Assembly (NCBI RefSeq): GCF_028198165.1
Contig: NZ_CP116339.1
Coordinates: 4,037,001-4,101,000 of the forward strand
Source of the DNA: Pseudoxanthomonas sp. JBR18
Lineage (GTDB): Bacteria > Pseudomonadota > Gammaproteobacteria > Xanthomonadales > Xanthomonadaceae
Length of the DNA: 64,000 nucleotides
Direction: 5' to 3'
This document shows positions 1 to 64,000 of this stretch, in pieces. The notes under the pieces are model-generated. The model did no database searches, was not told where the DNA came from, and saw nothing but the letters and a program-made list of their open reading frames with translations. Numbering within the stretch: position 1 is the first letter of the stretch; each line of letters opens with the position of its first letter. The position numbers and the translations under genes are program-made.

Positions 1-93
1 GGCCTGGCCAAGCACCTCTCACCGACCCGCAGCAACGGCCTGGCCGCGCTGCTGGCCTTTATCCGCCAGACCGCCCAGGCCCAGGCGCAATGA
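1..93 (+). CDS. C-terminal fragment of an unidentified protein
   Basis: An open frame enters from the left edge and ends in TGA at 91-93, giving 30 residues that end in an Ala/Gln-rich tail (TAQAQAQ). The stop overlaps the ATG of the MFS gene at 90 in an ATGA arrangement, which indicates translational coupling and one operon. Too little is present to name a family. Confidence 0.55.
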   Translation, partial: GLAKHLSPTRSNGLAALLAFIRQTAQAQAQ

Positions 94-1340
94 GCGTCCC
101 GCCGCCGGCGGACACCGCGGTCGGCGCGCGCGAGGTGCTGGCGCAGCCAGGGTTCATCCGGATCCTGGCCTACCGCATCTGCGCGATCCTGTCCTATCAG
201 GTCGTGGCGGTTTCAGTGGGCTGGCACATCTACCAGATCACCCAGAACCCGCTGTCGCTGGGCCTGATCGGCCTGGCCGAAGTCCTGCCGTTCGTGTGCA
301 CCGCGCCATTCGCGGGTTATCTGGTCGATCACCTGCCGCGGCGCCGACTGGGCATGACCGCCTCGACCGGACTGCTGCTCACGCCGCTGGTGCTGCTGGC
401 GGTGGACAGGCAATGGCTGCCGGTGGACGGCGTGTGGCCGATGTACGCTGCCGTGTGCCTGACCGGCGCGGTGCGCTGCTTTCTGACCCCGGTCTACAAC
501 GCGCTGTTCGCGCGTGTGCTCGAACGCCGCCAGTTCGCCCGCGGCACCAGCATCGCCAATGTCTTCTTCCAGGTGGGGCTGGTCACCGGGCCGGCGCTGG
601 GCGGTGGCCTGGTCGCCTGGGGCGGGACCACCCTGGCCTACTCGGTCGCCGTCGTCCTGGCGGCCGTGGCTATTGCGGTGCTATACCCGCTGAAGGTCGC
701 CGAGCCCATCGCCACCGGGCCGCGCGCGCCCGTGTTCAAGAGCATCGCCGAAGGCACCCGCTTCGTGTTTTCCAACCAGATCATGCTCGGCGCGATGGCG
801 CTGGACATGTTCTCGGTCCTCCTGGGCGGTGCTGTGTCGATGCTGCCGGCCTTCATCCACGACATCCTGCACCACGGCCCGGAAGGGCTGGGCATCCTGC
901 GTGCCTGCCCATCGCTGGGCGCGGTGGTGGCCGGGCTGTGGATCGCGCGCCATCCCATCGACCGCCATGCCGGTCACATCCTGATGATCGCCGTGGCGGC
1001 CTTCGGGCTGTGCACCATCGCCTTCGGCCTGTCGCGCAGCTTCTGGCTGTCGGCGGCGATCCTGGTGGTGTATGGGCTTTGCGACGGGGTGTCGATGGTC
1101 CTGCGCAGCACTATCTTGCAGCTGGCCACCCCTGACGAGATGCGCGGGCGCGTCTCGTCGATCAACAGTATTTTCATCAGCTCGTCCAACGAGCTGGGCG
1201 CGTTCTACGACGGGGTGATGGCGCGCTTCCTGGGCTTGGTGCCAGCAGTGCTTCTGGGCGGCTGCGTGACCCTGTGTGTGGTGGGCCTGACCGCCTTGAA
1301 GGCGCCGAAGCTGCGCCGAGTGTCAATCAAGGATCTCTAG
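90..1340 (+). CDS. MFS transporter, probable exporter
   Basis: 416 residues with about twelve hydrophobic segments. The MFS loop 2-3 motif is visible near residue 77 (AGYLVDHLPRRR), and a second Arg-rich cytoplasmic loop follows the mid-protein segments. The pattern resembles the MFS_3/EntS-like group that exports siderophores, drugs or small metabolites across the inner membrane; the substrate cannot be told from sequence. Its start overlaps the stop of the preceding gene by four bases, so the two are probably co-transcribed. A GTAG-headed palindromic repeat follows the stop. Confidence 0.85.
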   Translation: MSVPPPADTAVGAREVLAQPGFIRILAYRICAILSYQVVAVSVGWHIYQITQNPLSLGLIGLAEVLPFVCTAPFAGYLVDHLPRRRLGMTASTGLLLTPLVLLAVDRQWLPVDGVWPMYAAVCLTGAVRCFLTPVYNALFARVLERRQFARGTSIANVFFQVGLVTGPALGGGLVAWGGTTLAYSVAVVLAAVAIAVLYPLKVAEPIATGPRAPVFKSIAEGTRFVFSNQIMLGAMALDMFSVLLGGAVSMLPAFIHDILHHGPEGLGILRACPSLGAVVAGLWIARHPIDRHAGHILMIAVAAFGLCTIAFGLSRSFWLSAAILVVYGLCDGVSMVLRSTILQLATPDEMRGRVSSINSIFISSSNELGAFYDGVMARFLGLVPAVLLGGCVTLCVVGLTALKAPKLRRVSIKDL

Positions 1341-1385
1341 GAACCCCTGCTTTTCGCGCCACCTGAACCGACAAGACCCACACCC

Positions 1386-1482
1386 GTAGAGCGGAGCTTG
1401 CTCCGCTGCTCTTGTCCCTCTAGCAGCCGGATCGGTAAACCGGATCAGCGGGAAGGCCCCAGCGGAGCAAGCTCCGCTCTAC
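1386..1482. repeat. GTAG-headed REP-like palindrome pair (SMAG type)
   Basis: Two head-to-head palindromes. The left one starts GTAG at 1386 and contains AGCGGAGCTTGCTCCGCT; the right one (1461-1482) contains AGCGGAGCAAGCTCCGCT followed by CTAC, so the unit is inverted. Each forms an 8-bp hairpin. The GTAG head and dimer layout match the SMAG/REP families described in Stenotrophomonas and Xanthomonas that are linked to RAYT transposases. It lies between convergent genes, where such elements often sit. Confidence 0.75.
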
Positions 1483-1531
1483 GCGGGATTGTTTGGCGGC
1501 GCTGGTGCTAAAGGGGAATCAGGGCCGCCGA

Positions 1532-2200
1532 TCACCAGACCAGGTCGTCCGGGACCTGGTATTTCGGATCGGCGTAAGGGTCGTCCTCGGCCGGTGCGTC
1601 CGGGTCGACCTTGAGCGCGACGGCCGGGGCGAAGATCGCTTCGACCTCGGCCAGCAGCGCCGCCTCCACCAGCAGGTAGCGACCGGCCTGCTGCACGATA
1701 CCCAGCTGCCCGGCGTTGAGCGCCTTGAGCTGGTCGGCGGTGACATGGATCCGCTTGATCTTGCCGCCGTACGGGAAGTGGCGGACCACCTCGGCCGCGG
1801 GATCGTTGAGGGTCTTGCCGGCGATCAGCGCATCCACCTTCGCCCGCGCCTCCCGGCGCAGACGGGCCTCTTCCTGCTTCAGGCGCTCGGCCTCGATGCG
1901 CTCGTCCTTTTCTCTCTGCGCGCGGATCGCATAGGCCTTGGCCAGGTCGATATCCTCACGCGAGCGCGGCTTGCCGCCGGACTTGTGGGCGCCCGGGCCC
2001 TTGCCCGCCGCGGCCTTGTCGCCGCGTCCACGTGGCCCGCCGGGCTTGCCGTCGCGCCGATCGCTACGGGCATCGGCGCGTGCGCCACCGTGGGGACGCC
2101 CCGGCTTGTTGCCAGGGGTGTGATGGCCCTTGGGCCGTTCTGGCTTGGGCGCGGGCTTGAAACCCAATCCCAGCAGCTGGTCTCGCAGTGAGTCGGTCAT
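1532..2200 (-). CDS. yaiL: DUF2058 family protein YaiL
   Basis: 222 residues. It opens with the family's characteristic N-terminus (SLRDQLLGLGF at residues 4-14), continues through a long basic, Gly/Pro/Lys-rich low-complexity tract (about 16-80) and a charged helical stretch rich in E and R (about 80-125), and ends in a compact domain with HFPYGGKIKRIHV. DUF2058/YaiL proteins are described as nucleoprotein or polynucleotide-associated; the exact function is unknown. The basic tract would suit nucleic-acid binding. It is followed on the same strand by no gene, and slyX lies 18 bases upstream, so the order fkpA-like, slyX, yaiL looks like one transcript. Confidence 0.85.
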   Translation of the reverse strand: MTDSLRDQLLGLGFKPAPKPERPKGHHTPGNKPGRPHGGARADARSDRRDGKPGGPRGRGDKAAAGKGPGAHKSGGKPRSREDIDLAKAYAIRAQREKDERIEAERLKQEEARLRREARAKVDALIAGKTLNDPAAEVVRHFPYGGKIKRIHVTADQLKALNAGQLGIVQQAGRYLLVEAALLAEVEAIFAPAVALKVDPDAPAEDDPYADPKYQVPDDLVW

Positions 2201-2218
2201 CGGTGAATCGGTCGTGGA

Positions 2219-2455
2219 TCAGTAATGCGGGGGCGGCGGTTCGTCGCCCGGTTCGGAATACAGCTCGGAACGGACCTTCTTCAGGTCGGCCAGCAGGTGG
2301 CGGACCAGTTCACCGTTCCGATTGCCCTCGGCCCTGGCGTCGGCCAGGGCCTCGCTGAGTTCGGCCAGGGCGTGCTCCTGGAAGGCGAGCCTGGTCTCCA
2401 GTTCGATCAGGCGCCGCTCCAGCGCATCGCCCGCCTGGGCCTCACCCGCGCTCAT
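2219..2455 (-). CDS. slyX: SlyX family protein
   Basis: 78 residues. The core RLIELETRLAFQEHALAEL, followed by a second heptad stretch and a terminal PPPPHY, is the signature of SlyX, a small coiled-coil protein of unknown function. In many proteobacteria slyX sits beside an FKBP prolyl isomerase gene, as here. The start codon at 2455 shares one base with the stop codon of the FKBP gene (TAATG), implying coupled translation. Confidence 0.9.
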   Translation of the reverse strand: MSAGEAQAGDALERRLIELETRLAFQEHALAELSEALADARAEGNRNGELVRHLLADLKKVRSELYSEPGDEPPPPHY

Positions 2456-3384
2456 TACTTGGCGATGCCCAGCAGTTCGACGTCGAAGGTCAACGTCGCG
2501 TCCGGACCGATCGGGCCACCCGGGGTGCCCTGCTCGCCATAGCCCAGGTTGGCCGGCACCCAGAAACGGTACTTGGAGCCCACCGGCATCAGTTGCAGGC
2601 CCTCGGTCCAGCCCGGCACCACGTTGGCCAGCGGGAAGGTGGCCGGCTCGCCACGCTCGTAGGAACTGTCGAACACGGTGCCGTCCAGCAGCTTGCCCTC
2701 GTAGTTCACGCGCACGGTGCTGGCCGCGGTCGGACGCGCGCCGCTGCCCTGGCGCAGGACCATGTACTGCAGGCCCGACGGGGTGGTGACCACGCCCTTG
2801 GCGGTCTTGTTCTTGCCGAGGAACGCGGCGCCCTCGTCACGATTGCGCTGGGCCAGGCCGGCCTGGCGCTCGCTGGCGTAGGCTTGCACGGTCGAACGCG
2901 CTTCGTCCTCGGTCAGCAGGGTCTTGCCCTGAGCCAGCACGGTGCGCACCGCCTGCATCAACACCGGCAGTTCCACCTCATTCTTGAGCGGCGCGAGCTT
3001 GGGACCGATCATCATGCTGCCGACCATCAGGCCGACGTTCTGCTTGTTCACGGCCGGCGGCTGGCTGCCCGGCGGCTGGCCCGGCGGGGTCTGGCCGTTC
3101 TTGGCGGCCAGGTTTGCACGCAGGGCGGTGTCGGTGGCCTGGGCCTCTTCCTGGCTGATGGGTGGTTCCTTACCGTCCAGCGCACTCTGCAGGCCACGCT
3201 GCATCGCGGCAGGATCGATGTAGTCGGCCACCGGCGCGAAGGAGCGGCCGATGTCCATGCCGATCGCGTAACTGACCTTGTCACGCTGGCTGTCCAGCGT
3301 CGTCTTGTCCTGCGCCAATGCGTTTCCTCCGATCAGGGACGCGGCCAGACTGGCGGCCACCACCCACATGCCAAACGATTTCAT
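2455..3384 (-). CDS. fkpA: Periplasmic FKBP-type peptidyl-prolyl isomerase (FkpA/Mip-like)
   Basis: 309 residues. A Sec signal peptide covers about residues 1-24 (cleavage after NALA). An FKBP_N dimerisation domain follows, recognisable from DKVSYAIGMDIGRSF and extended by a Pro/Gln-rich insertion near residues 98-110. The C-terminal FKBP domain (about 210-309) shows VNYEGKLLDGTVFDSSYERG, the VVPGWTEGLQLM segment and a closing TLTFDVELLGI. It should accelerate prolyl isomerisation and act as a folding chaperone for envelope proteins. It is the first gene of the fkpA-slyX-yaiL run. The assignment to FkpA rather than another Mip-like paralogue is by domain order only. Confidence 0.88.
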   Translation of the reverse strand: MKSFGMWVVAASLAASLIGGNALAQDKTTLDSQRDKVSYAIGMDIGRSFAPVADYIDPAAMQRGLQSALDGKEPPISQEEAQATDTALRANLAAKNGQTPPGQPPGSQPPAVNKQNVGLMVGSMMIGPKLAPLKNEVELPVLMQAVRTVLAQGKTLLTEDEARSTVQAYASERQAGLAQRNRDEGAAFLGKNKTAKGVVTTPSGLQYMVLRQGSGARPTAASTVRVNYEGKLLDGTVFDSSYERGEPATFPLANVVPGWTEGLQLMPVGSKYRFWVPANLGYGEQGTPGGPIGPDATLTFDVELLGIAK

Positions 3385-3632
3385 CCGGTGCTTTCCTCAT
3401 GCAGCCAAGCGCCGGGACTTCCGGCGCAACAGGCGCGCATTGTGGCATGTGCGCCTGCGGCAAGCAGGCTTTGCGGTCGTACACCCGACCGCATCGGCCC
3501 TGCACGGCCGCCTGCGGCACGCGACCCGTTCATGCATGCGCCGGTGAGGTGCCCTGCTCCCAGCCGCAAGGCCACCTGGATGCACACCGGACACCCCTGC
3601 CATTGGTTGGGTCATCGAAGTGTCATTCCCTG

Positions 3633-3660
3633 TTGACGCGGGTTGATTTGGTGTTATAGT
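3633..3660 (+). promoter_or_regulatory. Sigma-70 promoter of the ytr-type operon
   Basis: TTGACG at 3633-3638 and TATAGT at 3655-3660 are separated by 16 bases and lie 37 bases upstream of the first ATG of the operon. This is one of the few near-consensus -35/-10 pairs in the window. The rest of the 312-base gap (3385-3696) shows no gene; its left part would hold the fkpA promoter on the other strand, which I could not pick out. Confidence 0.65.
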
Positions 3661-3673
3661 TACCTACAACACC
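3650..3673 (+). promoter_or_regulatory. Candidate YtrA/GntR operator, GGTG-N16-CACC
   Basis: GGTG at 3650-3653 and CACC at 3670-3673 are exactly 16 bases apart. The inner arms GTGTTATAG and CTACAACAC pair at 8 of 9 positions. The site covers the -10 box, so a bound repressor would block the promoter. The GGTG-N16-CACC pattern is the one I recall being reported for the YtrA-type GntR regulator of Xanthomonas citri; the regulator gene here starts at 3971, consistent with autoregulation. Confidence 0.65.
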
Positions 3674-3696
3674 ACCAACCCAAAGCAGAGGACGCC

Positions 3697-3966
3697 ATGG
3701 ACAGCAAACTCGGAAACCCCGGTTTCACCCTGCTCGGCCTGAGCCTCGTAGCCCTGACCACATTGGGCCTGCTGAGCCGGATGCCGGCCTCCAGCGCGCT
3801 GCCCGGCGCGGTGGAAGCGGCGGCCGCACACGCGCTGCCCACGGTGATCGAGGCAGGCGCCTCGACCGCCGCCCCCTCTCCCCCAGCCCAGGACGGCACC
3901 CACCACAGGCACGCGCTGTCGATGCCTTATTTCTCCTTTGCCCGTCTGTTGCGACCCGGGAGCTGA
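3697..3966 (+). CDS. Small single-pass membrane protein, first gene of ytr operon
   Basis: 89 residues starting at the ATG at 3697, chosen because AGAGG at 3688-3692 gives a ribosome site and because an upstream ATG in frame (3643) would lie inside the promoter. One hydrophobic segment at about residues 10-27 (FTLLGLSLVALTTLGLL) is followed by an Ala/Pro-rich soluble tail. No family was recognised. It ends four bases before the GntR gene and is the promoter-proximal member of the operon, so it is probably made with the ABC transporter. Confidence 0.6.
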   Translation: MDSKLGNPGFTLLGLSLVALTTLGLLSRMPASSALPGAVEAAAAHALPTVIEAGASTAAPSPPAQDGTHHRHALSMPYFSFARLLRPGS

Positions 3967-3970
3967 ACCC

Positions 3971-4330
3971 ATGACACCGATCCAATGGAGCGACGGCGCT
4001 CCCATCTACCGCCAACTCAAGGAAAAGGTGATTGCCATGATGCTTGATGGCGAACTCAAGCCCGGCGATGCCCTGCCTTCTGTCCGCCAGGTGGCCGCCG
4101 AATACCAGCTCAATCCCATCACCGTTTCACGCGCCTACCAGGAATTGGCCGACGAGGCCCTGGTCGAGAAGCGCCGCGGCCTGGGGATGTTCGTCACCGA
4201 CGAAGCCGCCAGAAAGCTGCTGGCGAACGAGCGCGAACGTTTTCTGAAAGAAGAGTGGCCGGCCGTGGCCGCGCGCATTGCGCGACTGGGACTGTCCATC
4301 GACGAACTGCCCAAGGGAGGCGAGGAATGA
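3971..4330 (+). CDS. ytrA: GntR-family regulator, YtrA subfamily
   Basis: 119 residues from ATG 3971. The winged helix-turn-helix is clear (PIYRQLKEKV, GDALPSVRQVAAEY, NPITVSRAYQEL, then the wing KRRGLGMFV). Only a short C-terminal tail of about 45 residues follows, as in YtrA-type GntR proteins, which lack a large ligand domain. Such regulators usually repress the ABC transporter operon in which they are encoded, and an operator-like palindrome covers the promoter upstream. Its stop overlaps the ATPase start in ATGA. Confidence 0.9.
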   Translation: MTPIQWSDGAPIYRQLKEKVIAMMLDGELKPGDALPSVRQVAAEYQLNPITVSRAYQELADEALVEKRRGLGMFVTDEAARKLLANERERFLKEEWPAVAARIARLGLSIDELPKGGEE

Positions 4331-5199
4331 ATGCCGTGACACAACCGGTCATCCAGGCCCGCGGCCTGCGCAAGACCTACCGCAACAAGCTGGCCCTGGA
4401 CGGGGCGACGTTCGCCATCGAATCCGGGCGCATCCTGGGCCTGATCGGGCCCAACGGCGCCGGCAAGACCACCGCGCTCAAGGCGATCCTGGGCCTGACG
4501 CCCTTCGATGGCGAGCTGGACGTGCTGGGCATGGATCCGCGTCGTCGCCGCGACGAGCTGATGCGCGATGTGTGCTTCATCGCCGACGTGGCCGTGCTGC
4601 CGCGCTGGATGAAGGTCTCCGAGGCCATCGACTTCGTCGGCGGCGTGCATCCGCGCTTCGACCGCGCCAAGTGCATGCGCTTCCTCGAAGGCACCCAGCT
4701 CAAGCCCAACCTGCGGGTGCGCGAGATGTCCAAGGGCATGATCGTGCAACTGCACCTGGCCCTGGTGATGGCCATCGATGCCCGCCTGCTGGTGCTGGAC
4801 GAGCCGACCCTGGGCCTGGACATCCTGTATCGCAAGCAGTTCTACCAGCGCCTGCTGGAGGATTACTTCGACGAGAACAAGACCATCATCGTCACCACCC
4901 ATCAGGTGGAGGAGATCGAGCACATCCTCACCGACGTGATGTTCATCCGCGACGGTCGCATTGCCCTGACCGCCACCATGGACGAGGTGGGCACCCGCTA
5001 CACCGAACTGCTGGTGTCCGAGGCGGGTGCCGAGCAGGCCCGCGCCCTGGGCCCGATCGACCAGCGTGCCCTGCCCTTCGGCAAGACCGTGATGCTCTTC
5101 GATGGCGTGCCACGCACGCAGCTCGCCGCCCTGGGCGAAACCCGCAATCCCGGCCTTGCCGACCTGTTCGTGGCCATCATGAAAGGAACCTACGCATGA
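4327..5199 (+). CDS. ABC transporter ATP-binding protein of the ytr-type operon
   Basis: 290 residues. The ATG at 4327 overlaps the GntR stop. Walker A is GPNGAGKT at 41-48, and Walker B reads LLVLDEPTLGLD. The signature loop is degenerate (MSKGMIVQLHLALVM in place of LSGGQ), as is common in this subfamily. The following His-containing switch (TTHQVEEIEHI) is intact. It should energise the permease encoded immediately downstream. YtrA-linked ABC systems respond to cell-envelope stress or antibiotics in several bacteria; the substrate here is unknown. Confidence 0.88.
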   Translation: MNAVTQPVIQARGLRKTYRNKLALDGATFAIESGRILGLIGPNGAGKTTALKAILGLTPFDGELDVLGMDPRRRRDELMRDVCFIADVAVLPRWMKVSEAIDFVGGVHPRFDRAKCMRFLEGTQLKPNLRVREMSKGMIVQLHLALVMAIDARLLVLDEPTLGLDILYRKQFYQRLLEDYFDENKTIIVTTHQVEEIEHILTDVMFIRDGRIALTATMDEVGTRYTELLVSEAGAEQARALGPIDQRALPFGKTVMLFDGVPRTQLAALGETRNPGLADLFVAIMKGTYA

Positions 5200-6203
5200 A
5201 CGCCCCCGCTCCTGCCCGCACTCTGTCCAAGCCAAGCGTCTTCGGCTGGCTGCTGCGCCGCGAATATTGGGAAAACCGCGGCGGATTCCTCTGGGCCCAG
5301 GTCATCACCGCCGGCATCATCCTGGCCTTTGCCGCGCTGGGCGCGGTGATCGGCGCGATCCAGGCACGCGACAAGATCCAAGGCGATAGCTTCAACATCC
5401 ATGTCGGCCCAGAGGCACTCGCCAAGGGATTTGGTGCCACCGGTGATTTTGCGCTGCTGACAGGTTTCAGTATCGCCGGGGTCGTGGTCGCCTTCGTCGT
5501 GTTCTTCTACTGTCTGGGCAGCCTGTACAACGACCGCCACGACCGCAGCGTGCTGTTCTGGAAGTCCCTGCCGGTGTCGGACACGATGACCGTCGCCTCC
5601 AAGCTGGTCTGGGCCCTGCTGCTGACCCAGGTGGTCTCGCTCATCGTCGGCCTGCTGATGGGACTGGGGCTGTGGGTCATCATCGCCTTGGCTTCCACCA
5701 CCGCTGGCATGCCGGGCGCCGGCGCGATCTTCACCGCCTCTCACCCGTTCAAGGTGATCGGGACGATGCTGGCCACCCTGCCCATCTACGTGTTGTGGTC
5801 GCTGCCCGCGATCGGCTGGCTGATGCTGTGCTCGGCCTGGGCACGTCGCGTGCCGTTCCTGTGGGCGGTCCTGGTGCCGCTGCTGGCCTGCATCGTGATC
5901 AGCATCATGGGCGCCATGCCCGGCCTGAACCTGCCGCTGGGCGAGGTCTGGTACGTGGTCATGTATCGCGGCCTGCTGAGCGTCCTGCCCGGGATCTGGA
6001 TCCCGTCGGAGCTGGCCCGCCACGAGACCCTCGAAAGCGCGTCCCAGTCCGCCCAGGATCCAGCCCAGGCGCTGGACCTGGTCCTGCACCACACCAGCAA
6101 CCCCTCGATCTATGCCAACCCGGACCTGTGGATCGGCGCGGTCGTCGGCATTGCCCTGATCGTCCTGGCCGTGATGGTTCGCCGTCGCCGTGACGATGCC
6201 TGA
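5196..6203 (+). CDS. ABC transporter permease of the ytr-type operon
   Basis: 335 residues from the ATG at 5196, which overlaps the ATPase stop by four bases. About six to eight hydrophobic segments are visible, including WAQVITAGIILAFAALGAVIG, a long pair after residue 90, and a C-terminal GAVVGIALIVLAVMV followed by RRRRDD. The segment RHDRSVLFWKSLPVSD is typical of ABC-2-type permeases. It probably forms a dimeric membrane channel with two copies of the ATPase. No extracytoplasmic binding protein is encoded nearby, which argues for export or sensing rather than uptake. Confidence 0.82.
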   Translation: MNAPAPARTLSKPSVFGWLLRREYWENRGGFLWAQVITAGIILAFAALGAVIGAIQARDKIQGDSFNIHVGPEALAKGFGATGDFALLTGFSIAGVVVAFVVFFYCLGSLYNDRHDRSVLFWKSLPVSDTMTVASKLVWALLLTQVVSLIVGLLMGLGLWVIIALASTTAGMPGAGAIFTASHPFKVIGTMLATLPIYVLWSLPAIGWLMLCSAWARRVPFLWAVLVPLLACIVISIMGAMPGLNLPLGEVWYVVMYRGLLSVLPGIWIPSELARHETLESASQSAQDPAQALDLVLHHTSNPSIYANPDLWIGAVVGIALIVLAVMVRRRRDDA

Positions 6204-6231
6204 TCCCCGAGACAACGGAAGGAATCTGGAG

Positions 6232-7095
6232 ATGAAGAGATTGCATAGGGGTCGACGCCCTGGCCTGTCGGTGATTGCCGCGGCACTGTCCCTGCTGGTG
6301 CTGCCCGCGCTGGCCAGTGCGCAGGACGCGCGCTGCCAGTACTCGGCACCGCGCTCGCTCAAGCTTGACCTGGCCGGCGCGCATTCGGTGCTGTTCAACG
6401 TGGGCTCCAGCAATCTGCGGCTGAAGGCCACCTCCGGCAGCACCGGCACCCTCGATGGCCGGGCATGCGCGTCCAGCAAGGAGCTGCTGGACGACATGCA
6501 GCTGCAGCAGGAGCGCCAGGGGGACAAACTGGTGGTGACCCTGATGCCGGCCAAGCATCTGCACCTGTCACGCTCTATGGGCACGACCTACTGGTACATG
6601 GACCTGGACGGCAGCGTGCCCGACGACGTGCTGGTGCAACTGGACGTGGGGTCGGGCGATGCCAGCCTGCGCGGTGGCCAGGCTGCCAGCGCGGACATCG
6701 GCTCCGGCGATGTGGACCTGCAGGACGTGGCCGGCCTGGTCACCGCCAAGGTCGGCTCCGGCGACCTCAAGCTGCACGGCGCCGGTGCGCTGAAGGTCCT
6801 GTCGGTCGGCTCCGGTGACGTCGTTGCCGCAGGAATCAAGGGCAAGACCGAAGTCGGCAGCATCGGTTCGGGCGACGTGACGCTTGATCAGGTCGGGGCG
6901 GGCGTCGACATCGGATCGATCGGGTCCGGCGACCTGCGCCTGGGTGACATCACCGGCGATGTCACCGTGGGCTCGATCGGATCGGGCGACCTGGACGCCC
7001 GCGACATCCGCGGCAATCTCAGCGTGCGCCGCAAGGGCAGCGGCGATATCGACCATCGCGGCGTGACCGGCACGGTCGACATCGCCAAACACTGA
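6232..7095 (+). CDS. Exported GSGD-repeat beta-solenoid-like protein (DUF4097/DUF2807 type)
   Basis: 287 residues from ATG 6232, with GGAAGG upstream. An Arg-rich start and hydrophobic segment form a signal peptide (about residues 1-30, ending LASA). From residue 140 the protein carries eight repeats of about 18 residues, each beginning [VI]GSGD followed by alternating hydrophobic residues, the pattern of a right-handed beta-solenoid as in DUF4097/DUF2807 putative adhesin proteins. It should be periplasmic or surface exposed. Its place directly after the ABC permease suggests regulation by the same GntR protein. Function unknown. Confidence 0.75.
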   Translation: MKRLHRGRRPGLSVIAAALSLLVLPALASAQDARCQYSAPRSLKLDLAGAHSVLFNVGSSNLRLKATSGSTGTLDGRACASSKELLDDMQLQQERQGDKLVVTLMPAKHLHLSRSMGTTYWYMDLDGSVPDDVLVQLDVGSGDASLRGGQAASADIGSGDVDLQDVAGLVTAKVGSGDLKLHGAGALKVLSVGSGDVVAAGIKGKTEVGSIGSGDVTLDQVGAGVDIGSIGSGDLRLGDITGDVTVGSIGSGDLDARDIRGNLSVRRKGSGDIDHRGVTGTVDIAKH

Positions 7096-7120
7096 CATCA
7101 CCTCACCAGGAGAGATCACC

Positions 7121-7771
7121 ATGCACCAGCGTTCACTGCGCATCATCGCCGCCACTGGCCTGCTGGCTCTGGCCGCCTGCGCTCCGGGCCGCGATGCCGA
7201 TGGCAAACTAACGGGCGTGGCAGGCCACGCCGTCGAGCAGGCCAGCAAGGGCCTGGACGATGCGTCCAAGGAGATGGAAAAGGCCAACTCAGAGATGAGC
7301 AAGGCCCAATCCAAATTGCGTAGCTCCAGCATGTCGCTCGAGGCCAAGGACGGCAGCCATGCGCCCGATGCGTCGATCACGCCGGACGGCGACATCATCA
7401 TCGACGGCAAGACCATCGATGCCACGCCCGAGCAGAAGGCCCTGGCCAAGACCTACCGCAAAGAACTGGAGGGCGTGGCAAGCGACGGCATCGCCATCGG
7501 CATGGCCGGCGCCAAGATCGGGATCGATGCCGCGGGGGCCGCGCTCAAGGGGCTGCTGAACGGAGACTCGAGTGACGAGGTCGGCAAGCAGGCCGAAGAA
7601 GCCGCCCGGCAGAAGATCAAGCCCCAGGTCGAGCAGCTGTGCGCGCGCCTGCCCAAGCTGCGCGACGCGCAGGATGCCTTGGCGGCCGCGCAACCTGCGT
7701 TCCGGCCCTACGCCGGCATGGACCAGTCCGACATCGATGACTGCATGGACGACAACGACTGGAAATCATGA
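7121..7771 (+). CDS. YggN-like (DUF2884) lipoprotein
   Basis: 216 residues. A signal peptide ends in a lipobox (LLALAAC at about 15-21), so the mature protein should be lipid anchored. Then comes a Lys/Ala/Ser-rich helical stretch (about 40-72) and the segment ITPDGDIIIDGKTIDATPEQ, which is the hallmark of the DUF2884/YggN family. The central part has a Gly/Ala-rich hydrophobic helix (about 125-150). The ribosome site AGGAGA precedes the ATG. It is 25 bases after the GSGD-repeat gene and probably the last gene of the ytr-type transcript, since a strong hairpin follows. Confidence 0.75.
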   Translation: MHQRSLRIIAATGLLALAACAPGRDADGKLTGVAGHAVEQASKGLDDASKEMEKANSEMSKAQSKLRSSSMSLEAKDGSHAPDASITPDGDIIIDGKTIDATPEQKALAKTYRKELEGVASDGIAIGMAGAKIGIDAAGAALKGLLNGDSSDEVGKQAEEAARQKIKPQVEQLCARLPKLRDAQDALAAAQPAFRPYAGMDQSDIDDCMDDNDWKS

Positions 7772-7781
7772 CGTGAAGCCA

Positions 7782-7811
7782 GCACCGGCGCGGCATGGGC
7801 CGCGCCGGTGC
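7782..7811. terminator. Perfect 13-bp hairpin after the ytr-type operon
   Basis: GCACCGGCGCGGC (7782-7794) pairs perfectly with GCCGCGCCGGTGC (7799-7811) around an ATGG loop. No T-run follows on the plus strand, so this may be an incomplete intrinsic terminator or an RNA-stabilising 3' end. It separates the operon from the next lipoprotein gene, whose own -10 box begins seven bases later. Confidence 0.55.
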
Positions 7812-7817
7812 ATCGCT

Positions 7818-7823
7818 TACAAT
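7818..7823 (+). promoter_or_regulatory. -10 box TACAAT eight bases before an ATG
   Basis: TACAAT ends at 7823 and the ATG of the next gene begins at 7831. Transcription would start at or next to the start codon, so the mRNA could be leaderless. No -35 match is evident, since that position lies in the preceding hairpin. Confidence 0.4.
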
Positions 7824-7830
7824 CAAGCGC

Positions 7831-8274
7831 ATGACTGTCCTGTCCCGATTTCGCTTCGTTTTGGCCCCGGTCGTGGCCGCCCTGGCACTGAGCGCCTGCG
7901 GCGGCAGCGGGGATCACACCGCCAACAGCCGCGCCGAGCGGATGAAGCCGGCAACCTCCGTCACCACCCTGCAGGTGAGCATGCGCCAGGCGCCAGGCGC
8001 ACCGGTCGGGATCGGGCCGGATGGCACGCTCAAGATCGACGATGTGGAACTGCCGCAGCCGGCCGACAAACGCGCCGAATTGCAGCATTACTTCGGTCTG
8101 CTGCAGATGCGCCGCCAGGCGGTGCTGGACCAGTTCCAGGCCAATGGCGGCGCAACGATCACCATCGCCCCCGATGCGCAGCTCAAGCCGCTGCAGGCAC
8201 AGCTGCTGGCCGATTTCCCGGAACTGCGTCCGTACAAGGACAGCATGCAGACCATCCGCCTGGAAGCGCGTTAG
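7831..8274 (+). CDS. Small lipoprotein, distantly YggN-like
   Basis: 147 residues from ATG 7831. The signal peptide ends in the lipobox LSAC (about 17-20). The segment IGPDGTLKIDDVELPQPADKR parallels the DPDG/ITPDG core of the YggN-like protein just upstream, so the two may be distant paralogues, though this one is shorter. A bidirectional terminator follows. No function can be given; it is probably tethered to the inner or outer membrane. Confidence 0.6.
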   Translation: MTVLSRFRFVLAPVVAALALSACGGSGDHTANSRAERMKPATSVTTLQVSMRQAPGAPVGIGPDGTLKIDDVELPQPADKRAELQHYFGLLQMRRQAVLDQFQANGGATITIAPDAQLKPLQAQLLADFPELRPYKDSMQTIRLEAR

Positions 8275-8284
8275 GTCACCCCAT

Positions 8285-8317
8285 AAAAAAGCCGGCGGGA
8301 TCACCCCGCCGGCTTTC
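8285..8317. terminator. Bidirectional rho-independent terminator
   Basis: GCCGGCGGG (8291-8299) pairs with CCCGCCGGC, with an A-run on the left (AAAAAA at 8285-8290) and a TTT run on the right. It serves the plus-strand lipoprotein gene and the minus-strand fumC, which converge here. Confidence 0.85.
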
Positions 8318-8350
8318 TCACGCCCGGCAACCGTCCGGTGTCAGGCGATC

Positions 8351-9736
<1,386 letters not shown>

Positions 9737-9868
9737 CAGCGTGTTTCCTTCTGGATAAAAGGCTACGGCTGGCACGCGGTGGTCAGTCCGCAACGGCTGG
9801 CGAGGAGCGGCGAAGGATACGCCGCGGGGCGTGACATGGGCGACAGGGGTAAACTGTGCGGCCCTTGA

Positions 9869-11305
<1,437 letters not shown>

Positions 11306-11452
11306 GGAAGAACCCCGAATCTCAGCGAACAGGGTCAAACCTGGCTTCCATCGTGACGCTGGCTGCCGTCTGGGCGGCGGCGCTTCACCGACAGCTTCGG
11401 ATCTCAGCCGGCAGCCGCCATGCGCTGCTGTGGCAATACAAGGACTTCACGT

Positions 11453-12631
11453 ATGCAAGCACTCGAAGGACAAACGCAGGCCTCTTGGCGACTAGCAGTC
11501 AAAGCCGCGTTTCACGCCTTCCTGCTTTCCAGGCTCATCATTTTCTTGGTCGCCGCAACCACCGTGGCCTTTGTCCAACAATGGCCTGCACCGGGACAGG
11601 AGAGCGGCCAGACCAAGCTCGACATCCTCAAGCCCGATGTGCTCCATGCGCTCATGGCCCACGTGATCTCCAACGATGCTGGCTGGTACGCATCGATTGC
11701 GCAGAGTGGTTACGAAGCACGCCCCTTTGACACGAGCCAGCAAGCCAATTGGGCGTTTTTCCCGCTACACCCCTTGTTATGGCGTTTGCTGACGGCCACC
11801 GGAATTTCGCCGGCCCTTGCTGGACTGTTACTTGCCAACCTCCTGTTTTTCGTGGGAATGGTTCAGCTTCATCGATGGATGCAGCTGAAAGCGGGAGCTT
11901 CCGTAGCGGACCGCGCCACGCTGTGCCTTGCCATGTTTCCCACGGCCTACTTCTTTTCCCTGCCGTGGACAGAATCGCTATTTCTGTTTTTATCGGCCTC
12001 AATTCTTGTGGGACTGCAGCGCGGTCGCTGGGGCGCGGCGGCATTGGCAGGATCGCTCGTGACAGGAACGCGGGCGATCGGCGTTCTATTCGCTCCATTG
12101 GCCTGGATGATGGCGCGTCAGGATGCAAGGACCGGCTGGGTGCAGCGCTGGATATGGCCGGCCTGCTATGGCCTCGGCCTGATCGTGTTCATGAGCATCC
12201 TGTGGCACAAGACGGGTAATGCATTGGCCTTCTCCGACATCCAGATCACCTGGGGCCGCGGTGGCGGAGGGGGAATGACAAAAGAGCTGCGTCGCTGGCT
12301 AAAGGACCCCTCCATCGTCGCCCACGCTTGGAACGTTCGCTGGATCAACTACCCCAGCCTGCTGATGGCACTGGCTGCAACATGGGCACTCTGGCGCCAG
12401 CGCGAGCGAGCACTCGCAACGTTTGTCTTGCTCTCGGTCTTGATCCCGTGGGCAAGCGGCAGCCTGATGAGCATGGCCCGTTATGTGATGTCCTGCCCGC
12501 CAATTTTCCTCGTGCTGGGCGTTTGGCTTGCTCAACCGAGGACCTGGGCGACCTGGATGGCGGTCAGCGCCTGCATGTTGGCTTGGTTGACCCATTATTT
12601 TGTATTGGGCGCCAACTTTGCTGGCGCCTGA
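11453..12631 (+). CDS. PIG-V-like membrane mannosyltransferase
   Basis: 392 residues from ATG 11453, with AAGGA at 11440-11444. About nine hydrophobic segments are present. The first periplasmic loop holds NDAGWYASIAQSGYEARPF, followed by NWAFFPLHPLLWR and PTAYFFSLPWTESLFLFLS, the motif set of GT-C glycosyltransferases of the PIG-V/GPI mannosyltransferase II family. Bacterial homologues are presumed to transfer mannose from a polyprenyl donor to an unknown acceptor. Base composition is visibly less GC-rich than in purB and roxA on either side, suggesting later arrival. Substrate unknown. Confidence 0.7.
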   Translation: MQALEGQTQASWRLAVKAAFHAFLLSRLIIFLVAATTVAFVQQWPAPGQESGQTKLDILKPDVLHALMAHVISNDAGWYASIAQSGYEARPFDTSQQANWAFFPLHPLLWRLLTATGISPALAGLLLANLLFFVGMVQLHRWMQLKAGASVADRATLCLAMFPTAYFFSLPWTESLFLFLSASILVGLQRGRWGAAALAGSLVTGTRAIGVLFAPLAWMMARQDARTGWVQRWIWPACYGLGLIVFMSILWHKTGNALAFSDIQITWGRGGGGGMTKELRRWLKDPSIVAHAWNVRWINYPSLLMALAATWALWRQRERALATFVLLSVLIPWASGSLMSMARYVMSCPPIFLVLGVWLAQPRTWATWMAVSACMLAWLTHYFVLGANFAGA

Positions 12632-12650
12632 ACTGTCCGAGACCACGCCG

Positions 12651-13859
12651 ATGAATAAACTCCCTCCAATCGAGGTCGACGCCACAAAGCTGCCACCGCT
12701 GGGGATGCCGCCGCAGGTGTTCCTGCGTGACTACTGGCAGAAGCGTCCGCTGCTGATCCGCAACGCTTTCCCGGGCTTCGTCTCGCCGATCGAGCCGGGC
12801 GATCTGGCCGGCCTGGCCTGCGAAGAGGCAGCGCTGTCGCGCCTGATCGTGCATGACCGCAATCGGGATGCCTGGTCAGTGCGCAGCGGCCCGTTCGAAG
12901 AGGACGAATTCCCGGGCATGCCCGACCACGACTGGACCCTGCTGGTGCAGGACGTGGACAAGTGGGATCCGGACATCGCCGCGCTGCTGGAGGCCTTTGC
13001 CTTCCTGCCGCGCTGGCGGATCGACGACATCATGGTCAGCTTCGCGGCCACCGGCGGTTCGGTCGGCGCGCACGTGGACCAGTACGACGTGTTCCTGCTG
13101 CAGGCGCACGGCCATCGCCGCTGGCAGATCGATGCCTCGCCCAATCCGCCGCTGGCTTTCCGCGACGATGTCGAGCTCAAGCTGCTGCGCCAGTTCAGCC
13201 CCACCCACGACTGGGTGCTGGCGCCGGGCGACATGCTGTACCTCCCGCCAGGCGTCCCCCATCACGGCGTGGCCGAAGACCCGTGCCTGACTTTCTCGGT
13301 CGGCATGCGCGCGCCCTCGGCCGCCGAACTGATCGGCGATTACCTCGACACCCTGGTCGCCGATGCCGACGAGGCGATCCGTTACCAGGACCGGGACCTC
13401 GCCGCGCCAACCGACCCGAACGAGATCGATGCCGCCGCGATGGGGCGCGTGGTCGAAGCGCTCAACGCCCTGCGTATGAACGACCCGGATCGGCTGGGTG
13501 AGTGGTTCGGCCGTTTCATCACCACTTATCGCAGTGCCGGAGAAGCCGCGGTGCCCGAACTGGCGCCGGACCACGCCGAACTGGAGACCGCCCTGGCGCA
13601 AGGCGCGGTGCTGCAGCGCCACCCCATGACCCGCATGGCCTGGCGCCGGGCGGCCCGGGGCGCGGTCCTGTTCGCCAGCGGCCAGGCGCTGCCCATGTCG
13701 GTGCGCGATGCCCGCGCCCTGGCCGCCGCCGCCGAGCTGGATGCAGCCGCATACCAGACCTTAGGCGAACAGGGCCGCCAGGCGGTTTCGGCTCTGGTAA
13801 CGTCCGGCCATTACGTGCTGCCCGGGACCGATGACGATGACGAGTTCGACGCCGCTTGA
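12651..13859 (+). CDS. roxA: Ribosomal protein uL16 arginine 3-hydroxylase (RoxA/YcfD)
   Basis: 402 residues from ATG 12651. The cupin/JmjC-like core has the iron-binding HxD at His141 and Asp143 (GAHVDQYD) and the distal His in GVPHHGVAED (204/205). The N-terminal block FLRDYWQKRPLLIRNAFPGF matches YcfD/RoxA enzymes, which are 2-oxoglutarate- and Fe(II)-dependent oxygenases hydroxylating an arginine of ribosomal protein uL16. A winged-helix-like C-terminal part (about 290-395) is present. The 3' end overlaps the next gene by 29 bases in another frame. Confidence 0.93.
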   Translation: MNKLPPIEVDATKLPPLGMPPQVFLRDYWQKRPLLIRNAFPGFVSPIEPGDLAGLACEEAALSRLIVHDRNRDAWSVRSGPFEEDEFPGMPDHDWTLLVQDVDKWDPDIAALLEAFAFLPRWRIDDIMVSFAATGGSVGAHVDQYDVFLLQAHGHRRWQIDASPNPPLAFRDDVELKLLRQFSPTHDWVLAPGDMLYLPPGVPHHGVAEDPCLTFSVGMRAPSAAELIGDYLDTLVADADEAIRYQDRDLAAPTDPNEIDAAAMGRVVEALNALRMNDPDRLGEWFGRFITTYRSAGEAAVPELAPDHAELETALAQGAVLQRHPMTRMAWRRAARGAVLFASGQALPMSVRDARALAAAAELDAAAYQTLGEQGRQAVSALVTSGHYVLPGTDDDDEFDAA

Positions 13860-14283
13860 GTTCACCCTGCGCCCTGCTTCCTTCAGCGCCGACCGCGAGG
13901 CCCTGCGCTGGGTCCGCGAATCGGTGTTCGTGACCGAGCAGCACGCGCCGCTGGACACCGAATGGGACTCGATGGATCCGGAGGGCGAGCACATGCTGGC
14001 GGTCGACGCGCATGGCGCGCCCATCGGCACCGCCCGGCTGACCCCCGATGGCCGCTTCAGCCGCCTGGCCGTGCTCAAGCCCTGGCGCGGCAAGGGCGTG
14101 GGCGAGGCCCTGCTCAAGGCCATGATCGACCAGGCCCGTGCGCACGGCTGGGCCACGCTCAATCTCTACGCCCAGGTCGCCAACGAGAGCTTCTACGCCC
14201 GCCACGGATTCGTGGCCATCGGCGAGCCGTTCGACGATGTCGGCATTCCGCACCAGTACATGCGCCTGGACCTGCGCCACTGA
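13831..14283 (+). CDS. GNAT-family N-acetyltransferase (ElaA/YjcF-like)
   Basis: 150 residues. Acetyl-CoA binding motif A is readable as LAVLKPWRGKGVGEALLKAM (about 84-103), preceded by IGTARLTPDGRFSR and followed by NESFYARHGF, as in small GNAT proteins annotated YjcF or ElaA. The start is uncertain by two codons (13831 or 13837); either lies inside the end of roxA, so translation is probably coupled. Acceptor unknown; proximity to roxA hints at, but does not show, a ribosome or translation-linked target. Confidence 0.85.
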   Translation: MTMTSSTPLEFTLRPASFSADREALRWVRESVFVTEQHAPLDTEWDSMDPEGEHMLAVDAHGAPIGTARLTPDGRFSRLAVLKPWRGKGVGEALLKAMIDQARAHGWATLNLYAQVANESFYARHGFVAIGEPFDDVGIPHQYMRLDLRH

Positions 14284-14287
14284 CGCC

Positions 14288-14758
14288 ATGGAAGTCGAAC
14301 ACCTGGCCCAGGCCGTCGAGGTCGTCACGGCCCTGGCGGTCGACACCCGCAGCCTGCTGTGCATCTACACCCGCGACCTGGACCCGGGCCTGTTCGACGC
14401 GCCAGCGGTCCTCGAGGCGCTGCGCGGGCTGGCCGTGCGCCAGCGTGGGGCCGAGATCCGGATCCTGCTGCAGGACCCCGGGATTCCACAGCGCGCCAAT
14501 GCGCCCCTCCTCCCCCTGGCCCAGCGGCTCCCCAGCAGTTTCCTGCTGCGCGCCATCGACGAGCCCGTGGACCGCGCCTACGCGGCCGCCTTCGTCGCCA
14601 GCGACGGCGGTGGCTATTACTTTCGCCCGCTCGGGCATCGCTTCGATGGCGAAGCCGATCTGCACGCCCCGGGGCGCAGTCGCCAGCTGCGTGAGGAATT
14701 CGGCCGCTTCTGGGAGCGCGCCCGCGCCTGTACGGAGCTGCGCGCCCTTGGTCTTTAA
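14288..14758 (+). CDS. DUF7931-like protein
   Basis: 156 residues, starting four bases after the GNAT gene stop. It has alternating hydrophobic strands and helices (RSLLCIYTRDLDPGLF, AEIRILLQDP, PSSFLLRAID, YYFRPLGHRFDGEADLH), suggesting a phospholipase D-like or nucleotide-binding alpha/beta fold without evident catalytic residues. The pattern resembles DUF7931, a domain I recall occurring next to or fused with GNAT acetyltransferases. No function is assigned. It is the last gene of the roxA-GNAT run. Confidence 0.65.
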   Translation: MEVEHLAQAVEVVTALAVDTRSLLCIYTRDLDPGLFDAPAVLEALRGLAVRQRGAEIRILLQDPGIPQRANAPLLPLAQRLPSSFLLRAIDEPVDRAYAAAFVASDGGGYYFRPLGHRFDGEADLHAPGRSRQLREEFGRFWERARACTELRALGL

Positions 14759-14850
14759 GGGTTCATCTGCAATGTCCCGCATAGTGGGTCATTGCACGGA
14801 CACACCTGCCCGATCCCACGCCCGGACCCGCCCGGATTCAGGCCGAAGCC

Positions 14851-14888
14851 TATAATTTGCTGGTTTGTCGGCGGGCGGAATGCCCGCC
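14851..14888 (+). promoter_or_regulatory. sucA promoter -10 and leader hairpin
   Basis: A perfect TATAAT lies at 14851-14856, about 98 bases before the sucA start, without a good -35. In the leader GGCGGGC (14870-14876) pairs with GCCCGCC (14882-14888) around a five-base loop. The hairpin is too early to mask the ribosome site. Confidence 0.5.
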
Positions 14889-14954
14889 AACCGGCTGCAA
14901 CCGGGCCGGCCACCGAGCCACTTTTTCCCCACAAAGACGCCGTAGGCAACCACC

Positions 14955-17783
14955 GTGGACAATCTTCTCAAGCAGTTTGTGCAGACCTCCCAGCTCAACG
15001 GCGGAAGCGCCGCCTACGTGGAGGATCTGTACGAGCAGTACCTCGTCGCGCCGGACAGCGTGGATCCCAAGTGGAAGGCCTTCTTTGACGGCTTCCAGGG
15101 CCGTGAGGCCGGCGACGTCCCCCATTCGGCCGCCATCGAGCACATCACCCAGGCCTCCAAACTGGCCGCCAACGCGGCCAATGGCGCGTCGCCCTCGGAT
15201 GAACGCGAGCGCCACGTCGGCCGCCTGATCACCGCCTACCGCTCGCGCGGCCACCTGGGCGCCAAGGTCGATCCGCTCAACCTGACCGACCCGGTCAATC
15301 CGCCGGACCTGAGCCTGGACTGGCACACCCTGTCCGAGCGTGACCTGGACAGCGAGTTCAGCACGGGCGGCGTCGCCGGCCAGTCGCGCATGGTGCTGCG
15401 CGACCTGCTCGCGCGCCTGCAGGCGACCTACACCGGCTCGATCGGTGCCGAGTTCATGCATATCCCCGACCACGACCAGCGCAAGTGGTGGTACCAGCGC
15501 CTGGAACAGGCCGGCGGCAACTACGGTCTGGACACCGAGACCCGCAAGCGCACGCTGGAGCGGCTCACCGCCGCGGAAGGCCTGGAGCGCTACCTGCACA
15601 CCAAGTACGTGGGCCAGAAGCGTTTCTCGCTGGAGGGCGGCGATTCGCTGATCCCGATGATGGACCAGCTGCTGCGCCGCAGCGGCACCGACGGCATGCG
15701 CGACATCGCCGTGGGCATGGCCCACCGCGGCCGCCTCAACGTGCTGGTCAACACCCTGGGCAAGAACCCGCGCAAGCTCTTCGACGAGTTCGAAGGCAAG
15801 TTCGAGCACGCCCACGACGACCGCGCCCACACCGGCGATGTGAAGTACCACATGGGGTTCTCGGCCGACGTGGCCACCCCGGGCGGTCCGGTCCACCTGG
15901 CCCTGGCCTTCAATCCCTCGCACCTGGAAATCGTCGACCCGGTGGTCGCCGGCTCCGTGCGTTCGCGCCAGGAGCGCTACAGCGACACCGATCGCAGCCA
16001 CGTGCTGCCGGTCCTGATCCACGGCGACGCGGCCTTCGCCGGCCAGGGCGTGGTCATGGAACTGCTGCAGATGTCCCAGGCCCGCGGTTTCGCCATCGGC
16101 GGCACCGTGCACATCGTGATCAACAACCAGGTCGGCTTCACCACCAGCGCCCGCGACGACGCGCGCTCGACCCTGTACTGCACCGACGTGGCCAAGATGG
16201 TCGGCGCCCCGGTGCTGCACGTGAATGGTGACGATCCGGAAGCGGTGGTGTTCTGCGCCAACCTGGCCTATGAATTCCGCCAGCAGTTCAAGAAGGACGT
16301 GGTCATCGACCTGGTCTGCTACCGCCGCTGGGGCCACAACGAGGCCGACGAGCCGGCCGCGACCCAGCCGCTGATGTACCAGGTGATCCGCAAGCACAAG
16401 ACCACGCGCGAGCTGTACGCCGCGCAGCTGGAGCAGGCCGGGGTCATCGCCGACGGCGAAGCCAAGACGATGGTGGACACTTACCGCGACAAGCTCGATT
16501 CCGGCGCGTATACCACCGAGCTGGCCAAGCCCGAGCGTGACCCGCTGGCCATCGACTGGTCCAAATACCTGTCGGGCAAGCTCTCCGATCCGGTGGATAC
16601 CACGGTCAAGCCGGGCAAGCTGGCGCAGCTGGCCAAGATCATCAACACCATCCCCGAAGGCGTGCACCTGCATCCGCGCGTGGCCAAGATCTACGAGGAC
16701 CGCGCCAAGATGACCGAAGGCGAGCTGCCGGGCGACTGGGGCTTTGCCGAGAACCTGGCCTACGCCACCCTGCTGTCCGAGGGCCACACCCTGCGCCTGG
16801 TCGGCCAGGACGCGGGCCGCGGCACGTTCTTCCATCGCCACGCGATCCTCCACGACCAGAAGACCGACAGCTACTACCTGCCGCTGCGCCAGCTGGTCGA
16901 CGATCCGCAGGACGCCACCGTCATCGACTCGCTGCTGAGCGAGGAAGCGGTGATGGGCTTCGAGTATGGCTACTCCACCACCGACCCCAATGCCCTGTGC
17001 ATCTGGGAAGCGCAGTTCGGCGATTTCGCCAACGGCGCGCAGGTGGTGATCGACCAGTTCATCGCCGCCGGCGAAGCCAAGTGGGGCCGCATCACCGGCC
17101 TGGCGCTGTTCTTGCCGCACGGCTACGAAGGCCAGGGCCCCGAGCACAGCTCGGCGCGCCTGGAGCGCTTCCTGCAGCTGTGCGCCCTGGACAACATGCT
17201 GGTCTGCGTCCCGACCACTCCGGCCCAGGCCTTCCACATGATCCGCCGGCAGATGCGCATGACCACGCGCAAGCCGCTGATCGTGATGACGCCCAAGTCG
17301 CTGCTGCGCCACAAGCTGGCCGTGTCCAGCCTGGACGAGCTGGCCAACGGCGAGTTCCAGCAGCTGATCCCGGACGCCAAGGCCGACCCGAAGAAGGTCA
17401 AGCGCGTGGTTGCCTGCTCGGGCAAGGTCTACTACGACCTGGCCGAGGATGCCGCCAAGCGCGAGCAGGACGACGTGGCCATCCTGCGCGTGGAGCAGCT
17501 GTATCCGTTCCCGCGCGAACTGCTGGCCGCCGAGCTGAAGAAGTACAGCAAGGCCACCGACGTGGTCTGGTGCCAGGAAGAGCCGCAGAACCAGGGCGCG
17601 TGGTACCAGATCAAGCACCATCTGCAGGCCTGCCTGGGTCCCAAGCAGGAACTGCACTACGCCGGCCGTGCCCGTTCGCCCTCGCCTGCCGCCGGCCATT
17701 TCGCCGAGCACGTGGCCGAACAGCAGCAGCTGGTCGCCGATGCACTGGTCAACTCCTTCGGCGACGACGTCGTCGCCGAATAA
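14955..17783 (+). CDS. sucA: 2-oxoglutarate dehydrogenase E1 component
   Basis: 942 residues, the usual SucA length, beginning at a GTG codon (VDNLLKQF). The E1-specific N-terminal segment (AYVEDLYEQYL, then GRLITAYRSRGH) is followed by the thiamine diphosphate domain with VGMAHRGRLNVLVN and HGDAAFAGQGVVME, and the C-terminal transketolase-like domain with HGYEGQGPEHSSARLERFLQ. It decarboxylates 2-oxoglutarate and transfers the succinyl group to the lipoyl arm of SucB in the TCA cycle. sucB starts 48 bases downstream. Confidence 0.97.
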   Translation: MDNLLKQFVQTSQLNGGSAAYVEDLYEQYLVAPDSVDPKWKAFFDGFQGREAGDVPHSAAIEHITQASKLAANAANGASPSDERERHVGRLITAYRSRGHLGAKVDPLNLTDPVNPPDLSLDWHTLSERDLDSEFSTGGVAGQSRMVLRDLLARLQATYTGSIGAEFMHIPDHDQRKWWYQRLEQAGGNYGLDTETRKRTLERLTAAEGLERYLHTKYVGQKRFSLEGGDSLIPMMDQLLRRSGTDGMRDIAVGMAHRGRLNVLVNTLGKNPRKLFDEFEGKFEHAHDDRAHTGDVKYHMGFSADVATPGGPVHLALAFNPSHLEIVDPVVAGSVRSRQERYSDTDRSHVLPVLIHGDAAFAGQGVVMELLQMSQARGFAIGGTVHIVINNQVGFTTSARDDARSTLYCTDVAKMVGAPVLHVNGDDPEAVVFCANLAYEFRQQFKKDVVIDLVCYRRWGHNEADEPAATQPLMYQVIRKHKTTRELYAAQLEQAGVIADGEAKTMVDTYRDKLDSGAYTTELAKPERDPLAIDWSKYLSGKLSDPVDTTVKPGKLAQLAKIINTIPEGVHLHPRVAKIYEDRAKMTEGELPGDWGFAENLAYATLLSEGHTLRLVGQDAGRGTFFHRHAILHDQKTDSYYLPLRQLVDDPQDATVIDSLLSEEAVMGFEYGYSTTDPNALCIWEAQFGDFANGAQVVIDQFIAAGEAKWGRITGLALFLPHGYEGQGPEHSSARLERFLQLCALDNMLVCVPTTPAQAFHMIRRQMRMTTRKPLIVMTPKSLLRHKLAVSSLDELANGEFQQLIPDAKADPKKVKRVVACSGKVYYDLAEDAAKREQDDVAILRVEQLYPFPRELLAAELKKYSKATDVVWCQEEPQNQGAWYQIKHHLQACLGPKQELHYAGRARSPSPAAGHFAEHVAEQQQLVADALVNSFGDDVVAE

Positions 17784-17831
17784 CGCAGCACCTCCATACC
17801 TACCCGACGAGAAATCTAGGACGTTCCCCGC

Positions 17832-19049
17832 ATGGCAACCGAAGTCAAAGTTCCGGTACTTCCCGAATCCGTTTCCGACGCCACCATCGCAAGCTGGCAC
17901 AAGAAGGCCGGTGACGCCGTCAAGCGCGACGAGAACCTGGTGGACCTGGAGACCGACAAGGTCGTCCTGGAAGTGCCCTCGCCCGTCGATGGCGTGCTGA
18001 AGGAAATCAAGTTCCAGGAAGGCGACACCGTTACCTCCTCGCACCTGCTGGCCATCATCGAGGAAGGCGCCGCTGCCGAGGCCGCGCCGTCCAAGCCGGC
18101 CGAGGAAGAAGTGAAGCCGGCTGCCAAGGCCGACGCACCCAAGGCGGCCGAAGCACCGAAGGCCACCAAGGCCGAGGCGCCCAAGGCGGCCGGCGATACC
18201 GCTTCGCTGCCCCCGGGCGCGCGCTTCTCGGCCATCACCGAGGGCGTGGACCCGGCCCAGGTCGAAGGCACCGGCCGCCGCGGCGCGGTCACCAAGGAAG
18301 ACATCGTCAAGTTCGCCGCCGGCGGCGGCGTGGGCAAGGCCTCCGGCGCCCGTCCGGAAGAGCGCGTGCCGATGACGCGCGTGCGCAGGACCATCGCCAA
18401 GCGCCTGATGGAGTCCAAGAACTCCACCGCCATGCTGACCACCTTCAACGAGGTCAACCTCGCCAAGGTGTCGGCCGCGCGCAAGGAGCTGCAGGAAGAG
18501 TTCCAGAAGGCCCACGGCATCAAGCTGGGCTTCATGAGCTTCTTCGTGAAGGCCGCCGCCAACGCGCTGCAGCGCTTCCCGCTGGTCAACGCCTCCATCG
18601 ACGGCGACGACATCATCTACCACGGCTACAGCGACATTTCGATCGCCGTGTCGACCGACAAGGGCCTGGTGACCCCGGTGCTGCGCAACGTCGAGCGTCA
18701 GTCCTTCGCCGACGTCGAACAGGGCATCGCCGACTACGCCGCCAAGGCGCGCGCCGGCAAGCTGGGCCTGGACGACCTGCAGGGTGGCACCTTCACCATC
18801 ACCAATGGCGGCACCTTCGGCTCGCTGCTGTCCACGCCGATCATCAACCCGCCGCAGAGCGCCATCCTGGGCATGCACGCCATCAAGGAACGCCCGATCG
18901 CCGAGAACGGCCAGGTCGTGATCGCCCCGATGATGTACCTGGCGCTGTCCTACGATCACCGCATCATCGACGGCAAGGACTCGGTGCAGTTCCTGGTGGA
19001 CATCAAGAACCAGCTGGAAAACCCGGGCCGCATGCTGTTCGGTCTGTAA
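17832..19049 (+). CDS. sucB: Dihydrolipoyllysine-residue succinyltransferase, E2 component
   Basis: 405 residues. One lipoyl domain (1-75) carries the acceptor Lys43 in the [15 protein letters not shown] segment. An Ala/Lys/Pro-rich hinge (about 80-118) leads to the peripheral-subunit binding domain (about 120-160). The catalytic domain contains [18 protein letters not shown] and the active-site motif [13 protein letters not shown] with His376 and Asp380. It forms the core of the 2-oxoglutarate dehydrogenase complex and makes succinyl-CoA. It lies between sucA and lpd, which encode its partners. Confidence 0.97.
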
Positions 19050-19060
19050 CTGCCTTGAAG

Positions 19061-19118
19061 CCCCTCTCCCGACGGCGACCGAAGCAAGTCCCGTGGGAGA
19101 GAGGGGTTGGGGTGAGGG
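19061..19118. repeat. Palindromic CCCTCTCCC / GGGGTTGGGGTGAGGG repeat
   Basis: CCCCTCTCCC at 19061-19070 and GGGAGAGAGGGG around 19095-19106 can pair, followed by the tail TTGGGGTGAGGG. The same module occurs twice around the DUF559 frame near 39.5-40.0 kb. Here the hairpin is imperfect and no endonuclease gene is present. It lies just behind sucB. Confidence 0.6.
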
Positions 19119-19194
19119 CCGGACGAAGGCATTTCGCCGGAGACTCACCTCATATCAGGCAGCACTCGGCGCCAGGCCTGCCCTGCTCCGCCGA

Positions 19195-19243
19195 ACCCTC
19201 ATCCGGCGCTCAGCGCCACCTTCCCTCGAACACGGGGAAGGGA
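19195..19243. repeat. Second palindromic repeat between sucB and lpd
   Basis: CCCTCATCCGGCGCTCAGCG opens this element. GGCGCT pairs with AGCGCC (19205-19217), and CCTTCCC (19219-19225) with GGGAAGG (19235-19241). It resembles the CCCTCATCCG... variety of intergenic repeat common in proteobacteria. It ends about 20 bases before the lpd ATG, so its second hairpin lies close to the ribosome site GGAAAGGCAAAGGAAA. Confidence 0.5.
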
Positions 19244-19262
19244 AAGGCAAAGGAAATCTGAA

Positions 19263-20699
19263 ATGGCAGAGAACTACGACGTCGTCGTCATCGGTGCCGG
19301 CCCGGCCGGCTATCACGCGGCCATCCGCGCCGCGCAGCTGGGCATGAAGGTCGCCTGCGTCGATGCGGCGCTGGGCAAGGACGGCAAGCCCGCCCTGGGC
19401 GGCACCTGCCTGCGCGTGGGCTGCATCCCGTCCAAGGCGATGCTCGATTCCTCGCGGCAGTTCTGGAACATGGGTCATCTGTTCGGCGACCACGGCATCA
19501 CCTTCAAGGACGCCAAGATCGATGTGGCGACCATGGTCGGCCGCAAGGACAAGATCGTGAAGCAGTTCACCGGCGGCATCGCGATGCTGTTCAAGGCCAA
19601 CAAGGTCACCGCCTACTACGGCTTCGCCCAGCTGCAGCCGGGCAACCTGGTCAAGGTCAAGCAGCATGACGACACCGAGGTCGAGCTGCAGGGCACCAAC
19701 GTGATCCTGGCCGCCGGCTCGGATTCGATCGAGCTGCCGTTCGCCAAGTTCGACAACGAGTACATCGTCGACAACGTCGGCGCGCTGGACTTCACCGAGG
19801 TGCCCAAGCGCCTGGCGGTGATCGGCGCGGGCGTGATCGGCCTGGAGCTGGGCAGCGTGTGGAAGCGCCTGGGCGCCGAGGTCACCATCCTGGAGGCCCT
19901 GCCGGACTTCCTGGCCGTGGCCGACGCGGAAGTGGCCAAGACCGCTGCCAAGGAGTTCAAGAAGCAGGGCCTGGACATCAAGCTGGGCGCCAAGGTCAGC
20001 GCGACCGAGATCACCGGCAAGGGCAAGAAGAAGGAAGTCCTCGTCAGCTACACCGACAAGGACGGCGAGCAGACCCTGACCGTGGACAAGCTGCTGGTGG
20101 CCGTGGGCCGCCGCGCCGCGACCAAGGGCGTGCTGGCCGAGGGCACTGGCGTGCAGCTCAACGAGCGCGGCCAGATCGTGGTCGACGAGCACTGCCACAC
20201 CGGCGTCGATGGCGTCTGGGCGATCGGCGACTGCGTGCGCGGCCCGATGCTGGCGCACAAGGGCTTCGAGGAAGGCATCGCCGTGGCCGAGCTGATCGCC
20301 GGCCTGCCGGGCCACGTCAACTTCGACACCATCCCGTGGGTCATCTACACCGAACCGGAAATCGCCTGGGTCGGCAAGACCGAGCAGCAGCTCAAGGACG
20401 AGGGCGTGCCGTACAAGGCCGGCAGCTTCCCGTTCGCCGCCAACGGCCGCGCCGTGGCGATGGCCGAGCCGGCGGGCTTCGTCAAGGTGCTGGCCCATGC
20501 CGAGACCGACCGCGTGCTGGGCATGCACCTGGTGGGCGTGAACGTCTCCGAGCTGGTCCACGAAGGCGTGCTGACCATGGAGTTCAGTGGCTCGGCCGAC
20601 GACCTGGCCCGCATCTGCCACGCCCACCCTTCGCTGTCCGAAGTGGTGCACGACGCGGCCATGGCCGTGGACAAGCGCGCCATCCACAAGGCGAACTGA
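19263..20699 (+). CDS. lpd: Dihydrolipoyl dehydrogenase, E3 component
   Basis: 478 residues. FAD-binding GAGPAGYHAA at 11-20, redox disulphide Cys49/Cys54 in GGTCLRVGCIPSK, NAD-binding GAGVIGLELG, the second FAD motif in GVWAIGDCVRGPMLAHKG, and the dimer-interface active site HAHPSLSEVVHDA near the C-terminus. It reoxidises the lipoyl arm of SucB and passes electrons to NAD. It is separated from sucB by 213 bases holding two repeat elements, and the pyruvate dehydrogenase complex may use another E3. Confidence 0.97.
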   Translation: MAENYDVVVIGAGPAGYHAAIRAAQLGMKVACVDAALGKDGKPALGGTCLRVGCIPSKAMLDSSRQFWNMGHLFGDHGITFKDAKIDVATMVGRKDKIVKQFTGGIAMLFKANKVTAYYGFAQLQPGNLVKVKQHDDTEVELQGTNVILAAGSDSIELPFAKFDNEYIVDNVGALDFTEVPKRLAVIGAGVIGLELGSVWKRLGAEVTILEALPDFLAVADAEVAKTAAKEFKKQGLDIKLGAKVSATEITGKGKKKEVLVSYTDKDGEQTLTVDKLLVAVGRRAATKGVLAEGTGVQLNERGQIVVDEHCHTGVDGVWAIGDCVRGPMLAHKGFEEGIAVAELIAGLPGHVNFDTIPWVIYTEPEIAWVGKTEQQLKDEGVPYKAGSFPFAANGRAVAMAEPAGFVKVLAHAETDRVLGMHLVGVNVSELVHEGVLTMEFSGSADDLARICHAHPSLSEVVHDAAMAVDKRAIHKAN

Positions 20700-20718
20700 G
20701 TCCACACACCGTGGTGGG

Positions 20719-20757
20719 AAGGAGGCTTCGCCGCAGGGCGGAGCCTTCTTTCGTTTC
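20719..20757 (+). terminator. Terminator after lpd
   Basis: AAGGAGGCTTCGCC (20719-20732) pairs over 14 bp, with two G-T wobbles, with the segment ending at 20750, around a three-base loop. A short T-containing stretch (TTCTTTCGTTT) follows. Confidence 0.7.
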
Positions 20758-20779
20758 CCCTGCCGGCCAAGGCTTGGAC

Positions 20780-20968
20780 ATGGCGTCGATCCGCACACTC
20801 AAATGGGCAGGCTTCACGGCGATGGCCGCAGGGTTGGTCGCGCTTGCCGCCGCCACCTTGTTCGGCATTCATCCCTACCTGCTCTATACGCTCGCCATCG
20901 TCCTGCTGGGCGGCGGGCGGGTCGCCCTGGCACGGGGCCTGCGCCGCGCGCTGCGACGACCCGAGTGA
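20780..20968 (+). CDS. Small two-helix membrane protein
   Basis: 62 residues from ATG 20780 with a weak AAGG about seven bases upstream. Two hydrophobic segments (about 9-26 and 30-46) are joined by GIHPYLLY, and the tail is strongly basic (RGLRRALRRPE), fitting a cytoplasmic C-terminus. No family recognised. It ends 31 bases before the LOG gene and could share its transcript. Confidence 0.45.
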   Translation: MASIRTLKWAGFTAMAAGLVALAAATLFGIHPYLLYTLAIVLLGGGRVALARGLRRALRRPE

Positions 20969-20999
20969 TTCTTCTTCCGATGTCTCCTGGAGTCCCCCT

Positions 21000-21593
21000 A
21001 TGAAATCCGTCTGTGTCTATTGCGGCTCCAATGCCGGCAGCAAGCCCGTCTACGCGCAGCGTGCCGCCGAACTCGGCAAGCGCCTGGCGGCCGATGGCCT
21101 GCGCCTGGTCTACGGCGGCGGCAACGTGGGCCTGATGGGCACGGTGGCCAACGCGGTGCTGGAAGCCGGCGGCGAGGTCACCGGCGTGATCCCCAAACAG
21201 CTGGCCGACTGGGAGGTCGCCCACCGCGGCCTGACCACGCTGGAGATCGTCGGCTCCATGCACGAACGCAAGATGCGCATGTTCGAGCTGGCCGACGGCT
21301 TCGTCACCCTGCCCGGCGGCTTCGGCACGATGGAAGAGATCTTCGAGATGCTGACCTGGCGCCAGCTGGGGATCGGGAACAAGCCCTGTGCGTTCCTGGA
21401 CATGGACGGGTTTTACGCGCCGCTGATCGGGATGATCGACCGCATGGTGGAAGAGCGCTTCCTGCACACCGACCAGCGCGCCGACCTGTGGTACGGCGAG
21501 GACATCGGCGCCCTGCTGACCTGGATGCGGGCCTATACCCCGGCCCAGGCCTCCAAGTGGATCGATGAAAAGCGTGCACAGACGCTCAAGTAA
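21000..21593 (+). CDS. LOG family protein (Rossman fold protein, TIGR00730)
   Basis: 197 residues from ATG 21000, with GGAG at 20989-20992. SVCVYCGSNAG at the N-terminus, YGGGNVGLMG (38-47), the SMHERKMRM segment and the catalytic/phosphate-binding PGGFGTMEE (105-113) are the family hallmarks. Members act as cytokinin riboside 5'-monophosphate phosphoribohydrolases or more general nucleotide 5'-monophosphate nucleosidases, releasing a base from AMP-type substrates. In plant-associated xanthomonads a cytokinin role is possible but not shown. Confidence 0.88.
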   Translation: MKSVCVYCGSNAGSKPVYAQRAAELGKRLAADGLRLVYGGGNVGLMGTVANAVLEAGGEVTGVIPKQLADWEVAHRGLTTLEIVGSMHERKMRMFELADGFVTLPGGFGTMEEIFEMLTWRQLGIGNKPCAFLDMDGFYAPLIGMIDRMVEERFLHTDQRADLWYGEDIGALLTWMRAYTPAQASKWIDEKRAQTLK

Positions 21594-21627
21594 GCTCGAC
21601 ACCTCCATCCAGCGCAAGGACGCCTCC

Positions 21628-22272
21628 ATGCGACGCTTCGACATGCCGCTCGCCCGCCTGGCCCTCACGCTTGGCCTGCCCTTGCTCATCGCCAGCTGCA
21701 GCCACCTGCCCGACGCCGCGGCACCGAGCGCGGCGACTGCCGACGACCCGATCACGCAAGTCACCCTGGAGCGCTCGCCCTGCTTCGGTGCGTGCGCCAC
21801 GTTCACGCTGGTGCTCAAGGCGGATGGTCAAGCGACCCTGTCGCTGCCCAGCCGGCCAGGCTCCGATGCCACCGCGCGCAAGGCCGCCGCAGACACCAGC
21901 ACCGCCTCCGCGCCGATCCTGATCCACGGCCAGATTCCGGCCACCGACACCACCGCGTTGCTGGAGACCCTGCGCCAGGGTCATTTCGATCAACTGCGCG
22001 ATGACTACAGCGCGCAGATCACGGACATGCCTTCGACCAGCATCACGGTCGCCACGGCCCATCAGGTCAAGGCAACGCGCGTCTACGCCGTGCCCTGCGC
22101 GCGCGATGCGCGCTCACAGGAACGGGCTGCGGGAACGCCGGCGCCCGTCCCGGATGTGTTCTGCCAGGCCGCTGAACGTCTGGACGCCATGGCATGCCAG
22201 CTCTATCGCGATGGGCCTTTGCCGGCGGACCGCACGGCCCGCTTTCCCCCTCATTGCAGCACTCCGTCCTGA
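21628..22272 (+). CDS. DUF6438-domain lipoprotein
   Basis: 214 residues from ATG 21628, with AAGGA at 21616-21620. The signal peptide ends in the lipobox LIASC. The core ITQVTLERSPCFGACATFTL fits the N-terminus of DUF6438, which has a conserved CxGxC pair (the two Cys of SPCFGAC here). Four further Cys lie in the C-terminal third, so disulphides are likely in the periplasm. Function unknown. It follows the LOG gene by 34 bases. Confidence 0.7.
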   Translation: MRRFDMPLARLALTLGLPLLIASCSHLPDAAAPSAATADDPITQVTLERSPCFGACATFTLVLKADGQATLSLPSRPGSDATARKAAADTSTASAPILIHGQIPATDTTALLETLRQGHFDQLRDDYSAQITDMPSTSITVATAHQVKATRVYAVPCARDARSQERAAGTPAPVPDVFCQAAERLDAMACQLYRDGPLPADRTARFPPHCSTPS

Positions 22273-22474
22273 CCCAGCGCTGCGTGAGCGCCCGCCCACG
22301 CGCTCACCGCACCGGGCCTGGCGTTAGGAATGTGACCTGCCGCAGCCTTTTGGCCGCTGCATCCCCGCGCGCCTGGACGGCGGCCGCGCAGGCATCTGGC
22401 CAGGGCTCCAGACGAACGGAACATCCGTGACCCCGACCGGTCACCGGCGTATTACCTTGTCGATGAACAGCCTC

Positions 22475-22480
22475 TACAAT
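22475..22480 (+). promoter_or_regulatory. -10 box of the PilH-like gene
   Basis: TACAAT lies 27 bases before the start codon. TTACCT at 22452-22457 is a possible -35 with 17-base spacing. The remaining bases between 22273 and 22507 show nothing else recognisable. Confidence 0.45.
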
Positions 22481-22507
22481 CGAGCCGGGGACAAACAGGG
22501 GTACCGC

Positions 22508-22894
22508 ATGGCACGCATTCTCATCGTCGACGACTCTCCGTCGCAGCTGCTGGGCATTCAGCGCATCGTCGAAAAGCTGGGGCACGACTGGATCACTGCC
22601 GAAGACGGCGCCCAGGGCGTGGAAGTGGCCAAGCGCGAGCTGCCGGACATGGTGTTGATGGATGTGGTGATGCCCAATCTCAACGGCTTCCAGGCCACGC
22701 GCCAGCTCAGCCGCGAGAGCACCACCCGGCACATCCCGGTCATCCTGGTCACCACCAAGGACCAGGACACCGACCGCATGTGGGGCATGCGCCAGGGGGC
22801 CAAGGCCTATCTGACCAAACCGTTCTCCGAAGACGAACTGTCCGAGGTGATCGAGCGCATCCTGGCCGATGGAGCTGCCGCGCCCGGCACCTGA
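22508..22894 (+). CDS. Single-domain response regulator, PilH-like
   Basis: 128 residues, a receiver domain only. Asp8/Asp9, the phospho-acceptor Asp52 (LMDVVMPNLNG), the TT switch region near 81 and Lys103 (LTKPF) are all present. The stretch NLNGFQATRQLSRESTTRHI and TTKDQDTDRMWGMRQGAKAY are close to PilH, the receiver that with PilG controls type IV pilus twitching through the Chp chemosensory system. No pilG, pilI or pilJ gene is next to it, so it is an orphan whose kinase is encoded elsewhere. Start chosen at MARILIVDD, the usual beginning. Confidence 0.82.
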   Translation: MARILIVDDSPSQLLGIQRIVEKLGHDWITAEDGAQGVEVAKRELPDMVLMDVVMPNLNGFQATRQLSRESTTRHIPVILVTTKDQDTDRMWGMRQGAKAYLTKPFSEDELSEVIERILADGAAAPGT

Positions 22895-22914
22895 GGGCCA
22901 TCACCGGCAGACAC

Positions 22915-22942
22915 GGAACGGGCGCCGCAAGGCGCCCGTTCC
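22915..22942. terminator. Perfect 12-bp hairpin with GCAA loop
   Basis: GGAACGGGCGCC and GGCGCCCGTTCC pair perfectly around a GCAA tetraloop. It stands between the convergent response regulator gene and cbpA and probably ends both transcripts, although no long T-run follows. Confidence 0.65.
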
Positions 22943-22975
22943 GGTTATCAAACACCAAGCGATCGACCGCTCCGG

Positions 22976-23866
22976 CTAATCGTCGGCGAAAGCCTTGGCC
23001 AGCTTTTCGTAGGCCTTGCGCTTGGCATCGGTCGTGGCGCGCGGGGCGGTGATCTCCAACTCGACGATCTGGTCGCCCGCCGGGCTGCCCGGCAGTCCGC
23101 GACCGCGCAGGCGCAGCTTGCGACCGGCGTCGGAATCGGGCGGGATCTTCAGGTCCACCGACCCACCCAGGGTCGGCACGCTGACCGTGGCGCCCAGCGC
23201 CGCCTGCCAGGGCGTGACCTGAAGGACGTGGATGATGTTGCGCCCGTCGACCTCGAACTGCGGGTCGGCCGCATATTCGATCTCCAGCAGCAGGTTGCCG
23301 CCGCTGGTACCTTGCCCTCCCAGCCGGATCGACTGGCCAGGTTTGATGCCCTTGGGCACCCGCACTTCCAGCTGCTTGCCGTTGACGGTGACCCGGATGC
23401 TGCTGCCCTCGTAGACCGCCTTGAGCGGCACCGACAACTTGGCGCGGGTGTCGCCCCTGGGCGCCTGTCCGCTCGAAAAGCCCGGTCCGGCACCGCCACG
23501 GGCGCGCTGGCCGAACAGGTTCTCGAAGAAATCGCTGAAGCCGGCACCGCCGCCACCGCTGCCGAACACTTCCTCGAAGTCGAAGCCCTGCCCACCGCCA
23601 ACCCCCCCACCGCCGAAATCCTGCGGCTGGTATTCCTGGCCCGGCCGGTAGCCGCGCGCCTTGAGCTGGTCGTAGGCCGCGCGTTTTTCAGGATCGCGCA
23701 ATGCCTCGTAGGCCTCGTTGACGGCCTTGAATCGCTCCTCGGCGTCGGCCTCCTTGCTGACGTCGGGGTGATACTTGCGGGCCAGGCGGCGATACGCCGT
23801 CTTGATCTCCGCCTCGCCCGCCGTCGGCTCGACGCCCAGGGTCTGGTAGTAATCCTTGAATTCCAT
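22976..23866 (-). CDS. cbpA: DnaJ-class co-chaperone CbpA
   Basis: 296 residues. The J domain begins KDYYQTLGVEPTAG and has HPD at 33-35, required to stimulate DnaK. A Gly-rich linker (about 83-130) is followed by the two C-terminal peptide-binding domains; there is no zinc-finger region, which separates CbpA from DnaJ. It helps DnaK refold clients and in some bacteria binds curved DNA in stationary phase. hsp20 lies 120 bases upstream on the same strand, so both may be heat induced. Confidence 0.92.
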   Translation of the reverse strand: MEFKDYYQTLGVEPTAGEAEIKTAYRRLARKYHPDVSKEADAEERFKAVNEAYEALRDPEKRAAYDQLKARGYRPGQEYQPQDFGGGGVGGGQGFDFEEVFGSGGGGAGFSDFFENLFGQRARGGAGPGFSSGQAPRGDTRAKLSVPLKAVYEGSSIRVTVNGKQLEVRVPKGIKPGQSIRLGGQGTSGGNLLLEIEYAADPQFEVDGRNIIHVLQVTPWQAALGATVSVPTLGGSVDLKIPPDSDAGRKLRLRGRGLPGSPAGDQIVELEITAPRATTDAKRKAYEKLAKAFADD

Positions 23867-23986
23867 CGCACCTCCGCAAGAAAGCCCGCGACCTTGCAGT
23901 CACGGGCTTGATCCTGGCCCAGGGCGGCTGGAGACCGCCCTGCGCCCGCTGACACTGGCCCGGCAGACCGGGCCCACCTGCACAGG

Positions 23987-24421
23987 TTACTGGATCGACT
24001 CGCGACCCACCTGGATCCGCCGCGGGGCCAGTTCGGCGCGCTTGGGAATCACGACCTCCAGCACGCCGTTGCGCCCGGTGGCCACGATGCCGTCGGCATC
24101 GGCCGTCTCCGGCAGGGTGAAGTTGCGCACGAACGCGCCGTGGCGGCGCTCCTGGCGCGAGAACCGCTCCTGCTCACCGACGGCCGGCGCCGCACGCTCG
24201 CCGCGGATGCTGAGCACGTTCTTGTCCATCTGGACCTCGATCGCGTCCAGGTCCACGCCCGGCAGGTCGGCGTAGATCACGAACCGCCCGGCTTCTTCCT
24301 TCACGTCGACCTGCGGCGTCCAGCCCTCGCTGCTCCCGTTCTGCACGAAACGCTCGAACACGCGGCCCAGATCGGCCTGGCCCACGCGCGGGAAACCACC
24401 CTGATAATGCACGTAACGCAT
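23987..24421 (-). CDS. Small heat-shock protein, Hsp20 family
   Basis: 144 residues. The alpha-crystallin domain spans about 34-135 (PQVDVKEEAGRFVIYADLPG at its start), with GVLEVVIPK as the conserved GVL motif and a C-terminal RRIQV segment resembling the I-x-V anchor. It forms oligomers that hold unfolded protein for DnaK/ClpB. A candidate heat-shock promoter lies about 75 bases upstream. It precedes cbpA in the same direction, consistent with a chaperone pair. Confidence 0.92.
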   Translation of the reverse strand: MRYVHYQGGFPRVGQADLGRVFERFVQNGSSEGWTPQVDVKEEAGRFVIYADLPGVDLDAIEVQMDKNVLSIRGERAAPAVGEQERFSRQERRHGAFVRNFTLPETADADGIVATGRNGVLEVVIPKRAELAPRRIQVGRESIQ

Positions 24422-24495
24422 GTTGTCTTCTCCTGTTCGGTTGCCGACATGCCGAGGGACCGGCGCGGCAGGGGCCCTCGGCCTCCATGACCAAC

Positions 24496-24523
24496 AGATA
24501 AGCGCCGCCCAGGCGTTTTCAAG
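24496..24523 (-). promoter_or_regulatory. Candidate heat-shock promoter of hsp20
   Basis: On the minus strand CTTGAAA (24523-24517) and TTATCT (24501-24496) are 15 bases apart. CTTGAAA equals the sigma-32 -35 core; the -10 is closer to sigma-70 than to CCCCAT, so either factor is possible. Confidence 0.4.
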
Positions 24524-24611
24524 GGTTTTGACGCGGCCTTTCCGCGCGGGCTTCTAGGGTGGCGTTCATGCGCGGGCACCTCCGCCCGGCACCCATTCAG
24601 TCAGAGCGACC

Positions 24612-25094
24612 ATGACCATCGAAAGCGGACAGCGCATCCCGGAAGTTACTGTCACCCGTATCCGTCAGGGCGTGGAGACGGTCGATACGCCGACGCTGTT
24701 CAATGCCCAGAAGGTCGTGATGTTCGGCGTCCCCGGCGCCTTCACTCCGACCTGCTCCGAGAAGCATCTGCCGGGCTTCATCGCGCACTACGACGACTTC
24801 CTCAAACGCGGCATCCACGTGTACTGCGTGTCGGTCAACGACGCCTTTGTCATGAAGGCGTGGGGTGAGTCATTGGGTGTCCCCGACGGCCTGCAGATGC
24901 TGGCCGATGGCAGCGGCGACCTGACCCGCGCCCTCGGGCTGGACATCGACCTGAGCGGCAACGGCATGGGTCTGCGCTCGCGCCGCTATGCCCTCTATGC
25001 CGAGGACGGCGTGGTCAAGCAGGTCTGGGTCGAAGCGCCTGGCGAATTCAAGGTGTCCTCGGCCGAGCACGTGCTCGAACAGCTTCCCGACTGA
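24612..25094 (+). CDS. Peroxiredoxin, Prx5 family
   Basis: 160 residues. PGAFTPTCSEKHLPGF carries the peroxidatic Cys48 in the PxxxTxxC motif, with the family's Arg in LRSRRYALYAEDG. No second Cys suits a resolving role besides Cys in VYCVSVND, so it may be a one-Cys enzyme or use that residue. It should reduce peroxides using glutaredoxin or thioredoxin in the cytosol. It is followed 44 bases later by a ferritin-like gene, a logical pairing against iron-driven oxidation. Confidence 0.9.
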   Translation: MTIESGQRIPEVTVTRIRQGVETVDTPTLFNAQKVVMFGVPGAFTPTCSEKHLPGFIAHYDDFLKRGIHVYCVSVNDAFVMKAWGESLGVPDGLQMLADGSGDLTRALGLDIDLSGNGMGLRSRRYALYAEDGVVKQVWVEAPGEFKVSSAEHVLEQLPD

Positions 25095-25138
25095 CGTTTC
25101 ATCCCTACTTTCTTTCCCTCACCCAAAGAGGCCTGCCA

Positions 25139-25714
25139 ATGTCCAAGACATCAGCCAAGACCAAGTTCGACCACACCGACGCCAACGAGCTGTCCGACCG
25201 CGACACGCTGCGTGCGAACGCGCGCAAGAGCATCGAGGACGGCGCCATCACCGGCAGCTATACCGCCGACCGCAAGGAAGTGATCAAGCTGCTCAACGAG
25301 GCCCTGGCAACCGAGTACGTGTGCGTGCTGCGCTACTACCGCCACTACTTCATGGCCAAGGGCATGCTGGCCGATTCGGTCAAGGCCGAGTTCCTCGAAC
25401 ACGCCCAGCAGGAGCAGGATCACGCAGGCAAGTTGGCCGAGCGCATCGTGCAGCTGGGCGGTGAGCCGGATCTCAACCCCGACACGCTGACCGCGCGCTC
25501 GCACGCCGAGTACAAGGAAGGCACCGACCTGCGCGACATGGTCAAGGAAAACCTCATTGCCGAGCGCATCGCCATCGACAGCTATCGCCAGATGATCAAC
25601 TACATCGGCGACAAGGACACCACCACCAAGCGCATCCTGGAATCGATCCTGGCCCAGGAAGAAGAGCACGCCGACGAGTTCGCCGACATGCTGGAAGGCT
25701 GGATCGGCAAATAG
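25139..25714 (+). CDS. Ferritin-like di-iron protein (bacterioferritin family)
   Basis: 191 residues. A four-helix bundle with two ExxH motifs, E92xxH95 and E174xxH177, plus Glu59 and Glu142, gives a complete di-iron centre. The order fits the ferritin-like superfamily, in xanthomonads usually annotated as bacterioferritin. A 40-residue N-terminal tail precedes the first helix. No Met suited to haem binding was identified, so it may be a Dps- or ferritin-like protein rather than a true haem bacterioferritin. A strong terminator follows. Confidence 0.8.
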   Translation: MSKTSAKTKFDHTDANELSDRDTLRANARKSIEDGAITGSYTADRKEVIKLLNEALATEYVCVLRYYRHYFMAKGMLADSVKAEFLEHAQQEQDHAGKLAERIVQLGGEPDLNPDTLTARSHAEYKEGTDLRDMVKENLIAERIAIDSYRQMINYIGDKDTTTKRILESILAQEEEHADEFADMLEGWIGK

Positions 25715-25739
25715 TTGGACCCCTAAGAATCGGTACGAA

Positions 25740-25768
25740 GCGGGCGCCCAAGGGCGCCCGCTTTTTTT
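25740..25768 (+). terminator. Rho-independent terminator
   Basis: GCGGGCGCCC pairs with GGGCGCCCGC around an AA spacer (loop formed by opening the last pairs), followed by seven T. It ends the peroxiredoxin/ferritin transcript. Confidence 0.9.
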
Positions 25769-25803
25769 GCATCACACACATCGAGCGACAGCAGCATCCC
25801 GCT

Positions 25804-25880
25804 GTAGAGCGGAGCTTGCTCCGCAGCGCTTCGATGAGACCCGCGCCGGTAAGACCTCAGCGGAGCAAGCTCCGCTCTAC
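25804..25880. repeat. GTAG-headed REP-like palindrome pair
   Basis: GTAGAGCGGAGCTTGCTCCG begins at 25804, and the inverted unit AGCGGAGCAAGCTCCGCT followed by CTAC ends at 25880. The sequence is nearly identical to the pair at 1386-1482 but with a shorter spacer. It lies between the convergent ferritin-like gene and pbpC. Confidence 0.75.
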
Positions 25881-25899
25881 GGGGGGATGGGCGCCTGCT

Positions 25900-28254
25900 T
25901 CAACGCAGCACCTCGAACCGCAAGGTCGTCCACGCGCCGCTTTCGGCGAGCGCAGTGAGCGTGTGCTCGCCGGGCTGGTCGAAACCCTGCTCGAAACTGC
26001 GCCGCCCCTGGGTGGTGGCGATCCAGCGTCCGTCCAAGAGCCACTGCACCTGGGCCTCGGTGCCCAGCGCCCGCAGGCGCACGGTGGCCGGTTTCAGGCT
26101 GCCGGGCGCACGGGCGATCGTCGCACGGTCATTGAGGCCTTCGATGCGCAGGGTTTCCACCGCGTCACGGCCATCCGGGGCGCAGTCCGCCGCCAACGCG
26201 GGCAGGCGCGAGGCCGTGCGCTCGGCCTGGGTCAGCCACGGGGCCGCCAACGCCGGCCAGCGTGCGATCTGCGCGGGCTCGGCCACGTGCCGCTCAGCGC
26301 ACTGCGGCGACAGGCGCTGGCCGGTCGCCGCATCACGGGTGAAGCGCTCCACGCCGCCATGCCACAGCCGCGCCTCGCGCTCGGGGAAGGTCGGCGGCAC
26401 GTTGCCGTCCAGGGTCCAGGCCTGCAGGCGCTTCTGGCACAGCTGCGGCGCCTGCGGGTCGGGCGGCAGGCCCAGCGGCCAGCACACGTCCACCTGCGCC
26501 ACGCTGGGCGGCGCCGGGGTGAGCATTGCATCGCCGCGCGCGCGCGGCAGGCTGTCGATCACCTCGAACATCAGCGGCAGCGCCGTCACCGCGCCGTACT
26601 GGCCCGGCAACGGCGTGCCGTCCGGACGTCCGACCCACACCCCCACGGTGTAGCGGCGCGTGCCGCCGATCGCCCAGGCATCGCGATAGCCGTAACTGGT
26701 GCCGGTCTTCCACGCCACCGGGGGGCGGCTGGCGGTGTCGAAGGTGTCCAGCGCATAGCCGGGGCGCGGATGATCCTGCAGGATCTGGCGGATGATCCAG
26801 GCCGCGCCCGGTGAGAGCAGGCGCCGGTCCGCGGTCGGCGCATCCGGTGTATAGCGCACGCGTCCGGCCAGACCACCGCGGTTGAAGGCGGCGAATGCGC
26901 CGACCAGGTCTTCCAGCCGGGCCCCGGTGCCGCCCAGGATCAGCGCCAGGTTCGGCTTGGCGCCTCGCGGGAAATGCAGGTCGATGCCGGCATTGGCCAG
27001 GCGCGCGGCAAACCGCGCTGGCCCGACCCGGTCCAGCACGTCGACCGCCGGCACGTTGAGCGACAGGCGCAAGGCCTCGGCCACGCCGACCGGACCGTTG
27101 AAGGCCGCATCGAAGTTACCCGGCCGGTAGCCGCCGAAGCCCTGAGGCGCATCCACCAGCAGGCTTTCGGAATGGATCAGCCCATCGTCCAGCGCCAGCC
27201 CGTAGAGGAAGGGCTTGAGGGTGGAACCCGGCGAGCGCCAGGCCCGCACCATGTCCACATGGCCCAGGCGCTTGGCATCGCCGAACTTCACCGAGCCGAC
27301 ATAGGCGCGGGCCTCCATCGTGGCGTTGTCGACCACCAGCAGCGCGGCGGAGGTGCGCTCGGGCAGATCGGAGAAGTACGCCGTCACCCGATCCTCCAGC
27401 GTGCGCTGCAGGTCGGCGTCCAGCGTGGACACGATCCGCGATGCGCGCGGCTGCTGCAGGTGCAGGCGTCGCGCCAGCAACGCCGCGCGCATCGGCGGCT
27501 GCAGGGAACGCGCGACCACCGGTTCGATGCGTGCATCGTCGACCTGCGCCTGGGTCCACACCCCCAGGGCCACCATGCGCGCCAGCACCTTGTCGCGCGC
27601 GGCCTGGGCGGCCTGCGGATGGCGATCCGGCCGCAGGCGGCTGGGCGACTGCGGCAGCACGGTCAGCAACGCCGCCTCGGCACGCGACAGGCGCGAGGCG
27701 GGCTTGCCGAGGTAGGCCCAGCTGGCGGCCTCCACGCCCTCGATGGTGCCGCCGAAGGGCGCGCGTTCGAGGTACAGGTCGAGGATCTGCGCCTTGGACA
27801 GGTGCACCTCCAGCTGCACCGCGCGCAGCATCTGTACCGCCTTGCCCCACGGCGTGCGCGTGCTGCCCTCATCCAGCAGGCGCGCGACCTGCATGGTCAG
27901 CGTCGAGCCGCCGGACACGATGTGCCCACGCGAGACCAGCTGCCACCCTGCGCGTAGCAGCGCCACCGGATTGATTCCCGGATGGCGCCAGAACCAGCGG
28001 TCCTCGTAGGTCAGCAGTGCCTGCACGTACAGCGGCGACACCCCGTCCGGCGGGACCGGATAGCGCCAGACACCTTCTTCATCGGCGAAAGCCCGCAGCG
28101 GCGTCCCGTCACGCGCCACCACCAAGGTACTGGTGTCGCGGGCCTTAGGCAGGGGCGGCGGGAAGGCGAAGTCCAGGACCAGCAGCGCGACCAGCCCCGC
28201 TGCCGTGGTCCAGCGCAGGATCCGCCAGAAGATCACTCTCTTATCCAGGATCAC
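25900..28254 (-). CDS. pbpC: Penicillin-binding protein 1C
   Basis: 784 residues. A membrane anchor (about 11-32) is followed by the GT51 transglycosylase domain with catalytic Glu84 in EDRWFWRHPG and GGSTLTMQVARLL at 115-127. The transpeptidase domain has Ser344 in SPGSTLKPF (S344-T-L-K347), SLN at 398-400 and KTG at 516-518. A C-terminal domain specific to PBP1C fills about 700-784. It polymerises and perhaps crosslinks peptidoglycan at the inner membrane. An alpha-2-macroglobulin gene lies upstream, a recurrent pairing in bacteria. Confidence 0.95.
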   Translation of the reverse strand: MILDKRVIFWRILRWTTAAGLVALLVLDFAFPPPLPKARDTSTLVVARDGTPLRAFADEEGVWRYPVPPDGVSPLYVQALLTYEDRWFWRHPGINPVALLRAGWQLVSRGHIVSGGSTLTMQVARLLDEGSTRTPWGKAVQMLRAVQLEVHLSKAQILDLYLERAPFGGTIEGVEAASWAYLGKPASRLSRAEAALLTVLPQSPSRLRPDRHPQAAQAARDKVLARMVALGVWTQAQVDDARIEPVVARSLQPPMRAALLARRLHLQQPRASRIVSTLDADLQRTLEDRVTAYFSDLPERTSAALLVVDNATMEARAYVGSVKFGDAKRLGHVDMVRAWRSPGSTLKPFLYGLALDDGLIHSESLLVDAPQGFGGYRPGNFDAAFNGPVGVAEALRLSLNVPAVDVLDRVGPARFAARLANAGIDLHFPRGAKPNLALILGGTGARLEDLVGAFAAFNRGGLAGRVRYTPDAPTADRRLLSPGAAWIIRQILQDHPRPGYALDTFDTASRPPVAWKTGTSYGYRDAWAIGGTRRYTVGVWVGRPDGTPLPGQYGAVTALPLMFEVIDSLPRARGDAMLTPAPPSVAQVDVCWPLGLPPDPQAPQLCQKRLQAWTLDGNVPPTFPEREARLWHGGVERFTRDAATGQRLSPQCAERHVAEPAQIARWPALAAPWLTQAERTASRLPALAADCAPDGRDAVETLRIEGLNDRATIARAPGSLKPATVRLRALGTEAQVQWLLDGRWIATTQGRRSFEQGFDQPGEHTLTALAESGAWTTLRFEVLR

Positions 28255-28643
28255 GGCACGTGAAGCGAACTGACTTCAAAGTCGTAAGACGCTTCTCGCT
28301 GATAGATGCGGAGAAACAGGACCAGATCACTTCTGCCTTCCTCAAGCGTGAAGAGATCGATCAGCGCCTCCCACCACTCGCCCATCCAGACACAAATCGA
28401 TGTCTGCCAGGCCTGCGGTGAAAGCCGATCAAGCGTGGCGCCGTATCCCTCCACCTGTTGCGCCAGCCAGGCGCCGTCCAACGCATTGGAAAGATGGGCG
28501 CCCTCAATCCCACGTGCCAAGGAAAAATCCCCTTCGCAGAACGCGTCGACGATAGAGGCGATCGTGGGCCGCCACCGCGAAGGAACGGGAAGTTCCTGTC
28601 CTACTTCCCGCTGGATCGGAAACGTTTGCTCCAGCTGCGTCAT
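28251..28643 (-). CDS. DUF7668-like small protein
   Basis: 130 residues from ATG 28643. It has no signal peptide. Features are W-rich: WRPTIASIVDAFCEGDF, YGATLDRLSPQAWQTSICVW and EALIDLFTLEEGRSDLVLFL, ending YDFEVSSLHVP. This pattern resembles DUF7668, a family of unknown function that I recall only loosely. Base composition is less GC-rich than the flanking genes. Its stop overlaps the pbpC start, and it begins 31 bases after the macroglobulin gene, so it is co-transcribed with both. Confidence 0.65.
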   Translation of the reverse strand: MTQLEQTFPIQREVGQELPVPSRWRPTIASIVDAFCEGDFSLARGIEGAHLSNALDGAWLAQQVEGYGATLDRLSPQAWQTSICVWMGEWWEALIDLFTLEEGRSDLVLFLRIYQREASYDFEVSSLHVP

Positions 28644-28674
28644 CCCTTGACGCCGCCCCTGGGCGCTGCCTGAT

Positions 28675-31600
28675 TCACGGCTGTACCACCGTGATCGTCG
28701 TCGGCGTGGACGCGCCGACACCGCGGATGTCCGGGCGATACATGTCCTCCACCAGCGGCGGCGGCACGGTGTAGGTCCCGGGGGTGACGGCGCGGACAAG
28801 GTAGAAGACCTTGGCGCCGCTGCCGCCCTGACCCAGGCGCAGGGCCGCCACGTAGCGGTCGTCACGGAACTCCTCGTGCTTGACGTCGGCCGCGTCGCCG
28901 CGCTCGGTGATGTTGATGCCGTCGACCACCACGTCGGCCCACTGCTTGGCGTCGGAGAGGTTGAAGTTCTCGATCTCCAGTCCGGCCGGCAGCAGGTCGG
29001 TGAGCAGCGCGTCCGGCATGGCGGTGTCGGCGGTGATGCGCAGGCCCACGATGAGCGCCTCGCCCTCCTTGAGGGTGCTGCCGGTCCACGGCTTGCCATC
29101 GGTTGTGTAGTAGCGCCGCTCCACCCCGATCTGGGACTTGTCCTCGGCCGGTGCGGTGCGCGGCACGCCGGCCACCTCCAGGCTGGCGTACAGGGGCACG
29201 GTGCCCTGCGGGGTGAACGTCACGCCCTTGGCCAGGGTGTCGCCGTCGAAGGCGCGCGCGAACAGGCGGCGCTCGCCGATGGCCTCGGTGCCGCCGTCGG
29301 CCGCCCAGGTGCCGGACAGCGTCTTGGCCTGGCCGTCGGCCAGCAGCGACTTGCCGAGCCGCGCCAGGGCCACCTGTTCCTGCGTGCTCAGGTAGAACCA
29401 GCGCGCCTTGCGACGCTCGTCCAGCTCGCGCCCCAGGTCGACCACGCGTGCGTCGTATTCGGGCCTGGACAGCTTGCGCTCGCGCACCAGGGCCAGCATC
29501 AACGCGTCATCGCGCAGGCGGGTGCCGTAATCGCCCAGGTAGCGTGGGCGGTCACCGCGCTTGTCGAAACCCAGCGCGATCGCGCGCGCGCCACGCTTGG
29601 TGTCACCTTGCAGCGACAGCGCAATACCCAGATGCACCAGCGGCAGGCCGGTCATCGACTTGACCCGGTCGTTGTCGTACAACGCCCGCAGCGTGCCCAG
29701 CGGCGCGCGGCCCACCCGCGCCAGCACGTAGCCGGCATAGGCACGGTTGGCGAAGCGCAGGTGGTCGCGGAAATCCGCGCCGTAGAACTGGTTGCCACCG
29801 GACAGCAGGTCCTCGCTGAGGCGCTTGAGCGCCTTCTGCAGGACCGCGTCAGGCACGGCGAAGCCGGCATCGCGCGCGTCGAGCAGGAACTCGGTCACGT
29901 ACGGCGTGATGTAGGGCACCACGTCGCTGTCATCGCCCCACATCGAGAAGTTGCCGTTGGCCACCTGCATCGAGGCGATGCGGCCGAACGCGCCTTCCAT
30001 CCGCGCTTGGCGCGTGTCCGCGTCCAGTCCGCGGGTGCCCAGCAGCTCGGCCGTGGCCTGGTCCATCAACAGTGCGCCGTAGCCCTTGCTGGTGGTCTGC
30101 TCGATGCAGCCGTAGGGGTACTTGAGCAGGTTCTCCAGCGCGGCGGCGAAGGGGATCGGCGGCAGCGCGCTGACCACCATGCGCGCATTGACCGAGCCGG
30201 GCATCAGGCCATCGGCGAAGCCGGCGCCCATGGTCACCGGCGCAAGCGGATCGATCACCCGGCTCTCGGCGCGCACCACGCTGGGCCAGCCGGCCCGCAC
30301 CGGCACGTCGTAATGGCGATCCACCTTGAAGCCGGTCGCGCCACCTTCCACGCGCACGCGCACCTGGGCGGTCTGGTAGCCCTCGCGCGCGGTCAGCGGG
30401 AAACTCAACGTGGTCTTGGCCCCGTCGGCCAGCTGCGCGCTGCGGCTGCCCTCGCCCACCGCCACAGGACCGCTGCCATCGACCTGCACCTTGAAGGTCC
30501 CCGCCTTGCCGGTGAAGTTCTGCACGTCCAGCGTGACCATGGAGCGGTCGCCCGGCGCCAGCACGCGCGGCAGGCTGGCCTCGGCCACGATGGGCGCGCG
30601 CACCACGGTCTGCGCATCGCGGCTGCCATAGTCGCTGTCCGAATACACCAGCGCCGACACGCGCAGGGTGCCGTTGAAGTCCGGCACGTGCAGCAGCACG
30701 CGTGCATTGCCCTTGGTGTCCAGCTTCACTGGCCCGGCGAACAGGTCCACCGTCTGCACCCGCGCGGTGGGGCGGCGTGCCTGCGGCAACGGCCCCAGTG
30801 CCATGTCGCCGCCGAAGCGCATGCGCGCGGTGTCACCGGCGAAACTCTCGATCACCCGCCCATAGATGTCGTACGCATCCACGCCCAGGCGGCGCTGGGC
30901 GAAGAAGTGCGTGGTCGCATCCGGCACCGGGTAGCGGGTGATGTTGAGGATGCCCACGTCCACGGCCGAGACGGTCACGTGCGCGGCCTTGCCGGCCAGC
31001 TGCGGCACGCTGACGGTCACCGCCAGGTCCTGCTCGGGCTGCATCTTTTCCGGCACCTTCAGGCCGACGGCGACACGGCGGGCACTGCGGTCCATCGGCA
31101 CGTGGGCAACGCCCACCGCGCGCGCCGGGGTGATCTTGGAGGTGGCGCTGCCGCCGCGAAACACCAGGGCGGTCACGTAGACATCGTGGCGTTCCCAATC
31201 CTCGGTGACCGGAATTTCGAAAGTGCTGCCCGCTTTCACGTCCACGTTCTTGACGTAAAGCATGTGATCGGACTCGACCATCAGCACGCCCTTGCCGGCG
31301 TGCGGCGGGGTCGCGGTGACCTTGAGCGTGTCGCCGGCGCGGTAGCCGGTCTTGTCCAGCGACAGCTTGACCTTGTCCGGGCGTGCGTCCAGGCCTCGGT
31401 TGTCGTCGCTCCAGCTCCAGCCGGCGGTGAACGGATAGCGCGTGGTCAGGCCCGTGGCCGGGTCGAAGACCTCCAGCCGATAGCCGCCCCACTCCACCGG
31501 GAAGTCGATGCGCGTGGCTTCGCCGGTGACATCCACCGTGCGCGTCTCGACGTTCTCGAAGCGCTGGGTGTAGTCGAACGACCAGCCGGTGTCCTCGTCA

Positions 31601-33675
31601 TGGGTCCAGTGGTAATCACGACGCTCGCGCACCAAGGTGACCTTGAGCCCCTTGCCTGGCTGGCGCGCACCGGCCGCGTTGAAGCGCGCCAGTTCGAAGC
31701 CGGCATTGGCGTTGGCGTCGGACCCTTGCGCATCGTCGAACAGCGGGCGCACGCCCACCAGCACGTCGGCCGGCCACATGACCCGCTTGAGGGTGCGGTT
31801 GACCGTGCGTCCGCCGGTCTCGTACACGCTGCCCGAGACGATGACCGCCACCGGCGTCACCGGCTTGACCTCCTCGGGCAGCGCCAGCGCCTGTGCGAAA
31901 TGGCCCTTGGCGTCGAAGCTGGCGTCGACCACGTCCTTGGCTTCGCGCGGCAGCTCCACGGTGGCATCGCCGAAGAACCAGCCCGGCAGCTTGTCCAGCG
32001 GGTGCTGCTCCACCGCCACGGCCAGCTTGGCAGTGAAGCGGTTGCCGTCGGCCGGCGCGCCGTAAAGGTAGGCGGCATCGGCCTGCAGCTGCAGCGGTGC
32101 AGCCGGCTTGAGGGTCTCCGGCGCGGACAGGTCCAGCTTCATCCGCTCGGGCAGGAACTCCTCGATCCGCAGGCTCATGCCCTGCACCGCCTGCGCGCTG
32201 ACCGGATCGGTGCGGAACTCCACCTGCCAGCGCCCAGTCGGGGCTTCGGCGGGGATGGCCTGTTCGAAGGAGAAGTACCCCTGCTCGGCCGGGGTCAGCC
32301 GGGTCTCGCGGAAGACCTTGCCGTCGGGCTGCTTCAGGCGCAGGTACAGCGGCTGGTCGGCTTTGACCGGCTTGCCGTCGAAATCGCGCAGCAGCGCCGA
32401 CACGCGCACCGTCTCGCCCGGCCGATACAGATCGCGTCCGGACCAGGCGAACACGTCGAACCAGGCCTGCTCGCGCCCGGCCACGGCGAACTCGGACAGG
32501 TCCAGCGCCGGCTGGTTGAACGGCAGCAGGGTCACGTCCTTGCCGCGCTGGGCGATCAGCACCTGGCCCGCATCCAGCGTGTACTTGAGCAGCGCGTTGC
32601 CGTTGTCGTCGGTCTTGCCGCGCAGCACCGTGGCGCCCTTGGCGTCGAGCACGCGCAGCTCCGCGCCCGCGGTGGCCTCGCCGGTGGCCAGCGAGGCGGT
32701 GTGCACGAACAGCGTGTCCTTGTAGGCGCGCGCGTGCAGGCCCAGGTCGCTCACGCTGAAGAACGCAGTCTGCAACTCCTCGGAATAGCGACCGACGCGC
32801 TTCATCACCGCGAAGTAGAGCCCGGGATCCTGCAGTTGCTTGATGTCCTGGATCGGCAAGTAGCTCAGCGTGCGCGCGTTGGGCTTGCCGCCGAGTTCAA
32901 AGCGATTGAGGTAGACCGAGTCGGCCATGTCGCCCAGCGGGGTGTGCGTGCCGTAGGTGCGGTCCAGGTCCCAGGCGCCCCGGCTGCCGCCGCGCTGGTA
33001 CTCGCCGAAGAAGCGCGGCAGGTCGGCCTCGCGCACGCGCAGGAACTCGACGTCGACCTCCGGCACGTTGAGCGAGACCACCGGCAGGCCACGCGATTCG
33101 CGCGCCGGCAGCACGCTGCCCTGCGAGGCAAAAGCCACCGACGGCGCCAGCGGCCCGGTGTGCACCACCTGCTCCACCGCCTTGCCCAGGCGCGGCCCGG
33201 ACGCGGCCAACAGGCCGGCGTCGACCTTGACCGTGTAATCGCGCGCGGCCTCCAGCGAGGGGAAACGCAGCACCTTGGCCTCGTCATCCAGCACCCAGCT
33301 ACCACTGACCACCGCGCCCTTGTCGTCGGTGACGTGCAGCAGGCTGTCGAAATCCTGCGACTCCACCAGCGGCTCGGTGAACTCCAGGGCGATGGCGACC
33401 TCGCCGTCGTGCTGGTCCGGATACGCATTGGCCAGGGCGAAGCCCTTGGGCACCTGGGCCTGCTGGGCCTTGACCGCTTCGCCGGAGACTTCGGGCAGTT
33501 GCCCGGTCTTGTTGCGACCACAGCCGGCCAGGGCGAACAGCGCCAGCAGCAGCAGGCACCACCGCAGCCCCGCCCGGGCCGTGCGCGCGAGGGGCGCGAC
33601 ATTCGAGACGGCGTGCAGCTCCTGCACGATGATCGATCGCGGCGCGCCTGCGCCGAGCTTCTGCGGACAATCCAT
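28675..33675 (-). CDS. yfhM: Bacterial alpha-2-macroglobulin lipoprotein (YfhM type)
   Basis: 1666 residues. The start at 33675 is supported by AGGGGAG eight bases upstream, which gives an unusually long N-region before the hydrophobic stretch and lipobox LAGC (about 48-51). MG-type beta domains follow. The thioester motif CIEQ has its Cys at residue 1190 in YPYGCIEQTTSKG, within an alpha-helical thioester domain, and a receptor-like C-terminal domain closes the chain. It should trap proteases in the periplasm, protecting cells after envelope damage, while PBP1C repairs peptidoglycan. Confidence 0.95.
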   Translation of the reverse strand: MDCPQKLGAGAPRSIIVQELHAVSNVAPLARTARAGLRWCLLLLALFALAGCGRNKTGQLPEVSGEAVKAQQAQVPKGFALANAYPDQHDGEVAIALEFTEPLVESQDFDSLLHVTDDKGAVVSGSWVLDDEAKVLRFPSLEAARDYTVKVDAGLLAASGPRLGKAVEQVVHTGPLAPSVAFASQGSVLPARESRGLPVVSLNVPEVDVEFLRVREADLPRFFGEYQRGGSRGAWDLDRTYGTHTPLGDMADSVYLNRFELGGKPNARTLSYLPIQDIKQLQDPGLYFAVMKRVGRYSEELQTAFFSVSDLGLHARAYKDTLFVHTASLATGEATAGAELRVLDAKGATVLRGKTDDNGNALLKYTLDAGQVLIAQRGKDVTLLPFNQPALDLSEFAVAGREQAWFDVFAWSGRDLYRPGETVRVSALLRDFDGKPVKADQPLYLRLKQPDGKVFRETRLTPAEQGYFSFEQAIPAEAPTGRWQVEFRTDPVSAQAVQGMSLRIEEFLPERMKLDLSAPETLKPAAPLQLQADAAYLYGAPADGNRFTAKLAVAVEQHPLDKLPGWFFGDATVELPREAKDVVDASFDAKGHFAQALALPEEVKPVTPVAVIVSGSVYETGGRTVNRTLKRVMWPADVLVGVRPLFDDAQGSDANANAGFELARFNAAGARQPGKGLKVTLVRERRDYHWTHDEDTGWSFDYTQRFENVETRTVDVTGEATRIDFPVEWGGYRLEVFDPATGLTTRYPFTAGWSWSDDNRGLDARPDKVKLSLDKTGYRAGDTLKVTATPPHAGKGVLMVESDHMLYVKNVDVKAGSTFEIPVTEDWERHDVYVTALVFRGGSATSKITPARAVGVAHVPMDRSARRVAVGLKVPEKMQPEQDLAVTVSVPQLAGKAAHVTVSAVDVGILNITRYPVPDATTHFFAQRRLGVDAYDIYGRVIESFAGDTARMRFGGDMALGPLPQARRPTARVQTVDLFAGPVKLDTKGNARVLLHVPDFNGTLRVSALVYSDSDYGSRDAQTVVRAPIVAEASLPRVLAPGDRSMVTLDVQNFTGKAGTFKVQVDGSGPVAVGEGSRSAQLADGAKTTLSFPLTAREGYQTAQVRVRVEGGATGFKVDRHYDVPVRAGWPSVVRAESRVIDPLAPVTMGAGFADGLMPGSVNARMVVSALPPIPFAAALENLLKYPYGCIEQTTSKGYGALLMDQATAELLGTRGLDADTRQARMEGAFGRIASMQVANGNFSMWGDDSDVVPYITPYVTEFLLDARDAGFAVPDAVLQKALKRLSEDLLSGGNQFYGADFRDHLRFANRAYAGYVLARVGRAPLGTLRALYDNDRVKSMTGLPLVHLGIALSLQGDTKRGARAIALGFDKRGDRPRYLGDYGTRLRDDALMLALVRERKLSRPEYDARVVDLGRELDERRKARWFYLSTQEQVALARLGKSLLADGQAKTLSGTWAADGGTEAIGERRLFARAFDGDTLAKGVTFTPQGTVPLYASLEVAGVPRTAPAEDKSQIGVERRYYTTDGKPWTGSTLKEGEALIVGLRITADTAMPDALLTDLLPAGLEIENFNLSDAKQWADVVVDGINITERGDAADVKHEEFRDDRYVAALRLGQGGSGAKVFYLVRAVTPGTYTVPPPLVEDMYRPDIRGVGASTPTTITVVQP

Positions 33676-33745
33676 GGTTCGCGTTCTCCCCTTGCTGGCG
33701 CGGAAGTATAGAACGCAGGTCCGCGCAACGCGGCCCCGAATGCAA

Positions 33746-33778
33746 CACGGCCGCCCCGCTTGCGGCGGGACGGCCGTG
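33746..33778 (-). terminator. Hairpin after gyrA
   Basis: CACGGCCGCCCCGC and GCGGGACGGCCGTG pair over 14 positions with one mismatch around a short loop. It lies 26 bases beyond the gyrA stop and before the macroglobulin gene, with no strong T-run. Confidence 0.5.
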
Positions 33779-33803
33779 GCCTTCCACTGCGACCGGGTTG
33801 GCT

Positions 33804-36491
<2,688 letters not shown>

Positions 36492-36586
36492 TCGAGGTCC
36501 GTGCTTGTGTTCGGTACGTCGGGCCAAAACCCGGGCCGCCACGGAGTCCGCGGCAGATGGATTTTGGAGGGGTTTTCAACCTCGGA

Positions 36587-36592
36587 ATTGTA
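36587..36592 (-). promoter_or_regulatory. Possible gyrA promoter -10
   Basis: The minus strand reads TACAAT here, about 96 bases before the gyrA start, in an AT-richer pocket of an otherwise GC-rich gap (36492-36760). No -35 was found. Confidence 0.35.
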
Positions 36593-36760
36593 GCACGCGG
36601 CCGCCTCCCGATGCCGGGTCGGAAGCTGTCTGAATCAAGCACTTGCGCGTGGAACACCACAGCGCGCGCCCACTTTCGACGAAGGTTCCACCCTGCTGCG
36701 GACGCGCTTGGCGCATGCGGTGTTGTCAAGGCGCTGCGCAGCAGCGTTGAAAGCCCGCCG

Positions 36761-37816
36761 TCAGCCGAAAGCCGCGCGCATCTTCTCGGTCGTGGGCTGC
36801 TCGACCACGCCCTTCTCGGTCACGATCGCGTCGATCAGGCTGCCCGGGGTGACATCGAAGACCGGGTTCCAGGCCTTGATGCCCTCGGCCACCGTGCGCA
36901 CGCCACCGATGCCGTGCAGTTCGCCCGGATCGCGCTCTTCGATCTCGATCGCCTCGCCGCTCGCGGTGTCCATGTCCACGGTCGAGGACGGCGCCACGAC
37001 CATGAACTTCAGCCCGTGGTGGCGCGCGGCGATGGCCAGCTGGTAGGTGCCGATCTTGTTGGCGGTGTCGCCATTGGCGCAGATGCGGTCGGCGCCGACG
37101 ATGACCCATTGCACCGCGCCGGTCTTCATCAGGTGCGAGGCCGCCGAATCGGCGATCAGGGTCGCGTCGATGCCGTCCTGCTGCAGCTCCCATACCGTCA
37201 GGCGCGCGCCCTGCTGCCACGGGCGGGTCTCATCGGCGAACACCTGGGTCACGCGCCCCTGGGCCACGCCGGCGCGGATTACGCCCAGCGCGGTGCCGAA
37301 GCCGGCGGTGGCCAGCGAGCCGGTGTTGCAGTGGGTCAGCACGCCGCTGCCTTCTGCGATCAGCGCCGCGCCCAGCTCGCCCATGTGGCGGTTGGCGGCC
37401 AGGTCCTCGGTGGCGATGGCCTCGGCCTCACGTTCGAGCACCGCCTGCCAGTCGGCGCCGGCGGCCTGCAGCACGCGGCGCATGCGCGCCAGCGCCCAGG
37501 CCAGGTTGACCGCGGTGGGCCGGGCGGCGCTGAGGCGCTGCAGGGCCGGCTCGAGCTTCTGCGCGGCCTGCGCGCCGTCGGCGGCCTCGATGTCCCGGCC
37601 AGCCAGGACCGTGCCCCAGGCCGCGGCAATGCCGATGGCCGGCGCGCCGCGCACGGCCAGGGCATGGATCGCCGCGGCGACCTCGTCGCTGGTGGCGCAC
37701 ACCACGTGTTCGACCTGGAAAGGCAGCTTGCGCTGGTCGAGCAGTTGCAGGGCATCGCCCGTCCACAGCAGGGGACGGATGCGGTCGTAGCGGGCGTAGT
37801 CGAAGGTCTCGTTCAT
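36761..37816 (-). CDS. mtnA: S-methyl-5-thioribose-1-phosphate isomerase
   Basis: 351 residues. Catalytic Cys163 lies in [10 protein letters not shown], and the acid Asp243 in [32 protein letters not shown] and the C-terminal [15 protein letters not shown] complete the eIF2B-related fold. It converts methylthioribose-1-phosphate to methylthioribulose-1-phosphate in methionine salvage. No other salvage gene is nearby. It is followed by gyrA on the same strand after 269 bases, so separate transcripts are likely. Confidence 0.95.
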
Positions 37817-37847
37817 CGGCGCATTTTACCTGCGCCGGCCCGGCAAC

Positions 37848-38366
37848 TCAGCGGACCCGGAACAGACCTCGGCAGCCGCCATCCACCCACACGCCCTGCG
37901 CGTCCCAACCCCAGGTGCTGCCCTCGACGCACTTGGTGTCCGAAATCTGTCGCAGCAGCGTGGCCGGCGGGCTGCTGACCTCGATCGGGCAACGTCGCCG
38001 CGCCTGGTCTTCCGACTCGCAGCGCACGACCTTGTGCCGGGTATCGAACATCCCCCCATCGTCGTCGCCGGCGCCGCTGATGAACTCGCCGCGGCATCCA
38101 TGGTCCACCCACACCCCGAAGCGCCCATAATCCCAAGTGCGCCCCTTGATGCAGGGCATGTTGGACAACTGCTTGGTCAGCCGGACACCGGCCGACGCAT
38201 CCACGTCGCAGTACTTGAGATCCTGGCTCTTGGACTCGCACTTGAAGTGCACCACCGGCACATCGTCCAGCGTGCGCTCGTGGCCGCCAAGCAGGTTTCC
38301 GACCGTCGCACATCCAGACAGGACCATCAGCAAGCCGCCCAGCGCGCCCCACCCCAGCTGTCGCAT
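37848..38366 (-). CDS. DUF3011-family lipoprotein with two Cys/Trp repeats
   Basis: 172 residues from ATG 38366. The signal peptide ends LSGC. The mature protein has two copies of a Cys-rich unit, the second reading GSTWGWDAQGVWVDGGCRGLF and the first DYGRFGVWVDHGCRGEF, each preceded by CES and a spaced Cys. This is the DUF3011 pattern, found in secreted proteins of unknown, possibly carbohydrate-related function. It ends 31 bases before mtnA. Confidence 0.82.
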   Translation of the reverse strand: MRQLGWGALGGLLMVLSGCATVGNLLGGHERTLDDVPVVHFKCESKSQDLKYCDVDASAGVRLTKQLSNMPCIKGRTWDYGRFGVWVDHGCRGEFISGAGDDDGGMFDTRHKVVRCESEDQARRRCPIEVSSPPATLLRQISDTKCVEGSTWGWDAQGVWVDGGCRGLFRVR

Positions 38367-38470
38367 CGGTCCTTTCACATTCCCCTGCACGATACGCAAA
38401 CTCGAAACTCCGGGCCGGACAGCATGCCAACACAATCAGGTGTTTACGGTCCGTGTATTCCCGGCGTGTG

Positions 38471-39484
38471 TCAGGCCCGCGCGAAGTCGAACGCCAACAC
38501 CTCGGCGATCCTGGAAGTTTCCAGCATCGCCATCAGCAGCCGATCCATCCCGACCGCCACGCCCGCGCAGTGTGGCATGCCCGGCAGGGCGTCGAGCAAG
38601 TGCCGGTCCTGCGGTGGCTGAACGAGCCCACGGGCAGCGCGGCGCGCGTTGTCGTGGGCAAAGCGTGTGCCCTGTTCCACCGCGTCTTGCAGCTCGTGAT
38701 AGCCATTGGCGAGCTCCACCTGGCCCAGATACAGCTCGAAGCGCTCGGCCACCGGCGGGTCGTCCGCGCGGATGCGCGCCAGCGCTGCCTGCGACGCGGG
38801 CCAGTCATGGACGATGGTCAGCGTGTCGGCGGCAAAGGCCGGCTGCAGGTGGTGGGTGATCAGCAGGTCCAGCCAATCGTCGCGGCCCAGGCCATCGGGA
38901 TCGATCCGACTGGCGGCCAAGGGCGCCTGCAGTTGCTCCAGCGTGGCGCTGAACGGGTCCAGCCCCAGCCCGCGCAGGAACAGTTCGCGATAGCTCAGCG
39001 TTTCCACGCCAGCGCTGCGCCCCACCAGGGCCAGCGCCTGCTGCACCAGTTCCACGGTCTCCTCGGCCAGGCGCAGGTGGTCCCAATCGACGCGATACCA
39101 CTCGAGCATGGTGAACTCGGGATTGTGACGCCCGCCGGCCTCGCCATTACGGAATACGCGGCCCAGCTCGTAGCAGTCGCCGAGACCGGCAGCCAGCAGC
39201 CGCTTGAGCGGATACTCCGGCGAGGTCCGAAGCCAGCGCGTACGCGCCCCGGCGCTGACGTGTCCGCTGAATTCGGTCGTGAAGCTCTCGATGTTCGGCT
39301 CGGTGTTGCCGGCCTGCGAGAGCACCGGGGTTTCGACCTCCAGCACCTCGCGCCGCGCGAAGAAGTCGCGCACCAGCGCGTTGAGCCGCGCGCGCAGGTG
39401 CAGTACCTCCAGGGTCGCGCTGGGCTGCCAGTCGGCAAGCGACCAGGCCGGTTCAGGAGCGACGACATCCGATATTCCTTCCAC
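38471..39484 (-). CDS. epmA: Elongation factor P lysyl-transferase EpmA (GenX/PoxA)
   Basis: 337 residues from the GTG at 39484, against about 325 in E. coli. Class II aminoacyl-tRNA synthetase motifs are visible: motif 1 near VETPVLS, motif 2 FRNGEAGGRHNPEFTMLEWY, and motif 3 GVAVGMDRLLM. Without an anticodon domain, this is EpmA, which attaches (R)-beta-lysine to EF-P. The start is uncertain. The nearest ATG with a good ribosome site (39468) is out of frame, and the frame continues upstream without a stop through a repeat into a DUF559 module at 39485-39916. Confidence 0.9.
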   Translation of the reverse strand: MEGISDVVAPEPAWSLADWQPSATLEVLHLRARLNALVRDFFARREVLEVETPVLSQAGNTEPNIESFTTEFSGHVSAGARTRWLRTSPEYPLKRLLAAGLGDCYELGRVFRNGEAGGRHNPEFTMLEWYRVDWDHLRLAEETVELVQQALALVGRSAGVETLSYRELFLRGLGLDPFSATLEQLQAPLAASRIDPDGLGRDDWLDLLITHHLQPAFAADTLTIVHDWPASQAALARIRADDPPVAERFELYLGQVELANGYHELQDAVEQGTRFAHDNARRAARGLVQPPQDRHLLDALPGMPHCAGVAVGMDRLLMAMLETSRIAEVLAFDFARA

Positions 39485-39916
39485 TACGACAAGACCGCCT
39501 GAATCGTTGTTGTTGTTGCTGTTGTTGCTGTCGCCCCCTCTGCCCCGCCTGCGGGGGAGAGGGCTGGGGTGAGGGGGCTGCTTCTCCGGCCGCTGCTCCA
39601 TATTCACGGCATGCCAAATCGCCTCAAGCACCGCCTCGGTCCGGCCCAGCACGTCGTCATTCCAGAACCGCAGCACCCTGAAGCCGCGTGCCTCCATCGC
39701 AGCCGTGCGCTGTGCGTCCGGTGCAGTCTGTTCAAGATGCTGGCTGCCATCCAGCTCCACGACCAGACCAACCTCGATACAGGCGAAATCCGCGATATAA
39801 GCGCCGATGCGATGCTGGCGACGGAACTTCACGCCCAACTGGTGGTTGCGCAGGCGCTGCCAGAGCCGGTGGCCGGCTTCGGTCTGCGCGCGACGCAGGC
39901 GCTTGCTGTGATCCAT
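39485..39916 (-). CDS. DUF559 endonuclease-like module, in frame with epmA
   Basis: ATG at 39916 follows GAGGGGGG supplied by the adjacent palindromic repeat. Residues 1-108 show the DUF559 (Vsr-like, PD-(D/E)XK) pattern: LRRAQTEAGHRLWQRLRNHQ, GVKFRRQHRIGAYIADFACIE, LVVELDGSQHLE, and FRVLRFWNDDVL. The last 36 codons read through the repeat (PHPSPLPRRRGRGG) and an Asn/Ser tract. No stop codon separates this from epmA, so either a fusion protein forms or epmA starts internally. DUF559 proteins resemble very-short-patch endonucleases; most have no tested function. Confidence 0.65.
39506..39532. repeat. (GTT/GCT)9 trinucleotide tract
   Basis: Nine triplets, GTT with two GCT and a final GTC. On the minus strand it codes for an Asn/Ser run (SNNSNNNN after Asp) in the linker between the DUF559 module and EpmA. 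Length changes here would alter the linker without shifting the frame. Confidence 0.7.
39534..39577. repeat. Palindromic repeat copy A, downstream end of DUF559 frame
   Basis: CCCTCTGCCCCGC and GCGGGGGAGAGGG pair with one mismatch, followed by TGGGGTGAGGGGG. It is the inverted counterpart of the copy at 39922-39967, and part of it is translated on the minus strand as PHPSPLPRRRGRGG. Confidence 0.75.
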
Positions 39917-39921
39917 GCAAG

Positions 39922-39967
39922 CCCCCCCTCACCCCAACCCTCTCCCCCGCATGCGGGGGAGAGGGGG
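39922..39967. repeat. Palindromic repeat copy B, upstream end of DUF559 frame
   Basis: CCCCCTCACCCCAA leads into CCCTCTCCCCCGC (39938-39950), which pairs perfectly over 13 bp with GCGGGGGAGAGGG (39953-39965). It lies five bases from the DUF559 ATG and provides its ribosome-site-like G-run. The orientation is opposite to copy A. Confidence 0.75.
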
Positions 39968-40011
39968 CGGAAACAGCCGGACCCGAAAAGCCCGAGGCGC
40001 CAGCGACACGC

Positions 40012-42507
<2,496 letters not shown>

Positions 42508-42548
42508 TTACGCAAGCTACCCGGCTGTCGCCCGGTGCCTTAAAGAGG

Positions 42549-43268
42549 TCACATCGCCTCCTTGATGCCGGCGCGGATCAGCCAGGCGTTGACCGGGTAG
42601 GCCACCACGAAGCCTGCGCACATGGCGAACTGCATCATCCACCAGAACACCGCGCCGTCCTTGGGCAGCGCCTCGGGCGACCACCAGACGAACAGGGCCA
42701 GGGCCATGAAGCCGTACATGCCGACCTGCCAGGCCAGCAGCGAGGCGGTATCGGCCTTGATCGCGGCCACCAGTCCGTCCTTCAGGCCGAGCCCGCGCAT
42801 CGGCGCGATGGCAAAGTACTGGAAGACGATGCCGATGACGTAGGCCAGCAGCAGCGCCACCAGCCAGCCGCCGAAGACCTCGTTGCCCCACAGCACCAGC
42901 GGCCAGTGCGCGGTGGCGCTCTCGGCGATCACATCGGCGAGCACGCAACCGGCGCCGCAGTGGCTGGCGCCCAGCGCGATCGACTGCCAGCGCGGTCGCC
43001 GCGGGGGATGCATGTGCGAGTGTCCCCCTTCGCCTGCTCGCCCGTCATCGTGCGCCTCGGCCCCGCGCTTCATCCCACGACCGAAGGCGAAATACGCCAG
43101 CAGGCCCACCGGACCGGCCCACAGCATGGTCAGCGGCCAGACCGCCTCCATGATCGCCATGTGCTGGCGATAGCCCGCCACGAAGATGTCCACGACCACC
43201 ACGCCCACGCAGGCGGCGGCCAGCAGCAATGAGGCCAGGCCCCAGGGTGAAAGTGCTTGGACAGACAC
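42549..43268 (-). CDS. DUF4396 membrane protein
   Basis: 239 residues from the GTG at 43268, chosen because GGGAG is six bases upstream; an ATG at 43316 lacks a site. About six hydrophobic segments occur. A His-rich loop (HDDGRAGEGGHSHMHPPRR) lies before the DUF4396 core GASHCGAGCVLADVIAE and YFAIAPMRGLGL. The His and paired Cys residues suggest metal binding, but this is inference. It is inserted between zipA and ligA. Confidence 0.8.
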   Translation of the reverse strand: MSVQALSPWGLASLLLAAACVGVVVVDIFVAGYRQHMAIMEAVWPLTMLWAGPVGLLAYFAFGRGMKRGAEAHDDGRAGEGGHSHMHPPRRPRWQSIALGASHCGAGCVLADVIAESATAHWPLVLWGNEVFGGWLVALLLAYVIGIVFQYFAIAPMRGLGLKDGLVAAIKADTASLLAWQVGMYGFMALALFVWWSPEALPKDGAVFWWMMQFAMCAGFVVAYPVNAWLIRAGIKEAM

Positions 43269-43466
43269 GGCAGGCTCCCAGACAAACAAGCCCAATGCTG
43301 GGACCCGCCACGCCAACGCAGTGTCGATGTCCTCAGCTGCGGCTCACACCGCGCGGACGGCGAACTGCGGAACGCAGCGCAGGCCATCGCCTGTTGAGAC
43401 GTCAAAACGATCCCACACCCCGGCACGCACAAGCCTGCCAGGCCTGCGTGCCCTACCTGCGCCCGC

Positions 43467-44177
43467 TTACCAGCGCGGCGCCTTGCTCAGCGGTGGCGCC
43501 TCGTGCTGGCGGTCGTAGCCGCGCAGTTCCTCGCGGATGTGCTGGATGCGCTGCCGGCCCAGCGCATTGCGGCTGTCGTCCAGGACCACACCATCGAGCA
43601 GCTCGGCCATGCGCTGCACATTGGGCAACATCATCTCCCAGGCCTCGAGCGCGGTCATCGGCGCCGGCAGGGTCAGGAAGAAGGCGATCGCCGGGGTCTC
43701 CAGCTCACGGATCGCGCCCATGTCGAAGCTGCCCGGCTGCATGATGTTGGCCATGCTGAACACCGGCCCGCGCTCGGGATGATGTTCGATCAGCCGGTGG
43801 AAGACGTTCATGTGGCCGAAGGTCAGGCCGGTCTTCTCGGCGGCCACGACGATGTCTTCGCCACGCAGCATCTGTCCGGCCTTGGCCGCGACGTAGAGCG
43901 AGATGATCTTGTCGAAGTCCTGGCCCGGCCGGCGACCGAGGTCTTCACCGGCGGCGGGATCGCGCAGGCCCAGGTCCTGCTGCACGCCCGTTTCGCCAAC
44001 GGCCTCCGCGGCGGCCTCGTCCCCGAGGCTGGGTTCGACCCGGGGCTGCTCGCGATCGCCTCGCTCCAGGCGCCGTCCCTGCGAGGGCTTTTTGGGCTTG
44101 CCGAACAGCAGCATCGCGCCGATCAGCAAGGCACCGACGACGGCAATGCCGATCCGCAGCATCCAGACATCGGACAT
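43467..44177 (-). CDS. zipA: Cell division protein ZipA
   Basis: 236 residues. One N-terminal membrane helix (about 7-25), a short charged linker (about 26-85) and the C-terminal FtsZ-binding domain (about 90-215), with VFHRLIEHHPERGPVFSMAN, FDMGAIRELETPAIAFFLTLP and a closing helix. ZipA tethers FtsZ to the inner membrane and stabilises the Z ring. The linker is much shorter than in E. coli. It starts 40 bases after smc, the usual gammaproteobacterial neighbour. Confidence 0.95.
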   Translation of the reverse strand: MSDVWMLRIGIAVVGALLIGAMLLFGKPKKPSQGRRLERGDREQPRVEPSLGDEAAAEAVGETGVQQDLGLRDPAAGEDLGRRPGQDFDKIISLYVAAKAGQMLRGEDIVVAAEKTGLTFGHMNVFHRLIEHHPERGPVFSMANIMQPGSFDMGAIRELETPAIAFFLTLPAPMTALEAWEMMLPNVQRMAELLDGVVLDDSRNALGRQRIQHIREELRGYDRQHEAPPLSKAPRW

Positions 44178-44217
44178 CAGGCGCTCCTTCCTTCAAACAG
44201 GCGCGATGGTGACATGC

Positions 44218-47200
44218 TCAGGCGGCGCCGGCCAGACGCGAGGCTTCGGCCAGGTCCACCGAGACCAGGCGCGAGACGCCCGGCTCGCGCATGGTCACGC
44301 CAGAGAGCTGATTGGCCGCCTCCATCGTCGCCTTGTTGTGGCTGACAAACAGGAACTGCACCTTCTCGCTCATCTCCTTGACCATCGCGGCCAGGCGGCC
44401 GACGTTGGCTTCGTCCAGCGGCGCGTCCACCTCGTCGAGCAGGCAGAACGGCGCGGGGTTGAGCTGGAAGATCGCAAACACCAGCGCCACCGCGGTCATC
44501 GCCTTCTCGCCACCGGACAGCAGGGTGATGCTGGACACGCGCTTGCCGGGCGGGCGGGCCATGATGGCCACGCCGGTGTCGAGCAGATCCTCGCCGGTCA
44601 GTTCCAGATAGGCATGGCCGCCACCGAACAGACGCGGGTACAGCGCCTGCACGCCGGAATTGACCCGGTCGAAGGTCTCCTTGAAGCGGCCACGGGTCTC
44701 GCGGTCGATCTTGCGGATGGCTTCTTCCAGCGTCTCCAGCGCCGCGGTCAGGTCGGCGTTCTGCGACTCCAGGTATTCGCTGCGCGTACTGGCCTCGCCG
44801 TACTCGTGGATGGCGGCCAGGTTGACCGGCTCCAACCGACGCATACGGGTGTCGATCTGGGCCACGGCCGCTTCCCACTCGGCCGGATCGGCCACCTCGG
44901 GCAGGGTCTCGATCACCGCCTGCAGGACGAAGCCGGCCTGCTCCACCGCGGTGGACAGCTGCTCGGCCTTGAGGACCAGTGCCTGCTGGTCCAGGCGCCG
45001 CTGGGCGATGGCCTCGCGCTGGGCCAGGGCCTGCTCGTCGCGCTGCTGGCGGGTCTGCTCGTATTGGCGCAAGCCGTTGTCGATGCCATCCAGCGCGGTG
45101 CGCGCCTCGGTCAGCACGCGTTCGGTACGCACGCGCTCGGCCAGCGCGTTCTCGCGCTCGGCCTCCAGCGAGACAATCGGATCGTCGTCGCCGCTGAGCT
45201 GGGCGGTGATCTCTCCCAAGCGTGAATCCAGCTGTCCGCGCTGGCCGCCCATGCGATCCAGGCTCTGGGTCAGCGAAGCGATCTGGGTGCGCTGGGATTC
45301 CAGGGTCAGGGCCAGGGCGTGGGTGGCCTCACGCGTGGTCCGCGCCGCCTCGCGCGCGCTGTCGCGGGCGCTGGTCAACGCCTGGCGCTCGGCGTCGAGC
45401 TGGCGGCGTGCGTCCTCCTGGTCGGCCATGCGGGTGACCGCGTCCTCCAGGCGCAGGCGCGCCTCGGCGGCCTGGTCGCGGGCTTCCTCCAGCGCACCGG
45501 ACAGCTGCGCCAGTTCGCCGTCGATACGATCGATGCGGTTGCGCGCGGCATCCACCTTGCCCTGCTGGCCCTGCAGCTGGCCGGCCAGCTCGGACACGGC
45601 GCGATGCGCCTGGTAGAGCACACGCTGGGCTTCCTCGCGCGCCTGTTCGGCGGCCAGTGCGGCTTCGCGCAGGCTGCCCACCTCATCCTCGGCCTGCGCC
45701 TCGCGGGCCTGCAGATCATCGATCTCCGCACGCAGGGACTGGATCTCGCGTTCGCGCAACAGCGCGCCCTGGCGGGACGCACCGGAGCGCTGGACATGCA
45801 CCCAGCCTTCGCCCAGGCGCTCGCCGGCGCGGGTGATGACCGCATCGCCCGCCGGCAGCGAAGCCAGCAGCGCGCGCGCGGCGGCCAGGTCCTCGGCCGC
45901 GTGCAGGCGCGACAGCAGCCGGCGCACGGCCAACGGCCCCTGCACCTTGGCCGCCAACGAAGTCGGCGCGAAGGTCTCGCTTCCCTGTTCCGGCGAGACC
46001 AGGGCAATGCGGCCCTCGCCCAGGTCGGCCAGGGCTTCGACAAGCGACTCCGGCGATTCGACCAGCACGCCCTCGATCAGTCGGCCCAGGGCGCCTTCCA
46101 CGGCGTTTTCCCAGCCGGCCTCGACAGTCAGCGACTCGCCGACGCGGCTGGCCGAATCCAGCCCACGCGCCTTCAGCCACGCCACCGCCGCACCCTGCTC
46201 CTGGCCGAGGGCGGCTTGTTGCAAGGCCTCCAGCGAGGACAGTCGGCCGCGCGCGCCCTGGGCCTGCTTGCGCACCTCGGCCAGTTCGGCCTGCAGCGCG
46301 CGCTGGCGCTCGCTCACCCCATCGACGGCCTGCTTGCGCTGGTCCACCGCCTCGGTGAGTTCGTCCAGCGACGCCTTCTTGACCTCGTGCTGCTCGTACA
46401 GCGCCTCGTAGGCCTCGGCCAGGGATTCCAGGTCCAGCCCGGCGCGCTCGGCGGTCAGCGACTCGCGGCGACGGTCGGCTTCCAACGACTGGCGGTCCAG
46501 GTAGTCCACGCGGGTGCGCTCGACCTCGCCAGCGCGCGAGGATTCGGCGGTGGCGCGGTTGTGCGCTTCCCAGCGCTGCTGCCAGTCGGCCAGCTTCGCT
46601 TCGGCCTCGCGCAGCGCGTCCTGGCGCATGACGTCGTCCTCGCGCAGCTGTTCGAGCTGCGGCTCGGCTTCCTCCACCGACGCGCGCAGCACGGACAGGC
46701 GGGCGCTGTCGCTGTCCATGTGCGTGCCCAGTTCGGCCAGCTGCGCCTGGGCCTCGGCCTGGGCCTTGACCAGGCGGCTGGAGAGGTCGCGCTGGTGCTG
46801 GATCTGCTGTTCGATGCGGGCCAGGTTGCTGGCGACCTGGTAGACGTCGGCCTGCGCCTTGTTGAGGACCTCGACGGCTTCCTCGCGGCGCACGCGGTCG
46901 CCTTCGATCTGGGCCTCGGCCTCGCGCTGTTCGGCGATCAGTTGCTGCAGGCGGGTCTCCTCCACCGACAGGCCTTCGCGCAGCCCGGACAGTTCGCCGT
47001 CCAGGCCGCGGTATTCCAGCGCCTTCCACTGCGCATCCTTGACCCGGCGTTCTTCCTGGTAGGTCTGGTATTGCTCGGCCTGGCGCGCCTGGCGCTTGAG
47101 GTGCTCGAGCTGCTTGTCCACTTCCTCGCGCAGGTCGGTCAGGCGCTCGAGGTTCTCGCGGGTGTGGCGGATGCGGGTCTCGGTCTCCTTGCGGCGCTCC

Positions 47201-47721
47201 TTGTACTTGGAGATGCCGGCGGCTTCCTCCAGGTACACGCGCAGGTCCTCGGGCCGGGCCTCGATGATCTGGCTGATCATGCCCTGCTCGATGATCGAGT
47301 AGCTGCGCGGCCCCAGGCCGGTGCCCAGGAACAGGTCTGTGATGTCGCGCCGACGACACTTGGTGCCGTTGAGGTAGTAGTTGCTCTGGCCGTCGCGACT
47401 GACCGTGCGCTTGACCGAGATCTCGTTGAAGGCGGCGAATTCGCCGGAGATCGTGTGGTCGGAATTGTCGAAGATCAGCTCGACGGTGGCCTGGGACACC
47501 GGCTTGCGTGCCGAGGAGCCGGAGAAGATCACGTCGGTCAGCGAGTCGCCGCGCAGCCGACTGGCCGAGCTTTCGCCCATCACCCAGCGCACCGCGTCGA
47601 TGATGTTGGACTTGCCGCAGCCGTTGGGACCGACCACGCCGGTCATGTTGGTAGGCAGGTGCAGCGTGGTGGGATCGACGAAGGACTTGAAGCCGGCGAG
47701 CTTGATCGTGGACAGGCGCAT
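44218..47721 (-). CDS. smc: Chromosome segregation protein SMC
   Basis: 1167 residues from ATG 47721, beginning MRLSTIKLAGFKSFVD. Walker A is GPNGCGKSN (about 31-39). Two long coiled coils flank a hinge (about 510-640). The C-terminal head has the signature LLSGGEKAMTAVAL and Walker B PFCLLDEVDAPLD. It condenses and organises the chromosome with ScpA/ScpB. The upstream ATG at 47760 would add 13 unlike residues. The gap 47722-47930 is AT-richer near 47810-47860, where TATACT on the minus strand may be a -10. Confidence 0.96.
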   Translation of the reverse strand: MRLSTIKLAGFKSFVDPTTLHLPTNMTGVVGPNGCGKSNIIDAVRWVMGESSASRLRGDSLTDVIFSGSSARKPVSQATVELIFDNSDHTISGEFAAFNEISVKRTVSRDGQSNYYLNGTKCRRRDITDLFLGTGLGPRSYSIIEQGMISQIIEARPEDLRVYLEEAAGISKYKERRKETETRIRHTRENLERLTDLREEVDKQLEHLKRQARQAEQYQTYQEERRVKDAQWKALEYRGLDGELSGLREGLSVEETRLQQLIAEQREAEAQIEGDRVRREEAVEVLNKAQADVYQVASNLARIEQQIQHQRDLSSRLVKAQAEAQAQLAELGTHMDSDSARLSVLRASVEEAEPQLEQLREDDVMRQDALREAEAKLADWQQRWEAHNRATAESSRAGEVERTRVDYLDRQSLEADRRRESLTAERAGLDLESLAEAYEALYEQHEVKKASLDELTEAVDQRKQAVDGVSERQRALQAELAEVRKQAQGARGRLSSLEALQQAALGQEQGAAVAWLKARGLDSASRVGESLTVEAGWENAVEGALGRLIEGVLVESPESLVEALADLGEGRIALVSPEQGSETFAPTSLAAKVQGPLAVRRLLSRLHAAEDLAAARALLASLPAGDAVITRAGERLGEGWVHVQRSGASRQGALLREREIQSLRAEIDDLQAREAQAEDEVGSLREAALAAEQAREEAQRVLYQAHRAVSELAGQLQGQQGKVDAARNRIDRIDGELAQLSGALEEARDQAAEARLRLEDAVTRMADQEDARRQLDAERQALTSARDSAREAARTTREATHALALTLESQRTQIASLTQSLDRMGGQRGQLDSRLGEITAQLSGDDDPIVSLEAERENALAERVRTERVLTEARTALDGIDNGLRQYEQTRQQRDEQALAQREAIAQRRLDQQALVLKAEQLSTAVEQAGFVLQAVIETLPEVADPAEWEAAVAQIDTRMRRLEPVNLAAIHEYGEASTRSEYLESQNADLTAALETLEEAIRKIDRETRGRFKETFDRVNSGVQALYPRLFGGGHAYLELTGEDLLDTGVAIMARPPGKRVSSITLLSGGEKAMTAVALVFAIFQLNPAPFCLLDEVDAPLDEANVGRLAAMVKEMSEKVQFLFVSHNKATMEAANQLSGVTMREPGVSRLVSVDLAEASRLAGAA

Positions 47722-47930
47722 GCGACGTTGGATTCCGGGGGCAGCGGCGACGCACTCCATCGCGCGCGGCCTGGGTGAGGATCAGGATGACATCCGGCGC
47801 GCAACCCGTTGAATAATTTTACGAATATGGCACGCACGCCAGCCGCCAGCGACCAGTATAACGGGCGCCACGGACGTGGGCCGGCCCGATGTCCGGACCA
47901 CTCGGCCGCGCTCGTCGGCGCGCGGGCGTA

Positions 47931-49022
47931 TCAGCGCACCGCGAGGCTCAGCCCGGTCTCGGGATCGAAGGCGTGGAGGCGATCCATCGGCAGTGCCATG
48001 GCCACCCGCTCCCCCACTTCCGGGGTGCCCTGCGGCGGCACGCGCGAGATCAGCAGATCCTCGCCGAAGCGCAGATGCAGGAACGCCTCGTTGCCCACGA
48101 ACTCGATGCTTTCCACATCGGCCTGGAACGCGGCCTGCCCGTCGCGCGCCGGCTGCAGGTCCTCCGGGCGCACGCCCAGCACCAGATCGCGCCCGGCATG
48201 GCCGGCCAGCGCCGGCGTCAGCGCGCCCAACTGGACCTGGCGCCCGTCGGCCTGGACGAGCTGCGGCGCTTGTCCCACCTCGAGACGGCCATGCAGGAAG
48301 TTCATCGCCGGGCTGCCCAGGAAGCCGGCGACGAACAGGTTCGCCGGCCGGTCGTACAGCGCCTTGGGCGTGTCGATCTGCTGGATCTGCCCATCCTTGA
48401 GCACCACGATGCGCTGGCCCAGCGTCATGGCTTCGACCTGGTCGTGGGTGACGTAGATCATGGTGGTGCCCAGCTGCCGGTGCAGCTTGGAAATCTCGGT
48501 GCGTACCGAGTTGCGCAGCTTGGCGTCCAGATTGGACAACGGCTCGTCCAGCAGAAACACCGCCGGCTCGCGCACCAGGGCCCGGCCCAGGGCCACGCGC
48601 TGGCGCTGGCCACCGGACATGGCTTTGGGCAGCTTGTCCAGCATCGAGGTCAGGCCCAGGGTCTCGGCCGCGGCCTTGATGCGTGTGTCGATGGTGGCCT
48701 TGTCGTGCTTGCGCAGCTTCAGGCCGAAGGCCAGGTTCTCGGCCACGGTCATGTGCGGATACAGAGCGTAGGACTGGAACACCATGGCGATGTCGCGGTC
48801 CTTGGGCGCCACGTCGTTGACCACCCGGTCGCCGATCTTCAGCGTGCCGCCGCTGATCTCTTCCAGCCCGGCGATCATCCGCAACAGCGTGGACTTGCCG
48901 CAGCCGGAGGGTCCGACCAGCACCATCAACTCGCCGTCGGCAACCTCGAAGCTGGCCCCGTGCACGGCCACCTGGCCGTTGTCATAGACCTTGCGGACCT
49001 GATCCAGCTGCACACTCGACAT
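47931..49022 (-). CDS. ugpC: Sugar ABC transporter ATP-binding protein (UgpC/MalK/MsmK type)
   Basis: 363 residues from ATG 49022, with GGGAG six bases upstream. Walker A GPSGCGKST (37-45), the Q-loop in MVFQSYALYPHM, signature MSGGQRQRVALGRAL, Walker B VFLLDEPLSNLD and a C-terminal MalK-type regulatory domain (about 240-363) ending in GVRPEDLQ and DRLHAFDPETG. This class powers CUT1 sugar importers and can serve several permeases. No permease lies beside it, but the importer at 59.4-62.5 kb lacks an ATPase. A LacI-type operator lies on the glk side. Confidence 0.9.
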   Translation of the reverse strand: MSSVQLDQVRKVYDNGQVAVHGASFEVADGELMVLVGPSGCGKSTLLRMIAGLEEISGGTLKIGDRVVNDVAPKDRDIAMVFQSYALYPHMTVAENLAFGLKLRKHDKATIDTRIKAAAETLGLTSMLDKLPKAMSGGQRQRVALGRALVREPAVFLLDEPLSNLDAKLRNSVRTEISKLHRQLGTTMIYVTHDQVEAMTLGQRIVVLKDGQIQQIDTPKALYDRPANLFVAGFLGSPAMNFLHGRLEVGQAPQLVQADGRQVQLGALTPALAGHAGRDLVLGVRPEDLQPARDGQAAFQADVESIEFVGNEAFLHLRFGEDLLISRVPPQGTPEVGERVAMALPMDRLHAFDPETGLSLAVR

Positions 49023-49109
49023 CGTTGCTCCCGTGGCGTCAAAAGATTGCTGCATTGCGACATCGGCAAGGCCGCCCCAGCCTGGCTTTGCAAGGCTACG
49101 CTGGCCCCC

Positions 49110-49157
49110 GTGACGGCAGCCGGCGAGCCGCGCTATTCTGCCATGTAAGCGTTTTCA
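49110..49157 (+). promoter_or_regulatory. glk promoter with LacI-type operator
   Basis: GTGACG (49110-49115) and TATTCT (49134-49139), spaced 18, form a weak promoter. TGTAAGCGTTTTCA at 49144-49157 follows at about the start point. Its halves TGTAAGC and TGAAAAC (after inversion) agree at five of seven positions around a central CG, the layout of LacI/GalR-family operators. Confidence 0.5.
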
Positions 49158-49330
49158 ACACGCAACCTGACACCATCGACACGCCGGAGGGGGCCATGTC
49201 GCTAGAGGGTCCGCATTCGTATGCGGGACATCGCCTGAACGGGGCACGCGCTAACATCCGGCGCGCCTTGCAGCCGGCCCGTGCTTCCGCGCGTGGCGGC
49301 CTTTCCCATTCAAGAACCCAGGATTCCCGC

Positions 49331-50359
49331 ATGACCTCACCCGACCCCGCGCAGTGCGTCCTGCTGGCCGACATCGGCGGCACCAACGCGCGCTTCGCGC
49401 TGGCCGACACCGGCAACGATGTCCCGCTGATCAAGGACAGCTACCGCGACTACACCGTGGCCGAGTTTCCGTCACTGGCCGATGCGGCGCGGCATTACCT
49501 GGACGAAACCGGCGCCAAGGCCAGCAATGGCGTGTTCGCGGTCGCCGGCCGGGTCGACGGCGACGAGGCCCGCATCACCAACCACCCCTGGGTGATCAAG
49601 GTGCCGCGCCTGCGCAGCATGCTGGGTTTCGAGGGGGTCAAGCTGATCAATGATTTCGCGGCCCAGGCCATGGCGGTCTCGCTGCTGGGACCCGAGGACG
49701 TGGCCCAGGTCGGTGGACCGCGCTGGACCCCGGCACCGATCACCAAGCAGCGCACCTACGCGGTGATCGGCCCAGGCACCGGCCTGGGTGCCGGCGGCCT
49801 GCTGATCCGCGACGGGCGCCGCTTCGCGCTGGAGGCCGAGGGCGGACACGTGAGTTTTCCGCCGGGCACGCCGGAGGAGATCGAGATCCTGCAGCGTCTG
49901 TCGCGTCAGTTCGGCCGGGTCTCCAACGAGCGCCTGATCTGCGGCCCGGGCCTGGTCAACATCCACCGCGCCCTGAGCGAGATGGCCGGCGAGGATCCCG
50001 GTCCGATGAAGCCGGCAGACGTGACCGCGCGCGCAGCCGAGGGCGATGCGCGCTGCCTGCATACGCTGGATGTGTTCTTCGCGGTGTTCGGCGCGATCGC
50101 CGGTGACCTGGTGCTGACCCTGGGAGCCTGGGACGGGGTGTTCCTGTGCGGTGGACTGGTCCCGCGCCTGCTCAACCAGCTGCAGCGGTCGGGCTTTCGG
50201 CAGCGCTTCGAACACAAGGGCCGCTTCTCGCCGGCGATGGGCAATATCCCGGTGTTGGCCAACCTGCACCCGCAACCGGGCCTGCTGGGCGCGGCGGCCA
50301 CCGCAGTGGAAGTGTTCGGCGGGACGCGTGACACGACCACGGCAGTCGCCAAGGCCTGA
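49331..50359 (+). CDS. glk: Glucokinase
   Basis: 342 residues from ATG 49331. ADIGGTNARFALAD at 13-26 binds ATP phosphate, and LINDFAAQA has the catalytic Asp108; IGPGTGLGAGGLL and EGGHVSFPPG mark the Glk family of the E. coli type. It phosphorylates glucose to glucose-6-phosphate. An alternative ATG in frame at 49196 has a stronger ribosome site (GGAGG) but would add 45 Arg/Ala-rich residues. The gene precedes edd and eda, so glucose would enter the Entner-Doudoroff pathway. Confidence 0.93.
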   Translation: MTSPDPAQCVLLADIGGTNARFALADTGNDVPLIKDSYRDYTVAEFPSLADAARHYLDETGAKASNGVFAVAGRVDGDEARITNHPWVIKVPRLRSMLGFEGVKLINDFAAQAMAVSLLGPEDVAQVGGPRWTPAPITKQRTYAVIGPGTGLGAGGLLIRDGRRFALEAEGGHVSFPPGTPEEIEILQRLSRQFGRVSNERLICGPGLVNIHRALSEMAGEDPGPMKPADVTARAAEGDARCLHTLDVFFAVFGAIAGDLVLTLGAWDGVFLCGGLVPRLLNQLQRSGFRQRFEHKGRFSPAMGNIPVLANLHPQPGLLGAAATAVEVFGGTRDTTTAVAKA

Positions 50360-50454
50360 CTGGCATCTTATTGGTCCCATCGATTTCCAGCGCGACCTGA
50401 CGGGATCGCGCTAGAATCGGGACAGATGCGTCGCCTGACGATCAGGGCCGAGAA

Positions 50455-50469
50455 ACTGGTATTACCAGT
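50455..50469 (+). promoter_or_regulatory. Palindrome ACTGGTATTACCAGT upstream of edd
   Basis: Perfect seven-base arms around a central T, 56 bases before the edd start and about 38 bases after a possible -10 (TAGAAT, 50412-50417). TGGT-N3-ACCA fits operators of FadR/FCD-type GntR regulators such as LldR or UxuR. It is unlike the HexR site that controls edd in pseudomonads. Confidence 0.55.
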
Positions 50470-50525
50470 GGTCTTCTCCAGGCAGGTGCCGCGCCGCCCT
50501 TTGCCTCCGTCAGAGCCCAACGCCC

Positions 50526-52439
50526 ATGACCCTGCATCCGCGCATCGAAGCCGTCACCGACCGCATCCGCCGCCGTAGCGCGCGGCCCCGCCAGGCCTAC
50601 CTGGACGGGATCGACGCCGTCCTCAAGGAAGGCCCGCTGCGCACCCGCCTGAGCTGCGGCAACCTGGCCCACGGCTTCGCGGCCTGCGGTCCCACCGACA
50701 AGGGCCGGCTGCGCGCCGATGTGACCGCCAACCTGGCCATCGTCACCGCCTACAACGACATGCTCTCGGCGCACCAGCCTTTCGAGCGCTACCCCGAGCT
50801 GGTGCGTCAGGCGGCCCGCGAGATGGGCGCCACCGCCCAGGTCGCCGGCGGCGTGCCGGCCATGTGCGATGGCGTCACCCAGGGTCGCCCGGGCATGGAG
50901 CTGTCGCTGTTCTCGCGCGATGTGATCGCCCAGTCCACGGCGATCTCGCTCAGCCACGACATGTTCGATGCGGCGCTGTATCTGGGCGTGTGCGACAAGA
51001 TCGTGCCGGGCCTGCTGATCGGTGCGCTGGCCTTCGGCCATCTGCCTGCGGTGTTCGTACCGGCCGGGCCGATGACCCCGGGCATCCCGAACAAGGAAAA
51101 GGCCGCGGTCCGCGAGCGCTACGCGGCCGGTGAAGCCACCCGCGAGGAACTGCTGGAAGCCGAAGCGGCCAGCTACCACGGCGTGGGCACCTGCACCTTC
51201 TACGGCACCGCCAACTCCAACCAGACCCTGCTGGAGGCCATGGGCCTGCAGCTGCCGGGCACCTCCTTCGTCAACCCGGACACGCCGCTGCGCGACGCGC
51301 TGACCCGCGCCTCGACCGAGCGCGCCCTTCAGATGAGCGCGCTGGGCGACGACTACCGCCCGATCGGTCACCTCATCGACGAACGTGCCATCGTCAACGC
51401 GATCGCCGCGCTGATGGCCACCGGCGGCTCGACCAACCACACCATCCATTGGGTCGCCGTCGCCCGCGCAGCCGGCATCCTGCTGACCTGGGACGACATC
51501 GACGAGATCTCCCAGACCGTCCCGCTGCTGGCCCACGTCTATCCCAATGGCGAAGCGGACGTGAACCGTTTCGCCGCGGCCGGCGGCACCCAGTTCGTGT
51601 TCCGCGAACTGCTCGACGCCGGCCTGATGCACGACATCCCGACCATCGCCGAAGGCGGCATGCGCGCCTATTGCCAGGAGCCGCGCCTGATCGACGGGCA
51701 GCTGTCCTATGCGCCCGGTACGGCGACCAGTGGCGATGACAAGGTCGTGCGTCCGGTTTCGGCGCCGTTCGAAGCCCAGGGCGGCCTGCGCCTGCTGCGC
51801 GGCAACCTGGGGCGTGCGCTGATCAAGACCTCCGCGGTCAAGCCCGAATACCGTCGCATCCACGCTCCGGCCGTGGTGGTCGACGACCCGCGCAGCCTCA
51901 ACAAGCTGCACGCAGCCGGCGTGCTGCCGCAGGACTTCGTGGCCGTGGTCCGCTACCAGGGCCCCAAGGCCAACGGCATGCCCGAGCTGCACTCGCTCGC
52001 CCCGCTGCTGGGTCTGTTGCAGAACCAGGGACGGCGCGTGGCGCTGGTCACCGATGGCCGCCTGTCCGGGGCCTCGGGCAAGATCCCCGCCGCGATCCAC
52101 ATCACCCCCGAAGCCGCCGCGGGTGGTCCGCTGGCGCGCCTGCGCGAAGGCGACATGATCCTGCTCGACGCCGAGGCCGGCATCCTGGAGGCGCAGGTCA
52201 ATGCCGAGGAATGGAAGCTGCGCACCATCGCGCCGGACACCGCCCGACCCTCGCACGATCTGGGTCGCAACCTGTTCGCGCTGAGCCGTCAACAGGTCAG
52301 CCCCGCCGACCAGGGCGCGCTGTCGATCTCCTGCGGTCCGCCCTCGCCCGAGCATGGATGGGAGGAAGAAGATGCGGAGTACGAACTCGGCCACGTTCCC
52401 GCCGCCGCCCAGGCCCCCCACGAAGCCAAGGACGCCTGA
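50526..52439 (+). CDS. edd: 6-Phosphogluconate dehydratase
   Basis: 637 residues. IlvD/Edd family: CGNLAHGFAACGPTDKG near the N-terminus, ATGGSTNHTIHW, CDKIVPGLLIG with a cluster-binding Cys, and the C-terminal DGRLSGASGKIPAAIHITPEA. It dehydrates 6-phosphogluconate to KDPG using an iron-sulphur cluster. The next gene, eda, encodes the following step and starts 34 bases after the stop. An operator-like palindrome precedes it. Confidence 0.96.
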   Translation: MTLHPRIEAVTDRIRRRSARPRQAYLDGIDAVLKEGPLRTRLSCGNLAHGFAACGPTDKGRLRADVTANLAIVTAYNDMLSAHQPFERYPELVRQAAREMGATAQVAGGVPAMCDGVTQGRPGMELSLFSRDVIAQSTAISLSHDMFDAALYLGVCDKIVPGLLIGALAFGHLPAVFVPAGPMTPGIPNKEKAAVRERYAAGEATREELLEAEAASYHGVGTCTFYGTANSNQTLLEAMGLQLPGTSFVNPDTPLRDALTRASTERALQMSALGDDYRPIGHLIDERAIVNAIAALMATGGSTNHTIHWVAVARAAGILLTWDDIDEISQTVPLLAHVYPNGEADVNRFAAAGGTQFVFRELLDAGLMHDIPTIAEGGMRAYCQEPRLIDGQLSYAPGTATSGDDKVVRPVSAPFEAQGGLRLLRGNLGRALIKTSAVKPEYRRIHAPAVVVDDPRSLNKLHAAGVLPQDFVAVVRYQGPKANGMPELHSLAPLLGLLQNQGRRVALVTDGRLSGASGKIPAAIHITPEAAAGGPLARLREGDMILLDAEAGILEAQVNAEEWKLRTIAPDTARPSHDLGRNLFALSRQQVSPADQGALSISCGPPSPEHGWEEEDAEYELGHVPAAAQAPHEAKDA

Positions 52440-52472
52440 CCGGCGCCCCTTCTCCCAACACAGGATTCCGAC

Positions 52473-53132
52473 ATGATCGCTTCCAAACGCCAGCAGCAGA
52501 CCGAAGCCCTGCTGTCCTCCGCCGGCATCCTGCCGGTCGTTGCCGTGGACACCCTGGACCAGGCCCGCGGCGTTGCCAACGCGCTGCTCGAAGGCGGCCT
52601 GCCGGTGGTCGAGCTGACCCTGCGCACGCCGGTGGCGATGGAGGCCCTGGCCACGCTGAAGAAGGAGCTGCCCGGCTTCGCCATCGGCGCCGGCACGGTG
52701 CTGACCATCGACCAGATCGGCCAGTGCGTCGGCGCGGGCGCCGACTTCCTGGTCACCCCGGGCACGCCGGCGCATATGGCCGAGGCGCTGGTGGCCGCCC
52801 CGATCCCGGTGGTGCCCGGCGCCGCTTCGCCGACCGAACTGCTGACCCTGCTCAACCTGGGGTTTCATGTCTGCAAGCTGTTCCCGGCCAACGCGGTGGG
52901 CGGCCTGCAGATGATCAAGGGCCTCCACGGCCCGGTCCCGCAGCTCAAGCTCTGCCCGACCGGTGGCATCACCGAAGCCACTGCGGCCGACTACCTGGCC
53001 CAGCCCAACGTGGTGTGCATCGGGGGTTCGTGGATGGTGCCCAAGCAGTGGATCACCGCCGGCGACTGGACTTCGATTCGCGACACGGCCGCCCGCGCGG
53101 CGCAGATCGTCAAGGACGTGCGCGCCGCCTGA
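52473..53132 (+). CDS. eda: 2-Keto-3-deoxy-6-phosphogluconate (KDPG) aldolase
   Basis: 219 residues. Schiff-base Lys135 in CKLFPANAVGG, Glu47 and Arg51 in VVELTLRTP, and the phosphate loop PTGGIT are present. It cleaves KDPG into pyruvate and glyceraldehyde-3-phosphate, ending the Entner-Doudoroff pathway, and forms an operon with edd. The 176 bases that follow (53133-53308) contain no feature I recognise. Confidence 0.96.
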   Translation: MIASKRQQQTEALLSSAGILPVVAVDTLDQARGVANALLEGGLPVVELTLRTPVAMEALATLKKELPGFAIGAGTVLTIDQIGQCVGAGADFLVTPGTPAHMAEALVAAPIPVVPGAASPTELLTLLNLGFHVCKLFPANAVGGLQMIKGLHGPVPQLKLCPTGGITEATAADYLAQPNVVCIGGSWMVPKQWITAGDWTSIRDTAARAAQIVKDVRAA

Positions 53133-53308
53133 CCCGCGGTGCCAGCCCTGCTTCGCCGTGTGCCCACGGCGTGGCAGGCACAGGTCGCCACGACAACGGC
53201 GACACCTTGTGCACACGCCGGCGCGGAGACTGCGAAGCCTCGCGGGCACCCCTCGGTACGGCAAGGCCGGATCATCGGCGCCTGCGCGTTCTTTCGCAGG
53301 AGACTTCC

Positions 53309-53752
53309 ATGTCCGTCCACGCCGTCCCCCGCCGCTCCGCCGCGGCCAATGCCCTCTACGGGGTGCTCAACCCGATTCCATTCGGGTTTTTCGTCGCAGC
53401 ACTGATCTTCGACATCGCCTACTTCCGCACCGCGGAAATGCTGTGGATGAAGGGCGCGGCCTGGCTCATCGCCATTGGCCTGCTGTTCGCGATCGTTCCG
53501 CGTGTGGTCAACCTGGTCCAGGTGTGGATCACCTCGCGCCGGATCGCCACCGGGACCGACCGGCTCGACTTCTGCCTCAACCTGGCGGCCATCGTGGCGG
53601 CGACCTTTAACGCCTTCGTGCATAGCCGGGATGCCTATGCGGTGATGCCCGCGGGGATGTGGCTGTCGCTGCTGACCGTGCTCCTGCTGGCGATCGGCCA
53701 TGTGCTGATCGCGGTGCAGGCCAGCCGCAATGGAGGGCTTGTCCATGAATAA
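53309..53752 (+). CDS. DUF2231-like membrane protein
   Basis: 147 residues from ATG 53309, with AGGAG at 53298-53302. Four hydrophobic segments are evident (about 24-40, 46-68, 87-105, 117-135). LNPIPFGFFVAALIFDI and ATFNAFVHSRDAYAVM resemble DUF2231, a family of small predicted haem- or cupredoxin-associated membrane proteins. It overlaps by eight bases with the following dehydrogenase-like gene, so the two products probably act together. Confidence 0.65.
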   Translation: MSVHAVPRRSAAANALYGVLNPIPFGFFVAALIFDIAYFRTAEMLWMKGAAWLIAIGLLFAIVPRVVNLVQVWITSRRIATGTDRLDFCLNLAAIVAATFNAFVHSRDAYAVMPAGMWLSLLTVLLLAIGHVLIAVQASRNGGLVHE

Positions 53753-55073
53753 GTCTCCACTGCTGCGCACGGGCCTGGCCATGGCGGCCGCGATCGCTCT
53801 GCTGGGCGGCTGCGCCGACAAGGCCAAGCTGAAACCCACCGAACAGGCCGGCGGCGCTCCACCACTGCCCGAAGCCCAGCACTATCTGGTTCCGCCGATG
53901 CAGGTCCCCGACGGGGTCGGCTGGAAGGAAGGCCAGGCACCGAAAGTGGCCGCGGGCCTGAAGATCGAAAAGATCGCCAGTGGACTGATGCATCCGCGCC
54001 AGTTGCTGGTGCTGCCCAATGGCGACGTGCTGGTGGCCGAGGCCAACAGCCCCGGCACCGAAGCGGTGACCACACCCAAGCAGTTGATCGCCAACAAGAT
54101 CAAGGGCCTGTCGGGCAAGGGTGGGAAGGGCGGCAACCGCATCACCCTGCTGCGTCACGGCAATGCGGCCGGCGGCGAGTGGGAACAGCATGTGCTGGTG
54201 GATCACCTCAACTCGCCGTTCGGCATGCAGTTGATCGGCGACATGCTCTACGTGGCCGACACCGACGCGATCATGGCCTTCCCCTACACCGTGGGGCAGA
54301 CCCGGATCACCGTGGCCGGGCGTGAATTCGCCGACCTGCCCGACACCATCAACCACCACTGGACCAAGGCGCTGCTGGCCAGTCCGGATGGCAGCAAGCT
54401 GTATGTCGGCGTGGGCTCCAACAGCAATATCGGCGAGAACGGCCTGGAAGTGGAATACCGCCGCGCCGCGGTCCTGCAGGTGGACGTGGCCTCAGCCAGC
54501 AGCCGCATCTACGCCTCGGGCATCCGCAACCCCACCGGCCTGCAATGGGAGCCGCAGAGCGGGCAACTGTGGGCCATCGCCAACGAGCGTGACGAGATCG
54601 GCGCCGACCTAGTCCCGGACTACCTCACCTCGGTCCAGGAAGGCGGCTTCTACGGCTGGCCCTACAGCTACTACGGCCAGCACGTGGACACCCGGGTCAA
54701 GCACCAGCGCCCGGACCTGGTGGCCAAGGCCCTCAAGCCCGATTACGCACTGGGATCGCACGTGGCCGCGCTGGGACTGTGGTTCTCGCAGGGCGACGGA
54801 TTGCCGGCCCAATACCGGAATGGCGCCTTCGTGGCCGAACACGGTAGCTGGGACCGCTCTCCGCTCAGCGGCTATCAGGTCGTGTTCGTCCCGTTCCAGA
54901 ACGGCAAGCCGACGGGCAAGCCGCAGCCGGTGGTCACGGGGTTCCATTCGGACGACGAAGAGTCGCTCTACGGGGCACCGGTGGGACTGGCCCAGGACGC
55001 CGACGGCGCGCTGCTGGTCGCCGACGACGTGGGCAACACGATCTGGCGGGTCAGCCCGGCCAGCACGCCCTAG
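53745..55073 (+). CDS. Sorbosone/glucose dehydrogenase-like lipoprotein
   Basis: 442 residues from ATG 53745; GGAGG precedes it. The signal peptide ends LLGGC. A six-bladed beta-propeller follows (LMHPRQLLVLPNGDVLVAEAN, then RIYASGIRNPTGLQWEPQSG, and GFYGWPYSYYG), the fold of PQQ-dependent soluble aldose/sorbosone dehydrogenases. It could oxidise a sugar in the periplasm and feed electrons to the membrane protein encoded just upstream. No PQQ synthesis genes are in the window and PQQ use is an inference. Confidence 0.8.
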   Translation: MNKSPLLRTGLAMAAAIALLGGCADKAKLKPTEQAGGAPPLPEAQHYLVPPMQVPDGVGWKEGQAPKVAAGLKIEKIASGLMHPRQLLVLPNGDVLVAEANSPGTEAVTTPKQLIANKIKGLSGKGGKGGNRITLLRHGNAAGGEWEQHVLVDHLNSPFGMQLIGDMLYVADTDAIMAFPYTVGQTRITVAGREFADLPDTINHHWTKALLASPDGSKLYVGVGSNSNIGENGLEVEYRRAAVLQVDVASASSRIYASGIRNPTGLQWEPQSGQLWAIANERDEIGADLVPDYLTSVQEGGFYGWPYSYYGQHVDTRVKHQRPDLVAKALKPDYALGSHVAALGLWFSQGDGLPAQYRNGAFVAEHGSWDRSPLSGYQVVFVPFQNGKPTGKPQPVVTGFHSDDEESLYGAPVGLAQDADGALLVADDVGNTIWRVSPASTP

Positions 55074-55100
55074 GCGTGCGGCACATCTTCCTCACCCACA

Positions 55101-55126
55101 CAACGCCGCCCGCTTGGGCGGCGTTG
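55101..55126. terminator. Perfect 11-bp hairpin
   Basis: CAACGCCGCCC and GGGCGGCGTTG around a GCTT loop, 25 bases after the dehydrogenase stop. No T-run follows. The rest of the 428-base gap (55074-55501) holds only the two REP-like pairs. Confidence 0.6.
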
Positions 55127-55246
55127 CGCTTGGGCGCTGGAAAACAAGCGTCTTGTGGATGCCGGCGGCGACAGGCTCGACCCGACGCCGCCGCCATTGC
55201 CTTCGCACGCGCAGGGACCGACGTGGCGATCGGCGACCTTGCCCTT

Positions 55247-55319
55247 GTAGAGCGGAGCTAGCTCCGCTGAGGCTTTCTCGCACTCCGCGTGAAGCGCAGC
55301 CGAACAGGCTCGGCTCTAC
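55247..55319. repeat. GTAG-headed REP-like palindrome pair
   Basis: GTAGAGCGGAGCTAGCTCCG starts at 55247, and the inverted unit AGCCGAACAGGCTCGGCT with CTAC ends at 55319. The two halves are more diverged from each other than in the pairs at 1.4 and 25.8 kb. Confidence 0.7.
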
Positions 55320-55362
55320 AAAGCGCAAGCGGCGTCGCATCTGGCCAGACCGCACGCTCCTG

Positions 55363-55437
55363 GTAGAGCTGAGCTTGCTCCGCTGGGTGCTTTCCTCGCG
55401 ATCCGCCAGAAGCGCAGCCGAGCGAGCTCGGCTCTAC
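55363..55437. repeat. GTAG-headed REP-like palindrome pair
   Basis: GTAGAGCTGAGCTTGCTCCG starts at 55363, and the inverted AGCCGAGCGAGCTCGGCT with CTAC ends at 55437. It lies 43 bases after the previous pair, and their spacers (TTCTCGCACTCCGCGTGAAG versus TCCTCGCGATCCGCCAGAAG) are similar, so the second looks like a duplicate. Confidence 0.7.
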
Positions 55438-55501
55438 GAAAGGCGGTTCGACGCGAGACGCAACGTGCGTCTTCATGCATTGCCGAACGCGCGGCCGATC
55501 C

Positions 55502-58500
55502 TCAGGGCACCACGACCCGCACCTTGGCGGGCAATGCGTTGAGACGCAATTCGTTGCCGTCCCATTTGGCCGCCTTGCCGTTCACCAGTGTCTTGCCCGG
55601 CACGCTGGGATATGGCCACTGCAGCACCAGCCCGCCCTTGGGCAGCGTCATCCCGGCCGGGACATCGAGCTGCAGCTGTCCGTCCACGCGCTTGAGCGCA
55701 TAGGAGAGCTGGCCCTGGGGCGTGCGCAGCCCCTCGATGGCGATGCCCTGCCCGTCCAGCCACGCCGCCGGGATGCCCGCGGCCAGGACGAAGCTCTGGT
55801 CCTGCTCGCGGCTGTAGGCAAACATGTCCAGCGCGGTGCGCACGAAGTCCGAGCCCACCCAGGCATGCGGCAGATCGCCCAGGAAGAACGGCTTGCGCGG
55901 GGTATGGGAGACGACCTCGGCCCACTGGTTCCACGCCTGCGGGGTGCGATGGCCGAAGAAGAACTTCACCGCCGCGTCGGCACGCGCGCGCCAGCCCAGT
56001 CGCACGAAGGCCGACACGTTGCGCCACTCGTAAGGCGTGTAGTCCTTCCACGCGCGGGTGCCGTTGGCGCGCGCTTCGAATTCGCGCCAGTAACGCTGGA
56101 AGGTATTGTCCAGCTGCGGCTGCGGCAGGTTGGCCTGCTCCCCGGCTGGCGCCAGGGCGATGGTGGTCGAGGTGGAATCGAAGTCGCCCAGCTCCACAGA
56201 TCCCGGAATGTAGTCGATCTTGCGCTCGCGCATGGTCGCCTGCAGCGAGGCCATCAGATCGCCATGAAACTGATCGCGCGAGGCGGCCATGCGCTTGGCG
56301 TCCTCCGTCTTGCCCAGCGCCGTGGCGATCTGCACCGCGTCCTTGTAGCCACGCAGTGCCCAGAAGTCATCCCAGTACGAGTGCACCGGCTTGGCCGAAT
56401 AGCCCTCGTGGCTGATCGACACCGGCATCATCCCGTAGAAGCCTGGGTCTCTGGCCTTGTTGGCCTCGGTGCGCTCGGACAGGCGCAGCTTCTCCATGTA
56501 GCGGTAGGCGCCCTCCACATGCGGCCACATGCGCCGCAGGAACGCGGTGTCCCCGGTGTAACGCCAGTAGTCGGCGATGGCGAAGATCAGCTCGCCATGG
56601 CTGTCGTTCTCGGGCACCGGATCGCTGCCGCGACGGTCCACGCAGCACGGCACCATGCCGTCCTTGAACTGGTAGGGCGCATACCAATCGACGAACTGGC
56701 GCGCGACTTCCGGGCGCCCCATGCGCAGCAGCCCCTCGGAGATCATCGCCCCGTCGCGGATCCAGCTGCGCCCGTAGGAACGCGTCCCCGGCTGCAGGCG
56801 CGGGCCCACGCGCGAGATCAGCATGTGCGCGGTCGCGGTGCGCAAGGTATTCACCAGCGCCTGGCCGGCCGCCGGCACAGTGAACCGCACCTGGTCCAGC
56901 TTGTTGCGCCACGCCGCGGCCACCGCGTCCTGACGAGCCTGCGCGCCACATGCCGGATCCGAGGAGGCCTGCGCACAAGCCGGCATGCCGGTCAGCGGAA
57001 TGCGCAGGTCGAACTCGCGCGCCTCGCCCGGCGCCAGATGCACGTCGTAGACAAAGGCACCGGACGCCAGTCCGGTCTCGTCCACCACCTCGGTGCTATC
57101 TGGCAGTGCACCGCGGGCCAGGTGCTCGGCGGCCATGCCGCCGTCGAAGGTGCTGGCAAAAACGGCCGAGGGCACCTGCGAGGCGAACACCCGAGGACTG
57201 CCGTTCACCTCGGCGGTCCGGCCGGCGATGGACAACGTGTCGATGCGGCTGATGCCGCCCTGGGTATTGAGGAACTGCGAAGGCGGATTGACCTGGAACG
57301 GACGCACCGCCAAGGCCAGCCGATAGTCGTGCGCCGTCTTGCCGGGGTTGTGTAGCCGATAGCGCACCACCAGCTGCGAGTCGGCCGGCGTTCCGTCCGC
57401 GAAGGCCGTCGTCTCCAGCCCCAGTTCCGGCGTGGTCCACTGCACGCTGGGGATGGGCAGGTCTCCATCCTGCAGCGACTGCGCCTCCTTCACGTCGGCC
57501 CAGGTGTTCATGCGCCCGTCCACCGAGACGAACGGCTCCACGCTGAAACCGCCACGCGCGACCTCCACGGCCCCGTCCTCGCTGATCAGCCCCTGCTCGG
57601 TTCCGCTGTCCAGGCCGACAATCGTCCAGTACGGCTGTTCGTTGCGGAACCCGCGCGGATACCAACCTCGCGGCGCGGCGGCCGCGACCGCCTTGACCAC
57701 ATCGTTGGGCGTGGCCGAAAACGCCAGTGGCAGGACCTGGAGTTGGGCCAGGCCGAAGGAGTCGGCCGGGCCCTGCGCCGGCATCAGCCGCACGTAGCGC
57801 GCCTCGGACTCCGGCAGGGCGACCCAGTCGGTTCCGCCATCACCTCCAACGACCGCACGCGCATCGCGCCAGTGCAGGCCGTCATCGGACAGCTGGATCA
57901 GGTAGTCGGAGGCGTACTCGTCAGGTTTCCACACCAGCTTGAGCCCGCCGAATTCCCGCGGCTTGTGCAGGTCCAGGGTCAGCTGTGGGGCAGTGGCCGC
58001 GTCGAAGTCCGCATACCACGCCGTGTCGGAATTGCCATCGATCGCCATCGGCGCCTCGCTGCCCGCGTTGGACACCGAGGCGCTGGCCGAACCAGTCAAG
58101 GGCGAGGTGTCTTCCGGCGGCAGCTGGGTGAAGGTCAGCGCATCGAAACACACCGAGCCCTTGCCACCGGCATTGTTGTAGATGGTGAATTCCAGCCTGG
58201 CGCTGTGCCGCAGCACCGGGTCCTTGCCCGGACCCCAGGCCTTGTCGATGTGACGCTTGCGGTAGGTCACCTCGGTCCAGGTCTTCGGAAACTCGTAGCG
58301 CGTGCGGTTGACCCACCACACGTTGTCGCCAGAAGCGTCGGTCAACTTGAACTGCAGGTCGTTGGCCGGCGAGTCGCCCCGCAGCTTGAAGTCGAAGCGG
58401 TAGTTCTGCGGATAGTCCAGCTCCAGGGTGCGCTGCAAGCCGGCATAACCGGACACGCCGTTGTAGTCGTACTCCAGGCACAGCGCCTTGCCGCCATCCG

Positions 58501-58678
58501 GACCCGTCACCGCGCGCAACGAGGCGCTCACCTGATTGGAGGTCACCACCTTCCATGACGACGGATCGTCGAAGCTGTCCAGCACCCGCGTCTGCGCCAG
58601 CGCCGGGATCGCCGCCCCTGCCAGCAGGCCGAGTGCGAGAACGGAGGAAGACACGGGAACGGAACGCTTGTCAGTCAT
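55502..58678 (-). CDS. Secreted discoidin-domain six-hairpin glycosidase
   Basis: 1058 residues. A signal peptide (1-29, ending PALA) is followed by a carbohydrate-binding beta-sandwich (about 30-190), a discoidin/F5-8 domain (about 195-315), a linker beta domain and a C-terminal (alpha/alpha)6 toroid (about 620-950) with SYGRSWIRDGAMISEGLLRMG, PENDSHGELIFAIADYWRYTG and an acidic residue set fitting a glycosidase. The exact family was not recognised. It sits at the 3' end of a sugar-importer operon, after the tandem array, and would cleave glycans outside the cytoplasm. Confidence 0.8.
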   Translation of the reverse strand: MTDKRSVPVSSSVLALGLLAGAAIPALAQTRVLDSFDDPSSWKVVTSNQVSASLRAVTGPDGGKALCLEYDYNGVSGYAGLQRTLELDYPQNYRFDFKLRGDSPANDLQFKLTDASGDNVWWVNRTRYEFPKTWTEVTYRKRHIDKAWGPGKDPVLRHSARLEFTIYNNAGGKGSVCFDALTFTQLPPEDTSPLTGSASASVSNAGSEAPMAIDGNSDTAWYADFDAATAPQLTLDLHKPREFGGLKLVWKPDEYASDYLIQLSDDGLHWRDARAVVGGDGGTDWVALPESEARYVRLMPAQGPADSFGLAQLQVLPLAFSATPNDVVKAVAAAAPRGWYPRGFRNEQPYWTIVGLDSGTEQGLISEDGAVEVARGGFSVEPFVSVDGRMNTWADVKEAQSLQDGDLPIPSVQWTTPELGLETTAFADGTPADSQLVVRYRLHNPGKTAHDYRLALAVRPFQVNPPSQFLNTQGGISRIDTLSIAGRTAEVNGSPRVFASQVPSAVFASTFDGGMAAEHLARGALPDSTEVVDETGLASGAFVYDVHLAPGEAREFDLRIPLTGMPACAQASSDPACGAQARQDAVAAAWRNKLDQVRFTVPAAGQALVNTLRTATAHMLISRVGPRLQPGTRSYGRSWIRDGAMISEGLLRMGRPEVARQFVDWYAPYQFKDGMVPCCVDRRGSDPVPENDSHGELIFAIADYWRYTGDTAFLRRMWPHVEGAYRYMEKLRLSERTEANKARDPGFYGMMPVSISHEGYSAKPVHSYWDDFWALRGYKDAVQIATALGKTEDAKRMAASRDQFHGDLMASLQATMRERKIDYIPGSVELGDFDSTSTTIALAPAGEQANLPQPQLDNTFQRYWREFEARANGTRAWKDYTPYEWRNVSAFVRLGWRARADAAVKFFFGHRTPQAWNQWAEVVSHTPRKPFFLGDLPHAWVGSDFVRTALDMFAYSREQDQSFVLAAGIPAAWLDGQGIAIEGLRTPQGQLSYALKRVDGQLQLDVPAGMTLPKGGLVLQWPYPSVPGKTLVNGKAAKWDGNELRLNALPAKVRVVVP

Positions 58679-58733
58679 GGAAACTCGCCGGATAACGTCG
58701 GGAATGCGGAACTAGGCTGGTACAAGTGCTGCG

Positions 58734-58758
58734 GTCACGGCGTGACAGTGTGGTCACG
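58734..58758. promoter_or_regulatory. Three GTCACG half-sites
   Basis: GTCACG-G-CGTGAC (58734-58746) is a perfect palindrome, and CGTGAC is followed after six bases by GTCACG (58753-58758), a second inverted pair. The cluster lies between the tandem array and the glycosidase gene, 56-80 bases before its start, where a regulator could bind. Confidence 0.4.
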
Positions 58759-58763
58759 CGGCA

Positions 58764-59357
58764 GCGCAAGCGACTGGCTTCGGTCTCGTCGTGCTGCCTG
58801 CCATGGCGGGACATACGACTTCGGAACGTCCGGCCCGGCCATCCATGGCCGGGCGTTCGGGCGTCCGCGCGGCAGTGCCGCGCAAGCGGCTGGCTTCGAT
58901 CGCACCACACTGCCTTCCATGGCGCGACGCATCGGCTTCGGAACGTCCGGCCCGGCCATCCATGGCTGGGCGTTCGGGCGTCCGCGCGGCAGTGCCGCGC
59001 AAGCGGCTGGCTTCGATCGCACCACACTGCCTTCCATGGCGCGACGCATCGGCTTCGGAACGTCCGGCCCGGCCATCCATGGCCGGGCGTTCGGGCGTCC
59101 GCGCGGCAGTGCCGCGCAAGCGGCTGGCTTCGATCGCACCACACTGCCTTCCATGGCGCGACATACCGGCTTCGGAACGTCCGGCCCGGCCATCCATGGC
59201 CGGGCGTTCGGGCGTCCGCGCGGCAGTGCCGCGCAAGCGGCTGGCTTCGATCGCACCACACTGCCTTCCATGGCGCGACATACCGGCTTCGGAACGTCCG
59301 GCCCGGCCATCCATGGCCGGGCGTTCGGGCGTCCGCGCGGCAGTGCCGCGCAAGCGG
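58764..59357. repeat. 117-bp tandem repeat array, five units
   Basis: Landmark GAACGTC recurs at 58824, 58941, 59058, 59175 and 59292, a fixed 117-base period. Unit starts (GCGCAAG) are at 58764, 58880, 58997, 59114, 59231, with a partial sixth at 59348. The first unit is 116 bases and diverged; units 2-5 are nearly identical. Each unit holds CCCGGCCAT-CC-ATGGCCGGG, flanked by outer arms GAACG/CGTTC, and the palindrome GCGCGGCA-G-TGCCGCGC. All six reading frames are free of stops. The array starts seven bases after the permease stop (minus strand) and fills the gap to the glycosidase. Confidence 0.95.
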
Positions 59358-59363
59358 ACGCCC

Positions 59364-60200
59364 TCACCCTTTCACGCTGCCGAGCAGGAGGCCTTGGATG
59401 TAGTAGCGCTGCAGCAGCAGAAACAGCGCCAGCACCGGGACCACGGTGACCACCGCGCCGGCCATCATCATCTCCACGTCCATGATGTGTTCGCGCGAGA
59501 GCGAGGCCAGGGCCACCGGCAAGGTGTAGTGACTCTGGTCGGTCAGCACGATCAGCGGCCACATGAAGTCGTTCCACGCCGCCATGAAGGTGAAGATCGA
59601 CAGCGTCACCAACACCGGCTTGAGCATCGGCAGCACGATCTGGAAGAAGATGCGCATCTCCCCTGCCCCGTCGATGCGCGCGGCTTCGAGCAGCTCGTCC
59701 GGGATGCTGCGCGCGTACTGGCGCACCAGGAAGATGCCGAACACCGTCGCCAGCGCCGGCACGATCACCCCGCCATAGCTGTTGACCAGGTGCAGCTGCT
59801 TCATCAGCAGGAACAGCGGCAGCATGGTCACCTGCGCGGGAATCACCAGCGCGGCCAGCAGGATCTGGAAGATCCGCTCACGCCCGACGAAGCGCAGCTT
59901 GGCGAACGCGTAGCCGGCCATGGTGTTGAACAGCAACGAGCCCAGGGTGATGGCGATCGAGACGATCAGGCTGTTGACGAAGTTGCGCGCCATGCCGGTG
60001 CGCTCGAACAGCGCATGGTAGTTGGCCAGCGTCGAGGCGCTGGGCAGCAGCGGCGGCGGAAACCGACTGGCCTCACCGGCCGGCATGAATGAGACCGACA
60101 CCATCCACGCCAGTGGCGCCAGCGCGATCAATGCGATCAGCAGTAGCGCGCCGTTGACCAGCACCGTGTTCCAGCGGCTGCCCCCGACTTCGTGGCTCAT
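59364..60200 (-). CDS. ABC sugar transporter permease, MalG/AraQ type
   Basis: 278 residues with six hydrophobic segments. The EAA loop reads EAARIDGAGEMRIFFQIVLP, the contact for the ATPase. It fits the inner permease of CUT1 importers. It is encoded 46 bases after its partner permease. The stop lies seven bases before the tandem array, so any transcript reaching the glycosidase must cross the array. Confidence 0.93.
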   Translation of the reverse strand: MSHEVGGSRWNTVLVNGALLLIALIALAPLAWMVSVSFMPAGEASRFPPPLLPSASTLANYHALFERTGMARNFVNSLIVSIAITLGSLLFNTMAGYAFAKLRFVGRERIFQILLAALVIPAQVTMLPLFLLMKQLHLVNSYGGVIVPALATVFGIFLVRQYARSIPDELLEAARIDGAGEMRIFFQIVLPMLKPVLVTLSIFTFMAAWNDFMWPLIVLTDQSHYTLPVALASLSREHIMDVEMMMAGAVVTVVPVLALFLLLQRYYIQGLLLGSVKG

Positions 60201-60246
60201 GACGCCTCCCCGCCTGACATCCGCACGCGCGGCAATGCTCGTGGGC

Positions 60247-61128
60247 TCATACCAGGTCCTTCCTGCGCCCCAAGCGCAACATCAAGGTGGTCACGCCTAA
60301 GATGATCAGGAACAGCAGGAACGCCACCGCCGAGGCCAGGCCCAGGTTCCACCACTTGAAGCCCTGTTCGAACATGAAGTACAGGACGCTGACCGTGCTC
60401 TGCAGCGGGTCACCGCGGGTCATGATGTAAGGCTCGGCGAACAGCTGGAAATACCCGGAGATCGTGATCACTCCCACCACCAGCAACACCGGTCCCAGCA
60501 TCGGCAGGGTGATGTGCCAGAACTGCCGCCAGCGGTTGGCCCCGTCGATGCGCGCGGCCTCGTAGAGGTCCTGCGGGATGGCCTGCAAGCCGGCCAGGAA
60601 GATCACCATGTTGTAGCCGAAGTTCTTCCACACCGCGAACAGCATGATCATCGGCATCGCCCAGTGGGGATCGCCCAGCCAGTCGATCGGCGAGATGCCC
60701 AGATGCGCCAGGACGTAGTTGACCAGCCCGTACTGGGTGTTGAACAGATAGCGCCAGATCACCGCCACGGCCACCAGCGTGGTCACCACCGGGGCGAACA
60801 ACGCCGTGCGGAACAGCGCCTTGAAGCGCGCGGCCGGTGCATTGAGCAGCAGCGCCGCGCCCAGCGAGGCGGCGATGGATAGCGGCACGCCGACGATCAC
60901 GAAGTACGTCGTGTTCCACAGCGCCTTCCAGAACATCGGCGTGCGCAGCAGGTCGATGTAGTTGCCCAGCCCGACGAAGCGCAGGTTATGCACGTCGGCC
61001 AGTGCGTAGAGGTCGAAGTCGGTGACGCTCAGCAGCAGCGCCGAGATCACCGGCAGCCCGAAGAACAGGCCAAGCACGATCAGCGAAGGCCCAGCGAAGA
61101 TCCAACCGGCCAGCGAGGGACGCTTCAT
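60247..61128 (-). CDS. ABC sugar transporter permease, MalF/UgpA type
   Basis: 293 residues from ATG 61128, which overlaps the stop of the binding-protein gene (ATGA). Six hydrophobic segments are present, with the EAA loop EAARIDGANRWRQFWHITLP. It forms the heterodimeric channel with the MalG-type permease. The C-terminus is basic (RLGRRKDLV). Confidence 0.93.
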   Translation of the reverse strand: MKRPSLAGWIFAGPSLIVLGLFFGLPVISALLLSVTDFDLYALADVHNLRFVGLGNYIDLLRTPMFWKALWNTTYFVIVGVPLSIAASLGAALLLNAPAARFKALFRTALFAPVVTTLVAVAVIWRYLFNTQYGLVNYVLAHLGISPIDWLGDPHWAMPMIMLFAVWKNFGYNMVIFLAGLQAIPQDLYEAARIDGANRWRQFWHITLPMLGPVLLVVGVITISGYFQLFAEPYIMTRGDPLQSTVSVLYFMFEQGFKWWNLGLASAVAFLLFLIILGVTTLMLRLGRRKDLV

Positions 61129-62468
61129 GGCTGGGCCTCCGTGTTGCCGTTGGCGCGATCGGCCTTGTGGTCGCGCTCGTACATCCAGCGGCGCTTGGCC
61201 AGGATGTCGTCGACCTGCTGGTCCAGCTCGACCACCGCGTCGTCCTGGGACAGGCCGCCGCGCACCACCCGCTCGGTCACCAGGCGCATGTTCTGCACGA
61301 TGCGCTCCCATTCGAGCACCTTGGGCGTGGGCCTGACGCGCTCGAGCTGGTCGCGGAACGCCGCGGCCAGCGGGTCGCCCTCCAACTGCGGGGCATGCCA
61401 GGTGGAGCGACGCGGCGGCAGGTCGCCGATCAGCGCATGGAAGCGCTGCTGCACCGAAGGCTGCGAGAGGAACTCGACCAGCTTCCACGCCGCTTCTTTC
61501 TTTTTCGACTGCTGGAAGATCACCAGGCTGGTGCCGCCGGCGATCCCGGCGCCCGGGCCATCGGGCCCCGGCAGCGGCATGGTGCCCCACTGGTCCTTGA
61601 GCGCCTCGGGTGCAAGCCGGCGGAACTCGCGGATATTCCACGGGCCGGACAGGTAGAAGGCATAAAACCCGTTGAAGAACTCTTCCCAGACGTTGGAGAT
61701 CTGGGTTTCGGACATCTTTGGCGCCCAGTTCTGCTCGAACATCTGCGCATAGAACCCCAGCGCCTTGCGAAAGCCCGGGCTTTCGAAGTTGCCGCGATTG
61801 TCATGGTCCCTGAGCAGCGGATCGTCGGTCTGCAGGGCCAGCGACAGTTGCTGCTCGAACTCGTTGAGCGGCATGAGGATGGCGTAGCGGTCCGGCCCGA
61901 CATGCGCCTTGACCTTGGCCATGGCGTCCTTCCACTGCGCCCAGGTCACGATCGGCAGCTCGACTCCCGACTCGCGCAAGATGTCCTTGCGATAGAACAG
62001 CAGGCGCGTGTCGACATACCAAGGCACGCCCACGAGCTTGCCGTCGATGATGTTGGTGTCCCAGATGCCCGGGAAGTAGTCGTCCTGCTCCACCACCGGC
62101 GAATGATCCACATAGGCCTGCAGTGGGGTCAGCGTGCCCAGGTCGGCGAACTCGGGGATCCAGGTGTTGCCCAGCTGGCAGATGTCCGGGAGGCTGTCGG
62201 CGGCAAAGGCGGTCAGCAGCTTCTCGTGCGCGGCCGTCCACGGGATCTGCTGGATATCGACGCGGATGTCGGGATGGGCCTTTTCGAAATCCGGGATCAG
62301 CGTCCCGACCACCTCGGCCTCGCGTCCCATCGCCCAGAAGGTCACGGTGGTGCGGCCATCGTCCTGGTCCGCGCAGCCCGCCAGGCCGGCCAGCGCCAGC
62401 CCGGCCATGAGCAGCCACGCGCCCCAGCGCGGCAGGCGCCTGCCTGGCCTGAGAGATCGAACACGCAT
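61125..62468 (-). CDS. ABC sugar transporter substrate-binding lipoprotein
   Basis: 447 residues from ATG 62468; a GTG at 62483 preceded by AAGG is an alternative. The lipobox is LAGC. The mature chain has the CUT1 binding-protein pattern: TVTFWAMG, IQQIPWTAAHEKLLTAFAADSLPDICQLGNTWIPEF, GVPWYVDTRLLFYRKDIL and FYAFYLSGPWNIREF. Such proteins bind oligosaccharides or sugars in the periplasm. It follows the GH144-type gene by 24 bases, implying that its ligand is that enzyme's product. Confidence 0.92.
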   Translation of the reverse strand: MRVRSLRPGRRLPRWGAWLLMAGLALAGLAGCADQDDGRTTVTFWAMGREAEVVGTLIPDFEKAHPDIRVDIQQIPWTAAHEKLLTAFAADSLPDICQLGNTWIPEFADLGTLTPLQAYVDHSPVVEQDDYFPGIWDTNIIDGKLVGVPWYVDTRLLFYRKDILRESGVELPIVTWAQWKDAMAKVKAHVGPDRYAILMPLNEFEQQLSLALQTDDPLLRDHDNRGNFESPGFRKALGFYAQMFEQNWAPKMSETQISNVWEEFFNGFYAFYLSGPWNIREFRRLAPEALKDQWGTMPLPGPDGPGAGIAGGTSLVIFQQSKKKEAAWKLVEFLSQPSVQQRFHALIGDLPPRRSTWHAPQLEGDPLAAAFRDQLERVRPTPKVLEWERIVQNMRLVTERVVRGGLSQDDAVVELDQQVDDILAKRRWMYERDHKADRANGNTEAQP

Positions 62469-62492
62469 GGCGAGGCGCCTCACGAAACGACC

Positions 62493-64000
62493 TTACTGCG
62501 GCTGCTGGGGCTTGGCATCGGACGGGGTCGTCGTGTTGGCCGGCACGCGCGACTCGGCCAAGCCCAACGCGCGCGCGTTGGCCTTCTCCGGATCCCCCTT
62601 TTCGGCCGGCGCGGGCTTTTCCCCGTCCTTGGCCGCCAGCCAGCCACCCTTGAACCCTGCCCGTTCCAGCCCCTGGCGGATGTGCGGGTTCTTCTTCATC
62701 ACGTTCCAGACGAAGTCGTCGCGGTAATTGGCGATCATCGCCAGGATCGGGCCCTGGTCGATACCGATGTAGTCGCTGCCCACCCAACCGTTATCCGGCA
62801 CGATGCGGCCGGTCTTGATCGGGATGTCGTAGGTGAAGCTGCGGTTGAACGCGTCCAGGAACCCGTAGCTGGAATACAGATAGTCGCCGAAGCGCTTGTG
62901 CATCTCCTCGGTGGCCGGGATCACGATCTCCGGGGCGAACGGCAGCGAGGCGATGGCCGCGGTCGGCGCGATGGTGCCGTCGTCGAAGGCATCGCGCAGC
63001 CCCGCCCCACGGGCCGAGTAATGGCGGAACTCACGCTGCTCGCCGCGGTATTCCTGCTGGGTCTGCTGCGGACCGTCCGACGCGGTCAGGCCCCAGACGT
63101 TCTCGCCGTAATCTTTCCACTTCATCGGATTGGAAATGGCGTACTGGCGCTGGGCGTAGGCGGCGCGGCGGCTGTTCTCGAAATAATCCATGCCGTGTTC
63201 GCGCATGAAGTCGTCCTGGATGCCGCGGAAGTCCACCCAGACATGCGTGTACTGGTGGCCGAACATCGGGCCGAAGGACAGGTACTCCTGCCCCTGATAG
63301 ACGCCCCACACTTCGTTGTAGCTGCGGCTCCACACCTGCCAGGCATCCGGTTCCACCGCATGGGTGGGCGAGCCCAGGGCCAGGATGTAGACCATCATGC
63401 CCTCGTTGTAACCCATCCAGTCGTGGTTGATGAACTGGCTCTCGGGGAACCAGCCCATCGAGATCAGCGGCGAGCGCGGTTGCATCCAGGTCCAGTCCAC
63501 GCGCCGGTAGAGCTTCTCGGCCAGATCGCGGATCTCCTTTTCGCGCGGGTCGTCTTTGTCGTAGTAGGACTGGGCGAACAGCACGCCCATCATCAGCAGC
63601 GTGGTGTCCACGCTGGACAGCTCGACCCAGCTGTCAAAGCGCTCGCCCTTCTGCATGTCCAGGAAGTGGTAGAAGAATCCCTTGTAGCCGGCCGTGCCCT
63701 CGGATTCCTTGCCCTGCTTGAGGCCGTAGAGGAACTTCAGCGTGGTCAGCGTGCGGTCCACGGCCTGGTTACGGCTGACCCAGCCGTTCTCGATGCCGAT
63801 GGGATACGCGGTCAGGGCAAAGCCGACCGAGGCCACCGAGGCAAACGGGCGCGATGGATACCGGTCCGGGGTCAGGCCGTTGGTTTCGTTGGTGGTATCC
63901 CAGAAGAACTGGAAGGTGCGCCGCTCGATGTCGCGGAAGAGCGGTGAGAGTTCTGGCTTCTTGTCTTCCACGGGCAACTCCACCGGTGGTCTGCCGGTGA
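62493..64000 (-). CDS. GH144-type endo-beta-1,2-glucanase (glycoamylase domain), 5' end missing
   Basis: The frame is open to the window edge, so the start and signal peptide are outside; a GTG at 63983 is internal. About 500 residues show the glycoamylase-like (PF10091) pattern: RRTFQFFWDTTNETNGLTPDR, SSVDTTLLMMGVLFA, WFPESQFINHDWMGYNEGMMVYILALGSPTH and NVWGLTASDGP. GH144 enzymes hydrolyse linear beta-1,2-glucan. The Ala/Pro/Lys-rich C-terminal tail (from about KDGEKPAPAEKG) is unusual. It is the first visible gene of the importer operon; a role in beta-1,2-glucan use is inferred from family and context. Confidence 0.8.
   Translation of the reverse strand, partial: TGRPPVELPVEDKKPELSPLFRDIERRTFQFFWDTTNETNGLTPDRYPSRPFASVASVGFALTAYPIGIENGWVSRNQAVDRTLTTLKFLYGLKQGKESEGTAGYKGFFYHFLDMQKGERFDSWVELSSVDTTLLMMGVLFAQSYYDKDDPREKEIRDLAEKLYRRVDWTWMQPRSPLISMGWFPESQFINHDWMGYNEGMMVYILALGSPTHAVEPDAWQVWSRSYNEVWGVYQGQEYLSFGPMFGHQYTHVWVDFRGIQDDFMREHGMDYFENSRRAAYAQRQYAISNPMKWKDYGENVWGLTASDGPQQTQQEYRGEQREFRHYSARGAGLRDAFDDGTIAPTAAIASLPFAPEIVIPATEEMHKRFGDYLYSSYGFLDAFNRSFTYDIPIKTGRIVPDNGWVGSDYIGIDQGPILAMIANYRDDFVWNVMKKNPHIRQGLERAGFKGGWLAAKDGEKPAPAEKGDPEKANARALGLAESRVPANTTTPSDAKPQQPQ

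Follow-up and report, generated by a model that had tools for sequence, protein, structure and literature searches.

The repeat array that separates an importer permease gene from a glycosidase-like gene in Pseudoxanthomonas sp. JBR18 consists of five tandem copies, amplified locally, of a structured element of about 115 bp that is dispersed in the Lysobacteraceae. The best reading of this element is that of a palindromic insertion element which settles at Gly-stop codons, adding to the host gene a stop-adjacent hairpin and a pair of RsmA-type sites. Both the array and the element family are real, and the family appears to be undescribed, as our literature search found no paper describing the element or linking CsrA sites to such repeats. 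The window referred to below is the whole stretch of 64,000 nucleotides that was analyzed around the array.

The array and its units

Tandem Repeats Finder, run on the window, places the array at 58764-59357 (minus strand, the gene strand here) with a period of 117, 5.1 copies, 96% matches, 0% indels and a score of 1055, and the six other rows that it returned range in period from 15 to 57 and in score from 51 to 125. This agrees with an earlier note on this sequence, which had placed a five-unit array here, and the landmark spacing of 117 bases four times over on which that note relied is recovered from the hairpin-B landmarks along the array (117, 117, 117, 117). The flanking genes are also as the note had them, namely an importer permease gene (BPD_transp_1; 59364..60200) and, downstream of the array, a glycosidase-like gene (F5/8 type C, GDE_C; 55502..58678), both on the minus strand, with the array filling nearly the whole intergenic gap in one transcriptional direction. 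Upstream of the importer permease lie a second permease, a solute-binding protein and a putative glucoamylase. Between the array and the glycosidase start, at 58734-58757, there is a stretch rich in dyads (minus-strand sequence GTGACCACACTGTCACGCCGTGAC) that may serve the glycosidase gene as an operator or promoter element.

On the gene strand, the element begins with a head, GTGAG or GTAAG, followed by hairpin A (two stems with a small bulge), hairpin B and a block C. With the units numbered from the permease side, unit 1 has its GTGAG head at 59363..59367, and the TGA within it at 59364-59366 is the permease stop codon. Hairpin A of the same unit, with its full stem, spans 59327..59363 and has a predicted energy of -29.6 kcal/mol; hairpin B spans 59301..59322 with an ATGGAT loop and the site CANGGANG at 59308-59315; and block C spans 59263..59274 with an ATGGAA loop and a site at 59265-59272. 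The RsmA-type candidate sites recur in unit 2 (59148..59198; B at 59191-59198, C at 59148-59155), unit 3 (59031..59081; B at 59074-59081, C at 59031-59038) and unit 4 (58914..58964; B at 58957-58964 with one stem mismatch, C at 58914-58921). Unit 5, the leftmost in the window, has a candidate site at B only (58840..58847), its C block falling outside ANGGAN, and a partial copy of the hairpin-A core, read from the sequence, closes the array at 58754..58773. All of these features lie on the minus strand.

Units 1 and 2 differ at 1 of 117 bases and units 3 and 4 likewise at 1, with 3-5 base differences between the two pairs. The divergent end unit that the note had set against near-identical inner ones is unit 5, which stands at 91% by alignment and shows 36-37 differences when compared without gaps, a figure that stems from changes in its distal half together with a 1-base shift there. 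The inner units retain only the upper stem of hairpin A (-16.7 kcal/mol), the lower arm being gone, and the simplest history is therefore one of repeated duplication of a segment running from inside hairpin A to the element tail. As such, the tandem amplification proposed in the note stands, and unequal recombination or slippage would fit as the means by which the array grew.

The note had also held that arrays with such large units are uncommon in the family, for which we found no support. The family genome G285 has two five-unit arrays and one three-unit array of the element (118 bp x 5.3, at an xerD end; 107 bp x 5.2; 118 bp x 3.0), and G235 has two shorter ones (117 bp x 3.1 and x 2.2). 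Loci with such arrays outside the window, with periods of 107-118 bp, are L362, L363 and L353 of G285 and L328 of G235. Some relatives have a partial second hairpin-A core about 117 bp downstream, at the element end. As a possible cause of the 117-bp period we looked for a terminal direct repeat. A score of at least 10 was reached by 17 of 103 presumed single copies, against 10 downstream and 3 upstream controls out of 115 each, a weak test because arrays were present among the singles, some of the 17 included, as well as in the downstream control.

A dispersed family in register with stop codons

A BLAST search with a single unit as the query returned partial relatives at other places in the source genome and in 27 of 61 relatives. 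To search more widely we used a covariance model, R1, built from 26 copies that were seeded via a regular expression on hairpin B, so that the B loop is favored in the model; block C was no part of the seeding expression but belongs to the model with which the later sets were obtained. At an E-value of 0.001, R1 gives at least 16 matches in the source genome, five of them being the array. The note's alternative of single units scattered at high copy as an ordinary REP family is thus half borne out, in that the family is dispersed but low-copy here, with at least 11 matches outside the array. At the same threshold at least 36 of the 38 genus genomes contain the element, the number of matches per genome running from 0 to at least 75, the highest count, of matches of all kinds, being that of G035. 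At an E-value of 1e-5 it occurs in at least 196 of 247 genomes and at least 47 of 54 genera of the family, and five other family genomes hold at least 41, 34, 13, 48 and 33 copies. Many of the copies in G035 (L238-L248, L250-L252) belong to a shorter, 79-bp subtype without GGA loops, which sits in a larger repeat that seemingly has inverted ends (GCTGGGGGTGC ... GCACCCCCAGC). Related hairpins were also seen beside tRNA-like sequences at L052 and L055, in genomes from other families of the order.

Ten of the 80 named loci that surround the orthologous permease have the element at the permease end, the carriers being Xanthomonas bonasiae, Xanthomonas sp. XNM01, P. spadix and several Luteimonas and Lysobacter relatives. 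At many of the Stenotrophomonas and Xanthomonas loci among the 80, the stop codon is close to the following start or overlaps it at GGGTGA.

The fusion of element head and stop codon is not particular to the permease. From the 93 genus loci we set aside 14 that are of the 79-bp subtype and 15 that lack the head motif, and of the 64 evaluated a called gene ends near the head in 34, with 28 of these using the TGA of the element at the same exact base. In G285 and G235 together, a gene ends at one identical base in 29 of 53 cases and elsewhere in 4, the remaining 20 having no called gene end nearby. The head hexamer GGGTGA is present in 41 of these 53 cases as opposed to 13 of 285 background gene ends, some of which are themselves filled sites. 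The genes upstream of elements include ones that we take, from their translations, to be gspF, pstB, xerD, thiS, thiG, rtcB, rpoA, malate dehydrogenase and lipA. Copies also lie in frame inside HrpA and an aldo/keto reductase, and another forms the tail of CcmA. No preference for positions inside operons was found, the ratio of co-directional to convergent next genes being 25:7 in the genus and 17:10 in G285 and G235, against 30:12 in the window.

A flanking duplication score of at least 20 was reached at 6 of 93 loci and in 2 of 400 cross pairs, so target duplication is no universal rule, and at most loci no duplication was seen. One of the six is itself a tandem array, and the other five have duplications of 66, 48, 47, 21 and 29 bp (L231, L152, L177, L207 and L202, respectively). 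The ruvC-ruvA junction is filled in the source genome and in G007, with the ruvA start duplicated, and empty in G009, G004 and G017, with the genes overlapping. At L231 and L386 the same antisense insertion lies at the end of a regulator-like gene, with the 66-bp flanking duplication in G015, and it is also present in G235, which belongs to another genus. A different repeat, rich in units of the GGGATTGGGGATTGG or GGGGACCGGGGACC type, occupies two of the permissive spots of the element in other species (L291 and L304 for HrpA; L264, L271 and L286 for ruvC-ruvA), and in two species it lies in frame within HrpA.

In kind, the element is closest to YPAL and to REP sequences, and the tests made do not place it in either. 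YPAL (RU-2) of Yersinia has internal inverted repeats, as the element does, variable target duplications of 3-26 bp and a link to upstream genes (PMC2229807), and its representative sequence, inspected by eye, has two ANGGAT hairpin loops in a row (PMC2759123). The likeness is one of loop motif and description only, and YPAL is 168 bp long and found in Yersinia and Erwinia, whereas the present element has its head fused to stops and duplications of 21-66 bp, longer than those of YPAL, at 5 of 93 loci. GTAG-tagged REP sequences likewise have a short 5' head followed by a hairpin and lie mostly outside genes (PMC2817692, PMC3686654, PMC3733652). However, a REP is a palindrome of 20-40 bp with a GT(A/G)G head and usually exceeds 100 copies per genome, whereas the element has a GT(G/A)AG head, a length of about 115 bp, two or three hairpins, and copy numbers from 0 to at least 75 in the 38 genus genomes and of at least 13-48 in the five others. 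The source genome has five Y1 matches, none within 160 kb of its 16 element matches, and no REP-type hairpins were found beside these Y1 loci. Compared by eye, Y1 matches (E-value 0.001) and element counts show no parallel across genomes: G017, G031 and G006 have no Y1 match, yet carry at least 6, 5 and 6 elements, and G033 has eight Y1 matches and no element. On head, length, copy number and the lack of a nearby Y1 gene in the source genome, we rejected membership in the REP/RAYT system.

The SMAG repeats of Stenotrophomonas maltophilia resemble the array in being palindromic repeats multiplied head-to-tail at single loci together with flanking DNA, in numbers that vary among strains (PMC2613905). 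They have a sequence of their own (GTAGTGCCGGCC...), and the units at two described loci measure 50-103 bp (PMC2613905); SMAG membership was rejected, as the unit sequence does not fit the consensus GTAGTGCCGGCCGCTGGCCGGCA. Rickettsia palindromic elements are also found in frame in protein genes (PMC2229807), comparable to the HrpA copy, but they differ in host and sequence, and their description there gives no stop-codon register.

Compensatory pairing and GGA loops

Hairpin A keeps its pairing while its sequence varies. In the 26 seeds, 91.7% of cells pair, and we counted 75 two-sided changes, where shuffles gave 27.7 +/- 3.9 and slid versions no more than 18. For the element at the permease stop (13 sequences from different species), 98.5% of cells pair and there are 45 two-sided changes, compared with 14.5 +/- 3.0 in shuffles; two weaker pairing measures were reached in 28 and 47 of 500 shuffles. 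The arms at this site pair with their own partner at 0.98 and with the arms of other species at 0.65. The covariation falls mostly in hairpin A, and there are few G-U intermediates at the permease site, which palindrome correction or repeated insertion fits as well as stepwise selection does. Folding favors structure on the gene strand, with a z of -3.15, over the opposite strand, with a z of -2.21. At gathering score, Rfam returned no match in the whole window, and for 58600-59450 with E-values up to 1 it returned six weak matches, all under their gathering scores, with no Csr/Rsm family among them.

Loop conservation was assessed in 76 of 117 genus rows, the other 41 being left out as the 79-bp subtype or other variants. 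The sequence of the B loop is A (.97), N, G (.99), G (.97), A (.97), U (.92); that of the C loop is A (.97), N, G (.96), G (1.0), A (.96), N. Similar loop profiles were obtained for the 78 G285 and G235 copies. Both loops are ANGGAN in 57 of the 76 genus rows and in 63 of the 78, and B and C are 43-45 nt apart in 69 and 74, respectively. In 13 cases the stem of hairpin B is a different one but still perfectly paired; nine of these keep an ANGGAN loop, and two of the four exceptions look mis-called. At the named loci the exact motif occurs at B in 9 of 18 and at C in 9 of 18, with 5 of the 18 being short opposite-strand matches. Only 2 of the 41 variant rows have ANGGAN at B, and the loops are therefore not needed for spread.

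Within the window there are 17 ANGGAN hairpins with stems of at least 3 bp, compared with 8.85 +/- 2.8 in all in shuffled windows; nine are in the array, every one on the gene strand, and no other 600 nt of the window has more than two per strand. The plain word CANGGANG is mildly enriched, at 59 occurrences compared with 47.75 +/- 7.03. As such, it is clustering and strand, and not the word count, by which the sites of the array stand out.

A CsrA family match is present in the source genome (contig positions 3174319-3174474) and in 37 of 38 genus genomes. Two features expected of an RsmA/CsrA-binding RNA are present, namely several ANGGAN hexaloop hairpins (nine in the array) and an encoded cognate csrA. 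CsrB/RsmZ-type sponge RNAs carry many GGA hairpin loops on one RNA. The array differs from these in being a tandem repeat inside an importer operon with no Csr/Rsm Rfam match at E-values up to 1. A review gives RUACARGGAUGU as the SELEX consensus and describes RsmE as binding to a hairpin whose hexaloop is ANGGAN (PMC7652899). The stem of hairpin B has 8 bp; most of the SELEX hairpins have at most four contiguous pairs (PMC7652899). RsmU of Xanthomonas campestris, which we liken to the element by description, is an RsmA-binding RNA processed from a 3' UTR with three or four GGA motifs, though it is a single locus reported as limited to Xanthomonas, and with all four GGA motifs changed, RsmA binding and the effect of RsmU are reported to persist (PMC7694677).

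A candidate RsmA target and sponge

On balance, we think it probable that the array is an amplified, stop-fused palindromic element whose pairs of RsmA-type sites make the importer message both a target and a sponge. One copy is fused to the permease stop, with the GTGA of the element supplying or overlapping that stop. If the array is transcribed as part of the importer message, the strong hairpin A would follow directly on the stop codon, with hairpins B and C and their ANGGAN loops after it. RsmA dimers may then bind the paired loops, in what would be 3' UTR or intercistronic RNA, and hairpin A may slow ribosome release or block 3'-5' decay. With five units supplying nine RsmA-type sites, the importer transcript would act as both target and decoy for RsmA, and the permease:glycosidase ratio would be altered as a consequence. 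More tentatively, and with appreciable doubt, this could be one case of a mobile repeat that, family-wide, brings along a pair of RsmA/CsrA sites, inserts exactly at stops and so wires genes to RsmA via their 3' ends, with the amplified locus serving as an RsmA sponge of a strength that depends on the repeat number.

The element could instead be selfish DNA of a YPAL- or REP-like kind with no job as RNA, its hairpins serving mobility, its pairing maintained by palindrome correction, GTGAG being a target or an end, and the array arising by neutral slippage. We consider this unlikely, yet worth serious attention: the element is dispersed with burst-like copy numbers (at least 75 in G035), it has inserted in frame in HrpA and the aldo/keto reductase, five loci have flanking duplications of 21-66 bp (one of them checked against the empty ruvC-ruvA junctions of three congeners), G-U intermediates are few, and a subtype without GGA loops exists. 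However, the retention of A, G, G and A around a free N, at a near-fixed spacing, is not obviously required by DNA mobility, and no Y1 transposase gene lies within 160 kb of the element matches in the source genome.

It is rather improbable, in our view, that the element acts only as a stop-adjacent hairpin without RsmA, through ribosome stalling at termination or protection from 3'-5' decay as proposed for REPs near stops. Such an action would suit the start of hairpin A 0-1 nt past the stop, its energy of -29.6 kcal/mol and the concentration of covariation in it, and REPs within 15 nt of a stop codon down-regulate translation in E. coli (PMC12306157). Nevertheless, it would leave the ANGGAN loops of B and C and their spacing unexplained, and no stop codon lies near the inner units of the array, in which the lower stem of hairpin A is missing.

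An assembly artefact, which the note had raised, is very improbable even though near-identical units are hard to assemble, since the genome is a single contig of 4,596,555 bp and the units are distinguishable by point differences, and comparable arrays exist in G285 and G235. We rejected as hardly credible a repeat protein encoded by the long overlapping ORFs through the array, since several frames are open at once on both strands (196-433 codons), as expected from a stop-free unit of 117 = 3 x 39 bases, variation tracks pairing and loops and not codons, and elsewhere the element follows stop codons.

Should RsmA bind the loops, post-transcriptional wiring would have a source in a transposon-like repeat that spreads regulator sites to 3' ends across the family, and the copy number at one site would be an adjustable dose. 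The elements would also be candidates for RsmA antagonists in this family; in Xanthomonas, its best-studied genus, classical sponge RNAs of the CsrB/RsmZ type are reported not to have been found (PMC7694677). Even without RsmA, an element whose head bases are the stop codon of the host gene, and whose pairing is kept by compensatory changes across genera, offers a clean natural test of stop-adjacent hairpins.
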